From: Terriglobia bacterium
GTDB lineage: Bacteria > Acidobacteriota > Terriglobia > JAIQFV01
Length of the DNA stretch: 64,000 bases
Assembly: GCA_020073085.1 (NCBI GenBank)
Contig: JAIQFV010000001.1
Location: 248,001 to 312,000, forward strand
Reading direction: 5' to 3'
The translations under genes and the position numbers were made by a program. Under the pieces are notes generated by a model. It saw nothing but the letters and a program-made list of their open reading frames with translations. It did no database searches and was not told the origin of the DNA. The first letter of the stretch is position 1. Every line of letters starts with the position of its first letter. Positions 1 through 64,000 of the stretch are shown piece after piece.

Positions 1-564
1 CGAACCGATCCTGATTTCTGCCCCCTCGAAGTGATGAACCGGGTGATCGGCGGTGGACCCAGTGGTCGGCTGTTTATGAATCTGCGTGAGGACAAGGGGT
101 ATACCTACGGGGCGTACAGCAATGTCAGTGCGTTCAAGTATCGCGGAGTCTTCCAGGCCAACACCGAGGTCCGCACCAACGTGACCGACGGAGCCATGAA
201 GGAGCTGATGTATGAAATCAAGCGCCTCCGTGATGAAAAGGTGCCGGCCACGGAGTTCGAAAATGCCAAGCGCGCCATCATCGGCGGTTTCGCGCTCGAA
301 CTGGAATCTCCTCAAAGGGTGCTTCAGAACATCATTACGCAGAAACTCTACAACCTCCCGGCCGATTACTGGGACACCTTCCCCCAGAAGATCGCGGCGG
401 TGAGTGTGGAGGATGTCCAGCGCGTTGCCAAGAAGTACCTCGACTTCGATCATCAACAAGTAGTGGCCGTCGGCGACGCCAAGCAGATTGAAGAGCCGTT
501 GAAGAAATACGGCGCCATCGAAGTTTACGACACTGAAGGCAAGCTGAAACCTGCAGGACAGTAA
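1..564 (+). CDS. M16 family zinc peptidase, C-terminal part (5' truncated by window)
   Basis: The frame is open from the first base and ends at the TAA at 562-564, so this is the 3' end of a longer gene. The visible 187 residues match the C-terminal half of M16 (pitrilysin/processing-peptidase-like) proteins: a VIGGGPSGRLF segment followed by LREDKGYTYGA, the conserved R/Y substrate-carboxylate-binding region, then the helical tail. The catalytic HxxEH motif would lie in the missing N-terminal half, so it cannot be said whether this copy is the active or the inactive subunit. M16 genes are often paired, with active and inactive partners side by side. The usual role is degradation of peptides in the periplasm. 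Family assignment is firm; activity is unknown. Confidence 0.85.
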   Translation, partial: RTDPDFCPLEVMNRVIGGGPSGRLFMNLREDKGYTYGAYSNVSAFKYRGVFQANTEVRTNVTDGAMKELMYEIKRLRDEKVPATEFENAKRAIIGGFALELESPQRVLQNIITQKLYNLPADYWDTFPQKIAAVSVEDVQRVAKKYLDFDHQQVVAVGDAKQIEEPLKKYGAIEVYDTEGKLKPAGQ

Positions 565-586
565 CCCTTCCCAACTCCGCAGGGTC

Positions 587-648
587 AGGGACAGACACCT
601 AACTGTTCGTGTTCTCCGAAATTGTACAGCGAGCAGGTGTCTGTCCCT
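587..648. repeat. REP-like inverted repeat, GGGACAGACACC family, copy 1
   Basis: Two 14-base arms, AGGGACAGACACCT (587-600) and AGGTGTCTGTCCCT (635-648), are perfect reverse complements separated by 34 bases. A diverged copy lies at 19015-19075. Arms of this type recur in many bacterial genomes as REP-like elements mobilised by RAYT/IS200-like transposases. No such transposase gene is in the window. Confidence 0.7.
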
Positions 649-666
649 TTCCCCTTTTGCATTGGT

Positions 667-712
667 AGCCCCCGGTCCGCCGCGGCGGATTTTTCTCGCC
701 GGGGGCTTTTGC
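667..712 (+). terminator. Probable Rho-independent terminator after the M16 gene
   Basis: AGCCCCCGG (667-675) pairs with CCGGGGGCT (699-707). A second GC-rich palindrome sits in the loop, and the downstream arm runs into TTTT. It lies about 100 bases after the M16 stop and before the next gene on the same strand. The U tract is short, so efficiency is uncertain. Confidence 0.55.
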
Positions 713-907
713 GTTCAGATATTTTCCAAGAGCCGCCCACCCTCCCTTCAACGTGATGTCTCATCGAATGTCTCTCAATTTTCCTTGAATTCGCTCTGGC
801 CCGGTTCTACACTCAATTTCGGCCAGTTGTCCCCCTGCCGGCTTCTCATTTCAATCCAGCGTCCGGCGACTATGAAGAATCCCTAATTGTGAATCAAGGA
901 GCATCCG

Positions 908-1528
908 ATGCGAAGAATAACATGGTTCTTTTTTCTATTATCATTCGTACCCGCAACTCTAGCGGCTCAAGAGGTGCCCAAGGTTGAAATTTTCGGAGGC
1001 TATTCAAACTTTCGGATACCGACCGGAATTAACCTGTCCCGAATCGAGGATCTGCCCGGTGTGATTACCATTACTACCGACAAGGCAAGCTTGAATGGAT
1101 GGAATTTGTCGGTCACGGGGAATATCAACCGATGGCTTGGGGTGGAAGGTGATTTCGGCGGATATCGCGGCACCGTCGAAACACAGACGGGGATTATCCA
1201 TCTCCCTCCCAGCATTTCGAATGGCACACGGAGGGTCAGAATTCACTCTTACATGCTAGGTCCCCGCTTGTCGTATCGTGGTGATAAGAGGATTACTCCA
1301 TTCGCCCACGCCTTATTTGGCATTGTGGGCATGGTCCTCGTCGAGACGCCACCCTTGGTTGGGGGCTCCCGATACCCCTTTGGTCTGGCGCTTGGCGGAG
1401 GTTTTGATATCAACGTCGCCAGGCACATGGCCATTCGCGCCATTCAAGCCGACTACGTGAGGAGTCGTTTCGGTTTCACAGCCGAAAACAATCTCCGGCT
1501 GTCGTTTGGGGCTGTCATTCGTTTCTGA
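908..1528 (+). CDS. Small outer-membrane beta-barrel protein with signal peptide
   Basis: A 206-residue protein with a Sec signal peptide (MRR, hydrophobic core WFFFLLSFV, probable cleavage after LAA near residue 20). Mature alternating hydrophobic strands follow, and it ends in the aromatic C-terminus AVIRF typical of proteins inserted by BamA. The GGYSNFRI opening after the signal resembles OmpA-like/porin-family barrels common in Acidobacteriota (OMP_b-brl type). The start is supported by AAGGAG at 896-901, just upstream of the ATG. No catalytic motif is visible and its specific role is unknown. It is flanked by an upstream terminator and probably forms its own transcription unit. Confidence 0.75.
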   Translation: MRRITWFFFLLSFVPATLAAQEVPKVEIFGGYSNFRIPTGINLSRIEDLPGVITITTDKASLNGWNLSVTGNINRWLGVEGDFGGYRGTVETQTGIIHLPPSISNGTRRVRIHSYMLGPRLSYRGDKRITPFAHALFGIVGMVLVETPPLVGGSRYPFGLALGGGFDINVARHMAIRAIQADYVRSRFGFTAENNLRLSFGAVIRF

Positions 1529-1677
1529 AATGGCCTGTGGGCTCGGTACCTGAAATCAGGCAGGGATGGTTGTGTCCCGACCCCCTTTGTTTATATTCTT
1601 AGATTCCAGCGCGGGAGTTTCGGGAACATTGTGTAGATTGCAGAATTGACGAGGGCCCTTTGAAGGCGCCGCTTCCG

Positions 1678-2562
1678 ATGATCGACGGGGTTAGCCCATG
1701 TTGCCAATGGCTTCCGCCAGGTCCCTGGAAAACTATTCTGGGTTTTCTGGAGGAACGGCACTGTCGCGTGGAAATCTCAACCTGGCTATCCCGGATGGCA
1801 AGGGGGCAGGTAGTGGATGAATCCGGGCATCCCCTGAATTCAGAAAGTCCTTATCGTGTTGGATCCTGTATTTATTACTACCGCGAGATTCAGTCGGAAA
1901 AAAGCATCCCCTTTCCTGAGACCATCCTTTATCAGGATGATCACCTTCTGGTCGTCGATAAACCCCATTTTGTGCCCGTGGTCCCCTCCGGACGATTTCT
2001 TCATGAGACGTTGCTCGTCCGCTTGAGGAAGAAAGGGGGGCTGGAATCCCTCGTTCCCATGCATCGCATCGACCGGGAGGCGGCCGGGGTTGTCCTTTTT
2101 TCTCTCAATCCAGCAACAAGAGGACAGTACGCGTCACTTTTTCAAACTCGGAACGTCAAGAAGGTGTACGAGGCTCTGGCGGGTACCCTTCCGTCGCTCA
2201 GCTTTCCTATGACGCGTCGCAGTCGAATCGCGGCGGGGGAACCATTCTTTCGCATGAAGGAAGTCGAGGGCGAACCAAACTCCGAGACTTACATTGAGGT
2301 GCTTGAGAAAATGAATGACGTGACTCGATATCAGATGACTCCCGTCACCGGCAGAAAACACCAGATCCGCCTGCATCTCTCGGGGTTAGGGATTCCGATC
2401 GTGAATGACAAACTCTATCCTGTCATGAAGCCCGCTGAGGATGATGATTTTTCCAGCCCACTTCAACTCTTGGCAAAATCGATTTCCTTTCACGATCCTT
2501 TGACCGGGCAAGAACGCTGCTATGAAAGCATGCGAGCACTTCATTGCGGCGAAGTGACATAA
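1678..2562 (+). CDS. RluA-family pseudouridine synthase
   Basis: A 294-residue RNA pseudouridine synthase that isomerises uridine to pseudouridine in rRNA or tRNA. The catalytic motif HRIDREAAG is present (HRID at residues 129-132, catalytic Asp 132), preceded by the ILYQDDHLLVVDKP strand motif and followed by the KVYEAL and TGRKHQIRLHLSGLG elements of the fold. The first ~60 residues look like the short N-terminal extension, partly S4-like, seen in one RluA subgroup. An in-frame TTG at 1660 with GAGGG upstream is an alternative start adding six residues. Which RNA position is modified cannot be read from sequence. A decayed fragment resembling the KEVEG region of this gene lies at 13485-13543. 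Confidence 0.88.
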   Translation: MIDGVSPCCQWLPPGPWKTILGFLEERHCRVEISTWLSRMARGQVVDESGHPLNSESPYRVGSCIYYYREIQSEKSIPFPETILYQDDHLLVVDKPHFVPVVPSGRFLHETLLVRLRKKGGLESLVPMHRIDREAAGVVLFSLNPATRGQYASLFQTRNVKKVYEALAGTLPSLSFPMTRRSRIAAGEPFFRMKEVEGEPNSETYIEVLEKMNDVTRYQMTPVTGRKHQIRLHLSGLGIPIVNDKLYPVMKPAEDDDFSSPLQLLAKSISFHDPLTGQERCYESMRALHCGEVT

Positions 2563-3028
2563 CGGCGGAGGCAGATCTCAGCAGTCACCAGGTTTCGAAC
2601 TTGCCTCATGGAGAATTTTGTTGAGCCTCGCGTCCTTTTCATCCCAGTCATGAAATCGACGGACCGGCAAACCTGGCTTCGCATAGTCCATACACCGACC
2701 AGGCCCCTCCTATCCATTGGGTTTCAAACCCAATGGTCACGCGCCAACGCCAGAACCGTCATACGACCTCAATCCTCAAGATGAACCCAAAAAGTGGATG
2801 AGGGAGATGCGATTCAATCACGTTTCCTTCATTTAAACCGCATGGACTGTGAGGGTCCGCGTTGACCCGGGTTTAACCCTTGGGATATGATTGGCCTCAA
2901 CATAGACGAACGTCCCCCATGCGGGTGGGCGGTATTCGACCCTGGCACAAGAGATCATCGCGCATTGAACGAATTACACTCCTAACATTTAGGGATTGTT
3001 CCGAAACACGATCCCCAACGTATTCAGT
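2563..3028. other. Intergenic region upstream of the sigma-factor gene
   Basis: There is no supported gene in this 466-base gap. Its only clear structure is the 23-base palindrome at 2714-2736. I could not identify a confident -35/-10 pair for the sigma-factor operon. Confidence 0.6.
2714..2736. promoter_or_regulatory. Perfect 23-base palindrome
   Basis: CCATTGGGTTT and AAACCCAATGG are exact reverse complements around one central C. There is no T tract after either arm, so a simple terminator is less likely than an operator or a small mobile-element footprint. It lies about 150 bases past the pseudouridine synthase stop and 290 bases before the sigma gene. Confidence 0.45.
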
Positions 3029-3496
3029 ATGGACAGGTTCGAGGAATTATATCGCCGGCATGTCCAAGCGGTATTCCGCTTCGCGCTCAGTTATGTGAGC
3101 CGGCGGGAAATTGCGGAAGAGATCACGAGCGAGGCGTTCCTCGCGCTCCTGCGTCACCTCGATGGGATTGACCCGGCGCAGCTCCCGGGATGGTTAATAA
3201 CCGTCGCTCGTAACCGGGCGCTCGACTACTGGAGGCGCAGGGCAACCGAGCAGAAGTACGTTGACGGGTGGGAGGATCCTCCGCCCATTGAAGTGAGTTG
3301 GACAGACGCATTCATAATAGACAATCCGGATTTGAAACCGATTCATCGGCTGTGCCTCACCTTGCGTTACGTGGAAGGCATGAGCCGGGCAGAGATAGCC
3401 CAATCCCTCGGGCTCTCGGAAACGCAGGTCAAGGGCCATTTGCAGTACGGGCTTCAATTGCTTCGGAAGACGATGGCAGAAAAGGAAAGAAAATGA
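3029..3496 (+). CDS. ECF-type RNA polymerase sigma factor
   Basis: A 155-residue sigma-70 family protein of extracytoplasmic-function size. Region 2 spans roughly residues 3-70 (FEELYRRHVQAVFRFALSYV, then GWLITVARNRALDYWRRR, the -10 and core-binding helices). Region 4 spans about 100-150 (LTLRYVEGMSRAEIAQSLG, then SETQVKGHL, the -35-reading helix-turn-helix). The ATG at 3029 fits the usual MDxFEELYxRH opening. An in-frame TTG at 2996 is possible but poorly spaced from its purine run. The stop overlaps the next start by four bases (ATGA at 3493), so sigma and the zinc-finger protein are translationally coupled, the classic sigma/anti-sigma arrangement. Confidence 0.9.
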   Translation: MDRFEELYRRHVQAVFRFALSYVSRREIAEEITSEAFLALLRHLDGIDPAQLPGWLITVARNRALDYWRRRATEQKYVDGWEDPPPIEVSWTDAFIIDNPDLKPIHRLCLTLRYVEGMSRAEIAQSLGLSETQVKGHLQYGLQLLRKTMAEKERK

Positions 3497-4422
3497 ACAA
3501 GCTCCCTAACGACCTCGACGCCTTTGAGGCGGAGGGAATCAAGGAATCAGGCGATTTTTTGGAATCGCTCCGGAGGCAAAGATCCGCCTGCCCGCCCGTG
3601 CCGATGCTCCGTGCGGCCCACGCCGGAGTGCTTACAGAGGAACTGCAATCCGCGGTCACGGCCCATATCGGCAGCTGCCGGTTGTGCCGAGTTCTGCAAG
3701 CGGACTTTTCGGCTTTGGATTCGACCGAGGCCTCCCCGCAAGAGGTGGAGCAGATCCTGGTCCGGGTGCGTCATCAAGCCGGCAAATCGGATGGCTCCTC
3801 GTTTTGGAGATTCAATAACTTTTCATGGCGGACGGCGTTTGCAGCGGTCGCTTTGGCCCTCGGCGTTGTCCTCCTCGTGTGGGAGTTCAAGGCTCCGCAA
3901 CAGCCAGGTCCGGTCTCCTCACCGGTGGCGGAAGTGAAGCCGGCCCCCCCCCCTCAGACCCCCGAAGCATTCCGGCTGGAAAAGCCGGCCGTGAAGATGA
4001 CACTCGGCGCCCTCACCTGGAGAAGCAACAAGAACGGTCGTAACCAGTTCCTCAAAGACATTTCACCAGCGCTCGAAGCCTATCGCAATAATAACTTTAA
4101 CGCCTCCGCCGACTCCCTCCAGAGGCTGTCGGCAAAATACAACAAATCGGTCGAGGTCTTCTTTTACCTCGGAGTCAGCCGTCTTTTCCTCGCAGAGTAC
4201 CCAGCCGCCATCAAGGCGCTCGAACAGGCCGCACGCCTCGCAGATGATTCATTTTCCTCCGACGTTTTGTGGTATCTTTCTATCAGTTGCCAGCGCTCCG
4301 GGCAAACCGAAAGGGCCCGGGGTTATTTGCAGCAACTCTGCGGAGGATCGAGCGGGTATGCCGCGCGTGCCTGCGCGGCACTGAAAGAACTTAAAAGCTC
4401 TGCGAACGCCCCGCTTCGCTAG
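3493..4422 (+). CDS. Membrane-anchored zinc-finger anti-sigma factor with periplasmic TPR domain
   Basis: 309 residues. The cytoplasmic N-terminus carries a zf-HC2-like motif H58-x3-C62-x2-C65 (HIGSCRLC), the signature of zinc-binding anti-sigma domains. One transmembrane segment (about 113-131) follows, then a proline-rich linker and an extracytoplasmic helical part (about 190-300) that reads as TPR-like helices, for example VFFYLGVSRLFLAEYPAAI. The family logic is that the N-terminus sequesters the sigma factor and the outer domain senses a signal or partner; both are inferred here. The start is fixed by the ATGA overlap with the sigma gene. A longer upstream in-frame reading from 3298 would overlap the sigma gene heavily and is not adopted. 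The next gene, a TPR-CHAT protein 35 bases downstream, is the likely partner or output. Confidence 0.82.
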   Translation: MNKLPNDLDAFEAEGIKESGDFLESLRRQRSACPPVPMLRAAHAGVLTEELQSAVTAHIGSCRLCRVLQADFSALDSTEASPQEVEQILVRVRHQAGKSDGSSFWRFNNFSWRTAFAAVALALGVVLLVWEFKAPQQPGPVSSPVAEVKPAPPPQTPEAFRLEKPAVKMTLGALTWRSNKNGRNQFLKDISPALEAYRNNNFNASADSLQRLSAKYNKSVEVFFYLGVSRLFLAEYPAAIKALEQAARLADDSFSSDVLWYLSISCQRSGQTERARGYLQQLCGGSSGYAARACAALKELKSSANAPLR

Positions 4423-4457
4423 TCTTCCTCCTACCGACCAGCAGCACGATCACATCT

Positions 4458-7286
4458 ATGAAGAAGTTTTTGAGGACAGCTCGTCTCCTGGGGGGCGTCG
4501 CGGTTGCCCTATCTTATCTCTCTGCGTTGACGCCACAAATTTTTGCCGTCGGCCGTTCAATAGAAAATCTCCAAGACGTCAAGGCACCGAGTACCCTCGA
4601 AGAAGAATTGAACGCCGCTGACCGGCTGGTCGCCGAGGGAAAGGGCGAAGCAGCGCGCAAGCTTTATGAAGCGGCAGCCGCGCGCGCCCACAACGAGAAG
4701 AACGGCGTCCTTGAATCGCGTGCCCTGGCTTCCATCGGACGGCTGCTTTCCCGTGCAACCAAATACGTTGAAGCCCAGAAGTATCTCATCCAAGCCCTGC
4801 CGCTGGCCGAGGATGCCGGCGACCCTGCCGCCGTCGCGCGCGTGTGCAATTCGCTCGGGATCGCGGCCCGATACATGGGTAAAGCCGACGAGGCCCGGAC
4901 CTGGTACAAGAAAGCAGCGGAAGCCGCCGGACGAGCCGGGGACCTCCGACTCCAAACCGACAGTCTGATCAACCTCGCTGGCTTGATGGATTGGTCTGAC
5001 CCGGACGCCGAGAGAATGATCCGCGATGCCATAGGAGTCGCAGACAAAATAGGCGCCAGGGATCTCGAGGCGCGGGCCTTTCATCGATGGGGAGACTTTC
5101 TTTTCACAGGCGGCGATTTTGCTGCGGCGATGGAAAAACTGGAGCGCGCTGCTGTACTCTTAGGGGAATTCCGGGATGACGAAGAGCTGGCCAGGGTCTA
5201 CACCAGTATGGGCCGATTGAACCGCGCGCACGGCCGGCCGGCCGAAGCGATCCCGCTCTATGAAAAAGCCCTCCATCTTCAACAAGAGGTGAGCGACAAG
5301 GTCGGCGTGATCCAGAGCTTGAACGCCATAGGAGTGGCTTACCAAAGTCAAGACGATCACAAACGGGCCCGTGAATACTTCGAAAGGGCTTACGAGCTGG
5401 CCCTCAAGACCGATTCTCCCCGCATCATCGATTTCATGCGCGCCAATCTGGCCGGAAATCTTATCGATCTCCAGGAATACGCGCGAGCTGCACCCCTCCT
5501 GGAGGAAGTGCTGCGCCGCGGTGCAGACTCTAATCTGGCGTACCGCCACGCTCAGCTGTCGGCAGCATACGAAGGGATGGGACACCTTACCACCGCACGT
5601 GTGGAAGCTGACAAAGCGGTGGAATTGGCGTCCGCCAGAGTGGATTACCTGCCGGCGGCCATATCTCAAAGGGCTGAGGTTCGAGAACTGCAGGGTGATC
5701 TCCCTGGCGCGATGGAGGATGCGCTGGAAGTCATCCGCGTGACCGAGGGGATCCGGGAGAGGCTTGTTCCTCTGGATTTCATGAAACAGGGGTTCAGTTC
5801 ATATTACCAATTGGGCTACTCCTTCCTGGTAGGGCTATACCACCGCCTTGGAAAACCGGAGAAAGCGCTCGAGGTGGCTGAACTGGCCCGAGCGCGGGCC
5901 TTCCTGGATTTACTCGCCACCAAGGAAGTCCGCTTGAAGGCAACTGACGAATCCAAGGTCGCCGCCCTTCGCCTTGTCCAAAAGGAACTCAAGGCGCAAG
6001 GCATCGATCCGGTGGAAGCCTCCAGCGATTTAACTAACAAGTCCAACCCGGCGAAGCGGGCCGGCGAAGCAGATTCCCTGCTCCAACAATGGAAATCGGC
6101 GAGTCCGGAACTACAGAGCTTCGTTGCGGGAACCCCGCAGACAGCCGCTGAGATCATCGCCACGGCGGCCCATCTGCAGTCTACGATCATCAGTTATTGG
6201 GCGGGAAAGGATGCGCTTTACATCTGGGTGGTCAAGCCTGACGGCCATGTGTCGTCACGGCGGGTGGAGGTAACCGAGAGACGTCTGACCGAACTCGTCA
6301 ATGCGGCCTCAGCGGTCGGATCTTCGAACCGGCAGGGTTCAAGCCCAATTGTGCGAAGATCTGCTCAGATAGTATCCGCTGTTGCTTCGAAGGAGGATTG
6401 GCGGGAGCTATATAATCTGCTCATTTTGCCCTTGAGACAGTGGCTCCCGTCCCGGGGACATCGCCTGACCATCATCCCGCACGGTCCTTTGATGCGACTC
6501 TCGTTCGCGGCTCTGACAGACGAGAAAGGCCGATATCTGTTGGAGGAATACCCGTTGCACTATGCCCCGGCCGCAGCGCTCTTGGAATTTTTGGCGGCGA
6601 GAAGGCACGAAAAGGACGGTGTCCCCCATTTCCTGCTGGTGGCCGATCCGGCGTTCCCTCCCGCCTTGAAGAGCGAAGACCGGCTGTCACCGTTGCCGGG
6701 CGCGCGCGCGGAGGTTCGGGGAATTGCCCACCTTTTGCCGGCGGAGGCGGTCACCATGCTCCTAGGCCCGCAAGCCAACAAACAGGCGGTCACAGATTGG
6801 ATGAGCCGCTCCTCGGTGATACATTTCGCGACCCATGGCGTGGGACAGGATTACCAACCGCTGGACTCCTATCTCGCCTTGAGCGGTGGCAACGAGGTGG
6901 CCGATGCCCGCCTGTCGGCCAGGGAAGTCTATGCCCTTGACCTGCATGCCGACCTCGTGGTTCTCAGTTCCTGTCGATCCGGCGGTGGCAAGTTGACGGG
7001 AGAAGGTATCGCTGCTCTTGCGCGGGCTTTTTTTTATGCGGGGGCTCCCTCACTCATCGTTTCGCTGTGGGATGTGCCCGACCAGCCGGCCAACCGCCTA
7101 CTCCCGGGATTCTATGCCTCCTGGCTGCATGGGAGGGACAAGATCGATGCCCTGCGCGCGGCGCAGCTTCACCTGCTCGGTGACCTGCGCGCCGGCCGCG
7201 TGAAAGTCAGGACGCCGGCCGGCGAATTTGTCCTCTCCGAGCATCCGTCCCTGTGGGCCGGTTTCGTCCTTCTGGGCGAACCGTGA
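4458..7286 (+). CDS. Exported TPR-repeat protein with C-terminal CHAT (caspase-like) protease domain
   Basis: 942 residues. A signal-peptide-like N-terminus (MKKFLRTARLLGG, then VAVALSYLSALTP) suggests export. Residues about 45-440 are tandem TPRs (for example the ARVYTSMGRLNRAHGRPAEA unit), followed by a helical linker. A CHAT domain occupies about 600-942 with both expected catalytic residues: His793 in HFATHG and Cys839 in LSSCRSGGG. The downstream SLIVSLWDVPD strand is also typical. CHAT domains are caspase/separase-fold cysteine peptidases; the TPRs usually bind partners or substrates. The gene follows an ECF sigma and its membrane anti-sigma factor by 35 bases and is probably co-transcribed. 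The sigma factor may control it, or the TPR-CHAT protein may act on the anti-sigma periplasmic TPR. Both ideas are inference. Confidence 0.88.
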   Translation: MKKFLRTARLLGGVAVALSYLSALTPQIFAVGRSIENLQDVKAPSTLEEELNAADRLVAEGKGEAARKLYEAAAARAHNEKNGVLESRALASIGRLLSRATKYVEAQKYLIQALPLAEDAGDPAAVARVCNSLGIAARYMGKADEARTWYKKAAEAAGRAGDLRLQTDSLINLAGLMDWSDPDAERMIRDAIGVADKIGARDLEARAFHRWGDFLFTGGDFAAAMEKLERAAVLLGEFRDDEELARVYTSMGRLNRAHGRPAEAIPLYEKALHLQQEVSDKVGVIQSLNAIGVAYQSQDDHKRAREYFERAYELALKTDSPRIIDFMRANLAGNLIDLQEYARAAPLLEEVLRRGADSNLAYRHAQLSAAYEGMGHLTTARVEADKAVELASARVDYLPAAISQRAEVRELQGDLPGAMEDALEVIRVTEGIRERLVPLDFMKQGFSSYYQLGYSFLVGLYHRLGKPEKALEVAELARARAFLDLLATKEVRLKATDESKVAALRLVQKELKAQGIDPVEASSDLTNKSNPAKRAGEADSLLQQWKSASPELQSFVAGTPQTAAEIIATAAHLQSTIISYWAGKDALYIWVVKPDGHVSSRRVEVTERRLTELVNAASAVGSSNRQGSSPIVRRSAQIVSAVASKEDWRELYNLLILPLRQWLPSRGHRLTIIPHGPLMRLSFAALTDEKGRYLLEEYPLHYAPAAALLEFLAARRHEKDGVPHFLLVADPAFPPALKSEDRLSPLPGARAEVRGIAHLLPAEAVTMLLGPQANKQAVTDWMSRSSVIHFATHGVGQDYQPLDSYLALSGGNEVADARLSAREVYALDLHADLVVLSSCRSGGGKLTGEGIAALARAFFYAGAPSLIVSLWDVPDQPANRLLPGFYASWLHGRDKIDALRAAQLHLLGDLRAGRVKVRTPAGEFVLSEHPSLWAGFVLLGEP

Positions 7287-7430
7287 GCCTTTGCGGTGAA
7301 CCTCGATCGCCCGGGATCGGAATTTCCAGTCGCCTCCAACCTGAAACCCTAAGTTCAGACTACTTGTCGTTCACTTGGCTGCCATTTGAAAGTATTACGC
7401 CGAGGGACCACTCGTCGTCCACTGTGCTTG

Positions 7431-10400
7431 TCAATCTCGTCCGAGCCCCGGGCGCCACAACACCTGTTTCCAGGCATGGAGGTAGTGATCCATGGCATCA
7501 TCGTAGTTGCCCTTCGCCAGCGCTTTGTCTCCTTTCAGCACCTCCTCATTCGCTTTATTAAGACTCGCGGGATCAGCCTCCTGCTGCTGCTGAGCATCTG
7601 CAATCACCACCAAGGCCAGGAGCCGATTTGCGTTGATCAACCGGTTGATGAAGACCTGAAGAACGGCATCAGGGATGTTGCTTTTCTTATCTCTGATGAG
7701 TTCACCCAGTTTGTCGATGCTCTCCTTATCTTCATTGAAGACCCTCTCCCCAAGTTTCGTCTTCAGGTGGGTTGGATCATTCCAATAGCCACCATCGAGT
7801 GACTTCGTCAAGCGTCGGATGACTTCGTCGAGCTTCTGTCTGTCTTCTTTATCGGCGACCGTAGCGCGGAGCGCCGAGATGGCACTGAGGACACTTTGCT
7901 TGATACCGAGAGGCCCCAGCACGATGATAGATACCTCGGCGCTCGCTACTCCACCGTGTCCGTCATTCACGGTAAGCGTCATGTTGTTCACGCCAAGGGG
8001 ACAGGTGAGCGTTGCCACTCCGTTGGATGCTGACCCGCACGATCCGTTCCAGGAGAATGCGAGCGTGCCTCCGTCAGGAGCGCTGCCGGAGCCGCTGAAA
8101 TTGACGCTTGCGCCTGGGGGTGCCGTGGCATCGATTATTTGATTCGCCCCTGCAATGACTGTAGGTGGCAAGTTCTGGATTCCCGGTGCACCTGGATCAA
8201 CGATCTCTCCATTGGCGATGCGGTCGGCATCGAACGGAGCGAAGCCGTCCGTCAGAGTCAGGATCACATTGTTTCCGGAGAACACCGCATTTTGGACCCT
8301 CATAAACTGCCCGGACGGGCCTAAGATCTTCCAATAACTATTGGCGGGGCCGGGCAGAGAGATCGTGACCGTAATCGTTCCGCCGGGTGACACTCCAGCT
8401 ACTGAGAAGGCAATCATTCCATAGGGGAACTGTACCCCGGGCGGAAGTTGTCCCAAGGCGGGTGAGACGCTTACGGCATGCAGTGAAGTCCCGGGCGGAG
8501 ACGTGATAGTGATGGGCCCGGCCGGACCAATGACGGTGGCGATATTTCGCGCTGAGACCGTGAGACTGGCGGTGGCGGTGTGCGTCGAAGACGCCGACGT
8601 GCCGGTCACTGTGATGGTGGCTGTTCCACCCGTGGTCAACGTGCTAACGACGAGGGTGAGAGTGGAGCTACCGCCCGCCGTGACCGAGGCGGGGCTGAAC
8701 GAACCCGTCACGCCGGGGGGAAAACCTGAGACGGCAAGGCTAACATTCTCCGCAACGCCACTCGTGAGAGCGGTAGTGATCGTGAAGGTGGTCGTCGCGC
8801 CCTGAGTCAGCGATGCGACGAGCGGGCTCATGGCGATCGAGAAGTTATTCGCCGCTGTGACCGTGATGGTGGCGGTGGTCGTGTTGTCGGATAGATTGGG
8901 CTCCGCGAAGGCGACGCACCGCGGGTTCGGGGGGCAGGCGGTCACGGTAGCGGTGTTGGTCAGGGGAGCCGATGCCTGGCCGGCAGGCAGAGCGGCCGCA
9001 TCGATGACGGCATCGTATTCAACGGTCCACTTTCCACCCGGGAGCAACATTTGCTGTAGAGTTGAAGCGGTGATCCAGGTGCACGTGAGTACCTGCGGTG
9101 TGCCACTCACCGTACAAGTGGGCAGGGGCTCTCCCGCAATGAGAGGAGTCCTCGGGTTCCCCGGGGTCGCGGAATTGATTGTCAGCCCCGCTGGCAACGT
9201 GTCCGTCAAAGTGAACACTCCGGACGCGGTGCCGCTCGTGGGTCCGTTGCTCACTTCAATAGTGTAGTGCACCGTTTCCCCAACGCCTGCCGTGGCCTTA
9301 TCGGACAGCTTTCGCACGGCCAGGTCCGGAGCGCTCACGGTGATGGTGGCGGTGGCCGTGTTGTCGGCTAGATTGGGCTCCGCGAGGGCGGTGCAGGGGC
9401 TGGAGGTCGGGGTGCAGGCGGTCACAGTGGCGGTGTTGGTCAGTGTAGCTGATGACTGTCCGGTGGGCAGAACCGACGTGTCAACGACGGCATCGTATTC
9501 GAGGGTCCACGTTCCGCCAGGAGGCAGTTGATTCTGGACAGAACTGTAAGCCCATGTGCAAGTGAGTACCTGCGGAGAGACCGACACCGTGCAGAATGGC
9601 ATGAGCTCTCCTGGCAGGAGTGGGACTCTCAGGTTCCCCAGGGTCGTGGAATCAATCGTCAGCCCCACCGGCAACGTGTCCGTCATCATGATTTCCCCAT
9701 ATGTGGCGTCGGCATTGGTTCCGTTGCTCACTTCAATGGTGTAGTGCACCGTTTCCCCGACGCCTGCCGTGGTCTTACCGGACAGTTTCCGCACGGACAA
9801 GTCCGGACCGGGTAGAGGGGCCGCCACAAACATGAAGGCATGGCCTTGCCCGTTGATTCTGCCATTCCCTGCGATCTGTCCATTGTCATTGACAGTCACT
9901 GCCGAATCCAAACTCTGCCAGGCCGGGGACGTGCTCGAAATAGCCTTCATCACACCGTTTCTATAGATGAATGCACGCTGTCCGTTCGCTGTCGTTGACG
10001 CACCCACCGTCGTGCCCGAGCCATTGACAGCGATCGCCCAGCTCCGTGCCCCCCCCAGCGTTCCGAGGTCAATCATCGCGCCTTGATTGTACAAAAAGGC
10101 ATGATAGCCCCCGGTTCCCTTATCGACACGACCCACCACTTGGCCAGAACTGTTCATGGCAACAGCAAAACTCGACAGTCCCCCGGCGCCGATGTCATTC
10201 ATCACTCCGCGGTCATAAAAAAAGGCATGCTGGGGGTTGGATGCCGCTGTCGACTGTCCCATCACCTGCCCCAGGTCATTGATGGCGTGGGCTTCGCTAT
10301 GGCCAAAGAGCCCCCCTCCGAGTGTACCGAGATCCGTCATCCCGCTGGTGCCATAGAGGAAGGCATGAAATCCACCGGTACTTTTATTTGCCGCTCCCAC

Positions 10401-12698
10401 CACCTGGCCGGAGTTGTTGATGGCGTAAGCCGTGCTATCCGGTCCACCAAGTGTGCCGAGGTCCGTCATTCCGACGCTGCTGCTATAGAGGAACGCATGC
10501 GTGCTTCCATCGGCAGTAAATGACCATCCGGTCACCTGGCCGGAGTTGTTGATGGCGGTGGCAAAGCTGTCTCTTCCACCGAACGTGCCAAGGTCGGCCA
10601 TCACCCCGTTGCTGTAAAGGAAGGCGTGCGCGACGCCCGCGGCCGTCATGGAATACCCAACCACCTGGCCGGAATCGTTGATGGCGGAAGGTATGATGTA
10701 TGTCCCTCCTGGAAGCGTGCCAAGATCGGTCATCACCCCGTTGCTGTAAATAAAGGCGTGTGTCGCGCCAGTGGCGGTGTAGGAGTAGCCGACTACCTGG
10801 CCCGAACCGTTCATGGCCGTGACAGCACTCGCTTGCCCACCGAGCGTACCGAGATCAATGATGTTGAATGCCTGCTCCGGCGGCGGCGTTATAAACGCAT
10901 TAATGGTGATCAAAATGCTCGTTATGGCTGTCAGTCCGTTCGCGTCGGTGACGAATACGGTGAAGGTATAAATGCCTTCCAGCGGGGAGGGGTTGGATAA
11001 AATCCCGGTTGCCGCGTCAATCCTAAACCCGACAAGAAATCCTGGCGCGCTCCAGGTATACGGCCCTGTGCCACCGGAGGCCGACAACGCAAGGCCGTAC
11101 GGGGCACCCTCCGCCCCCTCTGCAACTGCAGGGGTAATAATGGAAAAGTCGATGACGGTGGGTCCTGCGAGTTCTCCCGTTGCAGGAAGTCTCCCCCCGA
11201 TGGCTCCGTCCGATGCTTCGAAGTGGTAGGTGTGCGACCCGACTGCGAGAGTTGTAGTGAACGTGTACTGCTCGCCATCCGTGAAATTGCCATTGCGTAA
11301 CACGGGGTCCGTGGCCGCGGTGTCCTGCGACATCGCTGAACAGGCGCCGTCGATGCAGACGTTGACCGAGGTGGGCGTCAGATTCCCCGTGTGTGAATAG
11401 ACGGTCTTGAAAGTAAACACGGTAGACGCGGTGCCGGTGTCGGGATTGACGCCATCGGTCCCATACCCGGTCTCACCAGAATAAGAAAGCATTGGGGCCG
11501 GAGGAGGAGGGGGGGTGTTTATCATGGCGATGGCATGGTTATATCCTGAAGCGACTGCCGCAACGTTTGCCAGTCCACTTACTTGAACGGGGAGATCGTT
11601 TTCAACGGTCGGCTGGTTGTCGGCCGGGTTTCCGGCCAGGTAAGTTCCCCACGCCCAGACCGTCCCGTCGCCCATGAGGGCCAGCGTGTGGTTCATCCCT
11701 GCCGTGACCGCGATGACGTTGTTCAATGCATTCACCTGAGCGGCGGGAGTATGGCTCCGGGAATTAGTCCGGCCGATGGGATCGTTGGTCCCGTTGCCGA
11801 GCTGACCGAACTGGTTATTGCCCCACGTCCAGACGGTGCCGTCGCTCTTGAGGGCCACGGTATGACTGCCGTGACTGGCCACGGCGGTCACACCACTCAG
11901 TCCGGCCACCTGAGAGGGAGTCGGGCCGGGGGAATAGACGCTCCCCACTAACACGGAATCTCCCCAGGCCCAGACCGTCCCGTCGTTTTTGACGGCAACG
12001 GAATGCCCTTCGCCTGCGGCTATGGCGACGGCGCCAGTGAACGCGACTACAGGCAGAGGTTCTATTCCGGCCGGTTCGAAAGCGAGTTGCAGGGAGGCAT
12101 TGGATCCCCAAGCCAGGACCGTACCGTCGCCCTTGAGGGCGAGGGTATGAGCGGATCCTGCGGCCACTGCGGTTACACCAGTAAGCCCATTCACCTGGAC
12201 GGGAGTAAAACTATCAGAGTTTGACCCGTCACCGAGTTGGCCATCGGTGTTACTGCCCCAGGCCCAGACGGTTCCATCGCCTTTGATGGCCACGGCATGC
12301 GATAAACCCGCAGCCACTGCGATCACCCCGCTAAGGCCCTGCACCTGAACGGGTGCTAAGCTATCAGTGGCTGTACCGTCGCCCAACTGACCTCGCTGGT
12401 TAGAGCCCCACGCCCAAACCGTGCCATCGCTCTTGAGCACATAAGTGGAGCCCCCGCCTGCGGCCACGGACAAAACATTGGTAAGAGGCTGGCCCAAACC
12501 GTCGATCACCACATCCACACCAGAAAATTTATCGGCGTTCGTTCCGTCGCCGAGCTGGCCGTAAAAGTTATTGCCCCAAGTGAAAACGTCCCCGCTCGTT
12601 ATCCTAATGGCCGGACGGGATCTGGCCTCGTTGAAGGTGGGGTGGGTGCTGGCGCACAGCGTGAGGGCAGAGAGAGCAATGATATTCAGCAACTTCAT
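7431..12698 (-). CDS. Giant exported repeat protein: RCC1 propeller, HAF repeats, DUF11 and PKD-like domains
   Basis: 1755 residues. The ATG at 12698 is chosen because GGAGGAGG lies just upstream and a signal peptide follows (MKLLNIIALSALTLC). Approximate order: seven RCC1-type blades (VWAWGSNxxGQLGDG motifs, ~33-390); an Ig-like region with a cadherin-like putative Ig repeat (~400-605); about eight HAF repeats (MTDLGTLGG ... AINxSGQVVG ... HAFLY, ~609-960); two DUF11 repeats (VGETVHYTIEVSNG, ~961-1283), similar at DNA level; an Ig-like segment; a PKD/REJ-like domain (~1506-1593); and a C-terminal all-helical domain (~1596-1755) rich in Lys/Asp/Gln. No PEP-CTERM, LPXTG or type 9 sorting tag is visible. 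It is probably a secreted or surface adhesion/scaffold protein. Function beyond that is unknown. Confidence 0.85.
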   Translation of the reverse strand: MKLLNIIALSALTLCASTHPTFNEARSRPAIRITSGDVFTWGNNFYGQLGDGTNADKFSGVDVVIDGLGQPLTNVLSVAAGGGSTYVLKSDGTVWAWGSNQRGQLGDGTATDSLAPVQVQGLSGVIAVAAGLSHAVAIKGDGTVWAWGSNTDGQLGDGSNSDSFTPVQVNGLTGVTAVAAGSAHTLALKGDGTVLAWGSNASLQLAFEPAGIEPLPVVAFTGAVAIAAGEGHSVAVKNDGTVWAWGDSVLVGSVYSPGPTPSQVAGLSGVTAVASHGSHTVALKSDGTVWTWGNNQFGQLGNGTNDPIGRTNSRSHTPAAQVNALNNVIAVTAGMNHTLALMGDGTVWAWGTYLAGNPADNQPTVENDLPVQVSGLANVAAVASGYNHAIAMINTPPPPPAPMLSYSGETGYGTDGVNPDTGTASTVFTFKTVYSHTGNLTPTSVNVCIDGACSAMSQDTAATDPVLRNGNFTDGEQYTFTTTLAVGSHTYHFEASDGAIGGRLPATGELAGPTVIDFSIITPAVAEGAEGAPYGLALSASGGTGPYTWSAPGFLVGFRIDAATGILSNPSPLEGIYTFTVFVTDANGLTAITSILITINAFITPPPEQAFNIIDLGTLGGQASAVTAMNGSGQVVGYSYTATGATHAFIYSNGVMTDLGTLPGGTYIIPSAINDSGQVVGYSMTAAGVAHAFLYSNGVMADLGTFGGRDSFATAINNSGQVTGWSFTADGSTHAFLYSSSVGMTDLGTLGGPDSTAYAINNSGQVVGAANKSTGGFHAFLYGTSGMTDLGTLGGGLFGHSEAHAINDLGQVMGQSTAASNPQHAFFYDRGVMNDIGAGGLSSFAVAMNSSGQVVGRVDKGTGGYHAFLYNQGAMIDLGTLGGARSWAIAVNGSGTTVGASTTANGQRAFIYRNGVMKAISSTSPAWQSLDSAVTVNDNGQIAGNGRINGQGHAFMFVAAPLPGPDLSVRKLSGKTTAGVGETVHYTIEVSNGTNADATYGEIMMTDTLPVGLTIDSTTLGNLRVPLLPGELMPFCTVSVSPQVLTCTWAYSSVQNQLPPGGTWTLEYDAVVDTSVLPTGQSSATLTNTATVTACTPTSSPCTALAEPNLADNTATATITVSAPDLAVRKLSDKATAGVGETVHYTIEVSNGPTSGTASGVFTLTDTLPAGLTINSATPGNPRTPLIAGEPLPTCTVSGTPQVLTCTWITASTLQQMLLPGGKWTVEYDAVIDAAALPAGQASAPLTNTATVTACPPNPRCVAFAEPNLSDNTTTATITVTAANNFSIAMSPLVASLTQGATTTFTITTALTSGVAENVSLAVSGFPPGVTGSFSPASVTAGGSSTLTLVVSTLTTGGTATITVTGTSASSTHTATASLTVSARNIATVIGPAGPITITSPPGTSLHAVSVSPALGQLPPGVQFPYGMIAFSVAGVSPGGTITVTISLPGPANSYWKILGPSGQFMRVQNAVFSGNNVILTLTDGFAPFDADRIANGEIVDPGAPGIQNLPPTVIAGANQIIDATAPPGASVNFSGSGSAPDGGTLAFSWNGSCGSASNGVATLTCPLGVNNMTLTVNDGHGGVASAEVSIIVLGPLGIKQSVLSAISALRATVADKEDRQKLDEVIRRLTKSLDGGYWNDPTHLKTKLGERVFNEDKESIDKLGELIRDKKSNIPDAVLQVFINRLINANRLLALVVIADAQQQQEADPASLNKANEEVLKGDKALAKGNYDDAMDHYLHAWKQVLWRPGLGRD

Positions 12699-12855
12699 GA
12701 GTAAGCCTCCTCCAAATGGAAATTGAAACGGCTTGACCCCCGTTCCAATTACAAAAACAAAAATATCAATGTGAAACCCAGGGAGCCGTTCCAATCAACG
12801 ACTGAAAGGGATTTGGCCTCGGTTAGGCCAGCCACCCAAATAATCCGAACTGCAT

Positions 12856-13074
12856 TTATGCCGTTCTGTTTTCAGGAACGCCTCTTTGGGTTTCTCGAAA
12901 AAAAGTAGATCCGTTTACGGCCGCGCGCCTCGAAGGCGTCATTGTTGCGCTCAATCCTTCAGCATTGAGCGTCTCCTGCCGTGCCTCCAAGGACGGTGAT
13001 GTGGCTTCCGAAGACTCAGTGCCAAAGGCCGCAAATATGACGACGGAAATCATCATGAAGACAAGCTTTTTCAT
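12856..13074 (-). CDS. Small secreted hypothetical protein
   Basis: 72 residues. The ATG at 13074 has a purine-rich AGGGGG about ten bases upstream and opens a convincing signal peptide (MKKLVFMMISVVIFAAFG). The mature ~50 residues (from about TESSEATSPS) are polar with no recognisable motif. A longer reading from 13155 would place the signal peptide internally, so it is rejected. It lies 157 bases upstream of the giant RCC1/HAF gene on the same strand and may be co-expressed with it. Function unknown; the short length keeps confidence moderate. Confidence 0.5.
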   Translation of the reverse strand: MKKLVFMMISVVIFAAFGTESSEATSPSLEARQETLNAEGLSATMTPSRRAAVNGSTFFRETQRGVPENRTA

Positions 13075-13685
13075 GTAGGATCGCCCCCTGGAGCGCTTGG
13101 GTTGCGCTGCTATCTGTTGGGAATACGCGCGGGGCGTGGAAACGGAACAAATCAATCTTTAGGAAAATCTACTGGCGTGACCCGTTGAATCGGGTGATCC
13201 CAATGGCTCCTCCGCCGAGGCAGGGCGGCCAGTGGCGCAGCCTCACCATCCCGTGGGTGCGATCATGGCCGCAGTCTGCGCATTGTCAGGGTCGTGCGCC
13301 AGCATCCGGAGGCCTGCGAGGAGTGGACGTTGGGTATCCGACAAGGGAACAGGTGAGTATTTAGTTGATATGACCCGGTAAGAAAATGACGCGAAGGTGA
13401 GAGGGGCGGTAAGAGATGACTCCAATCGGACGGATTGGAAAAGAGTGGAGACACCGCGGAAAAGAATCCGTCGCTACCAGATAGTGGCGGGGGCCTTTTT
13501 CGAATGAAAGAAGTTGAGGGGGACTCAAACTCAGGGATCTATTCGGATAGAGCTTTAATTTGTGACCTCCTTTTTCTGAACTTACCTCTGCTTCGTCCGT
13601 TTGCTGTCGGACGTTTTACATACTCTGACATTTTCCGCGCGTCCCGGACAAGTGGAGCCAGGAAAACCGTGGAGCACGGGATTAC
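13075..13685. other. Intergenic region with no intact gene
   Basis: About 610 bases between the small secreted protein and a membrane-protein gene. Its only recognisable content is a short relic resembling a pseudouridine synthase (13485-13543). Short open frames here have no signal peptide, ribosome-binding site or family motif. Confidence 0.55.
13485..13543 (+). pseudogene. Short relic resembling the RluA-family synthase
   Basis: The stretch encodes GGGLFRMKEVEGDSNSGIY, close to GEPFFRMKEVEGEPNSETY in the synthase at 1678-2562. In the best-matching core (RMKEVEG) the codon differences are synonymous (cgc/cga, aag/aaa, gtc/gtt, ggc/ggg). This suggests descent from a once-functional homologue rather than a recent copy. 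No catalytic region flanks it, and the frame enters unrelated sequence on both sides. Confidence 0.5.
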
Positions 13686-14228
13686 CTACTTGAAAAGCTT
13701 GCGGAGCGGATGCGGACCAACTGCGTCCGTAGAACCGCTTGACCCCCAACCACCAACATCCACGAGCGGTTTGCCATCCACGGAAATCTCATGAAATCCA
13801 CGTAGCCCGCTGGAGGAATTGCCCCAAGCTTCGAACTCGACCACAACGACTCTCTTGCCAGAGCTCTTGAGCTGGTCGCAGAGACCTCGCCCCGAGGCGA
13901 CCTCCTCATAATGCGGATCCTCGACATATCTGAATCGAACCGGCTGGGCTTCGGGGTTTTCAGGCATGTATTTGTCTGGCGCACATTCCCATGTCATCTC
14001 TTTCTTGACACGGACATACTGGTCACGACTGGGCGCAACGATGACTACACTCAAAACAGCAACCAATGCGGTGCAGATGCCAACCACAATACGCGCATTT
14101 CGCCTGACGCCTTGCGGAAACAACCACGAGGCGGCTGAGGACTTTCTAAAAGCGGCCGCCAAAGCGTAAGCCGTGACCAGCAATAGTAGTGGTACTGCCA
14201 TGACTGTTATCATCGTTATTGCTCTCAT
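13686..14228 (-). CDS. Hypothetical protein with two membrane segments
   Basis: 180 residues, family not recognised. Two hydrophobic segments (about residues 5-25 and 45-65, the second GICTALVAVLSVVIVA) precede a soluble ~115-residue region, presumably outside the membrane, with two cysteines (ECAPDKY and GLCDQL). The start codon overlaps the upstream gene's stop by four bases (ATGA at 14225-14228), so the two genes are translationally coupled. They share the same layout of an N-terminal membrane part and a C-terminal beta-rich part and may form a complex. Both lie downstream of the permease-phosphatase fusion on the same strand. Confidence 0.6.
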   Translation of the reverse strand: MRAITMITVMAVPLLLLVTAYALAAAFRKSSAASWLFPQGVRRNARIVVGICTALVAVLSVVIVAPSRDQYVRVKKEMTWECAPDKYMPENPEAQPVRFRYVEDPHYEEVASGRGLCDQLKSSGKRVVVVEFEAWGNSSSGLRGFHEISVDGKPLVDVGGWGSSGSTDAVGPHPLRKLFK

Positions 14229-14950
14229 CTTTTGAGTCCGGTCGTGTCTCGTTTGGGCTGGAAGTCGATTTCATACCCTTGTCTTGCACCGCTCGCCAGT
14301 TCAACCTTTAACATGCTTTGCCTCGGGTCCTCCCATATCGGTTCTAAGCGGATGGTTCTCTTGAGTGTTGCGGCGTTGAGAGGATACCTCTTCCATTCCT
14401 GTCCGTATTGGACATAAATGATGTTTGTTGCGTTTGGTTCAGGCAAATCAACTGGGTGTGGAACCGGGTGTGACATTATGATGATCGCCCGACTGCTCTT
14501 CCCCTTGCCAAAGAACGAGTACTGACAATTTTCAACACTTCCCCCAATACCGATTCCCTTCAGTTGCGCGATTTCGGCGTTAGAGAGGCGCGCACCGGAA
14601 ATTCCTAGGATTTTGTCCAGCGAATCTGAGATCACAAGCGGTTCGTCGGAGGGGGACCATTTCATGATTCGGATGGTCAGTCGTTGGTCACTCAGCTTCG
14701 CGGCTGTCAGCCCGATGATCCCAGGCAGATAGAATGACCAAACCATAATGGCCCCCACCAACGCGAGCCGCGCCGCTGCATGTGCCCGCACCAAACTCAC
14801 ATAAGCGGAGAACACGAGAACAAGCGAACCGAGGAGCGATACGTACTTCCATGTACTAATTGGTGCTCCCCAAACAGCCCACCCGAGGGCATAGAGAACA
14901 GGGACTCCCGTGACCACACCCGCGGTGAGATATAGGAGGAATGGCAGCAT
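14225..14950 (-). CDS. Hypothetical protein with N-terminal multi-pass membrane domain
   Basis: 241 residues, family not recognised. Four hydrophobic segments fill roughly the first 110 residues (for example YVSLLGSLVLVFSAYVSLV and ALVGAIMVWSFYLPGIIGL). A soluble, probably beta-rich C-terminal domain of about 130 residues follows and ends in GYEIDFQPKRDTTGLKR. GGGAGG-like purines (GGGAGG about nine bases upstream of the ATG) support the start. It begins 86 bases after the permease-GAF-PP2C fusion gene and overlaps the next membrane-protein gene by four bases, so a three-gene unit is plausible. No catalytic motif is visible. Confidence 0.62.
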   Translation of the reverse strand: MLPFLLYLTAGVVTGVPVLYALGWAVWGAPISTWKYVSLLGSLVLVFSAYVSLVRAHAAARLALVGAIMVWSFYLPGIIGLTAAKLSDQRLTIRIMKWSPSDEPLVISDSLDKILGISGARLSNAEIAQLKGIGIGGSVENCQYSFFGKGKSSRAIIIMSHPVPHPVDLPEPNATNIIYVQYGQEWKRYPLNAATLKRTIRLEPIWEDPRQSMLKVELASGARQGYEIDFQPKRDTTGLKR

Positions 14951-15036
14951 GGTTAAGGGCCTCCCCTGGAGGATAGCCTCCCTGAGATGCTTTCGGGATC
15001 AAATCCTGGCTATGAGGCCTCAACTGGCATTGAGAT

Positions 15037-18000
15037 TCACTGCACCTTTACAACGAGCAATGTCAGATCGTCTCCGAGCGGGGCATCGGCGGTGAACTGC
15101 GCGATGGTTTCCTTGACCTTATCGACCAGTTCTCGAGCCCCGAGATGTCTTTCCCGCAACAGCAAATCGATTAACCGCTCCGTGCCGAACTCCTCGCCCT
15201 TGCTATCGGAGGCTTCTGTGACTCCGTCGGTATAGGCCACGAGTAAGTCCCCTTTAAGGAGACTGATGGTCGACTGTTCATAATCCAGGTTGGAGAACAT
15301 GCCGACAACCGGCCCTCCCGCGCTCAAGTATTCCACTTGAAATTCCGCACCCTGCCCCGACGCTGATGAAAAGGAGGTGTCAGGACCGGCCTGTTGACCC
15401 AGCTCTCCGGCCAAGGCTGAGCCGTTTCCGGCCTGCCCCGCGCGGATCAGGATGGGCGGGTTGTGGCCCGCGTTCACAAAAGTAAATCCGAGGTCCTTGA
15501 GGTCGAGTTGTCCGTAGAAAAGAGTCGCATAACTGGAAGGGCCCGTGGAAAGGACAAGGAGATGATTGATTGCGGCCACCACACCGGCCGGCGGGGGCGC
15601 TCCACGACTGGCCAGAGTCCTCATGGACGCTTGTATGGACGACATCAGAAGTGCCGCCGCCATTCCTTTCCCCGCGACGTCAGCCAGGACAATCCCCAGA
15701 TGATCCGCATCCAGAATGACGTAGTCGAAATAGTCTCCAGCCACGCCGCGGGCCGGGGTGCAGGCGCCGGCGATCTCAACCATTTCGGTGGTCGGCGACA
15801 CTTGCGGAAGCAGACGTCGCTGAACCTCAGAGGCCATCTGTAGTTCGCGCACCAGCCGCTCTTGCTCTGCGACGCGGCCTGCCAATTTGGAATTGGCCAC
15901 AATAAATGCCAGATGGGTGGCCATGTCCCCCACGAATTCACGCTCCTTCAAGTCATAGCCCGATCCGTCTTCCCGCGGACCAAGAATGAGCAGGCCCACG
16001 GTTTCCCCTTTCAACCTCATCGGCGCCACCAGACCTGCTTGTGCGGCCCGGAGCGCAGAAATCTCTTCTCGCCGCTCTTCAATCCCCCTCTCCCGCAAAT
16101 TAGGCGGCTCAGCTTGCTCCCACGCCTCGTAATCACCTGCTTCAATCCAAAGAGGTGTCGAAAGGCGGCTCAGCCTCCGGATCACAAAGGCATCCTTCTT
16201 GATTCGCAACGCCCCAGCAGAGTGGCCTGAAGGATCGATCTTGGGCATCGAGACGGCGCCAAGGAAATCACCCGTCGCATCGTCGCAAAAAAAAGCATGA
16301 GCATGCCGGCTGCCCATGGCCACCCGGACGGTCTCTACCGCATTGGAATAGAGTTCCTCAAGGCTGCTGGTGCCTCGAGCCGAAGCTGCCAGATCGGCAA
16401 GCACCTGCCGCTCGGTAGGATGTGGGGCGGTTTGTCGCTTGGCTGCGCCCAAGCGTGGCCGTGAGGTCCGCCGGGCAGACCGCCAGGAGAGCGGTTTATC
16501 CTGCTGAATCGTGATCAATGGATCGACTCGAGTGGCGCGGCGCGCCGGCACATAGCTTGCCAGCAGCGAAATCCCAAACAGTGGAAGTGAAACAGCCACC
16601 AGGGTCAAAGGGTCACGGGCACTCACCTCGAAGAGCAATGTGGAGAAGACGCGGCCAAGAGCCAGGGCGCCTAGGACGCCGATGATCAGGCCCGTGAGGA
16701 TGAGTTTGGAACCGTCGCCGAGAAACAGCCCGATCACTTGCCCCGGCTCGGCCCCGAGCGCCATCCGAACGCCGATCTCCCGTGTCCGCTGGGCTACCGA
16801 ATATGCCATCACTCCGTACAACCCCAGCGCGGCCAGAAGCAGGCCCGCACCTCCGAAGGCCGCCAGCACCGTCAGATTAAAACGCTGACCTGTCATGGAT
16901 GACGAAAAAATCCCATCCAACGTTCGGAACCTTGCCGGTAATTCCGGATTCAATGCCCGGACCGCCTGTCGAATGCTGGGCACCAGTGGGATGGGGTCGC
17001 CTTGTGAATGAATCACCAGCGAGAAATCGTTGGTCCGCCGGGGGCGTTGCCGATAGTCCACATAAAGGTCGCCGTAGGCGGGTCTATCGGGGCCCCGGTC
17101 ATGCACGTCTCCGACGATGCCCACGATGGTGGACCAGTGATCATCGCCGTCCATGTTGCCGGAGTTGACGCGCTTGCCGAGGACATCCTCGTGGGGCCAG
17201 AGACGCTGGGCAGCGCGCTGGCTGATGACCGCAACATGGGGAGTCCCCGGGCCCTCCGTGTCGGTGAACAGGCGCCCTCGAATAAGGGGGATACCCATGG
17301 CGCGAAAATACCCCTCACTCGCCACGCAAAAACCTGTCGAGGTTTCGATGGTGCGTTCACCCCGGCCCTCCAGCAACATTTCGCCACTGGGCAATCGGCT
17401 GCTGAGGGGGAGATTGCTGACTCCGCCTACCGCCAACACGCCAGGAAGCGCGCGCAGGCGTTCCAGCAAGCGCTGGAGGTCGGCAGCCAAGCGCAGCGCC
17501 TCCCGGTCATCGCGGGGTTCCGGGAAGGAAAGGTCCGCTACCAGACGGCTATCGGTCTGGAATCCCAGGTCCACCCGAAGCAGGCGCCCGAAGCTCCTCG
17601 CCAGGAGCCCGGCGCCCGTGAGCAGCACGAGCGTCATCGCCACCTGCAACACAACCAGAAGACTCTGGAGGTGGTGATGAGCCGGCCCACTGGAGCTGGA
17701 TCGCCCTTCTTCTTTCAGTATGTCGGAGAGGTTCGGGTCAGAAATGCGCGTGGCAGAAACCAATCCGAGGATCAGAGTCGTGAACACGGCGACGGCCAAT
17801 GCAAAGACCAGAACTCTTCCATCCACATGGATCTCTTGGAACCGGGGCAAGTCCTGCGCACTGAGGGCCAGCATGGCGCTTACGCCCCAGAGGGAAATCA
17901 CAACGGCCAGAACTCCGCCCGCAAGACACCGGAGGAAATTCTCCACCAGAAACTGCCGAATCAATCGAGAACGGCTCGCACCGAGCGCCGCTCGAATCGC

Positions 18001-18906
18001 CAGTTCTTTCTGCCGGGCGACGGCTTGCGCCAGCAGGAGATTGGCGACGTTGGCGCACGCAATCAATAACAAGATGCCAACAGCCGCCAAAAGAACCCAA
18101 AGGGCTTTGCGGACACCCTGAACCATATGACTGCGGAGAGGGATGACTGCGACATCGACAGCGTCAACATCCTTTCCATACTGCACCTTGATCCGGTTTG
18201 CAATCGCCGTCATGTCGGCACGCGCCTGGTCGAGCGTCTCCCCGGGCCTCAGACGGGCAATCACGCCCCAGTTGTGGGCCGTGCGATAGGGGTTGACAGG
18301 TGCCTGGATCTCCTGAGGAATCCAGAGTTCAGATTGCTCGGGGAAATTGAAACTTGGCGGCATGATTCCGATGAGGGCGTAACTGCGGTTTTCGAATTTC
18401 AGAAACTTCCCTTCCAAGCCAAGGTCGCCCCCGAGCTGGCGTTTCCAGAAGCCATAACTGACTACGACAACTGGGATGGCGCCCGCCTGGGTGTCCGTAA
18501 TCTGAAAGGTGCGCCCAATTGACGGCGCCACGCCAAAGACTCGGAAGTAGTCGCGGGAAACCTGGCAAGCGGAGGCCCGGACCGGCTCGCTCCCGCCAGA
18601 AACCGAAGTCTGGCCACAAGAATAGAGTGCCATGTATTCAATGCTGCGGCTGCTTTGTTGCCAGTCCAGGAAGTTCGCTTCGGAGGCATCGCTCTGTCCA
18701 CCCCAGGCGGGAACCTCGCGGAGTTCCATGATGCGTTCCGGCGCCGCATACGGAAGGGGATGCAACAACACACCGTTCACGACCGTGAATATGGCCGTAC
18801 AGGCGCCAATTCCCAGCGCCAGTGTGAGGACGGTGACACCTGTGAATCCGGGCTGGCTCAGCAGGATGCGAATTGAAGATCGGAAATCTTGCAGTAAGCC
18901 GTTCAC
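15037..18906 (-). CDS. ADOP-type duplicated MacB/FtsX permease fused to GAF and SpoIIE/PP2C phosphatase domains
   Basis: 1289 residues with an unusual fusion. Residues ~1-806 are a complete ADOP permease: two MacB_PCD plus FtsX units, starting FRSSIRILLSQPGFTGVTVL and ending at RVDPLITIQQ, where stand-alone ADOP proteins normally stop. A linker leads to a GAF-like domain (~832-1000), a short helical signalling linker (~1003-1035) and a SpoIIE-type PP2C phosphatase (~1035-1289). The phosphatase retains its metal-binding acidic residues: Asp1058 (GDYFDY), Asp1076 (ADVAGKG), Asp1227 (YTDGVTEA) and Asp1279/1280 (GDDLTLL). PP2C/SpoIIE enzymes dephosphorylate anti-sigma antagonists or similar phosphoproteins. 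MacB/FtsX permeases couple to ATPases or act mechanically across the membrane. The fusion suggests envelope-state sensing relayed to a cytoplasmic phosphatase, which is inference. The frame is open throughout, with no sign of a frameshift. Confidence 0.88.
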   Translation of the reverse strand: MNGLLQDFRSSIRILLSQPGFTGVTVLTLALGIGACTAIFTVVNGVLLHPLPYAAPERIMELREVPAWGGQSDASEANFLDWQQSSRSIEYMALYSCGQTSVSGGSEPVRASACQVSRDYFRVFGVAPSIGRTFQITDTQAGAIPVVVVSYGFWKRQLGGDLGLEGKFLKFENRSYALIGIMPPSFNFPEQSELWIPQEIQAPVNPYRTAHNWGVIARLRPGETLDQARADMTAIANRIKVQYGKDVDAVDVAVIPLRSHMVQGVRKALWVLLAAVGILLLIACANVANLLLAQAVARQKELAIRAALGASRSRLIRQFLVENFLRCLAGGVLAVVISLWGVSAMLALSAQDLPRFQEIHVDGRVLVFALAVAVFTTLILGLVSATRISDPNLSDILKEEGRSSSSGPAHHHLQSLLVVLQVAMTLVLLTGAGLLARSFGRLLRVDLGFQTDSRLVADLSFPEPRDDREALRLAADLQRLLERLRALPGVLAVGGVSNLPLSSRLPSGEMLLEGRGERTIETSTGFCVASEGYFRAMGIPLIRGRLFTDTEGPGTPHVAVISQRAAQRLWPHEDVLGKRVNSGNMDGDDHWSTIVGIVGDVHDRGPDRPAYGDLYVDYRQRPRRTNDFSLVIHSQGDPIPLVPSIRQAVRALNPELPARFRTLDGIFSSSMTGQRFNLTVLAAFGGAGLLLAALGLYGVMAYSVAQRTREIGVRMALGAEPGQVIGLFLGDGSKLILTGLIIGVLGALALGRVFSTLLFEVSARDPLTLVAVSLPLFGISLLASYVPARRATRVDPLITIQQDKPLSWRSARRTSRPRLGAAKRQTAPHPTERQVLADLAASARGTSSLEELYSNAVETVRVAMGSRHAHAFFCDDATGDFLGAVSMPKIDPSGHSAGALRIKKDAFVIRRLSRLSTPLWIEAGDYEAWEQAEPPNLRERGIEERREEISALRAAQAGLVAPMRLKGETVGLLILGPREDGSGYDLKEREFVGDMATHLAFIVANSKLAGRVAEQERLVRELQMASEVQRRLLPQVSPTTEMVEIAGACTPARGVAGDYFDYVILDADHLGIVLADVAGKGMAAALLMSSIQASMRTLASRGAPPPAGVVAAINHLLVLSTGPSSYATLFYGQLDLKDLGFTFVNAGHNPPILIRAGQAGNGSALAGELGQQAGPDTSFSSASGQGAEFQVEYLSAGGPVVGMFSNLDYEQSTISLLKGDLLVAYTDGVTEASDSKGEEFGTERLIDLLLRERHLGARELVDKVKETIAQFTADAPLGDDLTLLVVKVQ

Positions 18907-19014
18907 AGAGGTTCCTACCTTGAATTGTGCCCTGGGGACCTTGATCAGGCTGCGTGCTCTTAATCCAACCAGCCTTATTGGGGGGAAGCGCTAACAACCG
19001 GCATCACAAAGCAG

Positions 19015-19075
19015 AGGAACAGACACCTGTACGACCAAGGTCGACGAACCTGTCCAAAATGCAGGTGCCTGTCCC
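19015..19075. repeat. REP-like inverted repeat, GGGACAGACACC family, copy 2
   Basis: AGGAACAGACACCT (19015-19028) and AGGTGCCTGTCCC (19063-19075) are imperfect inverted arms matching the copy at 587-648. The element sits immediately downstream of the cupin gene's stop (minus strand). Confidence 0.6.
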
Positions 19076-19085
19076 GAATCTTTTC

Positions 19086-19808
19086 CTACTTGCTCGCAGC
19101 CTTGCCTCCTAGTGCACCTTTCATCTCAATATGAAACCCCTCGAAGGCCTTGGTTCCCGTATTCTGTACACTGTGCTGAACCGCCTGTCTCCAGTATGCC
19201 TCGCCGGCCTTCCCAGTAGTGGGAGTAGTTTTCCCGTCCGACGTGGTAACCTTAGCCATGGCGTCGGTCAGCATGACCTGGACGTTATCCGGGTGTCCAT
19301 GCAGGGGGGACTTCTCTCCAGGCTCGAAGTGATAGCGGATGACACGCAATTGTTCGTTCTCAAACCCCACTTTGTTATGTTTCGGGTCCGCCGTGACGAC
19401 ATCCTGCGCACCGGCGGGCAATGCAGAGGCCGGCTTCTTGGGCTCAATCAGGATTCCCACGATGGGCTTGTCCCCGGTGTTCTCCACCACATGCGTCGCG
19501 GGTCCACGCCACGCTGCCGATCCAGCCTTCCCATGGAGCTCTGACGTCTTCCCATCCGGCGTGGTCACCTTGCCATTTACATCCGAGAGGAAGATATTCA
19601 CATTGTTGGGGTGACTGTGGTTGGCCGTCTTGTCGCCCGGCGCAATCGTGTACCTCACGACACGCACCTGGTCGTTTTCAAACACCACCTTGTGATGGGC
19701 CGCATCGGCCTTGACGGCATCCAACTCCTGTGCCACGGCGAGTGATCCACCCGGACAAACGAACGCGAGAACGCAAGTCAAGGCGGCGATCCCTTTTAGT
19801 AAACGCAT
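19086..19808 (-). CDS. Exported double-cupin protein
   Basis: 240 residues with a signal peptide (MRLLKGIAALTCVLAFVCPG, cleavage near AVAQE) and two homologous cupin repeats. Repeat 1 (about 35-125) has NHSHPNNVNIFL and repeat 2 (about 145-230) has LHGHPDNVQVML. Each keeps one HxHP metal-site motif, and the halves share VVFENDQVRVVRY/VGFENEQLRVIRY openings, showing internal duplication. A strong AGGAGG precedes the ATG. Small periplasmic cupins of this kind are common but rarely characterised, so enzymatic, metal-binding and sensory roles are all possible. It lies between the permease-phosphatase fusion and the histidine kinase on the same strand, with gaps of 180-280 bases. Confidence 0.78.
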   Translation of the reverse strand: MRLLKGIAALTCVLAFVCPGGSLAVAQELDAVKADAAHHKVVFENDQVRVVRYTIAPGDKTANHSHPNNVNIFLSDVNGKVTTPDGKTSELHGKAGSAAWRGPATHVVENTGDKPIVGILIEPKKPASALPAGAQDVVTADPKHNKVGFENEQLRVIRYHFEPGEKSPLHGHPDNVQVMLTDAMAKVTTSDGKTTPTTGKAGEAYWRQAVQHSVQNTGTKAFEGFHIEMKGALGGKAASK

Positions 19809-20088
19809 CCCATACCTCCTAATGTTGTGTAATGAAAACTACTTGATTGTTGATTCCTCAGACCGGCCCCTGTCTTGCGCCCCCCATCCGGCAATTGTCT
19901 GCCGGCGGGAGCCCGACCGGAGGGTTGGCTGAAGGTCTGAACAAAACAAAATTCCAGAATCTAATTCCACTCTCAGACAAAGGCCGAAATTCTGCAAAAC
20001 TCCCGATTCATGATATTCGTCGGAGCAGTTCCTGTATCCAGCCGTCTCGGTCTGCGGGTCAAGATCGCATCAATTCCCCGCACGTCTA

Positions 20089-21225
20089 TCATGAGGAGAC
20101 AGGGATACACGCCCGGAAGGTGGTTCCTTCGCCCAGGGTGCTGGTGAAGGAGACTTTTCCCCCGAGGTACCGCTCGCACAGCAACTTCATGCTGTATGTT
20201 CCCAGCCCGCGACTGCTCCCTTTGGTGGAGAAGGAGCGCTGGAAAATCTGAAGCTGGATGTCGCGCGGGATGCATTGAGGATTGTGCACCCAGAATTCGA
20301 TGGCGTGATCCATCGCATCGCACCCCAGGGTGACGGTCTCGTTCTGCGCGCTCGCCTCGAGGGCATTCTTGGCCATATTGCCAACGATGCGGCGCAACAG
20401 AACCGGATCGGACTCGAATTCGGTGTTCACCGCCTTCGAATCAATCCTCAAGTGCCGGCCCCGGGCCACCTCGTGATTCATGTACAACTCGAGGGTTTCA
20501 TTCAACAACTGCATGGAAGTGACTCGGTCCAGATTCAGTCTGAGCTCGTCGTTCTCGGCAGCCGACAGATCCCGCTGCGCGGTGATTTCCTCAATCATCG
20601 AAGAAGACAGCGCATCCAGACTTTCGGAGAACCTCCTGGCCTCCTCGGGGTCCGACTCCTTGAGAAGTTCAATGAATCCCCGCAGACCGCTGGCCGTGTT
20701 GAGCAGGTCATGAAAGAAAATACGCTCCAGGACCCTCCTTCTCTTCTCGTGGCTGATGTCCATGAGGGTGAACACGGTAAACGGCTCCCCCTTCATGCGA
20801 AGGGGGCTCGCGAAGACCCTGAGATCGAGCGCTTCGATACCGCCGATTCTCACGATACGGCACTCCTCAACAGAGAAGCGGCCCTCCTGGCTCGCGAGAA
20901 TTGCCCTGACCGCCCCACAGGTCGAGCAAGATTCCGTGGTCCCGCATCCCCCCTCACCCTCGTAGGCGTGCCCGCAGTGGAAGGCCTCTCCGTGCCGGAG
21001 ACCGATAATACTGTCGGATTTTTGAAGGTTGAGGAAACTGAGCAGGCTTTGATTGGCCAGGACGATCTGACGTTCTTTGTTGAGGACCACCACCATGTCG
21101 AAGACGTGATCCAGAAATGTCCTGACCATGGATTCGCGTGAAAACTGGTGAACTTGATCCAAGAGCTTTTCAGGGGTCGCTCGTTCCGCGGGAGCGAATA
21201 AACTCGGTACTTTTGGTTTGTCCAT
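20089..21225 (-). CDS. PAS-domain sensor histidine kinase with a four-cysteine PAS insertion
   Basis: 378 residues from the ATG at 21225; an upstream in-frame start at 21309 would add 28 residues that look non-coding. It has no transmembrane segment, so it is cytosolic. A PAS domain (~38-155) contains C84-x9-C94-x5-C100-x2-C103 (HCGHAYEGEGGCG and CSTCGA), suggestive of a metal or redox site. The dimerisation helix has the phospho-acceptor His172 in FFHDLLN. The ATPase part has the N box NMAKNALEAS and a G box in RGLGTYSMKLL. The usual DxGxG motif is replaced by a HNPQCIP loop, as I recall from one related kinase subgroup. No response regulator gene is adjacent, so it is an orphan kinase here. 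Confidence 0.83.
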   Translation of the reverse strand: MDKPKVPSLFAPAERATPEKLLDQVHQFSRESMVRTFLDHVFDMVVVLNKERQIVLANQSLLSFLNLQKSDSIIGLRHGEAFHCGHAYEGEGGCGTTESCSTCGAVRAILASQEGRFSVEECRIVRIGGIEALDLRVFASPLRMKGEPFTVFTLMDISHEKRRRVLERIFFHDLLNTASGLRGFIELLKESDPEEARRFSESLDALSSSMIEEITAQRDLSAAENDELRLNLDRVTSMQLLNETLELYMNHEVARGRHLRIDSKAVNTEFESDPVLLRRIVGNMAKNALEASAQNETVTLGCDAMDHAIEFWVHNPQCIPRDIQLQIFQRSFSTKGSSRGLGTYSMKLLCERYLGGKVSFTSTLGEGTTFRACIPVSS

Positions 21226-21659
21226 GTCGCCATCCACCGATTCCGGGAGAATTCCAGGCCCACTCCGTCTGCTCCACAAGACTGAGGCTCCGCTTTCTGC
21301 GCTCCCCAATTGTCACTCAACCGGCGCAAAAGCCAGGGGCAAACGAGAGAAGAAATTCGAATTCCAGATGTAAAGCAAATTTCAGGATGCCGAACCAGGT
21401 GGCGGCAGAGCTCCGAATTCACGGAAGGACTGCTCCCTGGTCACAATACTGCTCTCCACCGCAATAACAAGCGTCACGGGAAGGGCAGATCCTACGAACA
21501 CAAGCAAGCGCGGAAGCTGGGAAGAATCTTCAGTCGCCTCTCGGCCCGCGGGCCGGTCCCGATCCGTCCTTGATCGCTTTGGAAATGGTCCGGTAAATCA
21601 AGTGTACAACGGAGCGCCCACAGGACAATCGCCTCTCATGGGCGCTCCGAGCCGGTTCA
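21226..21659. other. Intergenic region upstream of the histidine kinase
   Basis: About 430 bases without a supported gene. It contains a hairpin next to the peroxiredoxin stop (21611-21648) and presumably the kinase promoter, which I could not pinpoint. Confidence 0.55.
21611..21648 (-). terminator. Hairpin downstream of the peroxiredoxin gene
   Basis: GGAGCGCCCA (21611-21620) and TGGGCGCTCC (21639-21648) form a perfect 10-bp stem with an 18-base loop, 11 bases past the peroxiredoxin stop on the minus strand. No clear U tract follows, so it may stabilise the mRNA end rather than terminate by itself. Confidence 0.45.
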
Positions 21660-22292
21660 TTACGAAGGCTGTTTGGTGATCCGCAAATAAGGCTTCAACG
21701 TTCTAAACCCTGCCGGAAATTTCTTTTTTGCATCTTCGTCGGAGATGGCGGGCGCGATGATGACGTCCTGACCCTGTCTCCAATTGACCGGCGTCGCAAC
21801 GCTGTGCTTGGCCGTAAGCTGCAAAGAATCAATCACGCGCAAGATTTCATCAAAATTGCGGCCCGTGCTGGCGGGATAGGTGATGGTCAACTTGACTTTC
21901 TTGTCCGGCCCGATCACGAAAACCGAACGGACCGTGAAGGTGTCGTTCGCTGCCGGGTGAATCATGTCATAAAGATTTGAGACCTTGCGGTCTCCATCGG
22001 CAATGACTGGAAAGTTCAGCACGTGACCCTGGGTTTCCTTAATGTCGTTGGCCCATCTCTTGTGATCATCCAGCGGATCAACACTCAATCCGATGACCTT
22101 CACGTGGCGTTTATCGAACTCCGATTTCAGGCGCGCCACTTCGCCGAGTTCCGTGGTGCACACTGGAGTGAAATCCCGGGGATGTGAAAATAAAACCCCC
22201 CAGCTGTCTCCCAACCATTGATGAAAACTAATCGACCCCTCTGTCGTCTGCGCCGTAAAGTCCGGCGCCACATCTCCTAACCGAATCGCCAT
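21660..22292 (-). CDS. 1-Cys peroxiredoxin (Prx6/AhpC-TSA family)
   Basis: 210 residues. Peroxiredoxins reduce hydrogen peroxide and organic peroxides through a peroxidatic cysteine. Here it is Cys45 in DFTPVCTTELGEV, with the conserved SHPRDFTPVCTTE context and a distal Arg region at MIHPAANDTFTVRSVF. It is the only cysteine in the protein, so the enzyme is a 1-Cys type that must be recycled by an external thiol. The C-terminal ~60 residues (VNWRQGQDVIIAP, then the KYPAG-like FPAGFRTLKPYLR) are the Prx6-specific extension. Length is normal for the subgroup. A long imperfect hairpin lies about 70 bases upstream (22362-22421). Confidence 0.93.
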   Translation of the reverse strand: MAIRLGDVAPDFTAQTTEGSISFHQWLGDSWGVLFSHPRDFTPVCTTELGEVARLKSEFDKRHVKVIGLSVDPLDDHKRWANDIKETQGHVLNFPVIADGDRKVSNLYDMIHPAANDTFTVRSVFVIGPDKKVKLTITYPASTGRNFDEILRVIDSLQLTAKHSVATPVNWRQGQDVIIAPAISDEDAKKKFPAGFRTLKPYLRITKQPS

Positions 22293-22361
22293 ACCTCATT
22301 CTCCTCTCTATGGAAACCTCACCGTAAAACCTTCGACCTCTTACGAAGAAGGGAGGTCTTC

Positions 22362-22421
22362 CGAGTATCAGTTCCGCCGCCTCCTGCTCTCGAAGCAGGA
22401 AACCTGCGGTTGGAATACTCG
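22362..22421 (-). promoter_or_regulatory. Structured leader candidate upstream of the peroxiredoxin gene
   Basis: Nested pairings run CGAGTAT/ATACTCG (7 bp), TCC/GGA, CCGC/GCGG and TCCTGCT/AGCAGGA (7 bp, loop 22389-22393). Together they give about 21 base pairs over 60 bases. The element would lie in the 5' leader of the peroxiredoxin mRNA if transcription starts beyond it. No known riboswitch class is recognised. Confidence 0.4.
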
Positions 22422-22552
22422 AGGACTCCTGCCCTCGGTTCCGTACCTTTTCAGATAACAACACTCTATCCATCAATCAACCACTTGTCAATATTGGGAC
22501 TGTGGTCGTGGCGGATAAGGATCGACGGGGAGAGGCTGGAGGGGAGATCATT

Positions 22553-22602
22553 GAAAAAATCCAAAATCCAAATTCCCAATAAAACCCAAATTCCAAATTC
22601 CA
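22553..22602. repeat. A-rich dispersed repeat, copy 1
   Basis: The stretch contains TCCAAAATCCAAATTCCC, then AAAACCCAAATTCCAAATTCC. The same core AAAACCCAAATTCCA recurs at 28320-28360, and a reverse-complement relative lies at 54030-54093. Confidence 0.6.
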
Positions 22603-22885
22603 GACGACAGTGCCTTGTTTTGCCGGCCCAATCGACTCCGACGGACGGTTCGGGCCATCAAATACCACCCGACCGAGATTCCTTGCCTTATTTAAGCAAC
22701 TGGGTCTCGGACCTTATTCCGATTCCCGCGACCCGGGCCCTATCCATTCCAAAAACCATCTAGGAAATCGCGGTGCAAACCGATAAAATCTGTGCTTTTT
22801 ATCGGCTTCTTTTCGGGGACGAGCCTGCTCTCTGCCGGGAATGTTTCACCTGCTGAGAAAATCTTATTGGGCTCGAGGGTGACAG

Positions 22886-24163
22886 GTGAACAGTCGGTCT
22901 CATTTTCTCGCTTTGAAGCATCGCAACTTCCGGCTGATTTGGGCGGGACAGCTGATTTCGTTTTCCGGGTCGGCGATGCAAATGGCTGCAATCTTATGGC
23001 ATGTCTCGCTGCTGGTTCCGGAAGACCGTAAAGGTCTTGCGCTTGGGATGGTTGGGCTGGTTCGGGTGCTGCCCATCATCTTCTTCTCGCTCGTCAGTGG
23101 TGTGGCCGCCGATGTCTTTGATCGTCGGAGGCTGATGCTGATCACTCAAAGCACGTTGGCTGTTCTGGCGGCCCTGCTGGCCCTGTTGACTTTTCGCGGG
23201 CTCACGACCGTCTGGCCGATTTATCTTTTGGCGGCCTTGACCTCGGCGGCCGGCGCCTTCGACAGCCCGGCCCGCCAGTCGCTTATTCCAAACCTGGTCC
23301 CGCGCGAACACCTGCCTAACGCCATCAGTTTGAACGCCATCATGTTCCAGGTGGCTGCCGTGGTGGGACCCTCTCTGGCGGGAGTGGTGATCGCCTCCCT
23401 GGGAGTGGGCTGGGCATACATCTTCAATTCGGTCTCGTTCGTCATGGTTATCCTTGCACTGATCCTGATGCGCGACGTTCCGGTGGTGCAAGGCAGGGAA
23501 AAGGGCACGATGAGCCGCCGTGCCGTCGGAGAGGGGCTTCGCTTTGTCTTTGCTTCGCCGATCATCCGTTCCACGATGCTGTTGGATTTCTTTGCCACAT
23601 TCTTCTCTTCAGCCACTGCCCTGCTCCCCATCTTTGCCCAGGATATCTTGCGGGTCGGGCCACGGGGCTATGGCTGGCTTTATGCCGGGCCCTCAATTGG
23701 CGCCTTGTTGGCCAGTCTCTTCATGGTCCGCGCCGTCGACCAGATCAACCGGCGGGGGGCGGTCCTGTTGTGGGCCGTTACAGGGTATGGGCTGGCCACC
23801 GTGCTCTTCGGCGTGTCGCACTACTTCTGGCTGACCCTTGTTTCCCTCGCTCTCACCGGCGCGACCGATACCGTCAGCATGGTGTTGAGGAACCTCATCC
23901 GTCAGCTCGAAACTCCTGACCACCTGCGGGGCCGGATGACGAGTGTGAATATGGTGTTTTTCATGGGAGGGCCGCAGTTGGGTGAGATGGAGGCGGGGCT
24001 GGTGGCCAACTGGTGGGGGGCCCCGCTTTCTGTGATCAGTGGAGGCATCGGCTGCTTGATCGCAACCACTTGGATCGCGCGGACAACACCGGTCCTTCCC
24101 AGATATCGACGGGAAGTGCACCTGGCAGAGGTCACCGGCCTCAAACTCGATGCCAAGACCTGA
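22886..24163 (+). CDS. MFS-type transporter (EntS/MFS_3-like)
   Basis: 425 residues with about 12 hydrophobic segments, GTG start. The early FRLIWAGQLISFSGSAMQ, the cytoplasmic loop GVAADVFDRRRLMLITQ (motif-A-like after TM2) and PARQSLIPNLVPREHLPNAI are hallmarks of the MFS_3 group that includes the enterobactin exporter EntS. Members export siderophores, macrolides or unknown metabolites; the substrate cannot be predicted here. No biosynthetic cluster is adjacent. It is divergent from the peroxiredoxin gene and convergent with the S9 peptidase gene. Confidence 0.86.
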   Translation: MNSRSHFLALKHRNFRLIWAGQLISFSGSAMQMAAILWHVSLLVPEDRKGLALGMVGLVRVLPIIFFSLVSGVAADVFDRRRLMLITQSTLAVLAALLALLTFRGLTTVWPIYLLAALTSAAGAFDSPARQSLIPNLVPREHLPNAISLNAIMFQVAAVVGPSLAGVVIASLGVGWAYIFNSVSFVMVILALILMRDVPVVQGREKGTMSRRAVGEGLRFVFASPIIRSTMLLDFFATFFSSATALLPIFAQDILRVGPRGYGWLYAGPSIGALLASLFMVRAVDQINRRGAVLLWAVTGYGLATVLFGVSHYFWLTLVSLALTGATDTVSMVLRNLIRQLETPDHLRGRMTSVNMVFFMGGPQLGEMEAGLVANWWGAPLSVISGGIGCLIATTWIARTTPVLPRYRREVHLAEVTGLKLDAKT

Positions 24164-24260
24164 GGCCATGCATCCGAATGGATTCGAAACAGAACTCAAA
24201 TACCCGTGGCACGGCGGAGGCCCCTTGCCCTCCGGAGCTTTCTCCAGGCCTCAGTGAGGG

Positions 24261-24280
24261 GTTTCCTCCTCCCAGGAAAC
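24261..24280. terminator. Weak hairpin between convergent genes
   Basis: GTTTCCT and AGGAAAC form a 7-bp stem with a 6-base loop between the MFS and S9 peptidase stops. There is no U tract, so terminator function is uncertain. Confidence 0.25.
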
Positions 24281-24352
24281 ATGTCCCAAGAGACTCCGGC
24301 GCCATACCGCCAAGAGAGTAACGGGGGCGTCACCCGGACGCAGGTCGTCGCA

Positions 24353-26437
24353 CTACTTCAAATACTGATCCAGCCAGTCCAGCCATCGCTTGAAGACGTC
24401 GTTCTGTCGAACGGGATCGCCGGGAAAATGGCCGCGCACGGGGTAGGCATAAAATTTCACCGGGATGCCATTGTCTTTCAATGCGTGGTACATCTTGTAG
24501 GACTGAGTAATCGGAACGCGGAAGTCGCCGGTGTCGCACAGGATGAGCGTTGGAGTCTTCACTTGGGCGGCGTATGTGATGGGCGACTGTTCTCGATACA
24601 ACTTCATGTTGTCACCCAGCCAGGGAGAGCCGCCGAACGAAAGCCCATCAATCACGTTGAAGTCGCTCAAGTTGTACTCATCGACCACGTCGTTCACCGC
24701 AGCCCCCGACACAGCCACCTTCCAGTTGTGATAATGGCCGATGAGCCACGAGGTCATATATCCCCCATACGACCAGCCGGAAACACCGATCCGGGCGGAG
24801 TCGATGAATCCCTGCTTCTCGAGCTCAGCCATTCCGGCCATCACATCCCGGCCCGGCCCATCCCCCGCATCCTTTTCGATGGCGCGCTGATAGGCGTTGC
24901 CGAGGTTGTCGCTGCCCCGGTAGTTCGGTTCGAAGACCACGTATCCGTGAGATGCAATCAACTGGTCGAAGAAACTGAAGTTGAGGACAGAGGCGGCTTG
25001 CGGGCCCCCGTGAAGGTGAAGGACCAAGGGATATTTTTTGTCCCTCTGGAATCCGGGCGGGAGCACCAGCACTCCATCCTCCTTAAACCCAGTCGGGCCC
25101 TGCCATTCAAATGCTTCTTCACCCCCGAGGTCCAGCGCAGCGACCTCCTGATTAAAATCGGTCAGTCGCTGGGGTTTTGAATCGGCCGAGGACAAGTAGT
25201 AGAGTTCGGTGGGATGATGTGAAGAGCTTCCCGCGAAGGCAATGGCTCCGCTTTTCCCCACATTCGCATCGATCCAAAACAACCAAGAGGGATTGACATC
25301 TCCCAGGTTGACTGGCTTCGCCGGCCCTTCCAAAGGCTGGATCCACATTGAGACATGTGGGCCACTGTGCCCGCCCACGAGGAGGGATTTGCTGTCGGGC
25401 ATCCAGATGGCGCGGACCAGGTTGCGATCGATGGACCGAGTGGTGTCCGCACCCTCCCCGCCGGTGGAAGAGGTGACATAGATTTCATTCTCATTGTTGA
25501 TGTTCCCGTCACGAGAATAGAGATAGGCGATGTGGGCGCCATCGGGTGAGTACACCCCCAAGCCCTCCAAGTCCGCGTGCGGGGTCAGTTTCTGGATTTT
25601 TCCGGTGGCGACATCGAGGAGCTCAACTACGGACTGATTGGCGTCCCCGAGAAATGGCGTGGCCTGCTTTGTAAAGGCGAGAAACTTCCCGTCCGGCGAC
25701 CAGGAAAGGGGGGATGCGGGAGGTGAGGGAGGCAGCGTCTTGGCAAGACTCCAGGAACCGGAGGTGAGCCGGCGAGCCTTCCCGCCGTCCGCAGGGATCA
25801 TCCAGATATGGGAAGGAGTCGGCGCTGACGTCGCCAAAAAATCGATGTTCCCCACCTCAAACGCGTCGTTGTGGTTCTTGATGTCCTCTTTGTTCGCCGG
25901 CTCGTCCGGAGTCACGTAGGCAATCTCCTTCCCGTCCGGGCTCCAGGCAAACTGCTCCACACCCTCTGGCGCGTCAGTTATCTTGCGGGGTTCCCCGCCG
26001 TTCATTGGAAGGATAAGGATTTGTTCATGCGCCTCTTTTCCCGTTCCCACCGCGGCAACAAACGCCAGTCGATCACCGTCTGGCGACCAGCGGGGCGAGC
26101 CCAAACCTTTCCGATCAAAGGTCAGGACACGCTCAGACCCGGTCGCGATATCAACAAGCACCAGTTCACTGTCCTGCCGATCCTCTTTCCAGTTCACCCG
26201 CGAGACGAGGACGACAATCGATTTCCCATCAGGGGAGATCTGCGGATCGGATACCCCGACAAGTTTCTGTGCGTCGGCAAGTTCAATGTGCCTTGCGGCG
26301 AAAAGGGTTCTCTCGATAGGAATCAGAGCTAAAAGCAGCAGGAAGCCCGCCTGAAGCCATCGTCCTGCTGGAAGGACCCGGAAGGATAAATTCGCACCCG
26401 TTCCTGCGGCCCTTGGGGGAGGCTGGAGTGTTGTCAT
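24353..26437 (-). CDS. S9-family prolyl oligopeptidase/acylaminoacyl peptidase, exported
   Basis: 694 residues from the ATG at 26437, which has GAGGA upstream; an in-frame TTG at 26458 is less likely. An N-terminal hydrophobic segment (FLLLLALIPI) suggests export or anchoring. Residues ~60-440 form a PD40/WD-like beta-propeller (repeated SPDGKxIxxV motifs such as ISPDGKSIVVLVSR). The C-terminal ~250 residues are the alpha/beta-hydrolase with nucleophile Ser556 in GWSYGG, Asp638 in GDFRVP and His670 in RGHFPGDP, a complete triad. These enzymes cleave short peptides after proline or remove acylated N-terminal residues. It is divergent from an S10 carboxypeptidase, consistent with joint peptide scavenging. 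Confidence 0.92.
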   Translation of the reverse strand: MTTLQPPPRAAGTGANLSFRVLPAGRWLQAGFLLLLALIPIERTLFAARHIELADAQKLVGVSDPQISPDGKSIVVLVSRVNWKEDRQDSELVLVDIATGSERVLTFDRKGLGSPRWSPDGDRLAFVAAVGTGKEAHEQILILPMNGGEPRKITDAPEGVEQFAWSPDGKEIAYVTPDEPANKEDIKNHNDAFEVGNIDFLATSAPTPSHIWMIPADGGKARRLTSGSWSLAKTLPPSPPASPLSWSPDGKFLAFTKQATPFLGDANQSVVELLDVATGKIQKLTPHADLEGLGVYSPDGAHIAYLYSRDGNINNENEIYVTSSTGGEGADTTRSIDRNLVRAIWMPDSKSLLVGGHSGPHVSMWIQPLEGPAKPVNLGDVNPSWLFWIDANVGKSGAIAFAGSSSHHPTELYYLSSADSKPQRLTDFNQEVAALDLGGEEAFEWQGPTGFKEDGVLVLPPGFQRDKKYPLVLHLHGGPQAASVLNFSFFDQLIASHGYVVFEPNYRGSDNLGNAYQRAIEKDAGDGPGRDVMAGMAELEKQGFIDSARIGVSGWSYGGYMTSWLIGHYHNWKVAVSGAAVNDVVDEYNLSDFNVIDGLSFGGSPWLGDNMKLYREQSPITYAAQVKTPTLILCDTGDFRVPITQSYKMYHALKDNGIPVKFYAYPVRGHFPGDPVRQNDVFKRWLDWLDQYLK

Positions 26438-26608
26438 GGATGTCCTCGCTTGGTTCAAGATTTGATTTCAGAGGTCGAGCCGTCCTGCACCCGGCAGGAC
26501 GTCTCCTGGAGCTTTTGATGGGGCACGCGAAGTATAACGATTCTGTGGCGAGCGGTAAAGCGGCTGGCTCCAAATGTCCAGGCTCCGGTCGTGGCCCTTG
26601 GCTTGCCG

Positions 26609-26638
26609 TTGACTTGTCGTTTCCTTACCAGATAGAAT
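26609..26638 (+). promoter_or_regulatory. Candidate sigma-70-type promoter for the S10 peptidase gene
   Basis: TTGACT (26609-26614) and TAGAAT (26633-26638) are separated by 18 bases and lie about 60 bases before the S10 peptidase start. The match to the -35/-10 consensus is good but unproven. Confidence 0.4.
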
Positions 26639-26700
26639 CCCTTCCACTCAGTTGACTTGAATTCATGCAATTCGCACTTTTATTCGGGAGGGCGGCAACA

Positions 26701-28260
26701 ATGCGAAGCATTTGGGGTCCTGGTGTGCTGGCTATACTTTTGATTTCGGGGCAGGCGACAAAAGGTGTTGCGCAGACGCCGGAGCGAGATTCGAAGGCTG
26801 CAGGAGCCAAGGCTGCCAGCGAGGTTCCGCCCCCCAAAGAGGAATCCTCCGTAACCGAACACTCCCTTCGCATCGACGGGCAAGCAATCCCCTACAAGGC
26901 AACGGCGGGGACGATTTTGATCAAGGATACGCATGGCGAGCCGACCGCCGCCATCTTTTACATCGCCTACACGCGGGCCGACGTGAAGGATTTGAACCAG
27001 CGGCCCCTTGCATTTCTATACAACGGGGGACCGGGATCCTCCTCGGCCTGGTGTCACATGGGCGCCTTTGGTCCCCGCCGCGTGGTAACCGCGGATGCTC
27101 AGGCGACGCCGCCTGCCCCTTATAAGATCGAAGACAACACGAACTCCCCGCTCGACAAGGCGGATCTGGTGTTCATCGACCCCGTCGGCACCGGCTTCAG
27201 CCGGGCCGTCGGAAAAGCCAAAGATAAGGACTTCTGGGGAGTCGACGAGGATGTCGAGTCGCTGGCGCAGTTCATCCTCACTTACGTCAACCGCAACGAC
27301 CGGTGGAACTCACCGAAATTCCTGATCGGCGAGAGCTACGGAACATTCCGTTCGGTCGCGCTGGCCAATTACCTGCAGTCCCGCGATGGGATGTATTTCA
27401 ACGGAATCGACCTGATCTCAACGGTCCTCGACCTGGGCACTCTCTCGTTCCATCCGGGCGAGGACATGCCTTACGTTTTTTATCTTCCCAGTTACGCCGC
27501 CACGGCCTCCTACCATAAAATCCTGAAGAACCGGCCCGAAGATTTCAGCGCATTTTTGGAGCAAGCGCGCCATTTCGCGGCAACCGAGTACGCTGACGCC
27601 CTGATGAAAGGGGCAAAGCTCAGCGGGGCTGAAAAAGGCGCTGTAGCGAAGAAGCTCGCGGGCTATACCGGCCTCGGTGAAGATTACCTCTTGAAGGCCA
27701 ATCTCCGGGTCACGCTGGGCCAATTCAGGGAAGAGTTGCAGCGCAGTGGCGGCCGCACCACCGGCCGCCTGGATGCACGGTTCTCAGGACCCATCGAAGA
27801 TCTGCTCGCGGAAAACGCCACCTACGATCCTCAGAGTGCCGCCGTTTCGGGGGCATTTACAGCCGCCTTCAACTATTATGTCCGGGATGAATTAAAATTC
27901 GGCGGGGACAAGCACTATGTTCTCGGAAATCGCGACGCGGGACGGAACTGGAACTGGAAACGCGGCGAGGCCCGGGGAGGAGGTTTCCCCGGTTCTCCGA
28001 ATGTCATGGGAGATCTGGTACAGGCCATGATAACCAATGCTCACCTCCAGATTCAGGTTGAAAACGGGCTATACGATCTGGCGACCCCCTTTTTCGCCAC
28101 CGAGTACACTATGGATCACCTCGGCCTGCCTGAAATGCTCCAGGGCCATATCCGCATGGATTACTACGATGCGGGCCATATGATGTATTTGAATGAGGAG
28201 TCCCTCGCCAAACTCAAGAAGAACGTTGCTCGGTTCATTGAGGCTGCAACCAGGCCGTAA
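26701..28260 (+). CDS. S10-family serine carboxypeptidase, exported
   Basis: 519 residues from the ATG at 26701, preceded by GGGAGGG; an upstream ATG at 26665 lacks a ribosome-binding site. A signal peptide (MRSIWGPGVLAILLISGQAT) is followed by a low-complexity segment and the S10 fold. The oxyanion/binding motif YNGGPGSSSAW lies near residue 107, the nucleophile Ser212 in GESYG, Asp459 in YDLATP and His493 in DAGHMMY. S10 enzymes remove C-terminal amino acids, usually at acidic pH. The gene diverges from the S9 peptidase across 263 bases that probably hold both promoters. Confidence 0.93.
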   Translation: MRSIWGPGVLAILLISGQATKGVAQTPERDSKAAGAKAASEVPPPKEESSVTEHSLRIDGQAIPYKATAGTILIKDTHGEPTAAIFYIAYTRADVKDLNQRPLAFLYNGGPGSSSAWCHMGAFGPRRVVTADAQATPPAPYKIEDNTNSPLDKADLVFIDPVGTGFSRAVGKAKDKDFWGVDEDVESLAQFILTYVNRNDRWNSPKFLIGESYGTFRSVALANYLQSRDGMYFNGIDLISTVLDLGTLSFHPGEDMPYVFYLPSYAATASYHKILKNRPEDFSAFLEQARHFAATEYADALMKGAKLSGAEKGAVAKKLAGYTGLGEDYLLKANLRVTLGQFREELQRSGGRTTGRLDARFSGPIEDLLAENATYDPQSAAVSGAFTAAFNYYVRDELKFGGDKHYVLGNRDAGRNWNWKRGEARGGGFPGSPNVMGDLVQAMITNAHLQIQVENGLYDLATPFFATEYTMDHLGLPEMLQGHIRMDYYDAGHMMYLNEESLAKLKKNVARFIEAATRP

Positions 28261-28596
28261 GGGGAACGAACCGGATGGATATCTGGGGCAGCGCGGAATG
28301 ATCCCGCCATCCGAGCAAGAGAATCCAAATCCCAAATTTCAAACAAAACCCAAATTCCAGTAACACCTGATTAAAGTCCGGGCAAAACGCTCCCGTGGGC
28401 AGTTGTGTCCGAAGCTCATGCTGATCGCCATTCAATACTCGTCCCTTTCCAAGGCATCCCGAGAACAGAAGTTCCCGGAAGGATGAACTCAAGAATCCTC
28501 TCGATTTTAGCCTTCGCTCCACACATAATTCGACCCGAAGCAGCCTATCGCTGGACCGGAGTGTCCACTGCATTGATGATTTCCATGGAGGATCTT
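28261..28596. other. Intergenic region before the patatin-BamA gene
   Basis: 336 bases with one A-rich dispersed repeat (28320-28360). The patatin frame remains open upstream to 28405, but this extension lacks a ribosome-binding site and would bury the signal peptide, so it is treated as non-coding. Confidence 0.5.
28320..28360. repeat. A-rich dispersed repeat, copy 2
   Basis: It shares AAAACCCAAATTCCAG with copy 1 at 22553-22602. It lies just downstream of the S10 peptidase stop. Confidence 0.6.
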
Positions 28597-30792
28597 GTGA
28601 GATCACGCCTTCCCCTGATTTTGACCTTGCTTCTCTTGTTCTTGAATGACGTCACCTCGGGACAGCAGTCCTCGCCGTCACGTGCACGTCCGAAGATCGG
28701 CATCGCTCTGGAGGGTGGAGGAGCCAAGGGCCTGGCCCACATCGGTGTATTGGAATGGCTTGAGGAACACCGGATCCCTATCGACTACATCGCGGGGACC
28801 AGTATGGGAGGTCTGGTCGGGGGCCTCTATGCCACCGGCAAACGACCGGATGAGATTCGAGAACTAATCAAGGAAATCGACTGGGACAAGGTGTTGGCAG
28901 GGAGGACGCCCTACCTGGATCTCGACTTCCGTCGCAAGGAAGATCTCCGTGCCAATCCGAATGGGCTGATTGTGGGCCTGCGCCACGGCCCCCAACTGCC
29001 GAGCGGATTGAACTCCGGCCACGAGGTGTCCCTCATTTTGGACCGCTTAGTCCTCTCTTACTCCGGGACGAATAATTTTGATGATTTGCCGATTCCATTT
29101 CGGTGCGTGGGAACCGATCTGGTTTCCGGAAAGCCAGTCGTCTTCAAAGAGGGCTCGCTGGCAGAAGCTCTGCGCTCCACCATGTCTTTGCCGGGAATCT
29201 TTTCACCGGTCAAACACGCTGGAACAGTCTTGGCGGACGGCGGGCTGTTGAACAACTTGCCCACGGATGTGGTGAAGCAGATGGGGGCAGACATCGTCAT
29301 CGCCGTCCACTTAAGTTCAGCTCCTGTTAATCCGAGGGATTTAGGGTCTCTATTAGGGGTGGCCCAGCGATCCATCGAGGTCATGATTGGCGCCAACGAA
29401 CTTCGTGGGATGGAGTTGGCCGACATTTTGATTACCGTCGATGCCGGGAATTACTCCGTCCTGGACTTCAAGAAAGCGGGTGAGATTGTGCCCCGGGGAT
29501 ACGCCGCGGCCCAAGGGAAAACGAAGATTCTTTCTGAGTTCTCTGTCGATGAGGAGGCCTGGCAGCAGGTCCTCGCGCGGCGCGAGTCGCGGCGCATCCA
29601 TTCTCAACGCACGCCGCAGTTCGTGGAGGTAAGAGGAACCAGCACAGAGATGGCTCGCGACATCCAGAAGGAGCTCTCGGGATATATGGGTCGACCGATG
29701 GAACCGGCACAGCTGGAGCGGGATCTCACCCGGCTGACCGGCGTAGGTCGCTTTAACCGGCTCAGTTATTCGATCACCGAGCGGAACGGACAACCTGGGC
29801 TCCTGATCCTCGCCGACGAAAAGGACTATGCACCACCCGTGTTCAAGCCGGGATTCGTTGTCAACGGGTCCGACCCCAAGAGTGTCCAGTTTTCTTTTGG
29901 CGGACGGCTGACCTTTCAGGATGCAGGGGGATATCGATCGGAACTGCGCTCCGATCTCTCGCTCGGCACTGTGTATGCCATTCGCTCCGAGTACTATCAT
30001 CCCCTGACCTCGTCGAGCCGTTGGTTTATTGCCCCACGAGCCGGGGCAAGCAGTTCCTCCTTCAATATCTATTCTCGAAATACACTCCTCTCCGAATACC
30101 GGATGAACCGGACTGAGGTGGGCGCCGATTTCGGGTACTCCTTCGACCGGTTCAGTGAACTTCGTCTCGGCTATGAGGTGGGTTATCTCAATGCCAGCCG
30201 GCGTATTGGCAACCCTTTGCTTCCCTCGCAAAGTGCGCGAACGGGTGCGAGCTCGCTCCGTCTGATCATGGATCGATTGGACAGCCCGGTGATTCCTCGC
30301 CGGGGAATTGGACTCGAATGGAAGGCACAATGGGTCGATGCTAATCTCGGCGCCCACTCGGGGTTCCCGCTCTCGGAGGCGACCTTTCAAGTTTTCCATC
30401 CGATCAGCGATCCCGCTTCGATCTATCTGCTGGCGGCCGGGGGAACCACCTTCGGACACAATCAAACGGGCTTGCCGCCCTTCTCGCTGGGCGGGCCATC
30501 GCGGCTGGCCGCCTATGGCATCAATGAATTTCTCACGAACCAGTACTTCTATTTTCGGGCGGGCTATCTCCACCGGTTGGCCCAGTTGCCTCCCTTCCTG
30601 GGTAATGCCATTTACATCTCAGGCCTGTATGAAGTCGGGAAGGCCTACAACCTGTCGAACGTCACGGGTCTGCCCAACGACGGGGCAGTTGGGCTGGTCG
30701 TCGAAACGGTCCTCGGTCCGGCTTTCATCGGCGGCAGTTTGGGAGACAGTGCTCACCGAAAATGGTTCTTCCAGTTGGGAAAGGTGTTCTGA
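28597..30792 (+). CDS. Patatin-like phospholipase fused to POTRA and BamA-type barrel (type Vd autotransporter, PlpD-like)
   Basis: 731 residues. The GTG at 28597 is preferred because GGAGG sits five bases upstream and a signal peptide follows directly (RSRLPLILTLLLLFLNDV). Residues ~33-300 are a patatin domain with the oxyanion loop EGGGAKGLAH, nucleophile Ser69 in GTSMGG and Asp214 in ADGGLLNN, a complete Ser/Asp dyad. A single POTRA-like domain (~330-410) and a 16-strand BamA-like barrel follow, ending in the aromatic WFFQLGKVF. This is the layout of type Vd secretion systems such as Pseudomonas PlpD, in which the barrel exports the lipase domain. Phospholipase A activity is expected from the family. 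The 172-bp repeat array starts about 30 bases after the stop. Confidence 0.92.
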   Translation: MRSRLPLILTLLLLFLNDVTSGQQSSPSRARPKIGIALEGGGAKGLAHIGVLEWLEEHRIPIDYIAGTSMGGLVGGLYATGKRPDEIRELIKEIDWDKVLAGRTPYLDLDFRRKEDLRANPNGLIVGLRHGPQLPSGLNSGHEVSLILDRLVLSYSGTNNFDDLPIPFRCVGTDLVSGKPVVFKEGSLAEALRSTMSLPGIFSPVKHAGTVLADGGLLNNLPTDVVKQMGADIVIAVHLSSAPVNPRDLGSLLGVAQRSIEVMIGANELRGMELADILITVDAGNYSVLDFKKAGEIVPRGYAAAQGKTKILSEFSVDEEAWQQVLARRESRRIHSQRTPQFVEVRGTSTEMARDIQKELSGYMGRPMEPAQLERDLTRLTGVGRFNRLSYSITERNGQPGLLILADEKDYAPPVFKPGFVVNGSDPKSVQFSFGGRLTFQDAGGYRSELRSDLSLGTVYAIRSEYYHPLTSSSRWFIAPRAGASSSSFNIYSRNTLLSEYRMNRTEVGADFGYSFDRFSELRLGYEVGYLNASRRIGNPLLPSQSARTGASSLRLIMDRLDSPVIPRRGIGLEWKAQWVDANLGAHSGFPLSEATFQVFHPISDPASIYLLAAGGTTFGHNQTGLPPFSLGGPSRLAAYGINEFLTNQYFYFRAGYLHRLAQLPPFLGNAIYISGLYEVGKAYNLSNVTGLPNDGAVGLVVETVLGPAFIGGSLGDSAHRKWFFQLGKVF

Positions 30793-30824
30793 CCGATCGT
30801 GGGCACTTGAAGCCGGGCGATCCC

Positions 30825-31738
30825 ATGAGCCATGCAGGCGCATGCAAGCAAAGAACGCCGGGTGCCGCAGACATGCGCTTTTTGCATGTCTGCGAACCCC
30901 ACCCCGCCGGATTGCCTCACCAGATCATCCTGGCGCTCCCATGAGCCATGCAGGCGCATGCATGCAAAGAACGCATGCGTGCGGCACCCCAAGCCAATCT
31001 TTCCCATGAGGCCCAGGACCACAGACCATCCGGGTGCCGCAGATATGCGCTTTTTGCATGTCTGCGAACCCCACCCCGCCGGATTGCCTCGCCAGATCAT
31101 CCTGGCGCTCCCATGAGCCATGCAGGCGCATGCATGCAAGGAACGCATGCGTGCGGCACCCCAAGCCAACCTTTCCCATGAGGTCCAGGACCACAGACCA
31201 TCCGGGTGCCGCAGATATGTGACCGCCGCGGTGCGCATGTCTGCGAACCCCACCCCGCCGGATTGCCTCGCCGGATCATCCTGGTGCTCCCGTGACCCAT
31301 GCAGGCGCATGCATGCAAAGAACGCATGCGTGCGGCACCCCAAGCCAACCTTTCCCATGAGGTCCAGGACCACAGACCATCCGGGTGCCGCAGACATGCG
31401 CTTTTTGCATGTCTGCGAACCCCACCCCGCCGGATTGCCTCGCCGGATCATCCTGGCGCTCCCGTGACCCATGCAGGCGCATGCATGCAAAGAACGCATG
31501 CGTGCGGCACCCCAAGCCAATCTTTCCCATGAGGCCCAGGACCACAGACCATCCGGGTGCCGCAGACATGCGCTTTTTGCATGTCTGCGAACCCCACTCC
31601 GCCGGATTGCCTCACCAGATCATCCTGGCGCTCCCGTGACCCATGCAGGCGCATGCATGCAAAGAACGCATGCGTGCGGCACCCCAAGCCGATCTTTCCC
31701 GTGAGGCCGAGGAGCGCTGACCATCCGGGTCCCGCACC
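30825..31738. repeat. Tandem array of a ~172-bp hairpin-rich unit, six copies
   Basis: Measured from the ATGAGCCATG/GTGACCCATG landmark, units begin at 30825, 30941, 31113, 31292, 31464 and 31636. Spacings are 116, 172, 179, 172 and 172 bases, and the last copy is partial. Copy 1 lacks ~56 internal bases; copy 3 carries seven extra bases in a hairpin loop. Copies are otherwise nearly identical. Each full unit holds a stem GCAGACATGC/GCATGTCTGC, a stem CGCCAG/CTGGCG and a stem GCATGCATGC/GCATGCGTGC. Long open frames cross the array on both strands, but the period is not a multiple of three and no frame has a ribosome-binding site or motif, so coding is not supported. Confidence 0.9.
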
Positions 31739-31972
31739 GGATTGTATTGCAACCCCTGATTCCTCCCCCGAATTGCCGTTTCTGATTTACCTCTTTGGAA
31801 TCCCTGACGTATACTCTCTTCGACCGGACCTTTCACGGGAGAAGACCTCGTGGTCCCCTGAAGTTCCCAATTTGTTCGGCTGTCATCTCGTTTTCCTTCG
31901 GCCTCAATGCAGAGGGACCCAGGCCAATCCATCGAATTCGGGGAGACCACAGACGGGCTTGATCCATCGAAG
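31739..31972. other. Intergenic region upstream of the ABC transporter genes
   Basis: Non-repetitive sequence after the tandem array, probably holding the promoter of the ABC operon. No confident promoter or hairpin was identified. An in-frame ATG at 31907 could extend the ATPase N-terminus. Confidence 0.45.
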
Positions 31973-32755
31973 ATGATCACTCCTACCCCTCAAACAACCC
32001 ATGCCATCGAAACGAGCGGACTGACGCGGCGCTTTGGAAATCTCTATGCCGTGGATGGCCTCGACCTGCGAGTCGAGGTGGGGACGTTTTACGGCTTCTT
32101 AGGTCCCAACGGGGCAGGAAAATCGACCACCATGAAAATGTTGACCGGCCTGCTGGCACCGACGAGCGGATCGATCCGGATATTCGACCAGCCGATGGCG
32201 GACACGGACGAGACCCGATGGATGAAGCGCCGAATGGGAGTGGTTCCCGAAGATTTTGCGCTCTTTGACAATCTAACGGCACGCGAATACCTCACCTTTA
32301 TCGGACGGATGTACTTGCTGCCGCTTCCGACCGTGCGCGAGCGTTGCCAGCAATTGTTGGAAATGATGAGCCTCGAGAACGAAGAAACGAAGCTCACCCT
32401 CGAATTCTCACACGGCATGAAGAAGAAGCTGGCTCTCGCGGCAGCGCTGATCGCGGACCCGGATCTCCTGTTTCTGGATGAGCCGTTTGAAGGCATCGAT
32501 GCGGTCTCGTCTCGCGTCCTGCGCGACATCCTCAAGCGCGCGGTCGAGCGCGGCGCCACCGTGTTTCTCACCTCGCACATTCTCGAGATTGTCGAGAAAC
32601 TCTGCACCGATGTCGGCATCATTGCCAAAGGGAAACTGGTGCATCAGGCTTCGATGGACGAGATCCGTCAAAAGGGCTCGCTTGAGGATGTCTTTCTGAA
32701 AACGGTTGGGAGCGAACAGGCGGAGGCCCGCAAGTTGAGCTGGCTGGAAGAATAA
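31973..32755 (+). CDS. ABC transporter ATP-binding protein
   Basis: 260 residues from the ATG at 31973; an in-frame ATG at 31907 would add 22 unconserved residues. Walker A is GPNGAGKST (44-52), the Q-loop region lies around VVPEDF, the signature is degenerate (EFSHGMKKKLALA, about 144-156, where LSGGQ is usual), Walker B is LLFLDEP (165-171) and the switch His is in LTSH. The lone DevR/CcmA-type ATPase followed 130 bases later by an ABC-2-like permease indicates a two-gene exporter. Substrate unknown; the family covers drugs, lipids and polysaccharides. Confidence 0.88.
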   Translation: MITPTPQTTHAIETSGLTRRFGNLYAVDGLDLRVEVGTFYGFLGPNGAGKSTTMKMLTGLLAPTSGSIRIFDQPMADTDETRWMKRRMGVVPEDFALFDNLTAREYLTFIGRMYLLPLPTVRERCQQLLEMMSLENEETKLTLEFSHGMKKKLALAAALIADPDLLFLDEPFEGIDAVSSRVLRDILKRAVERGATVFLTSHILEIVEKLCTDVGIIAKGKLVHQASMDEIRQKGSLEDVFLKTVGSEQAEARKLSWLEE

Positions 32756-32885
32756 GCTCAGGCCTCTGATCCTCCGGGGGGGGAATGGTCTCCCCGCTTT
32801 CAAGAGACGGTCCAGTGAGACCGAGAGCCGGATCACCGGCCTTTAATATCGCCTCGTGTATACGGCGGATTCACAGGGAATGAAC

Positions 32886-34655
32886 ATGAACTGGAATCAG
32901 TTAAAAACCGTCCTGTGGTTGCGCTGGCGCCTGATGAGAAACCAGTTTTCCCGCCGCGGCAAGTTGAACGCCGTCCTCACCGTCGTCCTCACTGCTTTGG
33001 GATTGACTGTTTCAGTAGGCGGCTTCTTTGGCGGGGTGATATTTGGCGCGTGGCCGCTCAGGAACGCCCCTCCCCTGGTCCTGATGCTGGTGTGGGACTT
33101 CATCATCGGCATTTTCCTCTTCTTCTGGATTCTTGGAATCGTCCGTGAAATCCAGCGGGCGGAATCCCTCGACATCAAGAAGTTATTGCACCTGCCGGTT
33201 TCCCTCCAACAGGTCTTCCTGGTGAATTACATCGCCTCCCATTTCACCTTTGAAATCGTCCTGTTCATGCCGGGGATGATCGGGCTCTGTTTGGGGTTGG
33301 TGTGGAGCAAGGGGTGGCCGATGATCGGGCTGGTTCCTCTGATTCTCGGCTTCCTCTTTATGATGACGGCGTGGACGTACTATCTCCGGGGCTGGCTGGT
33401 CGCACTGATGGCCAACCCGCGCCGTCGGCGCGCCCTCATTGTTGGAGCAACGGCAGCCATCATCGTGCTCGCCCAATTGCCCAACCTGTTCAATATCGTC
33501 TCCCATCCCGGGCGCCGCGGGACCCTTGAGAACCGCTCCTCGTCGGAACGCCGCCTCAGGGCGCCGCGAAGGAGCCTTGAAGACCGGTTAGCGCTTTCGC
33601 CCACGTTCCTGTCTGCGCACAGATATGTTCCGCCATTGTGGGTGGGCGGGGGCGCCTCAGCCCTGGCTTCCGGGCGCGCGTGGCCGGCGGTAGCAGGCTC
33701 ACTGGCAGCCCTCTTGATTGGTTCTTTGGGCCTGGCACGAGCTTACCGCTCAACTCGACGATTTTATTTTGGGGAACAGACCGGTGACAGACCTCCGACC
33801 AGAAAGGACCTGCCTCCCGCCGAAACCACTTTGGCCCCCTCCCTCCGACACGCCGGAAAGAATTTTCTGGAGAAGGACCTTCCGATCGTTCCCCGGGAGA
33901 CTGCGCCCTTATCGCTGGCATTTTTCAGGGGCCTCACACGGGCCCCTGAGGTGAAAATGTCGTTGGCCACGAATTTTATTATGATCGTGGTTTTCTCAGC
34001 CCTCTTCCTCTCCAAGACCTGGGCCCTTCCTTCAGAGAAACTGAAACCCTTTGTGGCCAGTGCCGCCGTGGCTCTTTCGTCTTTTGGATTGACTCAACTC
34101 ATGTTCAACCAGTTCGGTTTTGAGCGTAACGGATTTCGCACCCTCGTGCTTCTGCCAACTCAACGCAAACACTACCTGCTTGCAAAGAATCTCACCCTCT
34201 TCCCCATCGCAATTGGATTGGGACTGATCTTTTTGGGGGTATTCACGGTTCTTCTACACATTGGAGTCGTTCCTTTCGTTGCAAGCTGTTTCCAATTGCT
34301 TGGGGCTTTCTTGTTGTTGAGTATCCTGGGGAATTTCGCCTCGATCATGGTCCCGTACCGCATCGCGGTCGGATCGCTAAAACCCACCAAGGTTTCGGCG
34401 AAGACCACCTTCTTCATTTTCCTATCACAAATGCTCTCTCCCATCGCTTTGATTCCGATTCTGATCTCTCCGGCTCTAGGATTCGTGTTTGATTATCTGG
34501 GGTGGTTCTCTGCGGGTCTGGTGAACCTGCTCATGTCGCTGGTCATGACGGGCCTCCTTGTGTTCCTCTACTGGATCAGCCTGGATCGGCTCGGCCGGTT
34601 GCTCCAATGGCGAGAAAAGGAGATCCTGGAAGCCGTCATCACGGAGGTCGAGTAG
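32886..34655 (+). CDS. ABC-2-like transporter permease
   Basis: 589 residues from the ATG at 32886, which has AGGGA six bases upstream; ATG at 32880 is also in frame but too close to it. About 12 hydrophobic segments occur in two clusters separated by a hydrophilic, Arg/Pro-rich stretch (about residues 215-340, including LENRSSSERRLRAPRRSLED). This size exceeds the 250-400 residues of simple ABC-2 permeases and suggests a duplicated or double-domain permease. It follows its ATPase on the same strand and presumably forms the membrane channel. Substrate unknown. Confidence 0.75.
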   Translation: MNWNQLKTVLWLRWRLMRNQFSRRGKLNAVLTVVLTALGLTVSVGGFFGGVIFGAWPLRNAPPLVLMLVWDFIIGIFLFFWILGIVREIQRAESLDIKKLLHLPVSLQQVFLVNYIASHFTFEIVLFMPGMIGLCLGLVWSKGWPMIGLVPLILGFLFMMTAWTYYLRGWLVALMANPRRRRALIVGATAAIIVLAQLPNLFNIVSHPGRRGTLENRSSSERRLRAPRRSLEDRLALSPTFLSAHRYVPPLWVGGGASALASGRAWPAVAGSLAALLIGSLGLARAYRSTRRFYFGEQTGDRPPTRKDLPPAETTLAPSLRHAGKNFLEKDLPIVPRETAPLSLAFFRGLTRAPEVKMSLATNFIMIVVFSALFLSKTWALPSEKLKPFVASAAVALSSFGLTQLMFNQFGFERNGFRTLVLLPTQRKHYLLAKNLTLFPIAIGLGLIFLGVFTVLLHIGVVPFVASCFQLLGAFLLLSILGNFASIMVPYRIAVGSLKPTKVSAKTTFFIFLSQMLSPIALIPILISPALGFVFDYLGWFSAGLVNLLMSLVMTGLLVFLYWISLDRLGRLLQWREKEILEAVITEVE

Positions 34656-34727
34656 GCCCCCCCGAAGGCGAATGGTGATTCTCATTTTCCATGGTTTTAA
34701 TTATGTTCCGCTTTCACCGGAGATGGA

Positions 34728-35501
34728 ATGAACGCTTACAGGGACGACCTTTCCTATATTCACGATGTCGGCTTTGGCGGTTTCCCGAAGTCCGCTGCGG
34801 AGGGATTGCTGAAAATCCTGGGCCAGGCGGGGATAACGAAGGGGGTCATCGTCGACCTCGGCTGCGGGAGTGGAATATGGGCACAGAAGCTCTCCGATGC
34901 AGGCTACGAGGTTTGGGGGTTCGACCTTTCGCCCGCCATGATCAGGATCGCAAGAAAGCGAGTTCCCGGCGGGAAATTTCAAACCGGATCGTATCTAAAG
35001 GTCACTTTGCCGCCTTGTGATGCCGTTACGTCGCTGGGCGAATGTTTTAACTATCGGTTTGACGAGAAGAACAACCTCCGTGGGCTTTTCCGGCTGTTCC
35101 GTCGCGTGTACACAGCCCTGAGGCCGGGGGGGCTATTTCTTTTCGACATGGCCGGGCCCGGGAGAGGGAATGTCCCGCCCTCAAGGTACTGGGAGGGGAA
35201 GGGCTGGGCAATCCTCGTTAGCGTCGTGGAAGACGCCAGAAAGAAACAGTTGACGCGTCGGATCACGACATTTCGGAAGAGTGGAAGACTCTACCGCCGC
35301 GATCAAGAAACCCACAGACTGCAGTTATTTGAACGATCCGAAATCAAGAAACAACTTCGCCAGGCAGGATTCTCGGTACGCTCTCTGCCCAGTTACGGAA
35401 GATTACCCCTCCCCAAGAGCTGTTTTGCTTTCATGGCGTGCAAACCCTGCCCCGCGACAAGCCTGAGTCGACGACGAGCGGTTGAAGTGAGTTCTTCTTA
35501 A
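34728..35501 (+). CDS. Class I SAM-dependent methyltransferase
   Basis: 257 residues with a Rossmann-like methyltransferase core. Motif I is VDLGCGSGIW (about 43-52), motif II acidic end is WGFDLSPAM, and the post-IV region is LRPGGLFLFDMAG. The small-molecule methyltransferase group (Methyltransf_25 type) is the best fit. The substrate cannot be predicted. GGAG lies upstream of the ATG at a suitable distance. It follows the ABC permease by 72 bases on the same strand, so co-transcription is possible though functional linkage is unproven. Confidence 0.85.
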   Translation: MNAYRDDLSYIHDVGFGGFPKSAAEGLLKILGQAGITKGVIVDLGCGSGIWAQKLSDAGYEVWGFDLSPAMIRIARKRVPGGKFQTGSYLKVTLPPCDAVTSLGECFNYRFDEKNNLRGLFRLFRRVYTALRPGGLFLFDMAGPGRGNVPPSRYWEGKGWAILVSVVEDARKKQLTRRITTFRKSGRLYRRDQETHRLQLFERSEIKKQLRQAGFSVRSLPSYGRLPLPKSCFAFMACKPCPATSLSRRRAVEVSSS

Positions 35502-35857
35502 CGGTCCCCACTCACACCGAGATTTGAAATCTCCTCCAAAATCTCATTGTCTTTTTTCGTCCGGTTCCTTCTCATTTTCTCCTACAGTTCAATCTAACCT
35601 CAGCCGATAAGACCATACGAGGGTGGCGCCGGCCACGGACGAGGAACTTGCCGATCCTGCCGTTACGTTCCGTGCCAAGCAATCCATCGCCGATTCTAGA
35701 ATGAGGACGGCGAGAGTTGAGCAAGAGCGCCGTATTCCGGATCGGAAGAGGACAGTCACCTGACCTGATGGATGGAGTCCATTCGGCACGTACCTTCCAG
35801 TCATTCCATTCCCTTCATCAGACCGGCCGGGATCCACCTCGAAAGGAATCTAATCCC
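35502..35857. other. Intergenic region
   Basis: 356 bases without a supported gene. A small 15-base palindrome, GAGATTT-G-AAATCTC (35519-35533), follows the methyltransferase stop and could mark the transcript end. No other structure was seen. Confidence 0.45.
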
Positions 35858-36442
35858 ATGCTCAGAAGGTCATTATTCCTCCTTTTCATCCTCTTCTCCG
35901 GAACCTTGAATTGCCTTGGCCAGACCACCGTGGCCCGGTATGTTGAACCTGAAGGCGGTTTTTCGTTTAGTGTTCCATCGGACTGGAGCATTGAGGAAGT
36001 GGCCAACCAGAAGTACCGGATGGTCTTTGCTCCGGCCGTCGACGGTTTTGCTCCCAATATCAGTGTCGTGGACGAACCTGCCCTGGGTTCCATTGATGGC
36101 TTCGTCGCCGCAAGGCTCAGGGGACTCCCCAAACTGTTTGAGGGTGTCAGTGGCAATGAGTTCAGAACCCCGAATCAATCCGACTTCATTACCAAGTTTG
36201 GGCAGAGGGGGATCCGTGTGGTCACCCAGATGGAATTCAACGGGAGAGTGCTCCGGCAAGCGGAGTATTTTTTCCATGGCAGGGAGGGCAGAGTGATTGT
36301 CGTCACTTGCACCGTCCCCACCCATGGGGGTGAGGCCTATGACAGGATGTTTGACGAGAGCATGAAGAGCTTCAGTTCGGAAACCAGTGCCCCCCGATTC
36401 CCTGCCGCCTTATTCGGGGAGGAAGACTACGTAGCCGGGTAG
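35858..36442 (+). CDS. Exported PsbP/DUF1795-like protein
   Basis: 194 residues. The ATG at 35858, with AAGGA upstream, opens a signal peptide (MLRRSLFLLFILFSGTLNCLG). A lipobox is only weakly suggested by LNC. The mature part starts YVEPEGGFSFSVPSDWSIEE, the hallmark of PsbP/DcrB/DUF1795 domains. It continues with alternating strands and a C-terminal TCTVPTHGGEAYDRMFDESM helix, also typical (the region that counts stress/fit peaks in DcrB-like folds). An in-frame upstream extension to 35717 would bury the signal peptide and is rejected. The cellular role of such proteins is poorly known. Confidence 0.72.
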   Translation: MLRRSLFLLFILFSGTLNCLGQTTVARYVEPEGGFSFSVPSDWSIEEVANQKYRMVFAPAVDGFAPNISVVDEPALGSIDGFVAARLRGLPKLFEGVSGNEFRTPNQSDFITKFGQRGIRVVTQMEFNGRVLRQAEYFFHGREGRVIVVTCTVPTHGGEAYDRMFDESMKSFSSETSAPRFPAALFGEEDYVAG

Positions 36443-36838
36443 GCCATGGCGATTGTCCTGCGGATGGTCTGATTGAAATAAACTGCTTCGCGATTTCCTT
36501 CCACGCATCCCTTCCGGGGTGGAAGACCAATCGGCAGTGAGGGATCATCGCCCAGAGCATCTTAATTTGGGCGAGGAGGAAGCGGGGGTCCAGGATTCAC
36601 CCCTTGTACCGCCCGGCATCAACTGCATCGAGTCGCCCTCCGCCCAATCTTACCTCCACCGACCTCCTCCCCCAACCCAATCAAGCATGGGAAACTGCGC
36701 CCCCCGGAGTTGGCCCGTCAAACGAGAGTCATTAGTCGGAGGAGGACATCTCTCCCCTTGTCGTGAAAACGGAGCTCCCCCTCATTACCCTGATTCATGA
36801 GAGAAGAAATCTGATTCCACGCACTTCAGCCATTCCTT
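36443..36838. other. Intergenic region between convergent genes
   Basis: 396 bases between two convergent stops. No convincing hairpin with a U tract, repeat or short gene was found. Confidence 0.5.
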
Positions 36839-38245
36839 CTATCCATAAACCAGGTTTTTGGCCGCCGTAAGGATGCGTTTGACCTTTTGGGGGGAACGCG
36901 CTTCACAGTAGAGGCGAAGCATCGGCTCGGTGCCGGAGGGACGGATCAAGACCCATTCGTCGTCATTAAAGAGCAGCTTGAACCCATCCAGGTTCTCGCG
37001 CCGGGCCACCAGGTAATTGGATATCTTGTGTGGCGGATGCCGGGTAAGCCCCCCAATGGCGGCGCGTTTCACAGCGTCGTTCACATGCAGGTCCAGCCGG
37101 TCAAAATAAAACGCCCCATAGTTCTTCATCAACTCGCTGACCACCTCGCGGAGGGACTTCTCCTGGTGGACCATGATTTCCAGAAGCAGGAGCGCGCACA
37201 GAAAACTGTCGCGTTCCGGAAGATGGCGGGTGATCCCGATCCCCCCGCTTTCCTCGCCGCCTACTAGAATTCTACGACTCAGCATGAGGTCGCAAATATA
37301 TTTGAACCCGATGGGGGTCTGATGCATAACCAGCGAATGGCGTTTGCAGATACGGTCGATCATCTTGGTTGTGGAAAAGGTCTTTGCCACTTCGCCGTGC
37401 ATCTTCCGGACGCCGACCAGATGTTCGAGGATCATTGAAAAAATCTTATGCGAATCGATGAAGAGGCCCGTGCGATCCATGGCCCCGATGCGGTCGGCGT
37501 CCCCGTCACTCGCAAACCCGACGTCGAATCGGCCCCGTTGCAGTGCCGTCCGCAATTCCGCCAGGTTTGAATCGATGGGCTCCGGGTTGATCCCTCCAAA
37601 GGCGGGATTAATCTCGCCGCGCATCTCGTGGCAGGAAATCCCCAGATCGGTGAGAATGCCCTTCAAGGTCCCCCGGCCTGCGCCATACATCACATCCACC
37701 AGCACCCGGACGCGCGCGTTGCGCAGCCTGCGAAAGTCCACGGTCCGCTTCAGGTACTCACGGTAGTGACCTTTGAAATCGAGCACCCGGATCTTTCCGG
37801 ATCGAAACCGCGGAGGCCTCTCTTGCTCCTTTATCGCTGCCGGCAATCGCTTTTCGATCTCATGAATGATGGACGGGCTGGCCGAGCCTCCGTAGGTTCC
37901 CTTGAATTTGACGCCGTTCCACCGCGCCGGATTGTGACTGGCCGTGATCATGACGCCGCCGGAGGTCCGGTAGTGTCTCACGGCAAAAGAAAGGATGGGA
38001 CTGGCCACGCAATCATTCGAGAGCAACACCTCAATCCCGTGCGCTGAGAGTACCTCGGCAGCCACCTGGGCAAACTCCGGAGAGGCAAACCGCGTGTCAT
38101 AGCCGACCGCAACCACCTTCCGCCCCGTAGCGGTCTCGTTAACGTATCGGGCGATGGCGGTGACCACAAGCCGGACATTGTCAAAAGTGAAATCGTCGGC
38201 GATGACCCCACGCCATCCATCGGTTCCAAAGACTATGGAGGACAT
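36839..38245 (-). CDS. Phosphoglucomutase/phosphomannomutase family protein
   Basis: 468 residues of the alpha-D-phosphohexomutase superfamily, which interconverts hexose 1- and 6-phosphates. The phosphoserine loop is TASHNP (Ser103), the metal loop is DGDADR (about residue 245), the sugar-binding loop is GGEESGGIG and the phosphate-binding C-terminal loop is RPSGTEPMLRLY. All four functional loops are intact. It lies seven bases downstream of a mannose-1-phosphate guanylyltransferase gene, so phosphomannomutase activity feeding GDP-mannose synthesis is likely, though glucose use is not excluded. GAGG precedes the ATG. Confidence 0.9.
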   Translation of the reverse strand: MSSIVFGTDGWRGVIADDFTFDNVRLVVTAIARYVNETATGRKVVAVGYDTRFASPEFAQVAAEVLSAHGIEVLLSNDCVASPILSFAVRHYRTSGGVMITASHNPARWNGVKFKGTYGGSASPSIIHEIEKRLPAAIKEQERPPRFRSGKIRVLDFKGHYREYLKRTVDFRRLRNARVRVLVDVMYGAGRGTLKGILTDLGISCHEMRGEINPAFGGINPEPIDSNLAELRTALQRGRFDVGFASDGDADRIGAMDRTGLFIDSHKIFSMILEHLVGVRKMHGEVAKTFSTTKMIDRICKRHSLVMHQTPIGFKYICDLMLSRRILVGGEESGGIGITRHLPERDSFLCALLLLEIMVHQEKSLREVVSELMKNYGAFYFDRLDLHVNDAVKRAAIGGLTRHPPHKISNYLVARRENLDGFKLLFNDDEWVLIRPSGTEPMLRLYCEARSPQKVKRILTAAKNLVYG

Positions 38246-38252
38246 ATCTCCT

Positions 38253-39329
38253 CTAAAGTAATCCCTTCAATCCTCTTAGCTCCAACTCCTTGACCATGCT
38301 TGAAACGTCCTGCGACCGCTTCCGATCGCAGATCAACAGCGCATCCTCGGTTTCCACGATGACCAGATCCGCCACGCCGATCAGGGCGACCTGCTTTCCG
38401 GACACATCGACCAGGTTGCGCATCGCATCGAGGGTGAGGCAATTGCCTTTGAGGATGTTCCCTGACGCGTCTTTCTCCAACGCCTCATAAAGCGCTTCCC
38501 AGCTTCCCAGATCGCTCCAACCAATGTCGCCGGCCACGCAAAAAATGTTGTCGGCCTTCTCCATAATGCCATAATCCACCGAGATGGAATCGGTCCGGGG
38601 ATACCATTCTTCCAAGGCCTGATCGAAGGCGCCGGCCTCCGCGCAGGCGACAATTTCGATGAGGGCCCGATGAGTCTGCGGAAGGTATCGCTCGGTTGCC
38701 GCAACCACCGTGCTCGCTTTCCAGACAAAGATGCCCCCATTCCAGTAGTAATTCCCGTCAGACAAATAGCGCTCGGCCGTCGGCCGGTCCGGCTTCTCAA
38801 CGAACTGGCGCACTGCATGAACTTCGACACCGAAGAGGCGCTGCACTCGATTGTCTTCCACCTGGACATAGCCAAATCCCGTCTCCGGCCGGGTGGGCTT
38901 CAATCCCAGCACGACAATGTTTGAGTCCTTCTGCGCAACCGCTTCCGCAGCACGAAGACAATCCAGAAAGACCTCGCGCCGGGTAATGATGTGGTCAGAC
39001 GGGAGGACAACCAGGACGGCCTCGGGGTCGCGCCCTACGATGAGGTGTGCCGCCAGGGCGATACAGGGCGCTGTATTGCGCCCCACCGGTTCCGCAATGA
39101 TTTGCTCGGAAGGGACCTCGGGCAACTGTTCCCGGATGGAATCGCGGAGGATCTTGTTTCCCAGGACAAAAATATTGCCCGGAGGGATCACGGTCGCAAT
39201 CCGATCCACACTCTGCTGCAACAGCGATCGCTGGGTCAGAATCTTGAGGAGTTGTTTGGGTTTGGCAGCCCGGCTCTGTGGCCAGAACCGCGTGCCACGT
39301 CCACCTGCCAAGATGACGGCATAGATCAT
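38253..39329 (-). CDS. manC: Mannose-1-phosphate guanylyltransferase
   Basis: 358 residues. It transfers GMP from GTP to mannose 1-phosphate to form GDP-mannose. The nucleotide-binding signature AGGRGTRFWPQSR, the catalytic-region lysines in KPKQLL, the motif EPVGRNTAPCIALAA and the sugar-binding FVEKPDRPTAE are all present. The length matches the single-domain form without the C-terminal isomerase cupin of ManC/AlgA fusions. It forms a two-gene unit with the downstream phosphohexomutase. Products would supply mannose for exopolysaccharide, glycoprotein or phosphatidylinositol-mannoside-like glycans. Confidence 0.92.
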   Translation of the reverse strand: MIYAVILAGGRGTRFWPQSRAAKPKQLLKILTQRSLLQQSVDRIATVIPPGNIFVLGNKILRDSIREQLPEVPSEQIIAEPVGRNTAPCIALAAHLIVGRDPEAVLVVLPSDHIITRREVFLDCLRAAEAVAQKDSNIVVLGLKPTRPETGFGYVQVEDNRVQRLFGVEVHAVRQFVEKPDRPTAERYLSDGNYYWNGGIFVWKASTVVAATERYLPQTHRALIEIVACAEAGAFDQALEEWYPRTDSISVDYGIMEKADNIFCVAGDIGWSDLGSWEALYEALEKDASGNILKGNCLTLDAMRNLVDVSGKQVALIGVADLVIVETEDALLICDRKRSQDVSSMVKELELRGLKGLL

Positions 39330-39408
39330 ATAACGGTCTCACCCCGGCAGGAGGGTCCTGCCGAGGGGTCCTGCCCGCACGCCTGAATTAGAAATTTCCG
39401 CAGACCTC

Positions 39409-40602
39409 TTATCCCAGGGAGAGCACGAAATCACGAAATACCGTCATTCCACGTTCAATGGTGTCCATCGACGTGGCATAGGAGAATCGGAGGTGCTCCG
39501 GCGTGCCAAAGGCCTCTCCAGGAACGACGGCGATGCGAGCGCGATCCAGCAAGGCCTTGGCAAGATCCATTGAATTGTGAATCCCGCCCTTGCCATAAAG
39601 CGCCGAAACATTGGGATAAACATAAAACGCGCCATAGGGCCGGGCACACCGGATCCCGGGGATTGCTCTCATCGCGTCGAGAATGTATTGCCGGCGCCGC
39701 GTGTACTCGATAAGCATTTGCCGGACGGAATCCTGGGGCCCATCGAGTGCTTCGAGCGCGGCGCGTTGAGAGATGGATGTGGGATTCGAGGTCGAGTGGC
39801 TCTGAATCTTGAGCATCTGCTGAATCAATTTTTCAGGCGCCAGGGCGTAACCCAGCCGCCAACCCGTCATGGCATAGGTTTTGGAAAGGGTCCCGATCAC
39901 CACCAGGTGCGACTTGATCGCATCGCCCAGGCGGGAGATCGAGAAGGGCTCGCGGCCTTCATAGATGAAATGGCTGTAAGCCTCATCCGTTATTAAGAAC
40001 AGGTTCCGGCTGATGACGAGCTGAGCGATCTTCTTGAATTCATCATCGGCCACCACGCCGCCACTCGGGTTGTTGGGGGAGTTGACGATGATCAGTTTGG
40101 TCCGGGCGGTGAGGGCGCGCTCGACGTCGACCGCTTTCAAACAGAAATCATTCTCCTCCTTTGCCGCAACGTAGACCGGGACGCCCCCATGATAGGTGAT
40201 CAGATCCTGGAACGTCACCCAAAACGGGGTCGGCAGAATGACCTCATCCCCGTGATCCACCAGGGCGGCCATGGCATTGAAGAGTGCCTGCTTGCCGCCC
40301 ACCGTCACAATGGTCTCTTTGGCCGAATAGCTGGAGCCAAATTCCCGCGCGTGGTGACGCGCAATACTCTCCCGCAAGGGCATGATTCCCGGCGTGGCGG
40401 TATATTTAGTGAAGTTGGATTCGATAGCGCGAATGCCCGCTGCCTTGACGTTCGCGGGCGTCGGAAAATCGGGCTCTCCCGGGCCGAAGTCAAGGATCTC
40501 GATCCCCTGAGCCTTCAACTTCTCGGCTTCGGTCAAAACCTGCAATGTGGCTGAAACACTGATACGATGAGTGCGCTTTGAATACCGGTCCGTGATTTCC
40601 AT
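39409..40602 (-). CDS. Class I/II aminotransferase, aspartate aminotransferase-like
   Basis: 397 residues. The ATG at 40602 has AGGTGA upstream; an in-frame GTG at 40611 lacks one. A PLP-dependent fold I enzyme with the Schiff-base lysine in LSKTYAMTGWRLGY (about residue 240), the PLP-ring Asn in NSPNNPSGG, Asp/Tyr in ITDEAYSHF and the substrate-carboxylate Arg in LRFSYATS. This is the bacterial Ib-type aspartate/prephenate aminotransferase group. It most likely transfers amino groups between aspartate or an aromatic acid and 2-oxoglutarate. It lies in the housekeeping block, downstream of coaD. Confidence 0.9.
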   Translation of the reverse strand: MEITDRYSKRTHRISVSATLQVLTEAEKLKAQGIEILDFGPGEPDFPTPANVKAAGIRAIESNFTKYTATPGIMPLRESIARHHAREFGSSYSAKETIVTVGGKQALFNAMAALVDHGDEVILPTPFWVTFQDLITYHGGVPVYVAAKEENDFCLKAVDVERALTARTKLIIVNSPNNPSGGVVADDEFKKIAQLVISRNLFLITDEAYSHFIYEGREPFSISRLGDAIKSHLVVIGTLSKTYAMTGWRLGYALAPEKLIQQMLKIQSHSTSNPTSISQRAALEALDGPQDSVRQMLIEYTRRRQYILDAMRAIPGIRCARPYGAFYVYPNVSALYGKGGIHNSMDLAKALLDRARIAVVPGEAFGTPEHLRFSYATSMDTIERGMTVFRDFVLSLG

Positions 40603-40705
40603 GGAAGTCACCTGCAGAGGAAGGAGATGAATTCAATTTCGACTAAGAACCGCTTTGAAAGTGGAACAGGGTACTTCCCTTGGCGATCAGACTGAATGCA
40701 TGGAA

Positions 40706-41224
40706 TCAGCCTTGCTGACGAGCCGCCATAGGGCCCTTGTTCTTGGCGTGCAAGCGTTGTTCCACGATCTCCGGCACCAGTCCCTTCACCGACCCGCCCA
40801 ATACAAAAATCTCGCGGATCAGCTTCGAACTCAGATAACTGTAAGACTCGGCCGGCAACATGAAAACCGTTTCGATCCGGGGTTCAAGCCTCCGGTTCAT
40901 CAGGGCCATTTGGAGTTCGTACTCGTAATCCGAGATGGCCCGGATGCCCCGGACGATCACGGTGGCTTTCTTTTTTACCGCGTATTCAACCAACAAACCA
41001 TCGAACGTATCCACTGCCACATTCCCGTAGCGCTCCTGGGTCACGGTTTTCAGCATCGACACCCGCTCCCGGACCGTGAAGAGAGGACTCTTGTCGGGGT
41101 TTAATAAAACGGCGACTATCACCCGGTCAAACAGCTTGCTGCAACGTCCAATGATATCGATGTGGCCGTTCGTCACTGGATCGAACGTACCCGGGTAAAG
41201 AGCGATTTTCTTCAAGGGATTCAC
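40706..41224 (-). CDS. coaD: Phosphopantetheine adenylyltransferase
   Basis: 172 residues. It catalyses the penultimate step of coenzyme A synthesis, joining ATP and 4'-phosphopantetheine. The nucleotidyltransferase motif GTFDPVTNGH sits near the N-terminus, and the ligand-binding region VVRGIRAISDYEYELQM and the ISSxxIR-like YLSSKLIREI complete the family pattern. The start is GTG, and it overlaps the rsmD stop by four bases (GTGA at 41221-41224), fixing the start and coupling translation. The rsmD-coaD pairing is a widespread bacterial gene order. Confidence 0.95.
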   Translation of the reverse strand: MNPLKKIALYPGTFDPVTNGHIDIIGRCSKLFDRVIVAVLLNPDKSPLFTVRERVSMLKTVTQERYGNVAVDTFDGLLVEYAVKKKATVIVRGIRAISDYEYELQMALMNRRLEPRIETVFMLPAESYSYLSSKLIREIFVLGGSVKGLVPEIVEQRLHAKNKGPMAARQQG

Positions 41225-41787
41225 CGAAGTCCGGGATTGGGAATCTGCGGTTGATAAAATGAAAGCCGACTGTCCCCTTGCGTTTTTTCCCTCACCCGCT
41301 TGAGCGAGCCATACGTCGTCGTCAGGCTGAGACGTTTGGAGTGCTCCGCAATGACCAGGGCATCCCTCGGCCAGGTGATTCTGCGGCCGAGAGCGGTAAG
41401 GGCCTTCTCATACTCCTGCGCTTCCGCATAAGGGGGATCCAGGAAGCAGATGTCGAATTCTTCCTGTTGCAGGAGCGCTCGGACGACATCGCCCTGGATG
41501 ATACTAAATCTCTCGTTGATTTCCAATGCCAAAAGGTTCGAGCGGACACACTCGACGGCAGGGCGGTGCCTTTCAATAAAGGTCACGTGAGCTGCGCCGC
41601 GACTGAGCGCCTCCAAGCCAACGGCGCCGCTGCCGGCATAGGCATCCAGGAACCGGGCGCCGACGATCCGCGGCCCGATAATGTTGAAAAGAGTCTCACG
41701 GAGTTGATCACTGGTCGGCCGCAAATGCATCCCCCGGAGGGTTCTCAGCCGACGGCCGCCATATTCTCCCGCGATGATTCGTAGCAT
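41221..41787 (-). CDS. rsmD: 16S rRNA (guanine-966-N2)-methyltransferase
   Basis: 188 residues. It methylates G966 of 16S rRNA in the 30S subunit. The N-terminal IIAGEYGGRRL and LRPTSDQLRETLFNII are family hallmarks. The SAM-binding motif is FLDAYAGSGAVGLEALSRGA, and the catalytic DPPY motif is in CFLDPPYAEA. It overlaps coaD by four bases. Upstream lies a block of TCAGGTG heptamers separating it from recG. Confidence 0.95.
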   Translation of the reverse strand: MLRIIAGEYGGRRLRTLRGMHLRPTSDQLRETLFNIIGPRIVGARFLDAYAGSGAVGLEALSRGAAHVTFIERHRPAVECVRSNLLALEINERFSIIQGDVVRALLQQEEFDICFLDPPYAEAQEYEKALTALGRRITWPRDALVIAEHSKRLSLTTTYGSLKRVREKTQGDSRLSFYQPQIPNPGLR

Positions 41788-41792
41788 AGGAT

Positions 41793-42008
41793 TCAGGTAT
41801 CAGGTGTCGGGTGTCGGGTGTCAGGTGCCGGGTGTCAGGTGCCCGGTGTAAGTGAAACTGAAGTCTAATGTACCAGTTCAACCTCTAGAGTCCGATGCTC
41901 CGGGTTGAGAATCCAGCTTAACATCGCTTATCCAATTCCCATTCATTGTCGGTCACCATCTCTGACTTCTGGTTTCCACTGACACCCGGCACCTGACACC
42001 TGGCACCT
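41793..42008. repeat. Inverted pair of heptamer arrays (TCAGGTG family)
   Basis: At 41793-41848 eight 7-base units run in a row (TCAGGTA, TCAGGTG, TCGGGTG twice, TCAGGTG, CCGGGTG, TCAGGTG, CCCGGTG). At 41983-42008 the reverse-complement family appears (CACCCGG, CACCTGA, CACCTGG, CACCT). The two arrays are inverted around ~130 bases and could pair as a long hairpin between rsmD and recG. Confidence 0.8.
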
Positions 42009-42014
42009 CTCCCC

Positions 42015-44246
42015 TCAGCCCACCTGGACCAGGCCGAACCTGCGACTCCAGTGGGCGCGAAGGTACTGCACGAGAGTAATGAACTCCGGGTCAGCAGGTG
42101 GACGCTCCACAAAGGCGGATGCCTCGCGCTTGGCCAATTCCAGCAGATCCTGGTCCCGGATCAGGTTGGCAATTCGAAACAACGGGATACCCGACTGCCT
42201 GGTCCCAAAGAACTCTCCCGGGCCACGCATTTCGAGGTCCAGTTCGGCAATCTTGAACCCATCCCCGCTCTGTTCGAGACACTTCAGCCTCTGCTCGGCC
42301 TCTTCGCCAACCGTCTCGGAGGTCATCAAGAAGCAATATGATTTCTTTTGGCCCCTGCCGATCCTGCCGCGAAGTTGGTGCAACTGCGCCAGGCCGAAGC
42401 GCTCGGCATGTTCCACCATCATCAGGGTGGCGTTAGGGACGTCCACCCCCACCTCAATCACCGTCGTCGAGACAAGGATTTGGATGACTCCAGCCGCAAA
42501 TTGAGCCATCCCATCATCCTTCTCCTGGTTTGAAAGTCGACCATGAAGCAGCCCCACTTTGAGATCGGAAAAGATTCGCGTGGAAAGATCCTCAAACACC
42601 GCAACGGCGGCCTTGAGATCCGAAGCCTCGGATTCCTCAATAAGCGGGCAGACCACGTAGATCTGGGAACCCTCCTCCGCCTGCTGGCGGACAAACCGCA
42701 TCACCTTCTGGCGCTCTTTCCCCTTGACCCATCGGGTTTCGATGGGTTGTCGGTGGGGGGGCATCTCGTCGATCACGGAGAAATCGAGGTCACCGTAAAG
42801 GGTCAAGGCCAGGGTCCGAGGAATGGGCGTGGCGGTCATCACCAGGGTGTCTGGATAGAGGCCCTTCCGTTTCAATTGCAGCCGCTGCATCACGCCGAAG
42901 CGATGTTGCTCATCGATGACAATCAGCCCTAAATTCTTGAGCTCAATATCCTTTTCCAGGACGGCATGGGTCCCCACCACAAGATCGATCTCCCCGCTCT
43001 GGAGCCCTTCCAGAACCTCCGTCCTTTCCTTCCGCTTGAGGGCGCTGGTCAGCAAAGCGATCCGTGCGTCAATCGGCGCGAGGATTCTCTTTGCGTAAAG
43101 AAAGTGCTGCACGGCGAGAATCTCGGTGGGAGCCATCAGGACGGTTTGATACCCATTGCCGATGGCAATGATCATGGCTTGAAGGGCGACGATCGTCTTT
43201 CCCGAACCCACGTCTCCCTGAAGCAGGCGGTTCATGGGGCTGTGCGACCGCATGTCCTCGACAATCTCCCGCAAAACCCGCTTCTGCGCCGCCGTGGGAT
43301 GGAACGGAAGGATTTTTTTAATGGCCGCGCGGATAGACTCGTTGGTCTCAAAGCAGATTCCAGCTTGTTTTCGAGCGCGTCTCCTCTTGAGAGCCAGTCC
43401 CACTTCCAGGAGAAAAAATTCTTCAAAAATCATCCGCTGTTGGGCTTGAGAGCGGAAAGAATTCAAGGTCTCGATCGGTTCACTTGAATCCGGAAAATGG
43501 AATTGACTCAGGGCGGAAGTACGGCCAGGAAAACCGAGGCGCTTTCCGATGGAAGGAGGCAGCGGATCCGCGTCCTTCAAATCAGCTGTCGCCAGTGCGG
43601 ACGCAATCAAACGGCGCAGATGTCGCGTATTAAGCTGTCCTATCGCTTCGTAAACAGGAACAATTCGCCCCATCTCTGATGAGGCGAAGCCGTCGCCCCC
43701 CGACTGACTCTCTTCCGCAAGAATTTCGAACTGGGGATTGAGGAATTGCAGGTTTCGATAACCATAGGGATCGGGCTCGGGTTTCCCATAGAAGACCACA
43801 CGCATCCCCTGCTTGAATACCTTCCGTTGCTCGAGATAGGCCCCGTTAAACCACTTGCATCGAATCAGACCTGAAGCATCCCGGGCCGCGAGGTCATAAA
43901 TAAACATCCCCCGACGACGGGTTCGTGACAGGCCGCAGGAGAGGACCGTCACCAGGATGGACTGGGGCTGACCGACCCGCAGGTCCCGCACGGAAGAAAA
44001 GTGAATCCGGTCCTCGTACCGGAATGGCGCGTAGGTGAGCAGCTCCCCGACGTCCTTTATTCCACGCTGCAAGAGCAGTTCCGAACGGCGGGGACCCACC
44101 CCCTTCAAGTATTGGATCGGCGTGTTGAGATCAAGTGAGGACATGGAGAATTGTGATCTTTGAAAACCGGCTGGAGGAACATTAAAGGGGGTCTTGATTA
44201 TACTATCATTCCCCGAGGTCCCGTGGAGGATTTCGGATTGATTCAT
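42015..44246 (-). CDS. recG: ATP-dependent DNA helicase RecG
   Basis: 743 residues. RecG remodels stalled replication forks and Holliday junctions. The N-terminal wedge domain contains PIQYLKGVGPRRSELL and an OB-fold. The helicase core has Walker A GDVGSGKT, the DEQHRFGVMQR motif II region, TATPIPRTLAL (motif III), and the QLHQLRGRIGRG motif VI. The start overlaps the gpsA stop by four bases (ATGA at 44243), which supports the 44246 start. An internal ATG at 44144 matches the usual N-terminus better but lacks a ribosome-binding site. The first 34 residues are therefore uncertain. Confidence 0.95.
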   Translation of the reverse strand: MNQSEILHGTSGNDSIIKTPFNVPPAGFQRSQFSMSSLDLNTPIQYLKGVGPRRSELLLQRGIKDVGELLTYAPFRYEDRIHFSSVRDLRVGQPQSILVTVLSCGLSRTRRRGMFIYDLAARDASGLIRCKWFNGAYLEQRKVFKQGMRVVFYGKPEPDPYGYRNLQFLNPQFEILAEESQSGGDGFASSEMGRIVPVYEAIGQLNTRHLRRLIASALATADLKDADPLPPSIGKRLGFPGRTSALSQFHFPDSSEPIETLNSFRSQAQQRMIFEEFFLLEVGLALKRRRARKQAGICFETNESIRAAIKKILPFHPTAAQKRVLREIVEDMRSHSPMNRLLQGDVGSGKTIVALQAMIIAIGNGYQTVLMAPTEILAVQHFLYAKRILAPIDARIALLTSALKRKERTEVLEGLQSGEIDLVVGTHAVLEKDIELKNLGLIVIDEQHRFGVMQRLQLKRKGLYPDTLVMTATPIPRTLALTLYGDLDFSVIDEMPPHRQPIETRWVKGKERQKVMRFVRQQAEEGSQIYVVCPLIEESEASDLKAAVAVFEDLSTRIFSDLKVGLLHGRLSNQEKDDGMAQFAAGVIQILVSTTVIEVGVDVPNATLMMVEHAERFGLAQLHQLRGRIGRGQKKSYCFLMTSETVGEEAEQRLKCLEQSGDGFKIAELDLEMRGPGEFFGTRQSGIPLFRIANLIRDQDLLELAKREASAFVERPPADPEFITLVQYLRAHWSRRFGLVQVG

Positions 44247-45241
44247 TCTTGCTTCAAGGTTCGATCCATCAACTGATGAATCGCATCGACCGGCGTTCGA
44301 TCCTCGTACAACATCGCATACATCTGGTCAATGATAGGCATCTCGACCTCAAACTTTCTCGCCAGCGCGACGGCCGCGACCGTTGTGCGAACCCCTTCGG
44401 CCACCATCCTCATGCTCGAGACAATTTCCTTGAGCCTCTTGCCTTTTCCCAGTTCCTCACCAACCGTGCGGTTGCGACTCAGCGCTCCGGTGCAGGTCAA
44501 GACCAAATCGCCGAGTCCAGCCAGCCCGGCCATGGTTTCTTTCTTTCCGCCGGTCGCCACCACCAGCCGGGTCATCTCGGCGAGGCCCCGGGTGATGAGC
44601 GCTGCAATAGAGTTTGATCCCAGGCCCAGTCCGTCGCAGACCCCGGCCGCAATCGCGATGACGTTCTTCACTGATCCTCCCAGTTCAACTCCAATCACGT
44701 CCCTATTCCGATACAGCCGGAATTGGCGGCTCGAGAACTCGCGCTGGACCAGCTGAGCAGCCGACTCCTGCTCGGAGGCAATCACCACGGCGGCTGGATC
44801 CCCGCGGGCAATCTCCCGGGCGAAGGTGGGTCCGGACAGCACCGCGAACTGCACTCCCAGCGCCTCGCCCACTACGTCCCGGAAAACCTCCGACATCCGC
44901 ATCAAGGATTCTTCTTCCAGGCCTTTGGTGGCGCTGACAAAGAGCATCTCCGGACGAAGATGGGGACGCATCTGCTGGTACAGTCCCCGGGCGTGGTGCG
45001 AGGGCATCACGCCGATGACGATCTCGGCATCGGTCAACACTTCTTCAAATGAACTGGAGGCCCGGAGGGTTTCGGGTGTCTTGTACCCTTCCAGAAATAG
45101 ACAGTTCTCGTGACGCTGGTTGATGGACTCTACGACTTCTTTCTCATAGGCCCACAAGGCGACGGGATGCCCCTGTCTGGAAAGGATGATGGAAAGGGCC
45201 GTGCCCCAATTCCCCCCACCAATTACTGCGACTCTCTTCAT
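44243..45241 (-). CDS. gpsA: Glycerol-3-phosphate dehydrogenase [NAD(P)+]
   Basis: 332 residues. It reduces dihydroxyacetone phosphate to sn-glycerol 3-phosphate, the backbone for phospholipids. The N-terminal Rossmann motif is VIGGGNWGTALS. The catalytic lysine lies in LGGSVKNVIAIAAGVCDG. The LSGPTFAREIARG and AGLGDLVLTCTG segments are family signatures. It lies in the same block as plsY and pgpA, so three steps toward phosphatidylglycerol are clustered. It is coupled to recG by a four-base overlap. Confidence 0.96.
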   Translation of the reverse strand: MKRVAVIGGGNWGTALSIILSRQGHPVALWAYEKEVVESINQRHENCLFLEGYKTPETLRASSSFEEVLTDAEIVIGVMPSHHARGLYQQMRPHLRPEMLFVSATKGLEEESLMRMSEVFRDVVGEALGVQFAVLSGPTFAREIARGDPAAVVIASEQESAAQLVQREFSSRQFRLYRNRDVIGVELGGSVKNVIAIAAGVCDGLGLGSNSIAALITRGLAEMTRLVVATGGKKETMAGLAGLGDLVLTCTGALSRNRTVGEELGKGKRLKEIVSSMRMVAEGVRTTVAAVALARKFEVEMPIIDQMYAMLYEDRTPVDAIHQLMDRTLKQE

Positions 45242-45376
45242 AGATGGAAAACCCCGGAAGTTCGTATTTTGTCATAAGCCCTGCCGGTTCCCGGCGTGAG
45301 GCAGTTCCCCGGCGGTAACCGACGCGTAAGCCGAATACTCATTCTTCGCCAGCTTCACACTGCGGTGATGAGAGGA

Positions 45377-45994
45377 TCATGGAGTCTTCTTCGAAAAGCC
45401 GGTGAACTTGTTCTCGGTACCCCGGAGCAAGCGGCGAATATTCTCATGATGTTTGGCCACGATGAGAAGGGCGCCCAGCGCTGTCGCTATGAGGATCGGC
45501 GGCGGCAGGGCGCCCTGACCCATGAAATACGCGAACACCGGAAACGCACTGGTGGCAACGATGGAGCCCAGGGAGATGTAGCGGGACAACCAAACGATCA
45601 GCACGAAAATGATGAGCACGGCCGCCACCGCTTGCGGGAAGATGGCCAGAAACACCCCGACCCCTGTGGCCACCCCTTTACCGCCTCTAAACTTCAGAAA
45701 AAGGGGAAAGACATGCCCCAGGATTGCCGACATGGCCGCAGCCGCGATCATCCAATGATTTTCCGGAGAGAGTTTCTGCGCGATCAGGACCGCCACGAAA
45801 CCTTTTCCCACGTCCAACAGGAAGGTCAGAATACCGCCTGCCCTGCCGGCCGCACGCATCACGTTCGTAGCGCCAATGGAGCGGCTCCCCACTTCGCGCA
45901 CATCGCGGCCTGATTTCAATTTGACGATAAGATAGCCAAACGGGATTGATCCCAACAAATACGCGACCGGGACAGCCAAAATTGCCAGACCCAT
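45377..45994 (-). CDS. plsY: Glycerol-3-phosphate acyltransferase (acyl-phosphate dependent)
   Basis: 205 residues, polytopic with about five membrane segments. PlsY transfers an acyl chain from acyl-phosphate to glycerol 3-phosphate in the inner membrane. Signatures present are LLGSIPFGYLIVK, GSRSIGATNVMRAAGRAGG and FRGGKGVATGVGVFLA, covering the active-site motifs of the family. It is transcribed just before gpsA, which makes its substrate, with a 135-base gap. Confidence 0.95.
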   Translation of the reverse strand: MGLAILAVPVAYLLGSIPFGYLIVKLKSGRDVREVGSRSIGATNVMRAAGRAGGILTFLLDVGKGFVAVLIAQKLSPENHWMIAAAAMSAILGHVFPLFLKFRGGKGVATGVGVFLAIFPQAVAAVLIIFVLIVWLSRYISLGSIVATSAFPVFAYFMGQGALPPPILIATALGALLIVAKHHENIRRLLRGTENKFTGFSKKTP

Positions 45995-46052
45995 CGAAGC
46001 CCAACCTCGCGGGTGGAATGTCAGTCTGCCAGAGGACCAGGCCGAAAGCGGC

Positions 46053-46610
46053 CTATTCTAACGCAAAAGTGGCCCGTTTCGTATAAATCGATCCTCCGCG
46101 ATCGAGCTTGCTTTCGTAAAGGTAGAAATGGCCGACGGTCGCTGTTCCGCACTGGTAATCGGAAAAGGCCGAGGTGGCTTCGATGAAAGAGGCCACCTCC
46201 GGGAGGAATTTGATTCGGCCAACCGTGGCATGGGGAGAGAAAGGACGCGGCTCGGGAGGAAACCCTGCCGCTCGCAATGCCTCATCGACAAACCGGGCGA
46301 GCGATTGAAGCTCCCCCTTCCCTTCTTCAATACCCATCCACACCACGCGGGGTGCCCGGGCGTTAGGGAAAAAGCCGAGACGCCCGACCGAGATCTGAAA
46401 CGGCGCCACGCCGCTCTTTCGCGTCGAGAACGTCTCTACCACCCGGCGCTGCTGGTCGTTGGAAATTTCTCCAAGGAACTTCAAGGTGAGATGAATGGTC
46501 TCCGGGCGCACCCACCGGACCGCATGAGAAAAACGTCCGAGGGCGTCCTGAGCCGCTTCAATCCGGGTCTGAATTTCCCGGGTCAGGTCGACCGCAATAA
46601 ACGCGCGCAC
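46053..46610 (-). CDS. thpR: RNA 2',3'-cyclic phosphodiesterase
   Basis: 185 residues of the 2H phosphoesterase superfamily, GTG start. Both HxT motifs are present: HLTLKFLG near residue 41 and HATVGRIK near 128. These enzymes open 2',3'-cyclic phosphates on RNA ends in vitro (formerly called 2'-5' RNA ligase). RAFIAVDL at the start is typical. It sits 45 bases downstream of cinA, a common pairing in this kind of gene order. Confidence 0.92.
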   Translation of the reverse strand: MRAFIAVDLTREIQTRIEAAQDALGRFSHAVRWVRPETIHLTLKFLGEISNDQQRRVVETFSTRKSGVAPFQISVGRLGFFPNARAPRVVWMGIEEGKGELQSLARFVDEALRAAGFPPEPRPFSPHATVGRIKFLPEVASFIEATSAFSDYQCGTATVGHFYLYESKLDRGGSIYTKRATFALE

Positions 46611-46655
46611 GTTTGAACCGCTCCTCGAAGGTTGACATCTCCGGGCCGCCGCCGA

Positions 46656-47897
46656 TCAGAGCAATTTTCGCCGGAGCATATCCAGCGCCAGTTGGGAGGC
46701 CCACCAGCGGACGCGCTGGCGGTCGCCCGGAAATCGCACCTCCCGGTGATCTACCCCGGTCTCGCTGGAGACTGCAAGGTGCACCAGCCCCACCGGCTTG
46801 GCTTCGCTTCCCCCTGCGGGACCGGCAATTCCAGTCACCCCGATGCCGAATGTGGTTTCGGCCCTCTTGCGGATGCCTTCGGCCAGTCCGATGGCCACTT
46901 CACGACTGACAGCGCCGTTCATCTCGATGAGCAGCGGCGGCACGTCGGCCAGCTCCGTTTTTGCGGCGTTGCTGTAACACACGACCCCGCTGACAAAGTA
47001 GGCAGAACTCCCCGGGATCCGCGTCAACCGCTCCGAGACCAGGCCTCCGGTACAGCTTTCCGCGACCGCCACCGAGGCCTGCCGCATCGTCAAATACATC
47101 CCGACAATCTGTTCCAGCGACTCGCCGCGGCGGGAGAAAATGTGGTCGCCTAATTCCATCTCGATCTTGTCGCCCAGTTCGTTCAAAAGAGACTCCGCCT
47201 CTTCCTCGTTGGGGCCGGTCGCCTTCAAATGAATCTCGATCTCCCCCGGAGACGCCAGGATCGTGGTCACCGGGTTCCGGTAGCGCGTGTAAATCGGCGC
47301 GATCCGGGCATCGCAAGACGATTCCGTCAGGCCGGTAAGCTTAAAGACCCGCTTTTGAATGCGAACCCCCTTGGACATCTCCGCCAGCCGGGCCAGACAC
47401 TGCGATTCGAACATTGCTTTCATTTCATGAGGAGGACCGGGAAGCATAATGGCGTGCTTACCCTCGGATTCAATCCACAGGCCCGGGGCGGTGCCCTGGC
47501 TGTTCTCCAGGACCCGCGCCCCCGAAGGAACGAGGGCCTGGCGGGCATTGTTTGAAGTCATGGTGAGACCGCGTGAGCGGAACCGCTCCTCCAGCTGTCT
47601 GAGGATTTCTTCGTCCAGCACGAGGGGTTTCTGAAACACCCGCGCAAACACCTTCCGGGTGATGTCGTCTTCGGTGGGCCCCAGGCCCCCCGTGGCAAAA
47701 ACAAAGTCCACCCGCTGGAGCGAATCGCGCAGGACCTGTTCCAGTGATGCTTCGTCATCGCCCACGACAAATTTCGCATTCAAGTCGATGCCGATACTAT
47801 TCAATTTTTCGGTGAGATAGAGGGAGTTGCTGTCCATTCGATCGGAGGTCAGCAGCTCTGATCCGATCGCAATGATTTCCGCTTTCAGTGAGTTCAC
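46656..47897 (-). CDS. cinA: CinA-family protein (nicotinamide-nucleotide amidase and COG1058 domains)
   Basis: 413 residues from the GTG at 47897, which has GAGGA upstream and gives the normal length; an earlier in-frame start at 47963 would add 22 unconserved residues. The N-terminal MoCF-like domain (KAEIIAIGSELLTSDRMDSN, with ATGGLGPTEDD) is a pyrophosphatase in characterised homologues. The C-terminal domain (VAESCTGGLVSERLTRIPGS) is the NMN amidohydrolase of PncC type. The pair recycles pyridine nucleotides. The older link to competence is indirect. Confidence 0.93.
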   Translation of the reverse strand: MNSLKAEIIAIGSELLTSDRMDSNSLYLTEKLNSIGIDLNAKFVVGDDEASLEQVLRDSLQRVDFVFATGGLGPTEDDITRKVFARVFQKPLVLDEEILRQLEERFRSRGLTMTSNNARQALVPSGARVLENSQGTAPGLWIESEGKHAIMLPGPPHEMKAMFESQCLARLAEMSKGVRIQKRVFKLTGLTESSCDARIAPIYTRYRNPVTTILASPGEIEIHLKATGPNEEEAESLLNELGDKIEMELGDHIFSRRGESLEQIVGMYLTMRQASVAVAESCTGGLVSERLTRIPGSSAYFVSGVVCYSNAAKTELADVPPLLIEMNGAVSREVAIGLAEGIRKRAETTFGIGVTGIAGPAGGSEAKPVGLVHLAVSSETGVDHREVRFPGDRQRVRWWASQLALDMLRRKLL

Positions 47898-48013
47898 AGG
47901 GATAGGTCCTCGGGACAGCGTTCGAAGGACGATTCTTACGGGTCCAATCCGCTGATCGGCCACGAACGCCTGCAGCCCCTCAGTTCAAGTCGACGGCCTC
48001 TTCTTGGCGGGGT

Positions 48014-49018
48014 TCAGTCCATCGGATCCAGTTTCAGCCGGTAGATCGAATCGGCGGTCGCCAGAATGAGATCGTCCTTTTTGGATGGGTCGAGCGCCAA
48101 ACCGACAATCCCGGCTCCGGCGATTGCCAGCGAAGCGGTGCGGTCGGGACGGATCCGAACGACGCCCTTCCGCCCTCCGAGAGAGGCCGCTACCAGCAGG
48201 TCCCCCTGGCGGTCAAAGACCATTCCCTGGGGACGGCCCAGTCTCAGATAGTATTTCTCGACGTCTCCCTGCTGAGAGATGCGGTACACCGAATCCAGGC
48301 ACCCGATGGTGGGACCCGTGACAAACAAGAACCCCCGGACATCCATGGCCATGTGATAGGCGGAGACACTCGCTTCCAGGGTCGCAAAGACAAAGGTATT
48401 TCGGTCCGGATCAATCTTAAAGATGGTGCCACTGCGGTCACCCACAAAAAGGTTGTCTTCCGGATCAAAGATCAGGCCGGTCGCGACTCCCATCCCCTTC
48501 GCATAGACTTCCGTCTGCGAACGAGACCGCACCTTGTAGACGCTTCCATCCAGGCGGCTGGAGACAAACAATTCTCCCTTGGAATTGAAGGCCATGCCCG
48601 TCGGGTTCATCAGTTCCGTGAGGTAAGGGATCACGCCGTCCGGCGTGATTTTGAAGACCGAGGTGGGCACCTTTTGGCCCCGGGACCCACTGAACGTAGC
48701 GAAGATATTCCCTTCCTCGTCCACGGCCGGATTCGAAACGGGATGAAGATTCGCAGCCAGCAATGAGGCCACGCGTAATCGAACCGGCTTACTCTCAGCC
48801 GACCCGCGCACCATCTTGACCTCACCCTGACTGGCATTGGGCGGAACCACTACGATCCCATACTGCATCGAGCACGCCACGAAGTGGCTGGCCTCATTAT
48901 CGATGCACACCGTCGGCCGGGAGCCATCAATCATGAAATGCTCGCCCTCCATCAATACTTCTCCTCCGGGCAAGGCGGCCTTAGGTTCGATTCTCTTGAT
49001 AACCGGTTCCATGTTCAT
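48014..49018 (-). CDS. IPT/TIG domain plus NHL/SMP-30-like beta-propeller protein
   Basis: 334 residues without a signal peptide, so probably cytoplasmic. Residues 5-80 read as an IPT/TIG immunoglobulin-like domain (IKRIEPKAALPGGEVLMEGE opening). The rest is a six-bladed propeller with repeated motifs such as NPTGMAFNSKGELFVSS, GLIFDPEDNLFVGD and RPQGMVFDRQGDLLVAA. NHL/gluconolactonase-like propellers bind ligands or proteins; no lactonase metal ligands could be assigned with confidence. Its position between pgpA and cinA is noteworthy, but no function follows from it. Confidence 0.78.
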   Translation of the reverse strand: MNMEPVIKRIEPKAALPGGEVLMEGEHFMIDGSRPTVCIDNEASHFVACSMQYGIVVVPPNASQGEVKMVRGSAESKPVRLRVASLLAANLHPVSNPAVDEEGNIFATFSGSRGQKVPTSVFKITPDGVIPYLTELMNPTGMAFNSKGELFVSSRLDGSVYKVRSRSQTEVYAKGMGVATGLIFDPEDNLFVGDRSGTIFKIDPDRNTFVFATLEASVSAYHMAMDVRGFLFVTGPTIGCLDSVYRISQQGDVEKYYLRLGRPQGMVFDRQGDLLVAASLGGRKGVVRIRPDRTASLAIAGAGIVGLALDPSKKDDLILATADSIYRLKLDPMD

Positions 49019-49100
49019 CGAATCAGTTCAAACAGAGAATTGCCGGGCGCCCTGGATACCACCGGGCGCGCCGAAAATCCATGAATTCCACTTCTCACCA

Positions 49101-49616
49101 CTACCAATGAAGCAACCACCGCACCCCCAGCAAAACGACAAAAGCATAAAGTCCGGCGCCGACGTCATCCAACACAATGCCCGTCCCCCCATGCAGATCC
49201 TGGATCTTGCGGATCGGGTAGGGCTTCCAGACATCGAACAATCGAAAGAGAAGAAAGCCAAGGGCCAACGATTTCCAGGGGAGTGCAGGGGAGAGAAGGC
49301 CGAAATAGGCAATCTGCTGTCCAATCACTTCATCGATGACGGTCTGATGTGGATCGACCTCTTGAAACCAGGATTCGCTGCGCGTGGAGGCCCAGATCCC
49401 GAGGAGGGTCAGAGCAAGGATCCACCCAAGGTGCGCGGGCATGTAAAGGGCAGCGGGAAACCAGCGTCGCAAAGCAAGCCACAGTCCCACCGACAAGGCC
49501 GACCCGGCCGTTCCGGGGGCGATGGGAGAATAGCCGGCGCCGATGCCCGTCGCAATGAGGATCGCCACCCGATCGGTCATCGAACGGGCGCTTACGGGTA
49601 GGGTAATGTTCTCCAC
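49101..49616 (-). CDS. pgpA: Phosphatidylglycerophosphatase A
   Basis: 171 residues, GTG start, with three to four membrane segments. PgpA dephosphorylates phosphatidylglycerophosphate to phosphatidylglycerol in the inner membrane. Family motifs are SPIAPGTAGSALS near the N-terminus, the acidic DEVIGQQIAYFG, LLFRLFDVWKPYPIRKIQ and GGTGIVLDDVGAGLYA. It begins eight bases after rimO stops, so the two are probably co-transcribed. Together with gpsA and plsY it places anionic phospholipid synthesis in this block. Confidence 0.94.
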   Translation of the reverse strand: MENITLPVSARSMTDRVAILIATGIGAGYSPIAPGTAGSALSVGLWLALRRWFPAALYMPAHLGWILALTLLGIWASTRSESWFQEVDPHQTVIDEVIGQQIAYFGLLSPALPWKSLALGFLLFRLFDVWKPYPIRKIQDLHGGTGIVLDDVGAGLYAFVVLLGVRWLLHW

Positions 49617-49624
49617 GGCAGAAT

Positions 49625-50980
49625 TCAGGATTGAGACTCCACTGAAACCACTCGTCCAAGGAGGTCGTAATCATGGGCTTCCGTAATTTCGACCTGTACA
49701 AACGCGCCCGCTTCGGGAGCCAACCCCTCGGCGACATCATTGATCAAGACCACGCCATCAATCCCCGGGGCCTGGGATTCCATTCGCCCCTGCAAAAGCA
49801 GAGCGGTTTCCTCTGAAGGCCCCTCCAGCAGCACGCGCACCTTCTGCCCAATGCGGCCTGAATTCCTCGCATGCGTAATCTCCTGCTGAAGGGACATCAA
49901 GACGCCCCGACGCTCCGTGGCAATTTCCGAGGGTACTTTTTCCGGAAGGTCAAAGGCCCGGGTGTTCTCCTCGTCCGAGTAAGTGAACACGCCGACGTGA
50001 TCAAACTGAATTTCTTTTACAAAATCGCACAGCTCCCGAAACCGCTCACCGGTTTCCCCCGGGTAGCCCACGATAAATGTGGTCCGAAGGGCTGCGTCCG
50101 GGATTTCGCTGCGGATCATGGACACCATCTCCGTAAACATTCGACGATGGCCTCCCCGACGCATGGACTGGAGGATCTGTTCGTTGACATGTTGCAGCGG
50201 CACGTCAAAGTACTTGCAGACGTTGGGATGACGGGACGCCACTTCCACCAGTTCCCGCGTCAGGTGACTGGGATAACAATAGAGAAAACGGATCCAAGTC
50301 AACCCCTTCACACCGGCGAGTTCGGAAAGCAGCTGGGGGAGGCCGTGGCCGGGCCCCAGGTCGCGCCCGTAATGCGTCGTGTCCTGGGAAATCAGGTTCA
50401 ATTCGCGGACGCCCCGGGCGGCGTGTTGCGTGGCTTCAGCTACCAGGGAGGCAATCGGCCGGCTTCGAAATGAGCCCCGCAACCTGGGAATGATGCAAAA
50501 CGAGCAGACATGGTCGCATCCTTCGGCTATTTTCATGTAGGCGGTAAACCGGGGGGTCACCTGTATGCGCGGGGTGTTCTCGTCATAGAGATAGAGCGGG
50601 TAAGAGCGGTCCTCCGCAGGAGAGTCTGGCAGTCTGGTTTCGCATGCCGCCACGATGCTTTCCAACTCATTGACCCCGAGGACGACGTCGACTTCAGGAA
50701 TCTCCTGCCGCAACTCCTGGCGATAGCGTTCCGCCAGGCACCCGGTGACGACCAACCGCTTCGACCGGCCGTTTGATTTGAGCTGGGCCATTTCCAAAAT
50801 CGAATCAATGGATTCCTTCTTGGCGCTCTCGATGAACGCACAGGTGTTGACTACCAACACGTCCGCTTCTTCGGCGTGTGAGGTGATGCCCCACCCGTTC
50901 CGGTCCAGCAAACCCATCATGACTTCGCTGTCAACCAGGTTCTTCGGGCATCCCAGGCTGATGAAACCCACTTTTTTCAT
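49625..50980 (-). CDS. rimO: Ribosomal protein S12 methylthiotransferase
   Basis: 451 residues, a radical-SAM methylthiotransferase that modifies an aspartate of ribosomal protein S12. The N-terminal UPF0004 domain has three cluster cysteines in SLGCPKN, VNTCAFI and TGCLAERY. The radical SAM motif is CDHVCSFC, and a C-terminal TRAM domain binds the substrate. The IPRLRGSFRSR segment after the SAM cysteines and the overall length distinguish RimO from MiaB. It lies downstream of pnp. Confidence 0.95.
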   Translation of the reverse strand: MKKVGFISLGCPKNLVDSEVMMGLLDRNGWGITSHAEEADVLVVNTCAFIESAKKESIDSILEMAQLKSNGRSKRLVVTGCLAERYRQELRQEIPEVDVVLGVNELESIVAACETRLPDSPAEDRSYPLYLYDENTPRIQVTPRFTAYMKIAEGCDHVCSFCIIPRLRGSFRSRPIASLVAEATQHAARGVRELNLISQDTTHYGRDLGPGHGLPQLLSELAGVKGLTWIRFLYCYPSHLTRELVEVASRHPNVCKYFDVPLQHVNEQILQSMRRGGHRRMFTEMVSMIRSEIPDAALRTTFIVGYPGETGERFRELCDFVKEIQFDHVGVFTYSDEENTRAFDLPEKVPSEIATERRGVLMSLQQEITHARNSGRIGQKVRVLLEGPSEETALLLQGRMESQAPGIDGVVLINDVAEGLAPEAGAFVQVEITEAHDYDLLGRVVSVESQS

Positions 50981-51197
50981 GGTAATTTCTGACAGCCCCC
51001 AAAAGGCGCAAATCTCACAACGCCGTCATCACCCTTCAGGGGGAAGTTGATGGGGCATCATGTGAGCGGGCATTACAGGCCATCGTTCCCCGTTATCTGG
51101 CCGTGAATACTACGGGTTCCCTGATCGGACACGACTAGCCGCCGCGGCGACCTTGGGTCCGGTCAGGGTGTCGTCTGGTGCCTACTGCGGACAGGGG

Positions 51198-53339
51198 TCA
51201 ATTCCCCTTAGGTGAATGATGGCCGCCGTGGGCCGCGCCGGTCTTGCCGCGCTGCTCGCGCAGCACCGCCTTTCGGCTCAGTTTGATCTTGTTCCCCTCG
51301 ACGCCGATCACCTTGACCATCACCGTGTCGCCTTCCTTCAGAACGTCGCGCACCTCACGGATCCGCTGCTCATCGATCTCGCTGATATGCAGCAGGCCGT
51401 CGGTCCCGGGGATGATCTCCACGAACGCTCCGAAATCGGCAATGCGTGAGACGCGTCCCACATAAGTCTTCCCGACTTCCGCCTCGGCCGTGAGGTCCTT
51501 GATCATCTGGATGGCCTTCTTGGCCCCTTCCTCGTCGATGGCCGCAATGTCAATCTTGCCGTCGTCATTCACATTGATCTTGACGCCGGTCTGTTCAATG
51601 ATGCTGCGAATGACCTTGCCGCCGGGTCCAATCACGTCGCGGATCTTGTCGGTCTTGATCTGCACGGTGAAGATCCGCGGCGCCAGCGGCGAGATCGCAG
51701 GCCGTGGAGCAGCAAGGGCCTCCTTCATCCGGTCGAGGATGAACAAGCGAGCTTTCTGGGCCTGGGCCAACGCCTCCCGCATGATCTGTGCGGTCACCCC
51801 GCTGATCTTGATATCCATCTGCAGCGCGGTGATTCCCTCAGCCGTTCCCGCCACCTTGAAATCCATGTCGCCATAGTGGTCTTCAGCTCCGGCGATATCG
51901 GTCAAAATCGCATAACGATCACCCTCCTTGACCAGGCCCATCGCAATGCCCGCGACCGGGGACTTGATGGGGACGCCCGCGTCCATAAGAGCAAGCGTTG
52001 ATCCGCACACCGTAGCCATCGAAGAGGAGCCATTGGATTCCAGGATGTCGGAGACGACTCGAATGGTGTACGGGAAGTTCTCTTCGGCGGGGATAACCGC
52101 GCTCAGGGCGCGCTCGGCGAGGGCGCCATGGCCGATTTCGCGCCGTCCCGGTCCCATCATCCTTCCGACTTCGCCCACGCTGAACGGAGGAAAGTTGTAA
52201 TGGAGCATGAACCGCTTTTCGATCCCCTCGGCTTCCATCAGGATGTCCACACGCTGCACATCCTCTGCCGTGCCCAAGGTCGTAGTGACCAGCGCTTGGG
52301 TTTCCCCGCGGGTGAAGATGGCGGACCCGTGAGTGCGCGGCAAAACCGCCACTTCACTCGTTATGTTGCGAATTTGATCGAAGGCCCTGGAATCGGGCCG
52401 ACGGCGGGCCTCGAGGATGTCCTCCCGAAAGAGTCTTTCAGAGAGATGTTCGAAGATGCGTTTCGCCTCTGCCTGTTTGGCCTCATCGGCGTCGGCCAGC
52501 GAAGCCATCAGGTCCTCCTTCACCTTCTTCACCCGTGCTTGACTCTCCAGCTTCGTGCCCCGGGTGGTGTCGAGCGCCTCCTTGAGGGGTGCCTTGAATT
52601 TCGTTTCGATCTCGGCCTTCAAGGCCTCGTCATATTTGACCGGTTCCACCGCGCGCTTTGTGATTTTCATCTGGGCGGCCAGGGAACGCTGCAGCCCCAC
52701 TATCTTTTTGATCTCGGCATGACCGAATTCCAAGGCTTCCACCATCTTTTCTTCCGAGATTTCGCTGGCCCCTGACTCCACCATGACGATGCCTTCTTCA
52801 CTCCCCACAACCGCCAGGTTTAGGGTCGACCGTTTCTGGTCGGCATAGTTCGGATTGACCACGAGCTGGTTGTCAATCAGTCCCACGCGCAAGGCGGCGA
52901 TCGGGGTTTCAAACGGGATCTCGGACAGGAACAGGGCCGTCGAGGCGCCGGTGATCGACATGATGTCCGGGTCGTTGTCGGGGTCGGCGGAGAGCACCAG
53001 CGCAATAACCTGCGTCTCGCAACGAAATCCTTCGGGAAACAACGGTCGAATGGGGCGGTCAATCTGGCGCGATGTCAGGGTCTCCTTTTCGCTGGGCCGC
53101 CCTTCCCGCTTGATGTAGCCGCCGGGAATCTTGCCCGCGGCGTAGTTGTATTCGCGGTAGTCCACGGTGAGCGGGAAAAAATCAATTCCTTTGCGTTCTT
53201 CAAAGGACGAACATGCGGTCACCAACACCACCGTGTCGCCATAACGCACCACGGCCGAGCCGCCCGCTTGCTTGGCCCACCGGCCGGTTTCAATGGTTAG
53301 AGTCCTGCCACCCATTTCAATGCTGGCACTGTATGCCAT
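51198..53339 (-). CDS. pnp: Polyribonucleotide nucleotidyltransferase (PNPase)
   Basis: 713 residues. PNPase is a trimeric 3'-5' phosphorolytic exoribonuclease. Two RNase PH domains flank an alpha-helical domain. The second core has SDILESNGSSSMATVCG and the catalytic-acid region DIAGAEDHYGDMDFKVAG. KH (VIGPGGKVIRSI) and S1 (VGKTYVGRVSRIADFGAFVE) RNA-binding domains follow, and a short basic tail ends the protein. GAGGAG lies upstream of the ATG. The rpsO-pnp order is conserved in bacteria, and a long hairpin (53415-53468) lies in the leader, where E. coli pnp has its RNase III site. Confidence 0.97.
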   Translation of the reverse strand: MAYSASIEMGGRTLTIETGRWAKQAGGSAVVRYGDTVVLVTACSSFEERKGIDFFPLTVDYREYNYAAGKIPGGYIKREGRPSEKETLTSRQIDRPIRPLFPEGFRCETQVIALVLSADPDNDPDIMSITGASTALFLSEIPFETPIAALRVGLIDNQLVVNPNYADQKRSTLNLAVVGSEEGIVMVESGASEISEEKMVEALEFGHAEIKKIVGLQRSLAAQMKITKRAVEPVKYDEALKAEIETKFKAPLKEALDTTRGTKLESQARVKKVKEDLMASLADADEAKQAEAKRIFEHLSERLFREDILEARRRPDSRAFDQIRNITSEVAVLPRTHGSAIFTRGETQALVTTTLGTAEDVQRVDILMEAEGIEKRFMLHYNFPPFSVGEVGRMMGPGRREIGHGALAERALSAVIPAEENFPYTIRVVSDILESNGSSSMATVCGSTLALMDAGVPIKSPVAGIAMGLVKEGDRYAILTDIAGAEDHYGDMDFKVAGTAEGITALQMDIKISGVTAQIMREALAQAQKARLFILDRMKEALAAPRPAISPLAPRIFTVQIKTDKIRDVIGPGGKVIRSIIEQTGVKINVNDDGKIDIAAIDEEGAKKAIQMIKDLTAEAEVGKTYVGRVSRIADFGAFVEIIPGTDGLLHISEIDEQRIREVRDVLKEGDTVMVKVIGVEGNKIKLSRKAVLREQRGKTGAAHGGHHSPKGN

Positions 53340-53414
53340 ATTCAGATTCTCCTCATGGTTGTGATTACACTAAGATGTTTCGGTTTTGTCTGCGGGGGTA
53401 AGCGGTGTGGAAGG

Positions 53415-53468
53415 TAGCAGAGGTTATATAGGGTTCCGAACGGTCGGAACGCTGTATCACTTCTGCTA
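53415..53468 (-). promoter_or_regulatory. Long hairpin in the rpsO-pnp intergenic region
   Basis: Two 25-base arms (53415-53439 and 53444-53468) pair at 21 of 25 positions around a four-base loop, about 75 bases upstream of the pnp start. In E. coli the equivalent stem is cut by RNase III and mediates PNPase autoregulation. Conserved position and length make the same role plausible here. Confidence 0.6.
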
Positions 53469-53603
53469 GCTGAGACACCTCTCGATGCCGCAAACGCTTT
53501 AATCCTGGGCCCAATTCACCGCAGCGAACCGCACCCTGAAATCCTGATGCTGCCAATCGAATGCCGATCCCGGTGCCTGGCACCCGATCCTCGGGCCTCC
53601 CGG

Positions 53604-53873
53604 CTAGCGGCGAATGCCCAACTTTTCGATGATCGTCTTATACCCGTCCACATTGATGCTGCGAAGGTAATCCAGCAAGCGGCGGCGCTGGCTGACCATT
53701 TTCAACAGACCGCGACGCGAGGAGTGATCCTTGACATGTCCTTTGAAATGATCGTTCAGCGTGTTAATCCGCTCGCTCAGCAAGGCGATCTGAACCTCGG
53801 CGGACCCGGTATCGGTCGGATGCCTCCGATGCTCGGAAATCACTTTCGTCTTTCTCTCAACTGTCAGGGGCAT
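53604..53873 (-). CDS. rpsO: 30S ribosomal protein S15
   Basis: 89 residues, exactly the normal S15 length. It binds 16S rRNA helices 20-22 in early 30S assembly. Family motifs [34 protein letters not shown] and [10 protein letters not shown] are intact. AGGAG lies upstream of the ATG. It is the first gene of the long minus-strand block and is followed by pnp. Confidence 0.98.
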
Positions 53874-54029
53874 TCTTCTCTACTTCTCCTGCCTTTCAAT
53901 TTTTAAAACATAGAAACTACCACATAACCTCAATTCTTGTAAATAGATTTGTCGATCAGGAACCCTGAGGCCAAGGTCTGGCAACCCCTCCCAGGACGGT
54001 CCGCACACCGCCGGAGGAGGATCCATCTT

Positions 54030-54093
54030 CATTTGGAACTTGATTTGGAACTTGAATTTTGGGTTTTATTTGGATTTTGGAATTTGGAGTTTG
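54030..54093. repeat. A-rich dispersed repeat, copy 3 (reverse orientation)
   Basis: The stretch reads ATTTGGAACTTGATTTGG, then TTTTGGGTTTTATTTGGA and TTTGGAATTTGGAG. Its reverse complement contains AAAACCCAAAATTC and CCAAATTCCAAAATCCAAA, relatives of the copies at 22553-22602 and 28320-28360. Confidence 0.55.
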
Positions 54094-54488
54094 CTTATCT
54101 GATGGCGGGGTGGCGCATACATCTCGTTTTGCGCGATGTGTGCGAGTCATGTGAGGGAATGGAGTTCCACTGCGAACTCACAACGATGTTTCTGCAGCTT
54201 CAAAGTATACGGGTGGATCGAGATGAGTCAGACTTCCGCGCTAGCATAGGCCTTGTTCTTTTTTGGTTCAACACGGTGAAGGAGTTTGAGCCATGCTTGG
54301 CAATTCCTCGAATAGGGATCAAGTACCGGCCTTCATAGTACTCAAACTGCAACACTAATTTAATGATCAGACAAAGCCACCATGCTCCATTAGTTGTAAA
54401 AAATGTTCACATTTTCAAGTTCCATGAATGACAATTAAGTAATTTATTTTATTATATTTAATAATATATTGATTGTGCAATCTAAATC

Positions 54489-54518
54489 GATATTACTTCT
54501 GATATCAATCTGCATATC
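54489..54518 (+). promoter_or_regulatory. Candidate autoregulatory operator of the toxin-antitoxin pair
   Basis: Spaced GATAT/ATATC half-sites occur at 54489-54493, 54501-54505 and 54514-54518, the last two in inverted orientation just before the -35 box. Antitoxins of this class usually repress their own promoter through such repeats. Confidence 0.4.
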
Positions 54519-54546
54519 TTGACAGATTTCATTTTTGGTTTATTAT
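54519..54546 (+). promoter_or_regulatory. Sigma-70-type promoter of the toxin-antitoxin operon
   Basis: TTGACA (54519-54524), a 16-base spacer and TATTAT (54541-54546) form a near-consensus promoter. Transcription would begin near 54553, leaving a very short leader before TAGGA and the ATG at 54565. It is the clearest promoter in the window. Confidence 0.65.
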
Positions 54547-54564
54547 GCGCCTGATAGGATTTTG

Positions 54565-54882
54565 ATGGCTAAGAATCCAATTGATATTCCAAGCGAGGCT
54601 CTAATGAAATCTTCCAAGGCTAAGATTAAGGAAACCACTCTCCGCCTGCCGGCTCATGTGTATTATCGAGCAAAGGCTGTCGTTAAAAGTGGCTCCAGCG
54701 ATATCAGAAAGTTGAATGATTTTTACGTCCTAGCCATTCGAAGATATTTGGAGGAATTAGAAAGGAAGAGAATTGACGACGCTTTTACTGGAATGGCCAC
54801 AGATGTGAATTACCGAACCGAAGCACAAGTGATTGCATCCGAATTTGAGGGTAGCGATTGGGAGGCGCTAAATTCTAAATGA
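54565..54882 (+). CDS. Antitoxin of a MazEF/PemIK-type pair
   Basis: 105 residues from the ATG at 54565, preceded by TAGGA; an earlier in-frame start at 54535 would sit on the promoter. Residues ~17-50 (KIKETTLRLPAHVYYRAKAV) resemble a ribbon-helix-helix DNA-binding segment, and the acidic C-terminus (ASEFEGSDWEALNSK) fits a toxin-neutralising tail. It overlaps the downstream PemK-like toxin gene by four bases (ATGA at 54879-54882), the normal antitoxin-first order. Its codon use and surroundings are AT-richer than the neighbours, suggesting transfer. The exact antitoxin family is not recognised. Confidence 0.72.
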   Translation: MAKNPIDIPSEALMKSSKAKIKETTLRLPAHVYYRAKAVVKSGSSDIRKLNDFYVLAIRRYLEELERKRIDDAFTGMATDVNYRTEAQVIASEFEGSDWEALNSK

Positions 54883-55241
54883 CTATTGGTGATGCCGTGA
54901 TATTGAGAGGGGGAGTTTATAAAGCCAGACTTGATCCTACCGAGGGTTCTGAAATTCAAGGATCACGTCCAGTAGTCGTCGTGAGCAGGAACTCGATAAA
55001 TCAAAACAGCCCAGTTGTGGTAATTGTTCCACTGACTGACGCAAGAAACAAAGCGAGGATTTATCCAAGTCAAACCCAGATCACTAAGGGGGACGGTGGC
55101 CTGGAAATAGACTCGGTGGCGCTAGGAGAACAGATTCGTGTGATTAAGAAGTCGAGATTAACTGAATTCAAGGGGACACTCTCAGAACAAACCATGTCAT
55201 CGATTTCCTCTGCCCTTAAAATTACTTTAGATCTCCCGTGA
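54879..55241 (+). CDS. MazF/PemK-type endoribonuclease toxin
   Basis: 120 residues. MazF/PemK toxins cleave mRNA (sometimes tRNA or rRNA) at short sequences. The opening AVILRGGVYKARLDPTEGSEI followed by GSRPVVVVSRNSIN and VVIVPLTDAR is the conserved PemK-like beta-barrel with the catalytic Arg in the RPVVVVS strand. The LEIDSVALGEQIRVIKKSRL strand, with the second conserved Ser/Thr region, is also typical. The gene looks intact, with no frameshift, and overlaps its antitoxin. The target sequence cannot be predicted. Confidence 0.85.
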   Translation: MTIGDAVILRGGVYKARLDPTEGSEIQGSRPVVVVSRNSINQNSPVVVIVPLTDARNKARIYPSQTQITKGDGGLEIDSVALGEQIRVIKKSRLTEFKGTLSEQTMSSISSALKITLDLP

Positions 55242-55329
55242 ATACCGTGGTGTTCATTACGTGAACACAGAAGCACTTCCCGCGATCTTCCCTATTCCAA
55301 ACCCTCAACAATTAGGTACAATCCCCTGC

Positions 55330-56736
55330 ATGATCACAAAATCCTTGTTGATCCTATTCATCCTGTTACCCGTTATGACAATCGAAGTCCTCGCCGTTCC
55401 GCGGACAATGCGGATCGACTACTATCATACCGGGAACGCGACCCACGAACTGTTCAGTCTCGATCGGATCGTCATCGAGCCGCTTCCCTGGCCGGGAAAC
55501 CCGGCCCGCCCCATCGACCGCACCAACCTGGGAAAGTATTACTTCGAAGTCATCGAGCAAGCGACCAAGCAGGTCGTCTATTCCCGCGGATTTTCCTCGA
55601 TTTATGGGGAATGGGAGACCACCGATGAGGCCAAGACGGTCCATCGGACGTTTTCAGAATCCCTGCGGTTTCCGGCTCCACAGTCCTCGGTGCAAGTCGT
55701 GCTGAAAAAGCGTGACGCCAACAATGCCTCTAAGGAAGTATGGTCCCTCGTTGTCGATCCCAAGGATCGTTTCATCGATACATCGGCGCCCCCTCAACCC
55801 GGGCCTCTTCTGACCTTCCAGAACAACGGCGATTCGGCCTCCAAAGTCGACTTCCTCATTGTGGGCGACGGTTACACTGCCGCGGAAGCTGAAAAGTTCA
55901 ACACCGATGCGAGACGTCTCATCGAGATCCTGTTCGCGACTTCCCCATTTAAGGAACGGCGCAGCGATTTCAATGTCTGGGGCCTTTGTCCGCCCGCCGC
56001 CGAATCAGGAATTTCCCGTCCTTCGACTGGAATCCACCGAAGGTCTCCGCTCGGAGCCACCTATGATGCCTTCGGCTCAGAACGGTATGTGCTGACTTTT
56101 GACAATCGCGCTTTTCGCGATATCACCTCCTTCGCCCCTTATGAGTTCGTCGAAATTCTAGTGAACGGACAGACCTATGGCGGAGGAGGGATTTTTGGCC
56201 TTTATAGCACGGTGGCCGCAGATAGTCTCTGGGCCCCATATGTTTTCGTTCATGAGTTTGGGCATCATTTCGCCGGGCTCGCGGATGAATATTACACCTC
56301 GCCTGTCGCCTACACCCCCGCCACGCAGCGGATTGAGCCGTGGGAGCCCAACGTCACTGCGTTGTTGGATCCCGCCCAGCTGAAATGGAAGGATCTCGTC
56401 AGCGCCGACACGCCCGTCCCCACTCCCTGGGAGAAAGACGCTTTTGAGAGATACTCGCGCGAGATCCAACAGAAGCGCAGCCAGCTCCGCGCCAACCGGC
56501 GTCCGGAAAAAGAGATGGATGCGCTGTTTCAAGAGGAAAAAGAACACGACAGCCATATGTTGGGGGATGGAAAGTACGCTGCCAAGGTGGGGGCATTCGA
56601 AGGGGCAATGTACGAGGCCAAGGGTTATTACCGGCCGCAAGCCGATTGCATCATGTTTACGCGCGACAGCGTCCCTTTTTGCGCCGTCTGCCGCCGGGCC
56701 CTGGAGGGAGTCATCGACCTTTACTCACGGAAATAG
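55330..56736 (+). CDS. Exported M64-family metallopeptidase
   Basis: 468 residues from the ATG at 55330, which begins a signal peptide (MITKSLLILFILLPVMTIEV); the frame is open further upstream to 55261. An N-terminal beta-rich domain (about 25-160) precedes the catalytic part. The zinc motif HEFGHHFAGLADEYY has His308, Glu309 and His312, with the Asp of LADEY as the likely third-ligand region. This is characteristic of peptidase family M64, named for IgA peptidase of Clostridium ramosum. The KVDFLIVGDGYTAAEAEKF segment is another family hallmark. Substrate here is unknown; general exported proteolysis is more likely than IgA cleavage. Confidence 0.9.
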   Translation: MITKSLLILFILLPVMTIEVLAVPRTMRIDYYHTGNATHELFSLDRIVIEPLPWPGNPARPIDRTNLGKYYFEVIEQATKQVVYSRGFSSIYGEWETTDEAKTVHRTFSESLRFPAPQSSVQVVLKKRDANNASKEVWSLVVDPKDRFIDTSAPPQPGPLLTFQNNGDSASKVDFLIVGDGYTAAEAEKFNTDARRLIEILFATSPFKERRSDFNVWGLCPPAAESGISRPSTGIHRRSPLGATYDAFGSERYVLTFDNRAFRDITSFAPYEFVEILVNGQTYGGGGIFGLYSTVAADSLWAPYVFVHEFGHHFAGLADEYYTSPVAYTPATQRIEPWEPNVTALLDPAQLKWKDLVSADTPVPTPWEKDAFERYSREIQQKRSQLRANRRPEKEMDALFQEEKEHDSHMLGDGKYAAKVGAFEGAMYEAKGYYRPQADCIMFTRDSVPFCAVCRRALEGVIDLYSRK

Positions 56737-56843
56737 TTTCTCCCACAAAGCGGAATCCCCAGTTCCGTGACCGGGAGCCGGAGATTCTCTTGTTGCTCCG
56801 CGAGGCGTGGAGGTCCCTTCTCCACAGCCGAGCGGTTCGCGCC

Positions 56844-57560
56844 ATGGAAAATGGACGAGAAGAATTCTTGAAAAACCACGTTGACAGTCCAAGCCGCCGG
56901 CGATGCGTTGATCTCAGCCACACGGTGGAACATGGGATGATTACCTATAAGGGCCTCCCCGGGCCGATCATTGGCGATTACCTCAGCCGTGAAGAATCGC
57001 GAAGTCACTATGCCCCGGAGACAGAGTTTCACATTGGGAAGATCGAAATGGTGGCGAATACGGGAACCTATCTCGATACTCCCTTCCATCGTTATGCCGA
57101 CGGGGCCGATCTCTCGGAACTCGAGTTGTCCTCGATCGCCGGTTTGGAGGGCCTTGTGATTCGTGCGGATTCCCGGAGGGGACGATCCATCCCCCCAGAG
57201 GCCCTCACAACGTTCGCGATCGAGGGCAAGGCCGTCCTTCTGCATACCGGCTGGGATGCCCACTGGCGGAAAGACCAATACTCCGAGGGCCATCCATTCC
57301 TGACCGGAGAGGCGGCACAATTCCTCGCCAAAGCAGGTGCCCGCCTGGTGGGGATCGACTCCTTCAATATCGATGACACAGCAGATTTATCCAGACCCGT
57401 CCATTCCACGCTATTGCGTGCGGGAATTCCCATCGTGGAACACCTCTGCGGACTCGAGAACCTGCCGGACACCGGTTTCATGTTCTTTGCAGTGCCGGTC
57501 AAAGTGAAAGGCATGGGGACTTTCCCGGTCCGGGCGTTTGCTCTCGTCGTGGAGGAATGA
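56844..57560 (+). CDS. Cyclase-family (kynurenine formamidase-like) metal hydrolase
   Basis: 238 residues from the ATG at 56844; the open frame continues upstream into the M64 gene region but without a start signal. The N-terminal CVDLSHTVEHGMITYKGLPGP and NTGTYLDTPFHRYADGADL match the cyclase family (PF04199) fold. Its metal site normally includes the GTHxDxPxH motif. Here the first His of that motif is Tyr (GTYLDTPFH), while the following Asp and His are kept. Family members include kynurenine formamidase and isatin hydrolase. The substrate is unknown. Confidence 0.8.
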   Translation: MENGREEFLKNHVDSPSRRRCVDLSHTVEHGMITYKGLPGPIIGDYLSREESRSHYAPETEFHIGKIEMVANTGTYLDTPFHRYADGADLSELELSSIAGLEGLVIRADSRRGRSIPPEALTTFAIEGKAVLLHTGWDAHWRKDQYSEGHPFLTGEAAQFLAKAGARLVGIDSFNIDDTADLSRPVHSTLLRAGIPIVEHLCGLENLPDTGFMFFAVPVKVKGMGTFPVRAFALVVEE

Positions 57561-57719
57561 TCACACTGGGTTGCCCTTTAAGTGATGTGAGCGAACTCAA
57601 TACTCCCTATATGCCCGGGATGGGAGGGCGATGTGCTATGATGATTAGCGCTCATCTTCAAACCGATGGTTCAACAGCTATGAGTGCAACGCTTTACCGT
57701 AGACAAACGGAAAGGTGTG

Positions 57720-59687
57720 ATGAATCCCCCAAAGACAGTAAACACCCGGCCTGAGCAGGAGGTGCGTAGCAAGACGCCCTCGAGTTCTGACACCACTTTG
57801 CTCACTGACAACGATCTCTATCTTTTCAACGAAGGGACTCACTACCGGCTGTATGAAAAGCTTGGAGCCCATGTTGTAACGGTCGGGGGCGTGGAGGGAT
57901 GTTATTTCGCCGTGTGGGCCCCTGATGCGGAACAGGTCTTCGTCATGGGTGAGTTCAACGGATGGAACAAGTCCGGCCAAGCGCTTCATGAACGCGGACA
58001 GTCCGGCATCTGGGAGGGATTTGTCCCCGGCATCTCGTACGGCGCGGCCTACAAATATCATGTCATGTCTCGGCACAATGGCTACCGCGCGGATAAAGCA
58101 GATCCATTTGCACTTTTCAGCGAGGTCCCCCCCAAGACGGCATCGATTGTGGCGAATCTGGATTACACGTGGGGTGACAGCGACTGGATGAGCGAACGGA
58201 CGGGCCAGAACCTCTTGCGGGAACCGATGAGCATTTATGAACTCCACCTCGGTTCCTGGATGCGCGCGCCTGACGAGAACCACCGTTACTTGACCTACCG
58301 GGAGCTGGCCCCCCGGTTGGCCGAGTACTTGAAGCGGATGGGTTTTACTCATGCCGAATTTCTTCCGGTCATGGAGCATCCGTTTTATGGCTCGTGGGGT
58401 TACCAGACGACCGGGTATTTCGCTCCCACCAGCCGGTACGGCTCGCCCCAGGATTTCATGTTTCTGATTGACTGCTTGCACCAAAATGGCATCGGCGTCC
58501 TTCTCGATTGGGTCCCTTCGCATTTCCCTTCCGACGAACATGGCTTGGCCTACTTTGACGGCACTCATCTCTACGAGCATGCCGATTCGCGGCTGGGCTA
58601 TCACCCCGACTGGGGAACCTACATCTTTAACTATGGACGTCATGAAGTCCGCAGCTTCCTGATGAGCAGCGGCTTGTTCTGGCTGGAGAAGTACCATGCG
58701 GACGGGTTGCGGGTGGATGCCGTAGCTTCAATGCTCTATCTGGATTACTCCCGCAAGCAGGGCGAGTGGATCCCCAACCGGTATGGCGGTCGTGAGAATT
58801 TGGAGGCCATCGAGTTCCTGCGCCGGTTCAACGAAGAAGCCTATCGAAGCCATCCCGGCGTCCAAACCATCGCCGAAGAATCTACCGCCTGGCCGATGGT
58901 TTCCCGGCCGGTCTATGTGGGCGGCCTGGGGTTCGGCTTCAAGTGGGACATGGGGTGGATGCACGACACGCTGGAATACATCTCCAAGGATCCGGTCCAT
59001 CGCAAGTTCCATCACCACGATCTGACATTCCGGATGCTTTATGCCTTCATGGAGAACTTCGTTTTGCCACTCTCCCACGACGAGGTGGTCCACGGCAAGG
59101 GATCCCTGCTGGGCAAGATGCCTGGAGATGACTGGCAGAAGTTTGCGAATATGCGGGCCATCCTGGGATACATGTTCGCGCAGTCCGGAAAGAAAATGTT
59201 GTTCATGGGCGCGGAGCTCGGGCAATGGCGCGAATGGCACCACGACGAAAGCCTGGACTGGCACCTTCTCGAGTATGCTCCTCACGCCGGGCTTCAGAAG
59301 TGGGTCGAGGATCTGAACCGGCTGTACACAAGCGAACCGGCTCTCCACGAGCTCGACTGCGACCCGTCCGGCTTTGAATGGATCGACTGCAATGACAGCC
59401 AGGCCAGCGCAATCACGCTCCTGCGGAAGGGTCTCTCCACGCAGGACACCTTTGTCATCGCCAGCAATTTCACCCCGGTCCCCAGAGTGGATTACCGCAT
59501 CGGCGTCCCCCGGGGAGGGTACTGGAAGGAAGTTTTGAACAGCGACGCCACCATGTACGGGGGCGGTGGATGGGGAAACCTCGGCGGTGTGGAGGCCAAT
59601 TCAGTTTCGGTCCATGGCCGCCCTTTTTCTCTCTCGCTGACTTTGCCCGCGCTCGCCACCGTTTTTCTGAAAAGCAGTAATCCGTGA
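57720..59687 (+). CDS. glgB: 1,4-alpha-glucan branching enzyme
   Basis: 655 residues from the ATG at 57720, which has AAAGGTG upstream; an in-frame start at 57684 would add 12 residues. GlgB forms alpha-1,6 branches in glycogen. A CBM48 domain (about 55-150, [20 protein letters not shown]) precedes the GH13 catalytic barrel. All four GH13 motifs are intact: DWVPSHF (I), [13 protein letters not shown] with the nucleophile Asp (II), IAEESTAW with the acid Glu (III) and LSHDEVVHG with the transition-state Asp (IV). It is followed by a GH57 glucan enzyme, suggesting an alpha-glucan module. Confidence 0.95.
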
Positions 59688-59955
59688 TGAGCAACTGGCT
59701 TCCTGTCGATCAACCGGTTTGGCCTCGAAAAAATTTGTCCCAGCCTCATAAAGATAACCCGGGTGGATCCGAGGTGGGTCTGCCCGCTTGGGAAGTGAGC
59801 CCTTGAAGGCAGGAGGTACGCGAAGCGCTATGGCGACAGCCGATCCTCACAGGGTATCGACATCGACCAGGGTTCATTAGGGTGGCGGCGGCCCTCAACG
59901 CTGGGGTTCACGCCATGCGCTTATCGTCCCTTCCTGAGATGAGGAGCAGTGCCGG

Positions 59956-62385
59956 ATGGAACGCTATATCTGCATTCATGGCCATTTTTACCAGCCCCCA
60001 CGGGAGAACCCGTGGCTCGAGGCCATCGAATTGCAGGACTCGGCGTATCCCTATCACGACTGGAATGAACGCATCACCGCCTCGTGTTACGCCCCCAATA
60101 CGGCCTCCCGCATTCTCGATGGGGTCGGGCGGATCCTCAAGATTGTCGACAACTATCCCCGGATCAGTTTCAATTTCGGCCCCACTCTCCTTTCCTGGCT
60201 GGAGGAGAAAGCGGCGGAGGTGTACCGGGCCATTCTCGCGGCGGATCAAGTAAGTCATACGTTGTATGCCGGACATGGGTCCGCCCTGGCCCAGGCCTAC
60301 AATCACATGATCCTTCCTCTGGCGAATCGCCGGGACAAGTACACCCAGATCCTCTGGGGCATTCAGGACTTCCGCCACCGCTTTGGTCGCATGCCCGAGG
60401 GAATGTGGCTTCCCGAAACGGCTGTTGATCTGGAATCGCTCGATATCATGGCGGCTGAAGGGATTCGTTTTACAGTGCTTTCTCCTTCGCAGGCCCGCCG
60501 CGTTCGCGCGCTTGCCACCCGGGGTCGCACCTGGAGTGATGTCGGCGGAGAGCAAATCGACCCCTCCCGCGCCTACCGGGTTGCGTGCCGCGCCGGCCGA
60601 AGTATTGCCGTTTTCTTCTACGATGGCCCGATCTCCCGCGCCGTGGCGTTTGAAGGCGTCCTCATCAAGGGAGAGTACCTGGCCGACCGGCTGGTGAAGG
60701 CCTTTAGTGATTCACGCACCTGGCCTCAGATTGTCCACATCGCCACAGATGGTGAAACCTATGGACACCACCATCGGTACGGGGACATGGCCCTCGCTTA
60801 TGCCCTGGATTACATCGAGTCCCACCATCTCGCGCGGCTGACCAATTACGGAGAATTCCTCGAAAAACATCCCCCCACCCACGAGGTCCAGGTATTCGAC
60901 AACAGCTCCTGGAGTTGCGTTCATGGCGTCGAGCGGTGGAGAACCAACTGCGGCTGCAATTCGGGGATGCACCTGGGATGGCACCAGGAATGGCGCGCCC
61001 CCTTGAGGGAGGCCCTGGACTGGCTTCGCGATACCCTCATTCCCACCTATGAACAATTCGGCAGCCCGCTGTTCAAAAACCCCTGGGTGGCCCGCAACGA
61101 TTACATTCAGGTGATCCTGGACCGGTCGAAAGAAAACATCGAGCATTTCCTGAATAGCCATGCGCGACGTCCGCTCGATCCGGAGGACAAAATCCAGGCG
61201 CTGAGGCTTCTCGAACTGCAGCGGCACGCCCTGCTCATGTATACCAGTTGCGGCTGGTTCTTCGATGAGTTGTCGGGGATAGAAACCGTCCAGGTGATTC
61301 AATACGCCGCCCGGGCTCTCCAGTTGGCGAAAACATTCCTGGGGGACAGCCTGGAATCACGATTTCTCGACAAGCTTGAGCAGGCAAAGAGCAATATCCC
61401 GGAACACCGGGACGGCCGGCTGGTCTATGAGAAATTTGTGAGGCCGGCGATGATCGACCTCCCCAAAGTGGGCACACATTACGCCGTGAGCTCGCTATTT
61501 AACACCAATGGAACCACCGCACGAACTTACTGCTACGCGGTTCATCGCGAGGACCACAAACTGCTTTCCGCCGGGAAAGCGAAGCTCGCGCTCGGTCGAG
61601 TCCAAGTCACTTCAGAAATTATTCTTGAATCGGCTCGCATGAATTTCGGGGTTCTCCACCAGGGCGATCACCACGTCAGCGGGGGGGTTCGGGAGTTCTC
61701 CAACGAAGAAGATTATCTTGCGATCCTCCGGGAGATCACCGAGGTGTTCGAGCGCGGGGATTTCGTTGAGCTCAATCGGACTGTCGACAAATATTTTGAG
61801 TCGGGCGCGAATACTCTCAAGCTGCTCTTCCGGGATGAGCAGCGCAGGATTCTCAAAACCATTCTGGAGTCGGCCCTTGCCGAGGCCGGAGCGGCCTATC
61901 GCCATGTGTATACCAATTATGCCCCCCTGATGCGGTTTGCAACCGCTTTGGGTATGCCTCAGAAGCATTTCCAGATCGCCGCGGAATTCACTCTGAATGC
62001 GGATCTCCAGAAGGGCTTTGAGGCCGAACGTCTCGACGCGGAACTGATCAACGCCCTCCTGGAGGAGGCGAAACGGGCCGGCATCCCGCTGGATGAGGCG
62101 ACCCTGGAGTTCGCGCTGCGTCGCAACATTGAAGCAGTAGCGGATCAGTTTCGAGGAAACCCGCTTGACCTCTCCCTCCTTCAGCAGTTTCACTCAGGAA
62201 TTGAATTGGCACGCTCTTTGCCGTTTGAGGTCAGTCTGTGGTCCGCTCAAAATGTCTATTACGAGGCGATGCAGCGCTCTTTTCCGGAGTCGCGGGATAA
62301 AGGTGATCTCGGTGAGGAGGATGCGAGAGCTTGGGTTGCTGAGTTCCTCGCTCTCGGTGAAAAGCTGGGATTCCGTACGGAGTGA
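59956..62385 (+). CDS. GH57-family glycoside hydrolase/glucanotransferase with DUF3536-type C-terminal region
   Basis: 809 residues, AGGAG upstream of the ATG. GH57 enzymes act on alpha-glucans with retention. The N-terminal HGHFYQPPRENPW (His8, His10) is motif 1. Glu154 in GMWLPETAVD is the likely nucleophile and Asp265 in ATDGETYGHHH the likely acid/base. A further WRTNCGCNSGMHLGWHQEW segment belongs to the substrate region. The long helical C-terminus is of the DUF3536 type. Such proteins may be amylopullulanases or branching enzymes; activity is unproven. It lies 268 bases downstream of glgB on the same strand. Confidence 0.9.
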   Translation: MERYICIHGHFYQPPRENPWLEAIELQDSAYPYHDWNERITASCYAPNTASRILDGVGRILKIVDNYPRISFNFGPTLLSWLEEKAAEVYRAILAADQVSHTLYAGHGSALAQAYNHMILPLANRRDKYTQILWGIQDFRHRFGRMPEGMWLPETAVDLESLDIMAAEGIRFTVLSPSQARRVRALATRGRTWSDVGGEQIDPSRAYRVACRAGRSIAVFFYDGPISRAVAFEGVLIKGEYLADRLVKAFSDSRTWPQIVHIATDGETYGHHHRYGDMALAYALDYIESHHLARLTNYGEFLEKHPPTHEVQVFDNSSWSCVHGVERWRTNCGCNSGMHLGWHQEWRAPLREALDWLRDTLIPTYEQFGSPLFKNPWVARNDYIQVILDRSKENIEHFLNSHARRPLDPEDKIQALRLLELQRHALLMYTSCGWFFDELSGIETVQVIQYAARALQLAKTFLGDSLESRFLDKLEQAKSNIPEHRDGRLVYEKFVRPAMIDLPKVGTHYAVSSLFNTNGTTARTYCYAVHREDHKLLSAGKAKLALGRVQVTSEIILESARMNFGVLHQGDHHVSGGVREFSNEEDYLAILREITEVFERGDFVELNRTVDKYFESGANTLKLLFRDEQRRILKTILESALAEAGAAYRHVYTNYAPLMRFATALGMPQKHFQIAAEFTLNADLQKGFEAERLDAELINALLEEAKRAGIPLDEATLEFALRRNIEAVADQFRGNPLDLSLLQQFHSGIELARSLPFEVSLWSAQNVYYEAMQRSFPESRDKGDLGEEDARAWVAEFLALGEKLGFRTE

Positions 62386-62748
62386 CCCAAAGCGGCCCAT
62401 CGACAAGCCGCTGTTTGGCCAGGCCCCCCAAAACATCACCATCCGATTCAACTCCCCTTTGACGGCTTTGTATCACAAGACGGGCCGCCTTTCACCTCTC
62501 CACGTCATGACAAAAAACCTGTGTTCCCCTCCTGCGGTTAGGCCTAGCAGTTCAATTGCCGTCTCCGCACACCAGACAAAAAATTACTTCTTCCATTGAC
62601 TTTTGACAACCTTTGACTGGACTCCGGACAGTATCTCTCCTAGCATTGGGCCACACTGTTTCTGAAAGACGTTCAGTTGTTTTGAGTCCAGAAAAGATAG
62701 TGACTCGGCCCTTGAATTTATCGACAAACAATGTTGGGGGGAAGAGCA
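62386..62748. other. Intergenic region
   Basis: 363 bases between the GH57 gene and a degenerate secreted-protein gene. No supported gene, repeat or terminator with a U tract was found. Confidence 0.5.
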
Positions 62749-63285
62749 ATGAAACGGCTGATCATCGGAATTACCTTATCCCTGGTCGCGAGCACATGGT
62801 TTTTGGCTTCCCAGGAACACATCGCTTCAAAACCCTATTCGATGGTTCAGCGAGCTTATGGTGCCCTGACTGAGGCGATGGACCGGCTGCCCGCTCAGGC
62901 GGCCACGTTGCGGCTTTGGCTCCCCATCACCTTTAGCCCGGTCGAAGGGAAGAATACCGTTCCCCCACCGAGTTCACCGTGCCCTTTTCGGACCGCTCAA
63001 AGGCCGTCCCATGGGAACCTCGGCATTCCTCCGACCGGCAGGAAGCCGCAAGGGTTCTCATTCATTGCCGACGTCACCCCTCGATTTCAACTGGATCCGG
63101 GTTTGAAGCAGCCTGGCGTGATTCCAGCCCGGCCATTGCTCGCAGGGACTTTTGGCGAAACAGAGCTTGAGACTTTCCTTCATCACGACTTCGTAACATC
63201 GGCTTCCCTTCTGGAAAACCGCCTCTGGCAGAACGATATCGCGGAAGAAAGCCCCGCCAATTGTCTTCGCACTCGAGATTTGTGA
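62749..63285 (+). pseudogene. Probably degenerate paralogue of the adjacent transglutaminase-like secreted protein
   Basis: A 178-codon frame from the ATG at 62749, with GGGGGGAAGAG upstream and a signal peptide (MKRLIIGITLSLVASTWFLA). Residues ~40-60 (LPAQAATLRLWLPITFS) clearly parallel LPADSGTLKLWLPLPVS of the next gene. After about residue 65 the similarity stops. The rest is Pro/Ser-rich with no recognisable fold, and no alternative frame restores similarity by eye. The likeliest explanation is a decayed or truncated duplicate, though a functional short variant cannot be excluded. Confidence 0.5.
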
Positions 63286-63501
63286 TCTGCCATTTTCTCT
63301 GGGGTGAAAGGGATCCCCCTGGCCCAATCCCGAGAAACCCGAGGCGCTGGTGTATGCATCCCTCGTTTTGCTGGACTCCCGAAACCATGTTCGTGTAAGA
63401 TCACCTTCCTTCGAAATTCTAGCATGAACGCATTATGACGAACCCGATCCCCGGATCGGAATGTTAAAGCATCTCAACTCAAATTTGGGGGAGCATGAAC
63501 C

Positions 63502-64000
63502 ATGAAAAAAAGTGCGATTGCGGTGACGTTGATTGTCTTACTGGCGACATTCCTGCTTTGCATGGGGAGAGGTTTCACCTTGAGTTCCGTCACGCCGGCA
63601 CAACGGACCCTGGTTTTCACCTATTCAACGACGATCAAGGATCTGCCGGCAGACTCAGGTACCCTGAAACTTTGGCTCCCCCTTCCGGTCAGTGACGCGA
63701 ATCAGACTGTTTCTGACCTGAGCATCACGTCTCCCTACCCGTATCGAGTGCGCTCCGAACCCCGCTTCGGCAACTCGCTCCTCTTCGTGGAGGTCGACAA
63801 GCCGGCGAAGCCCTCTTTGAATGTTGAAGTCCGGTTCAAAGTCACCCGGAAAGAATATCGCAAGAACCTGGAGGGATGGACGAAAGAGCCGTCAGGTTCT
63901 TCGGGACGTGGCTTGCCGGATGCTGACAAGTATTTGAAGCCGGATGCGTTGGTCCCCATTTCCGGCAAAATCCGGGACCTGGCGCTCAAAGTGACTGAGG
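63502..64000 (+). CDS. Exported transglutaminase-like protein, N-terminal part (3' truncated by window)
   Basis: 166 codons are visible and the frame stays open to the window end. The ATG at 63502 has GGGGGAG upstream and opens a signal peptide (MKKSAIAVTLIVLLATFLLC). The mature part has FTYSTTIKDLPADSGTLKLW, then LNVEVRFKVTRKEYRKNL, a beta-sandwich opening seen in exported transglutaminase-core proteins. The catalytic Cys/His/Asp region would lie beyond the window. The preceding gene is a shortened relative. Family assignment rests only on the N-terminal domain. Confidence 0.7.
   Translation, partial: MKKSAIAVTLIVLLATFLLCMGRGFTLSSVTPAQRTLVFTYSTTIKDLPADSGTLKLWLPLPVSDANQTVSDLSITSPYPYRVRSEPRFGNSLLFVEVDKPAKPSLNVEVRFKVTRKEYRKNLEGWTKEPSGSSGRGLPDADKYLKPDALVPISGKIRDLALKVTE

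Follow-up and report, generated by a model that had tools for sequence, protein, structure and literature searches.

Fusion of a duplicated MacB/FtsX-type ADOP permease to a GAF-PP2C phosphatase in acidobacteria: a probable family of membrane-bound signalling receptors

ADOP permeases (TIGR03434), in whose name "orphan" stands for the lack of a linked ABC ATPase, constitute a large family in acidobacteria, which are common soil bacteria, and no description of their function was found. Permeases of the MacB fold are known to relay conformational changes from one side of the membrane to the other; one of type VII, BceB, functions together with the sensor kinase BceS (reviewed in PMC5985334). Those SpoIIE/RsbU-type phosphatases that have been studied act on STAS proteins (PMC11418112). 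RsbU becomes active when the helices of its coiled-coil linker cross and its PP2C domains dimerise, and the authors of that work argue that relatives with GAF or PAS linkage behave likewise (PMC12143880); dimerisation of SpoIIE shifts its switch helices, by which the metal site is completed (PMC5468089). Receptor-type PP2C proteins, MacB-fold permeases talking to signalling enzymes and transporter-enzyme chimeras such as CbrA are already known separately.

In the window, the 64,000-nucleotide stretch of DNA analysed here, which comes from a soil bacterium of the phylum Acidobacteriota, one gene encodes an ADOP permease, a GAF-like domain and a SpoIIE-type PP2C phosphatase. The parts of this gene and two adjacent ORFs are the following:

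15037-18906, minus strand: whole fused gene, 1289 open codons with a GTG start, 1289 aa
17707-18897, minus strand: first ADOP half (residues 4-400) with TM1, a MacB-like periplasmic domain and TM2-TM4; matches to TIGR03434, MacB_PCD and FtsX
16498-17676, minus strand: second ADOP half (residues 411-803) with TM5, a periplasmic domain and TM6-TM8; domain matches, hydropathy and AlphaFold likeness to MacB and LolE
16414-16497, minus strand: junction and flexible tether (residues 804-831), placed by the end of unfused ADOPs and by model confidence
15898-16413, minus strand: GAF-like domain (residues ~832-1003); GAF_2 at 847-1003, kinase-GAF profile match, mixed alpha/beta fold in the model
15811-15951, minus strand: GAF-to-PP2C helix of 47 residues (986-1032), high confidence in AlphaFold
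15040-15849, minus strand: SpoIIE/RsbU-type PP2C (residues 1020-1289) with D1058, D1076, D1227 and D1280; PF07228 and fold match
14225-14950, minus strand: 241-aa ORF with a hydrophobic N-terminus and no Pfam match, starting 86 bp past the stop of the fused gene
13686-14228, minus strand: 180-aa ORF with a hydrophobic N-terminus and no Pfam match, overlapping the 241-aa ORF by 4 bp

Residues 4-802 correspond end to end to the NCBIfam model of ADOP, TIGR03434 (863.2 bits with a cut-off of 622.3, profile positions 1-802 of 803). Pfam places two MacB_PCD and two FtsX domains there, revealing the internal duplication typical of ADOP, and the hydropathy profile contains eight TM helices, four per half, those of the first half lying near residues 20-49, 261-298, 319-339 and 359-389. 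The C-terminal part matches SpoIIE (PF07228) up to residue 1288 with 152.5 bits (cut-off 25). The GAF_2 match at 847-1003 scores 24.1 bits, slightly below the Pfam cut-off of 28.6, and a profile of the fused family matches histidine-kinase GAF structures with E = 2.6e-6. Codon-position GC has a coding-like pattern on either side of the ADOP/GAF join and stays even across the junction, with no frame break. The first-pass annotation had described a complete duplicated ADOP continuing without a stop into a GAF-like domain and a PP2C phosphatase that keeps its metal-binding aspartates, and the single frame of 1289 codons with its matches of 863 and 152 bits bears this out. Residues 1058, 1076, 1227, 1279 and 1280 are all Asp and are invariant in eight aligned full-length fused proteins; metal-ligand motifs were also surveyed across the fused family. 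The cytoplasmic position suggested earlier for GAF and PP2C agrees with the eight TM helices and with homology to MacB, by which both termini of the fused protein would be cytoplasmic.

Pfam and NCBIfam scans found no ATPase domain in the fused protein, and there was no ABC_tran match in the subset of flanking ORFs scanned. Of 26 fused ADOPs, 21 carry the coupling-helix (ATPase-docking) motif of the type E-x-x-x-R-x-A-L-G-A, a sequence proxy only, in each half, compared with 61 of 92 unfused ones. As the docking motifs are kept in both halves of these 21, a separate ATPase may drive the permease. The genome encodes 51 ADOPs above the cut-off, and only the one at 15037-18906 continues into GAF-PP2C.

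Co-transcription of the 241-aa ORF with the fused gene is possible; this ORF was not seen adjoining other fused genes. Comparison of neighbourhoods revealed no neighbour gene recurring beyond a few fused loci and no recurrent signalling partner gene near them. An anti-phage defence role was also considered for the fused gene and rejected, PADLOC yielding only a weak LolE-like match. Elsewhere in the window lie genes for a TPR-CHAT (caspase-like) protein (4458-7286, plus strand), a 1787-aa protein with RCC1 repeats, DUF11 and a PKD-like domain (7431-12794, minus strand) and a Patatin-Omp85 protein (28405-30792, plus strand), the last with a layout known among autotransported phospholipases.

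Among 399 genomes belonging to the same class, a search turned up several further open frames, about 1250-1300 aa long, with the same C-terminal part, which full-length comparison confirmed as ADOP-GAF-PP2C proteins with about 31-36% identity to the window protein. According to a profile search, permease and phosphatase form one intact gene in at least 23 of 237 genomes of one family, some with two copies; the count refers to rows with open frames of at least 1120 aa and was partly cross-checked, and the genome-survey counts are lower bounds, the best few candidates having been scored per genome. A scan of genome contigs with the single fused protein gave no match because the relatives are too diverged, and the contig search succeeded with an alignment of the tether-GAF region as the query. 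Removal of duplicates left 26 distinct complete fused genes. The relatives come mostly from metagenome-assembled genomes; among the named records, MAGs of Bryobacteraceae, Bryobacterales and Solibacter prevail, and one record carries the label Vicinamibacteria. Of three genomes from the order to which the window belongs, only that of the window has the fusion; in the sister genome G001, the closest C-terminal relative has a different membrane part before GAF-PP2C, not an ADOP. No record in the plasmid collection covered 80% of the fused-protein query. Since the layout is common to dozens of related bacteria, it is a real family, and its members are probably membrane-bound signalling receptors. 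In the KBS 96 copy (L105, 4267-7276; also G254:C1), most of the second ADOP half is gone and PP2C runs on in another frame; this copy is decayed or mis-sequenced. Another relative (L113) is frameshifted.

The fusion point had been placed just after the usual ADOP C-terminus, and unfused ADOPs indeed terminate 0-4 residues beyond the point where the fused proteins carry on. Between TM8 and GAF lies a variable tether of 20-35 residues, the fastest evolving part of the fused proteins. Its residues 811-825 have pLDDT < 50 in the AlphaFold model of the window protein, and the tether is of low confidence in both models obtained, of the window protein and of a main-clade relative. Selection was estimated from pairs of close fused relatives with estimable dS, the window gene having no relative near enough. 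Omega ranged from 0.12 to 0.24 in the ADOP part, from 0.10 to 0.31 in GAF and from 0.07 to 0.13 in PP2C; the tether, estimated in five pairs, had 0.42-0.61 in four of them and 0.18 in the remaining one. The low values for ADOP and PP2C indicate that both halves are maintained as working domains. Because the tether is fast evolving and modelled with low confidence, a rigid relay seems less likely than control through proximity or dimerisation. In the L143/G418 lineage, an in-frame stop exactly at the ADOP C-terminus divides the fusion into two genes (L143, 3541-7212), and covalent linkage is therefore not essential.

In the tree of GAF-PP2C modules, all fused modules except that of the window compose one group (support 100/99), which the window's module joins with support 72/88. 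In the ADOP tree, fused members occupy three places. One is a main clade; G092 and the window's protein each lie elsewhere, surrounded by unfused ADOPs, which in the latter case come from its own genus and from others. A topology constrained to a single clade of fused ADOPs is rejected (AU p = 5.4e-5). The scattering of fused ADOPs together with the clustering of their GAF-PP2C modules indicates repeated pairing; the same kind of phosphatase module has been attached to, or swapped among, various ADOPs at one and the same point, on at least two and probably three occasions.

The AlphaFold model of residues 405-1289 has a mean pLDDT of 90. Its second ADOP half resembles the structures of MacB and LolE, and its PP2C part is closest to that of SiaA (Z 29.1, rmsd 2.6 over 242) and to the Rv1364c RsbU domain (Z 26.2), with RssB and SpoIIE (5ucg, Z 23.3) also matched. 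Studied members of the SiaA/RsbU-domain group act on STAS proteins. GAF and PP2C are linked by the continuous helix 986-1032, predicted with high confidence and found again in the model of the main-clade relative, which agrees with that of the window protein and has an extra low-confidence helix in the tether. With pTM of 0.54-0.55, the models do not fix the placement of the permease relative to the phosphatase.

The stand-alone proteins most closely related to the module are soluble, have the layout GAF-PP2C and a length of about 540-600 aa, and occur mostly in Pyrinomonadaceae. At 10 of 13 loci (G542 and G744 are among those examined), no more than 221 bp separate their gene from a same-strand ADOP gene, and it often stands between two ADOPs. 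In contrast, the commoner 7TM-GAF-PP2C type has a same-strand ADOP neighbour at none of about 30 loci (Fisher p = 1.5e-7, the loci being related rather than independent and some cut by contig ends). These operon-like neighbourhoods of the unfused forms further support a putative ADOP-phosphatase signalling link. The window's genome also contains, on contig G000:C9 at about 62.7-85.5 kb (L274, L275), a one-strand run of ADOP genes that includes, between ADOPs, a SpoIIE-type phosphatase gene of another clade and has a small ABC ATPase gene close by. The run with its interposed SpoIIE gene is retained in the sister genome (G001:C19, L277), where the phosphatase is a Response_reg-GAF-SpoIIE protein.

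Three RsbV/SpoIIAA-like STAS proteins with a DSSG or DSTG motif are encoded in the genome; two of them adjoin RsbW-like kinases and none is near the fused gene. The fused protein is most likely a receptor phosphatase acting on such STAS proteins, and the anti-sigma-antagonist target proposed in the first-pass annotation is plausible, the three candidates being present and unlinked. The genome possesses about 14-15 SpoIIE-type phosphatases for three canonical RsbV/SpoIIAA-like STAS proteins (plus one weak), which would mean many inputs into few switches. In one place (G000:C38:9372-10124, L284), genes for an RsbV-like STAS protein and an RsbW-like kinase directly adjoin same-strand MlaE-/MlaF-like transport genes, an arrangement that suggests a partner switch linked to lipid transport.

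It seems to us an even chance that the fused protein works as a receptor-type SpoIIE/RsbU phosphatase controlled by its ADOP part through proximity or dimerisation, with a STAS protein as the target. The ADOP part would alter its shape or pairing, perhaps via a separate ABC ATPase or a periplasmic ligand. This change, together with a ligand of GAF, would bring two GAF-helix-PP2C units into a crossed-helix dimer and switch the phosphatase on. One ADOP chain bears one phosphatase, so dimerisation would require two permease molecules. Being attached by a flexible tether, the permease would act by clustering, pairing or positioning and not as a stiff lever. The active enzyme would strip phosphate from the serine of an RsbV/SpoIIAA-like STAS protein and thereby shift the output of the partner switch, a sigma factor or envelope transport. 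We infer every step here beyond the domain anatomy of the fused protein. The earlier idea that a transmembrane state directly controls the phosphatase thus stands in part: the link between ADOP and phosphatase is backed by the operon-like neighbourhoods, but direct mechanics is weakened by the variable, predicted-disordered tether.

The same tether, short, fast evolving and disordered in the models, would also suit an ADOP that is a mere membrane anchor or an independent transporter, with GAF and a cytoplasmic ligand alone controlling the phosphatase and the fusion keeping it at the membrane. The single continuous helix from GAF to PP2C and the gene fission in L143/G418 point the same way. However, a generic anchor would not explain why the module is found on different ADOP lineages and why its unfused sister phosphatases adjoin ADOP genes, and the whole ADOP part, including the periplasmic domains, is under purifying selection; this explanation is possible but rather doubtful. 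The signal might also run in reverse, the GAF-set phosphatase regulating transport by dephosphorylating the permease, its ATPase or ADOPs in the neighbourhood. In favour of this, the linkage involves ADOP genes generally, no recurrent signalling partner gene lies nearby, and the coupling-helix motifs are kept in both halves of 21 of the 26 fused ADOPs; but the PP2C fold is closest to SiaA and the Rv1364c RsbU domain, a group whose studied members act on STAS proteins. We know of no phosphorylated permease of the ADOP kind, which also counts against regulation in this direction, and we regard it as improbable.

Chance read-through, an assembly error or a decaying gene would be in keeping with the broken relatives, KBS 96 with its large deletion and cut PP2C and the frameshifted L113. 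For the family this is refuted by the 26 complete fused ORFs, which are diverged, share one junction, keep their motifs intact and evolve under purifying selection, and for the gene in the window it is extremely improbable; the alternative of a unique accident, named in the first-pass annotation, falls with the many diverged relatives.

Beyond the fused proteins, it may tentatively be supposed that ADOPs, with about 50 copies in this genome, function at least in part as sensors in the envelope instead of as pumps, with SpoIIE-type phosphatases receiving their signal in cis or in trans. If so, ADOP and phosphatase would make up a signalling class built on the MacB/FtsX fold, with the fusions as its cis form and the neighbouring GAF-PP2C genes as its trans form. 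Recurrent fusion and gene neighbourhood with one phosphatase class give a concrete functional lead for ADOPs, testable by a simple phosphatase assay.

No description of an ADOP-phosphatase fusion was found in the open literature covered by the search, and the words FtsX, MacB, permease and GAF are all absent from the main text of a paper surveying PP2C architectures in bacteria (PMC12088040). We could not find this combination, or the repeated link between ADOPs and SpoIIE-type phosphatases, described before.

The N-terminal 802 residues of the fused protein are like any ADOP of TIGR03434, with two MacB-like halves. A MacB-type ABC exporter has its ATPase in the protein or in a linked gene, and none was recognised in the fused protein or in the flanking ORFs scanned. 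SiaA of Pseudomonas aeruginosa and the SpoIIE/RsbU-type phosphatases likewise carry a membrane receptor or regulatory domain before a PP2C of the same fold with the metal aspartates kept. The sensor part of SiaA is of the periplasmic-sensor/HAMP kind, SpoIIE has ten TM helices and RsbU a soluble N-domain; in the fused protein, a duplicated MacB-like permease takes this place. YbbP of the E. coli YbbAP-TesA system is also a single-chain duplicated type VII permease with two periplasmic domains, but it has ten TM helices with a linking pair, partners the ATPase YbbA and TesA, and bears no cytoplasmic signalling domain (PMC12646458). In the CbrA/CrbS transceptors (SLC5-STAC-histidine kinase), a transporter fold and a signalling enzyme similarly share one polypeptide, both being unrelated to those of the fused protein (PMC7096432, PMC5715377). 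In BceAB-BceS, a MacB-type permease also reports to a signalling enzyme, here in antibiotic sensing (PMC5985334), but through separate proteins, a histidine kinase and a dedicated ATPase, where the fused protein is one chain with a phosphatase. The fused protein would widen the idea of MacB/FtsX-fold permeases as signal transmitters to a Ser/Thr phosphatase output in the same chain.

Follow-up and report, generated by a model that had tools for sequence, protein, structure and literature searches.

The stretch of DNA analysed here (the window) comprises 64,000 nucleotides from the draft genome of a Terriglobia bacterium, a little-studied Acidobacterium from soil (GCA_020073085.1, contig JAIQFV010000001.1, positions 248,001 to 312,000), and carries a repeat array between two genes lying on the same strand. 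The upstream gene (28405–30792, plus strand) encodes a patatin-like phospholipase with an Omp85 barrel (Pfam Patatin, 115 bits; Omp85, 32 bits), for which a codon model favours a start at 28573. The array is upstream of a gene for an ABC-transporter ATPase (31907–32755, plus strand; Pfam ABC_tran, 108.8 bits; start favoured by the codon model, 31973). A sigma-70-like promoter match, TTTACC-18-TATACT, which is a consensus match only, is found downstream of the array (31786–31815, plus strand), and the same promoter-like hexamers are present in a congener (G001).

Tandem Repeats Finder reports the array at 30858–31736, with a period of 172, 5.1 copies, 93% matches and a score of 1499. The preliminary description, made from the letters alone, had proposed six copies of a unit of about 172 bp; the array is real, and a repeat search reproduced the described start-to-start spacings exactly (116, 172, 179, 172 and 172), but the copies resolve into five units plus end stubs. 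The core (30858–31724) consists of five near-identical units, all of 172 bp except one of 179 bp, and a truncated copy is found at each end. The left truncated unit (30813–30857, no strand assigned) starts 21 bp past the patatin–Omp85 stop and is the tail end of a minus-strand repetitive extragenic palindromic element (REP), the head of which is missing. Each unit, read on the plus strand, contains a plus-strand REP followed by a minus-strand REP: unit 1 (30858–31029) has REP+ at 30860–30894, a spacer, REP− at 30955–30989 and a 42-nt linker; unit 2 (31030–31201) has REP+ at 31032–31066 and REP− at 31127–31161; unit 3 (31202–31380) has a variant REP+ at 31204–31245 and REP− at 31306–31340; unit 4 (31381–31552) has REP+ at 31383–31417 and REP− at 31478–31512; and unit 5 (31553–31724) has REP+ at 31555–31589 and REP− at 31650–31684. 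The right stub (31725–31738, plus strand) is a further REP+ head, with GGGTCCCGCA at 31727–31736 and unique sequence thereafter. The first hairpin of unit 3, which was read by eye and is not reported by the REP profile described below, has a different, self-complementary GC-rich loop (ACCGCCGCGGT), and this unit is 179 bp long because that loop is 7 nt longer. Pairwise differences between units amount to 4–17 per 172 positions, and unit 4, used as a query, recovers each of the other units with an E-value of 2.2e-69 or better. Variant patches are common to neighbours (three shared by units 2 and 3, two by units 3 to 5), and the linker of unit 5 is the most diverged of the linkers.

No gene was called by the codon model between 30792 and 31973, and the open reading frames of the array gave no Pfam match above cut-off (the best, TraI_middle, scored 16.9 bits against 27.6), in agreement with the earlier statement that the array contains no gene. 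The earlier rejection of a CRISPR array also stands: the whole 172-bp unit, including spacer and linker, is repeated, without unique spacers. No Rfam family reached its gathering score in the region 30000–32500, and the four sub-threshold matches there (the best to a microRNA family, E 0.011, 28.2 bits against a cut-off of 100) were treated as chance because of the palindromes.

Each unit consists of two inverted hairpins of about 35 nt, the plus- and minus-strand copies of one imperfect palindrome, with their heads pointing outward, separated by a 59-nt spacer and followed outside the pair by the 42-nt linker. The consensus of the hairpin family is GGGTGCCGCAGGCATGCGTTCTTTGCATGCCTGCG, with a stem of 11 bp that is perfect in the first hairpin and has one mismatch in the second. 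Folded as single-stranded DNA, the first hairpin has an energy of −13.9 kcal/mol (z −5.85), the second, with its stem mismatch, −10.5 kcal/mol (z −1.47), and the whole pair has a z of −3.93. An RNA copy of the pair can fold into a single long hairpin, and the folding of the unit beats 200 of 200 shuffles.

A REP profile was run over the window and 42 fetched stretches, which were picked for containing REPs or Y1 transposases and are not a random genome sample, and it yielded 148 copies, of which 119 were full-length and ungapped, representing 76 distinct sequences. In these 76 sequences, 97.2% of the stem cells pair, whereas slid structures pair at 11.5–52.3%. Changes on both sides of the stem were counted in 31 cells, against a mean of 6.7 and a maximum of 14 in 500 shuffles, although copies within a cluster are related and these events are not independent. 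The element is thus a short palindrome with a covarying stem, within the range of about 20–60 nt that defines a REP. Position 6, in the head, is C in 96% of the 119 copies, giving a GTGC head. The facing position 36 is G in only 2 of the 137 distinct GTGC copies from this genome and its relatives, and C or T in none of the 14 GTGG copies from the same genomes; we read this bias as a sign that the head tetranucleotide probably has to stay single-stranded, as a transposase guide would. If GTGC served as the guide, the foot of the hairpin should read GA or GC; bases 35–36 in the 137 distinct GTGC copies are GA in 64, GT in 40, GC in 31 and GG in 2.

The hairpins are dispersed well beyond the array. 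Unit 4 has 141 matches in its own genome, and a hairpin pattern spanning both GTGC and GTGG heads (GGGTGSC) is found there, with up to two mismatches, at 180 places (87 forward, 93 reverse). The same search gives 57 places in the congener (32 forward, 25 reverse) and 31 in G002, from a second genus of the same family (18 forward, 13 reverse); a reversed control pattern gives 0, 0 and 0 places in the three genomes. Of 151 genomes searched across the class, 4 have the pattern without mismatch, this one among them (104, 33, 21 and 1 places), and whole-unit BLAST finds matches in 4 of 31 genomes, again including this one. A GTGG-headed sister family is present in the same genome. The preliminary description was therefore right about an amplified, non-coding tandem repeat, but missed the dispersed inverted-palindrome pair, with about 180 members, of which it is made. 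REP midpoints fall inside called genes in 2 of 148 cases, in sampled sequence of which 67% is called coding by a simple codon model. Clusters lie between convergent genes in 11 cases and between divergent genes in 3 (intergenic regions, 36 and 37, respectively; p 0.077), which is only suggestive of a preference for convergent pairs. Many copies are not REPIN-like: among the 94 pairs of neighbouring REPs that lie no more than 250 nt apart in the sampled stretches, the same-strand arrangement (59) is commoner than the head-out one (27), the remaining 8 being head-in. Two same-strand arrays of single REPs, with a period of about 61–67 bp and 13 and 7 copies, were observed on contig C31 of this genome (L061, 3666–4465 and 6495–6921), and they include a REP sub-type with a shortened stem (GGCATCGCCCTTTGATGCC).

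Searches of the genome gave 19 matches to Y1_Tnp and 16 to the REP transposase model of NCBIfam. An association between hairpins and a REP-associated tyrosine transposase (RAYT), a domesticated transposase, is found in the congener, on contig C84, where a RAYT of 183 residues (NF047646, 100.9 bits, cut-off 80) is bracketed by REP pairs of both hairpin types seen in the window. The alignment of its upstream pair with the window unit extends across the inner spacer, and the two spacers resemble each other with a z of 7.0 (0 of 300 shuffles). The protein reads YMHANPVK around the tyrosine, and phmmer identified one solved relative, 4er8, named TnpArep (E 6.8e-6). Two sister RAYTs of the congener (C36), 70 and 71% identical, adjoin GTGG hairpins. 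A cognate RAYT flanked by the same hairpins thus exists in the congener, whereas in this genome the only such gene is a broken relative that adjoins GTGG hairpins. An intact RAYT to match the GTGC hairpin was not found in this assembly, a draft of 68 contigs with 98.74% completeness, so an assembly gap may account for the missing gene. Its nearest relatives here are a GTGG-type gene on contig C3, broken and interrupted by REPs, and on C7 a remnant of 42 residues; the position that corresponds by synteny to the congener's RAYT has REPs and lacks a RAYT. Fragments with only the first 30–40 or so codons of the GTGG-type RAYT were observed on C7 (L211, 2098–2220) and C3 (L066, near 5640); both end at nearly the same codon, after FDS, with a REP head directly next, and they may represent a short derivative, possibly itself copied. 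An intact, more distant RAYT of this genome (L048, 12374–14023; contig C2, 17373–19022) has tandem units of 144–146 bp on both sides, made of a different REP pair with the head GGTAGCC and the stem CGCCGGC. This locus represents another REPIN array system of the genome, alike in architecture but with other hairpins.

RAYT loci from other genomes were also considered. In 20 of 60 such loci scanned with a hairpin finder and read by the author, hairpins with matching stems were present on both sides in 12, one-sided or unmatched hairpins in 6, and no hairpins in 2 (L153 and L156). The window-family profile, applied to all 60, gave hits in L137, L138, L139, L167, L172, L178 and L179, the last two weak. 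A possible guide code, in which loss of the Gln after a conserved Trp would go with the GTGC head, was examined in 44 of the 60 loci and 3 other RAYTs and was not supported: the GTGC-headed L149–L152 keep the Gln, and the GTGG-headed L139 and L142 are without it. In other Acidobacteriota (L145, L147 and L159), RAYTs stand beside CTGG-headed hairpins, a further guide variant.

The history of the array can be followed in the congener, contig C39 of which is syntenic with window positions 26564–35790 at 81–86% identity. The corresponding intergenic region contains one REP pair and one variant REP, and the variant REP+ has a CCGCCGCGG loop, with the same loop motif as unit 3 of the window. The array is thus a lineage-specific, one-to-five tandem expansion, built, as the comparison of the two loci indicates, on an older block of a pair plus a REP. 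The earlier suggestion of amplification or concerted evolution agrees with this single unit at the syntenic locus and with the signs of exchange between units; the shared variants of neighbours and the diverged last linker are consistent with slippage or unequal exchange. At four further syntenic loci, picked for having REPs, the clusters counted have 6 and 2, 6 and 3, 9 and 2, and 6 and 3 copies in this genome and the congener, respectively. Orthologue searches for two other REP clusters gave congener matches broken over several places.

The array is best explained, with a probability of roughly 0.93, as a tandemly amplified REPIN/BIME with two inverted REPs per unit, part of a REP family that is scattered over intergenic regions and owes its origin to a RAYT (HuH/Y1) transposase. 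From the linkage of RAYT and REPs and from published work in other species, we infer that the transposase would nick and rejoin single-stranded DNA at the REP hairpins, scattering REP pairs. One pair and a third REP had settled behind the patatin–Omp85 gene before the split from the congener, as synteny shows, and a block including the 42-nt linker would then have multiplied to five in this lineage, the difference in copy number being directly visible and slippage or unequal recombination the presumed route. An origin by separate RAYT-driven insertions of REP pairs, one after another at the same site, in place of block duplication, would accord with the frequency with which REPs adjoin REPs (the 94 pairs mentioned above), but is unlikely, given that all units share the linker outside the pair. 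This linker occurs once at the congener's syntenic locus (z 10.9), is recognizable at C10 (z 7.4), weakly at C84 (z 1.9) and not at C17 (z 0.1), and the variant patches shared by neighbours fit block duplication and exchange.

A satellite or regulatory array that evolved locally, without relation to mobile REPs, and serves the patatin or ABC gene in its own right is very improbable: both hairpins of the unit are found again at dozens of other places in the genome and stand beside the congener's RAYT, even if a tandem, near-identical repeat confined to a single intergenic region, with RNA that folds better than all 200 shuffles, is what such an array would look like. A false expansion of one pair during assembly deserves equally little credence. 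The draft has 68 contigs and repeats are hard to assemble, but each of the five units is told apart by its own differences, and the congener has a hairpin corresponding to the unusual one of unit 3. The usual error of short-read assembly is to collapse repeats rather than to invent diverged copies. It is conceivable, though doubtful, that the GTGC family, having switched its guide from GTGG, outlived its transposase and grew by recombination or through a non-cognate RAYT; this idea arises from the 180 GGGTGSC hairpins here against 57 in the congener, the multiplication of one REPIN to five and the failure to find an intact cognate RAYT.

The array belongs to the known REP/BIME (REPIN) kind, as described in Pseudomonas, and membership of a described repeat class is an outcome that the preliminary description had named as refuting it; a GTGC guide in place of GT[AG]G and the failure to find an intact cognate RAYT in this genome are mildly unusual. 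In the available text on Pseudomonas fluorescens SBW25 (PMC3116915), ordered REPIN clusters likewise consist of inverted REP doublets and lie beside RAYTs, whereas the array described here has another hairpin sequence, a GTGC head, five units plus stubs, a host from another phylum and no intact cognate RAYT found in the genome. Escherichia coli BIMEs with TnpA_REP (solved chain 4er8), as presented in the accessible part of PMC8266576, combine a REP, an inverted REP and a linker, often in consecutive tandem copies, with a tetranucleotide for cleavage preceding the hairpin (as it does here, by sequence), but have a GTAG guide and a bulged stem rather than GTGC and an 11-bp stem. The GTAG-tagged families covered in the available portion of PMC3733652 share head-outward dimers, variants whose long, GC-rich loops are self-complementary (in some of the families), a location between unidirectional or convergent genes, and clusters reiterated with flanking DNA. 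The tag variants given in that portion are GYAG, GYRG, GTRG, GTMG and GTGG, without GTGC, and the window family has GTGC instead of the unpaired GT[AG]G at the stem foot that strictly marks the GTAG superfamily. In the same phylum, inverted repeats or hairpins flank the Y1 transposase gene in acidobacterial TIRYT (PMC3733652) and class 3 TnpA (PMC6006769) elements, and the available text of both sources indicates that some of these repeats form families, with about 600 copies in Solibacter. In class 3 TnpA the foot is CnGA and the motif Y----Q (PMC6006769, as far as available), whereas the RAYT found here fits the REP transposase model of NCBIfam and has YMHANPVK around its tyrosine. Deletions have removed REPtrons from many strains of E. 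coli (PMC3733652, available part), and E. coli genomes without a RAYT keep REPINs, though fewer (PMC8049555, available part); both the array and persistence without a RAYT are therefore of a known kind. The accessible text of two papers on RAYTs or repetitive extragenic palindromic elements and Acidobacteria yielded no description of this hairpin family.

If the array is active at all, its hairpins would most likely act in the trailer of the patatin–Omp85 mRNA, through 3′-end protection or attenuation, and an effect on the 3′ end of this mRNA is suggested by analogy with roles proposed for REPs in other bacteria; the position in a gene trailer is equally compatible with a neutral repeat. A terminator search found none (1.0 expected), so a role as an intrinsic terminator is unsupported.

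These observations extend RAYT/REPIN biology, which in the accessible text of the cited papers concerns mostly Proteobacteria, to an uncultured genus of Terriglobia, and the two genomes provide a clear before-and-after pair for the expansion. Sister RAYTs about 70% identical, standing beside GTGC and GTGG hairpins, open the question of guide recognition to biochemistry, and arrays of this type are better annotated as REP/BIME than as orphan satellites. Elsewhere in the window (8863–9807), Tandem Repeats Finder reports a two-copy tandem repeat of 477 bp with 77% matches; this period is a multiple of three, so the region perhaps encodes a repeat protein.
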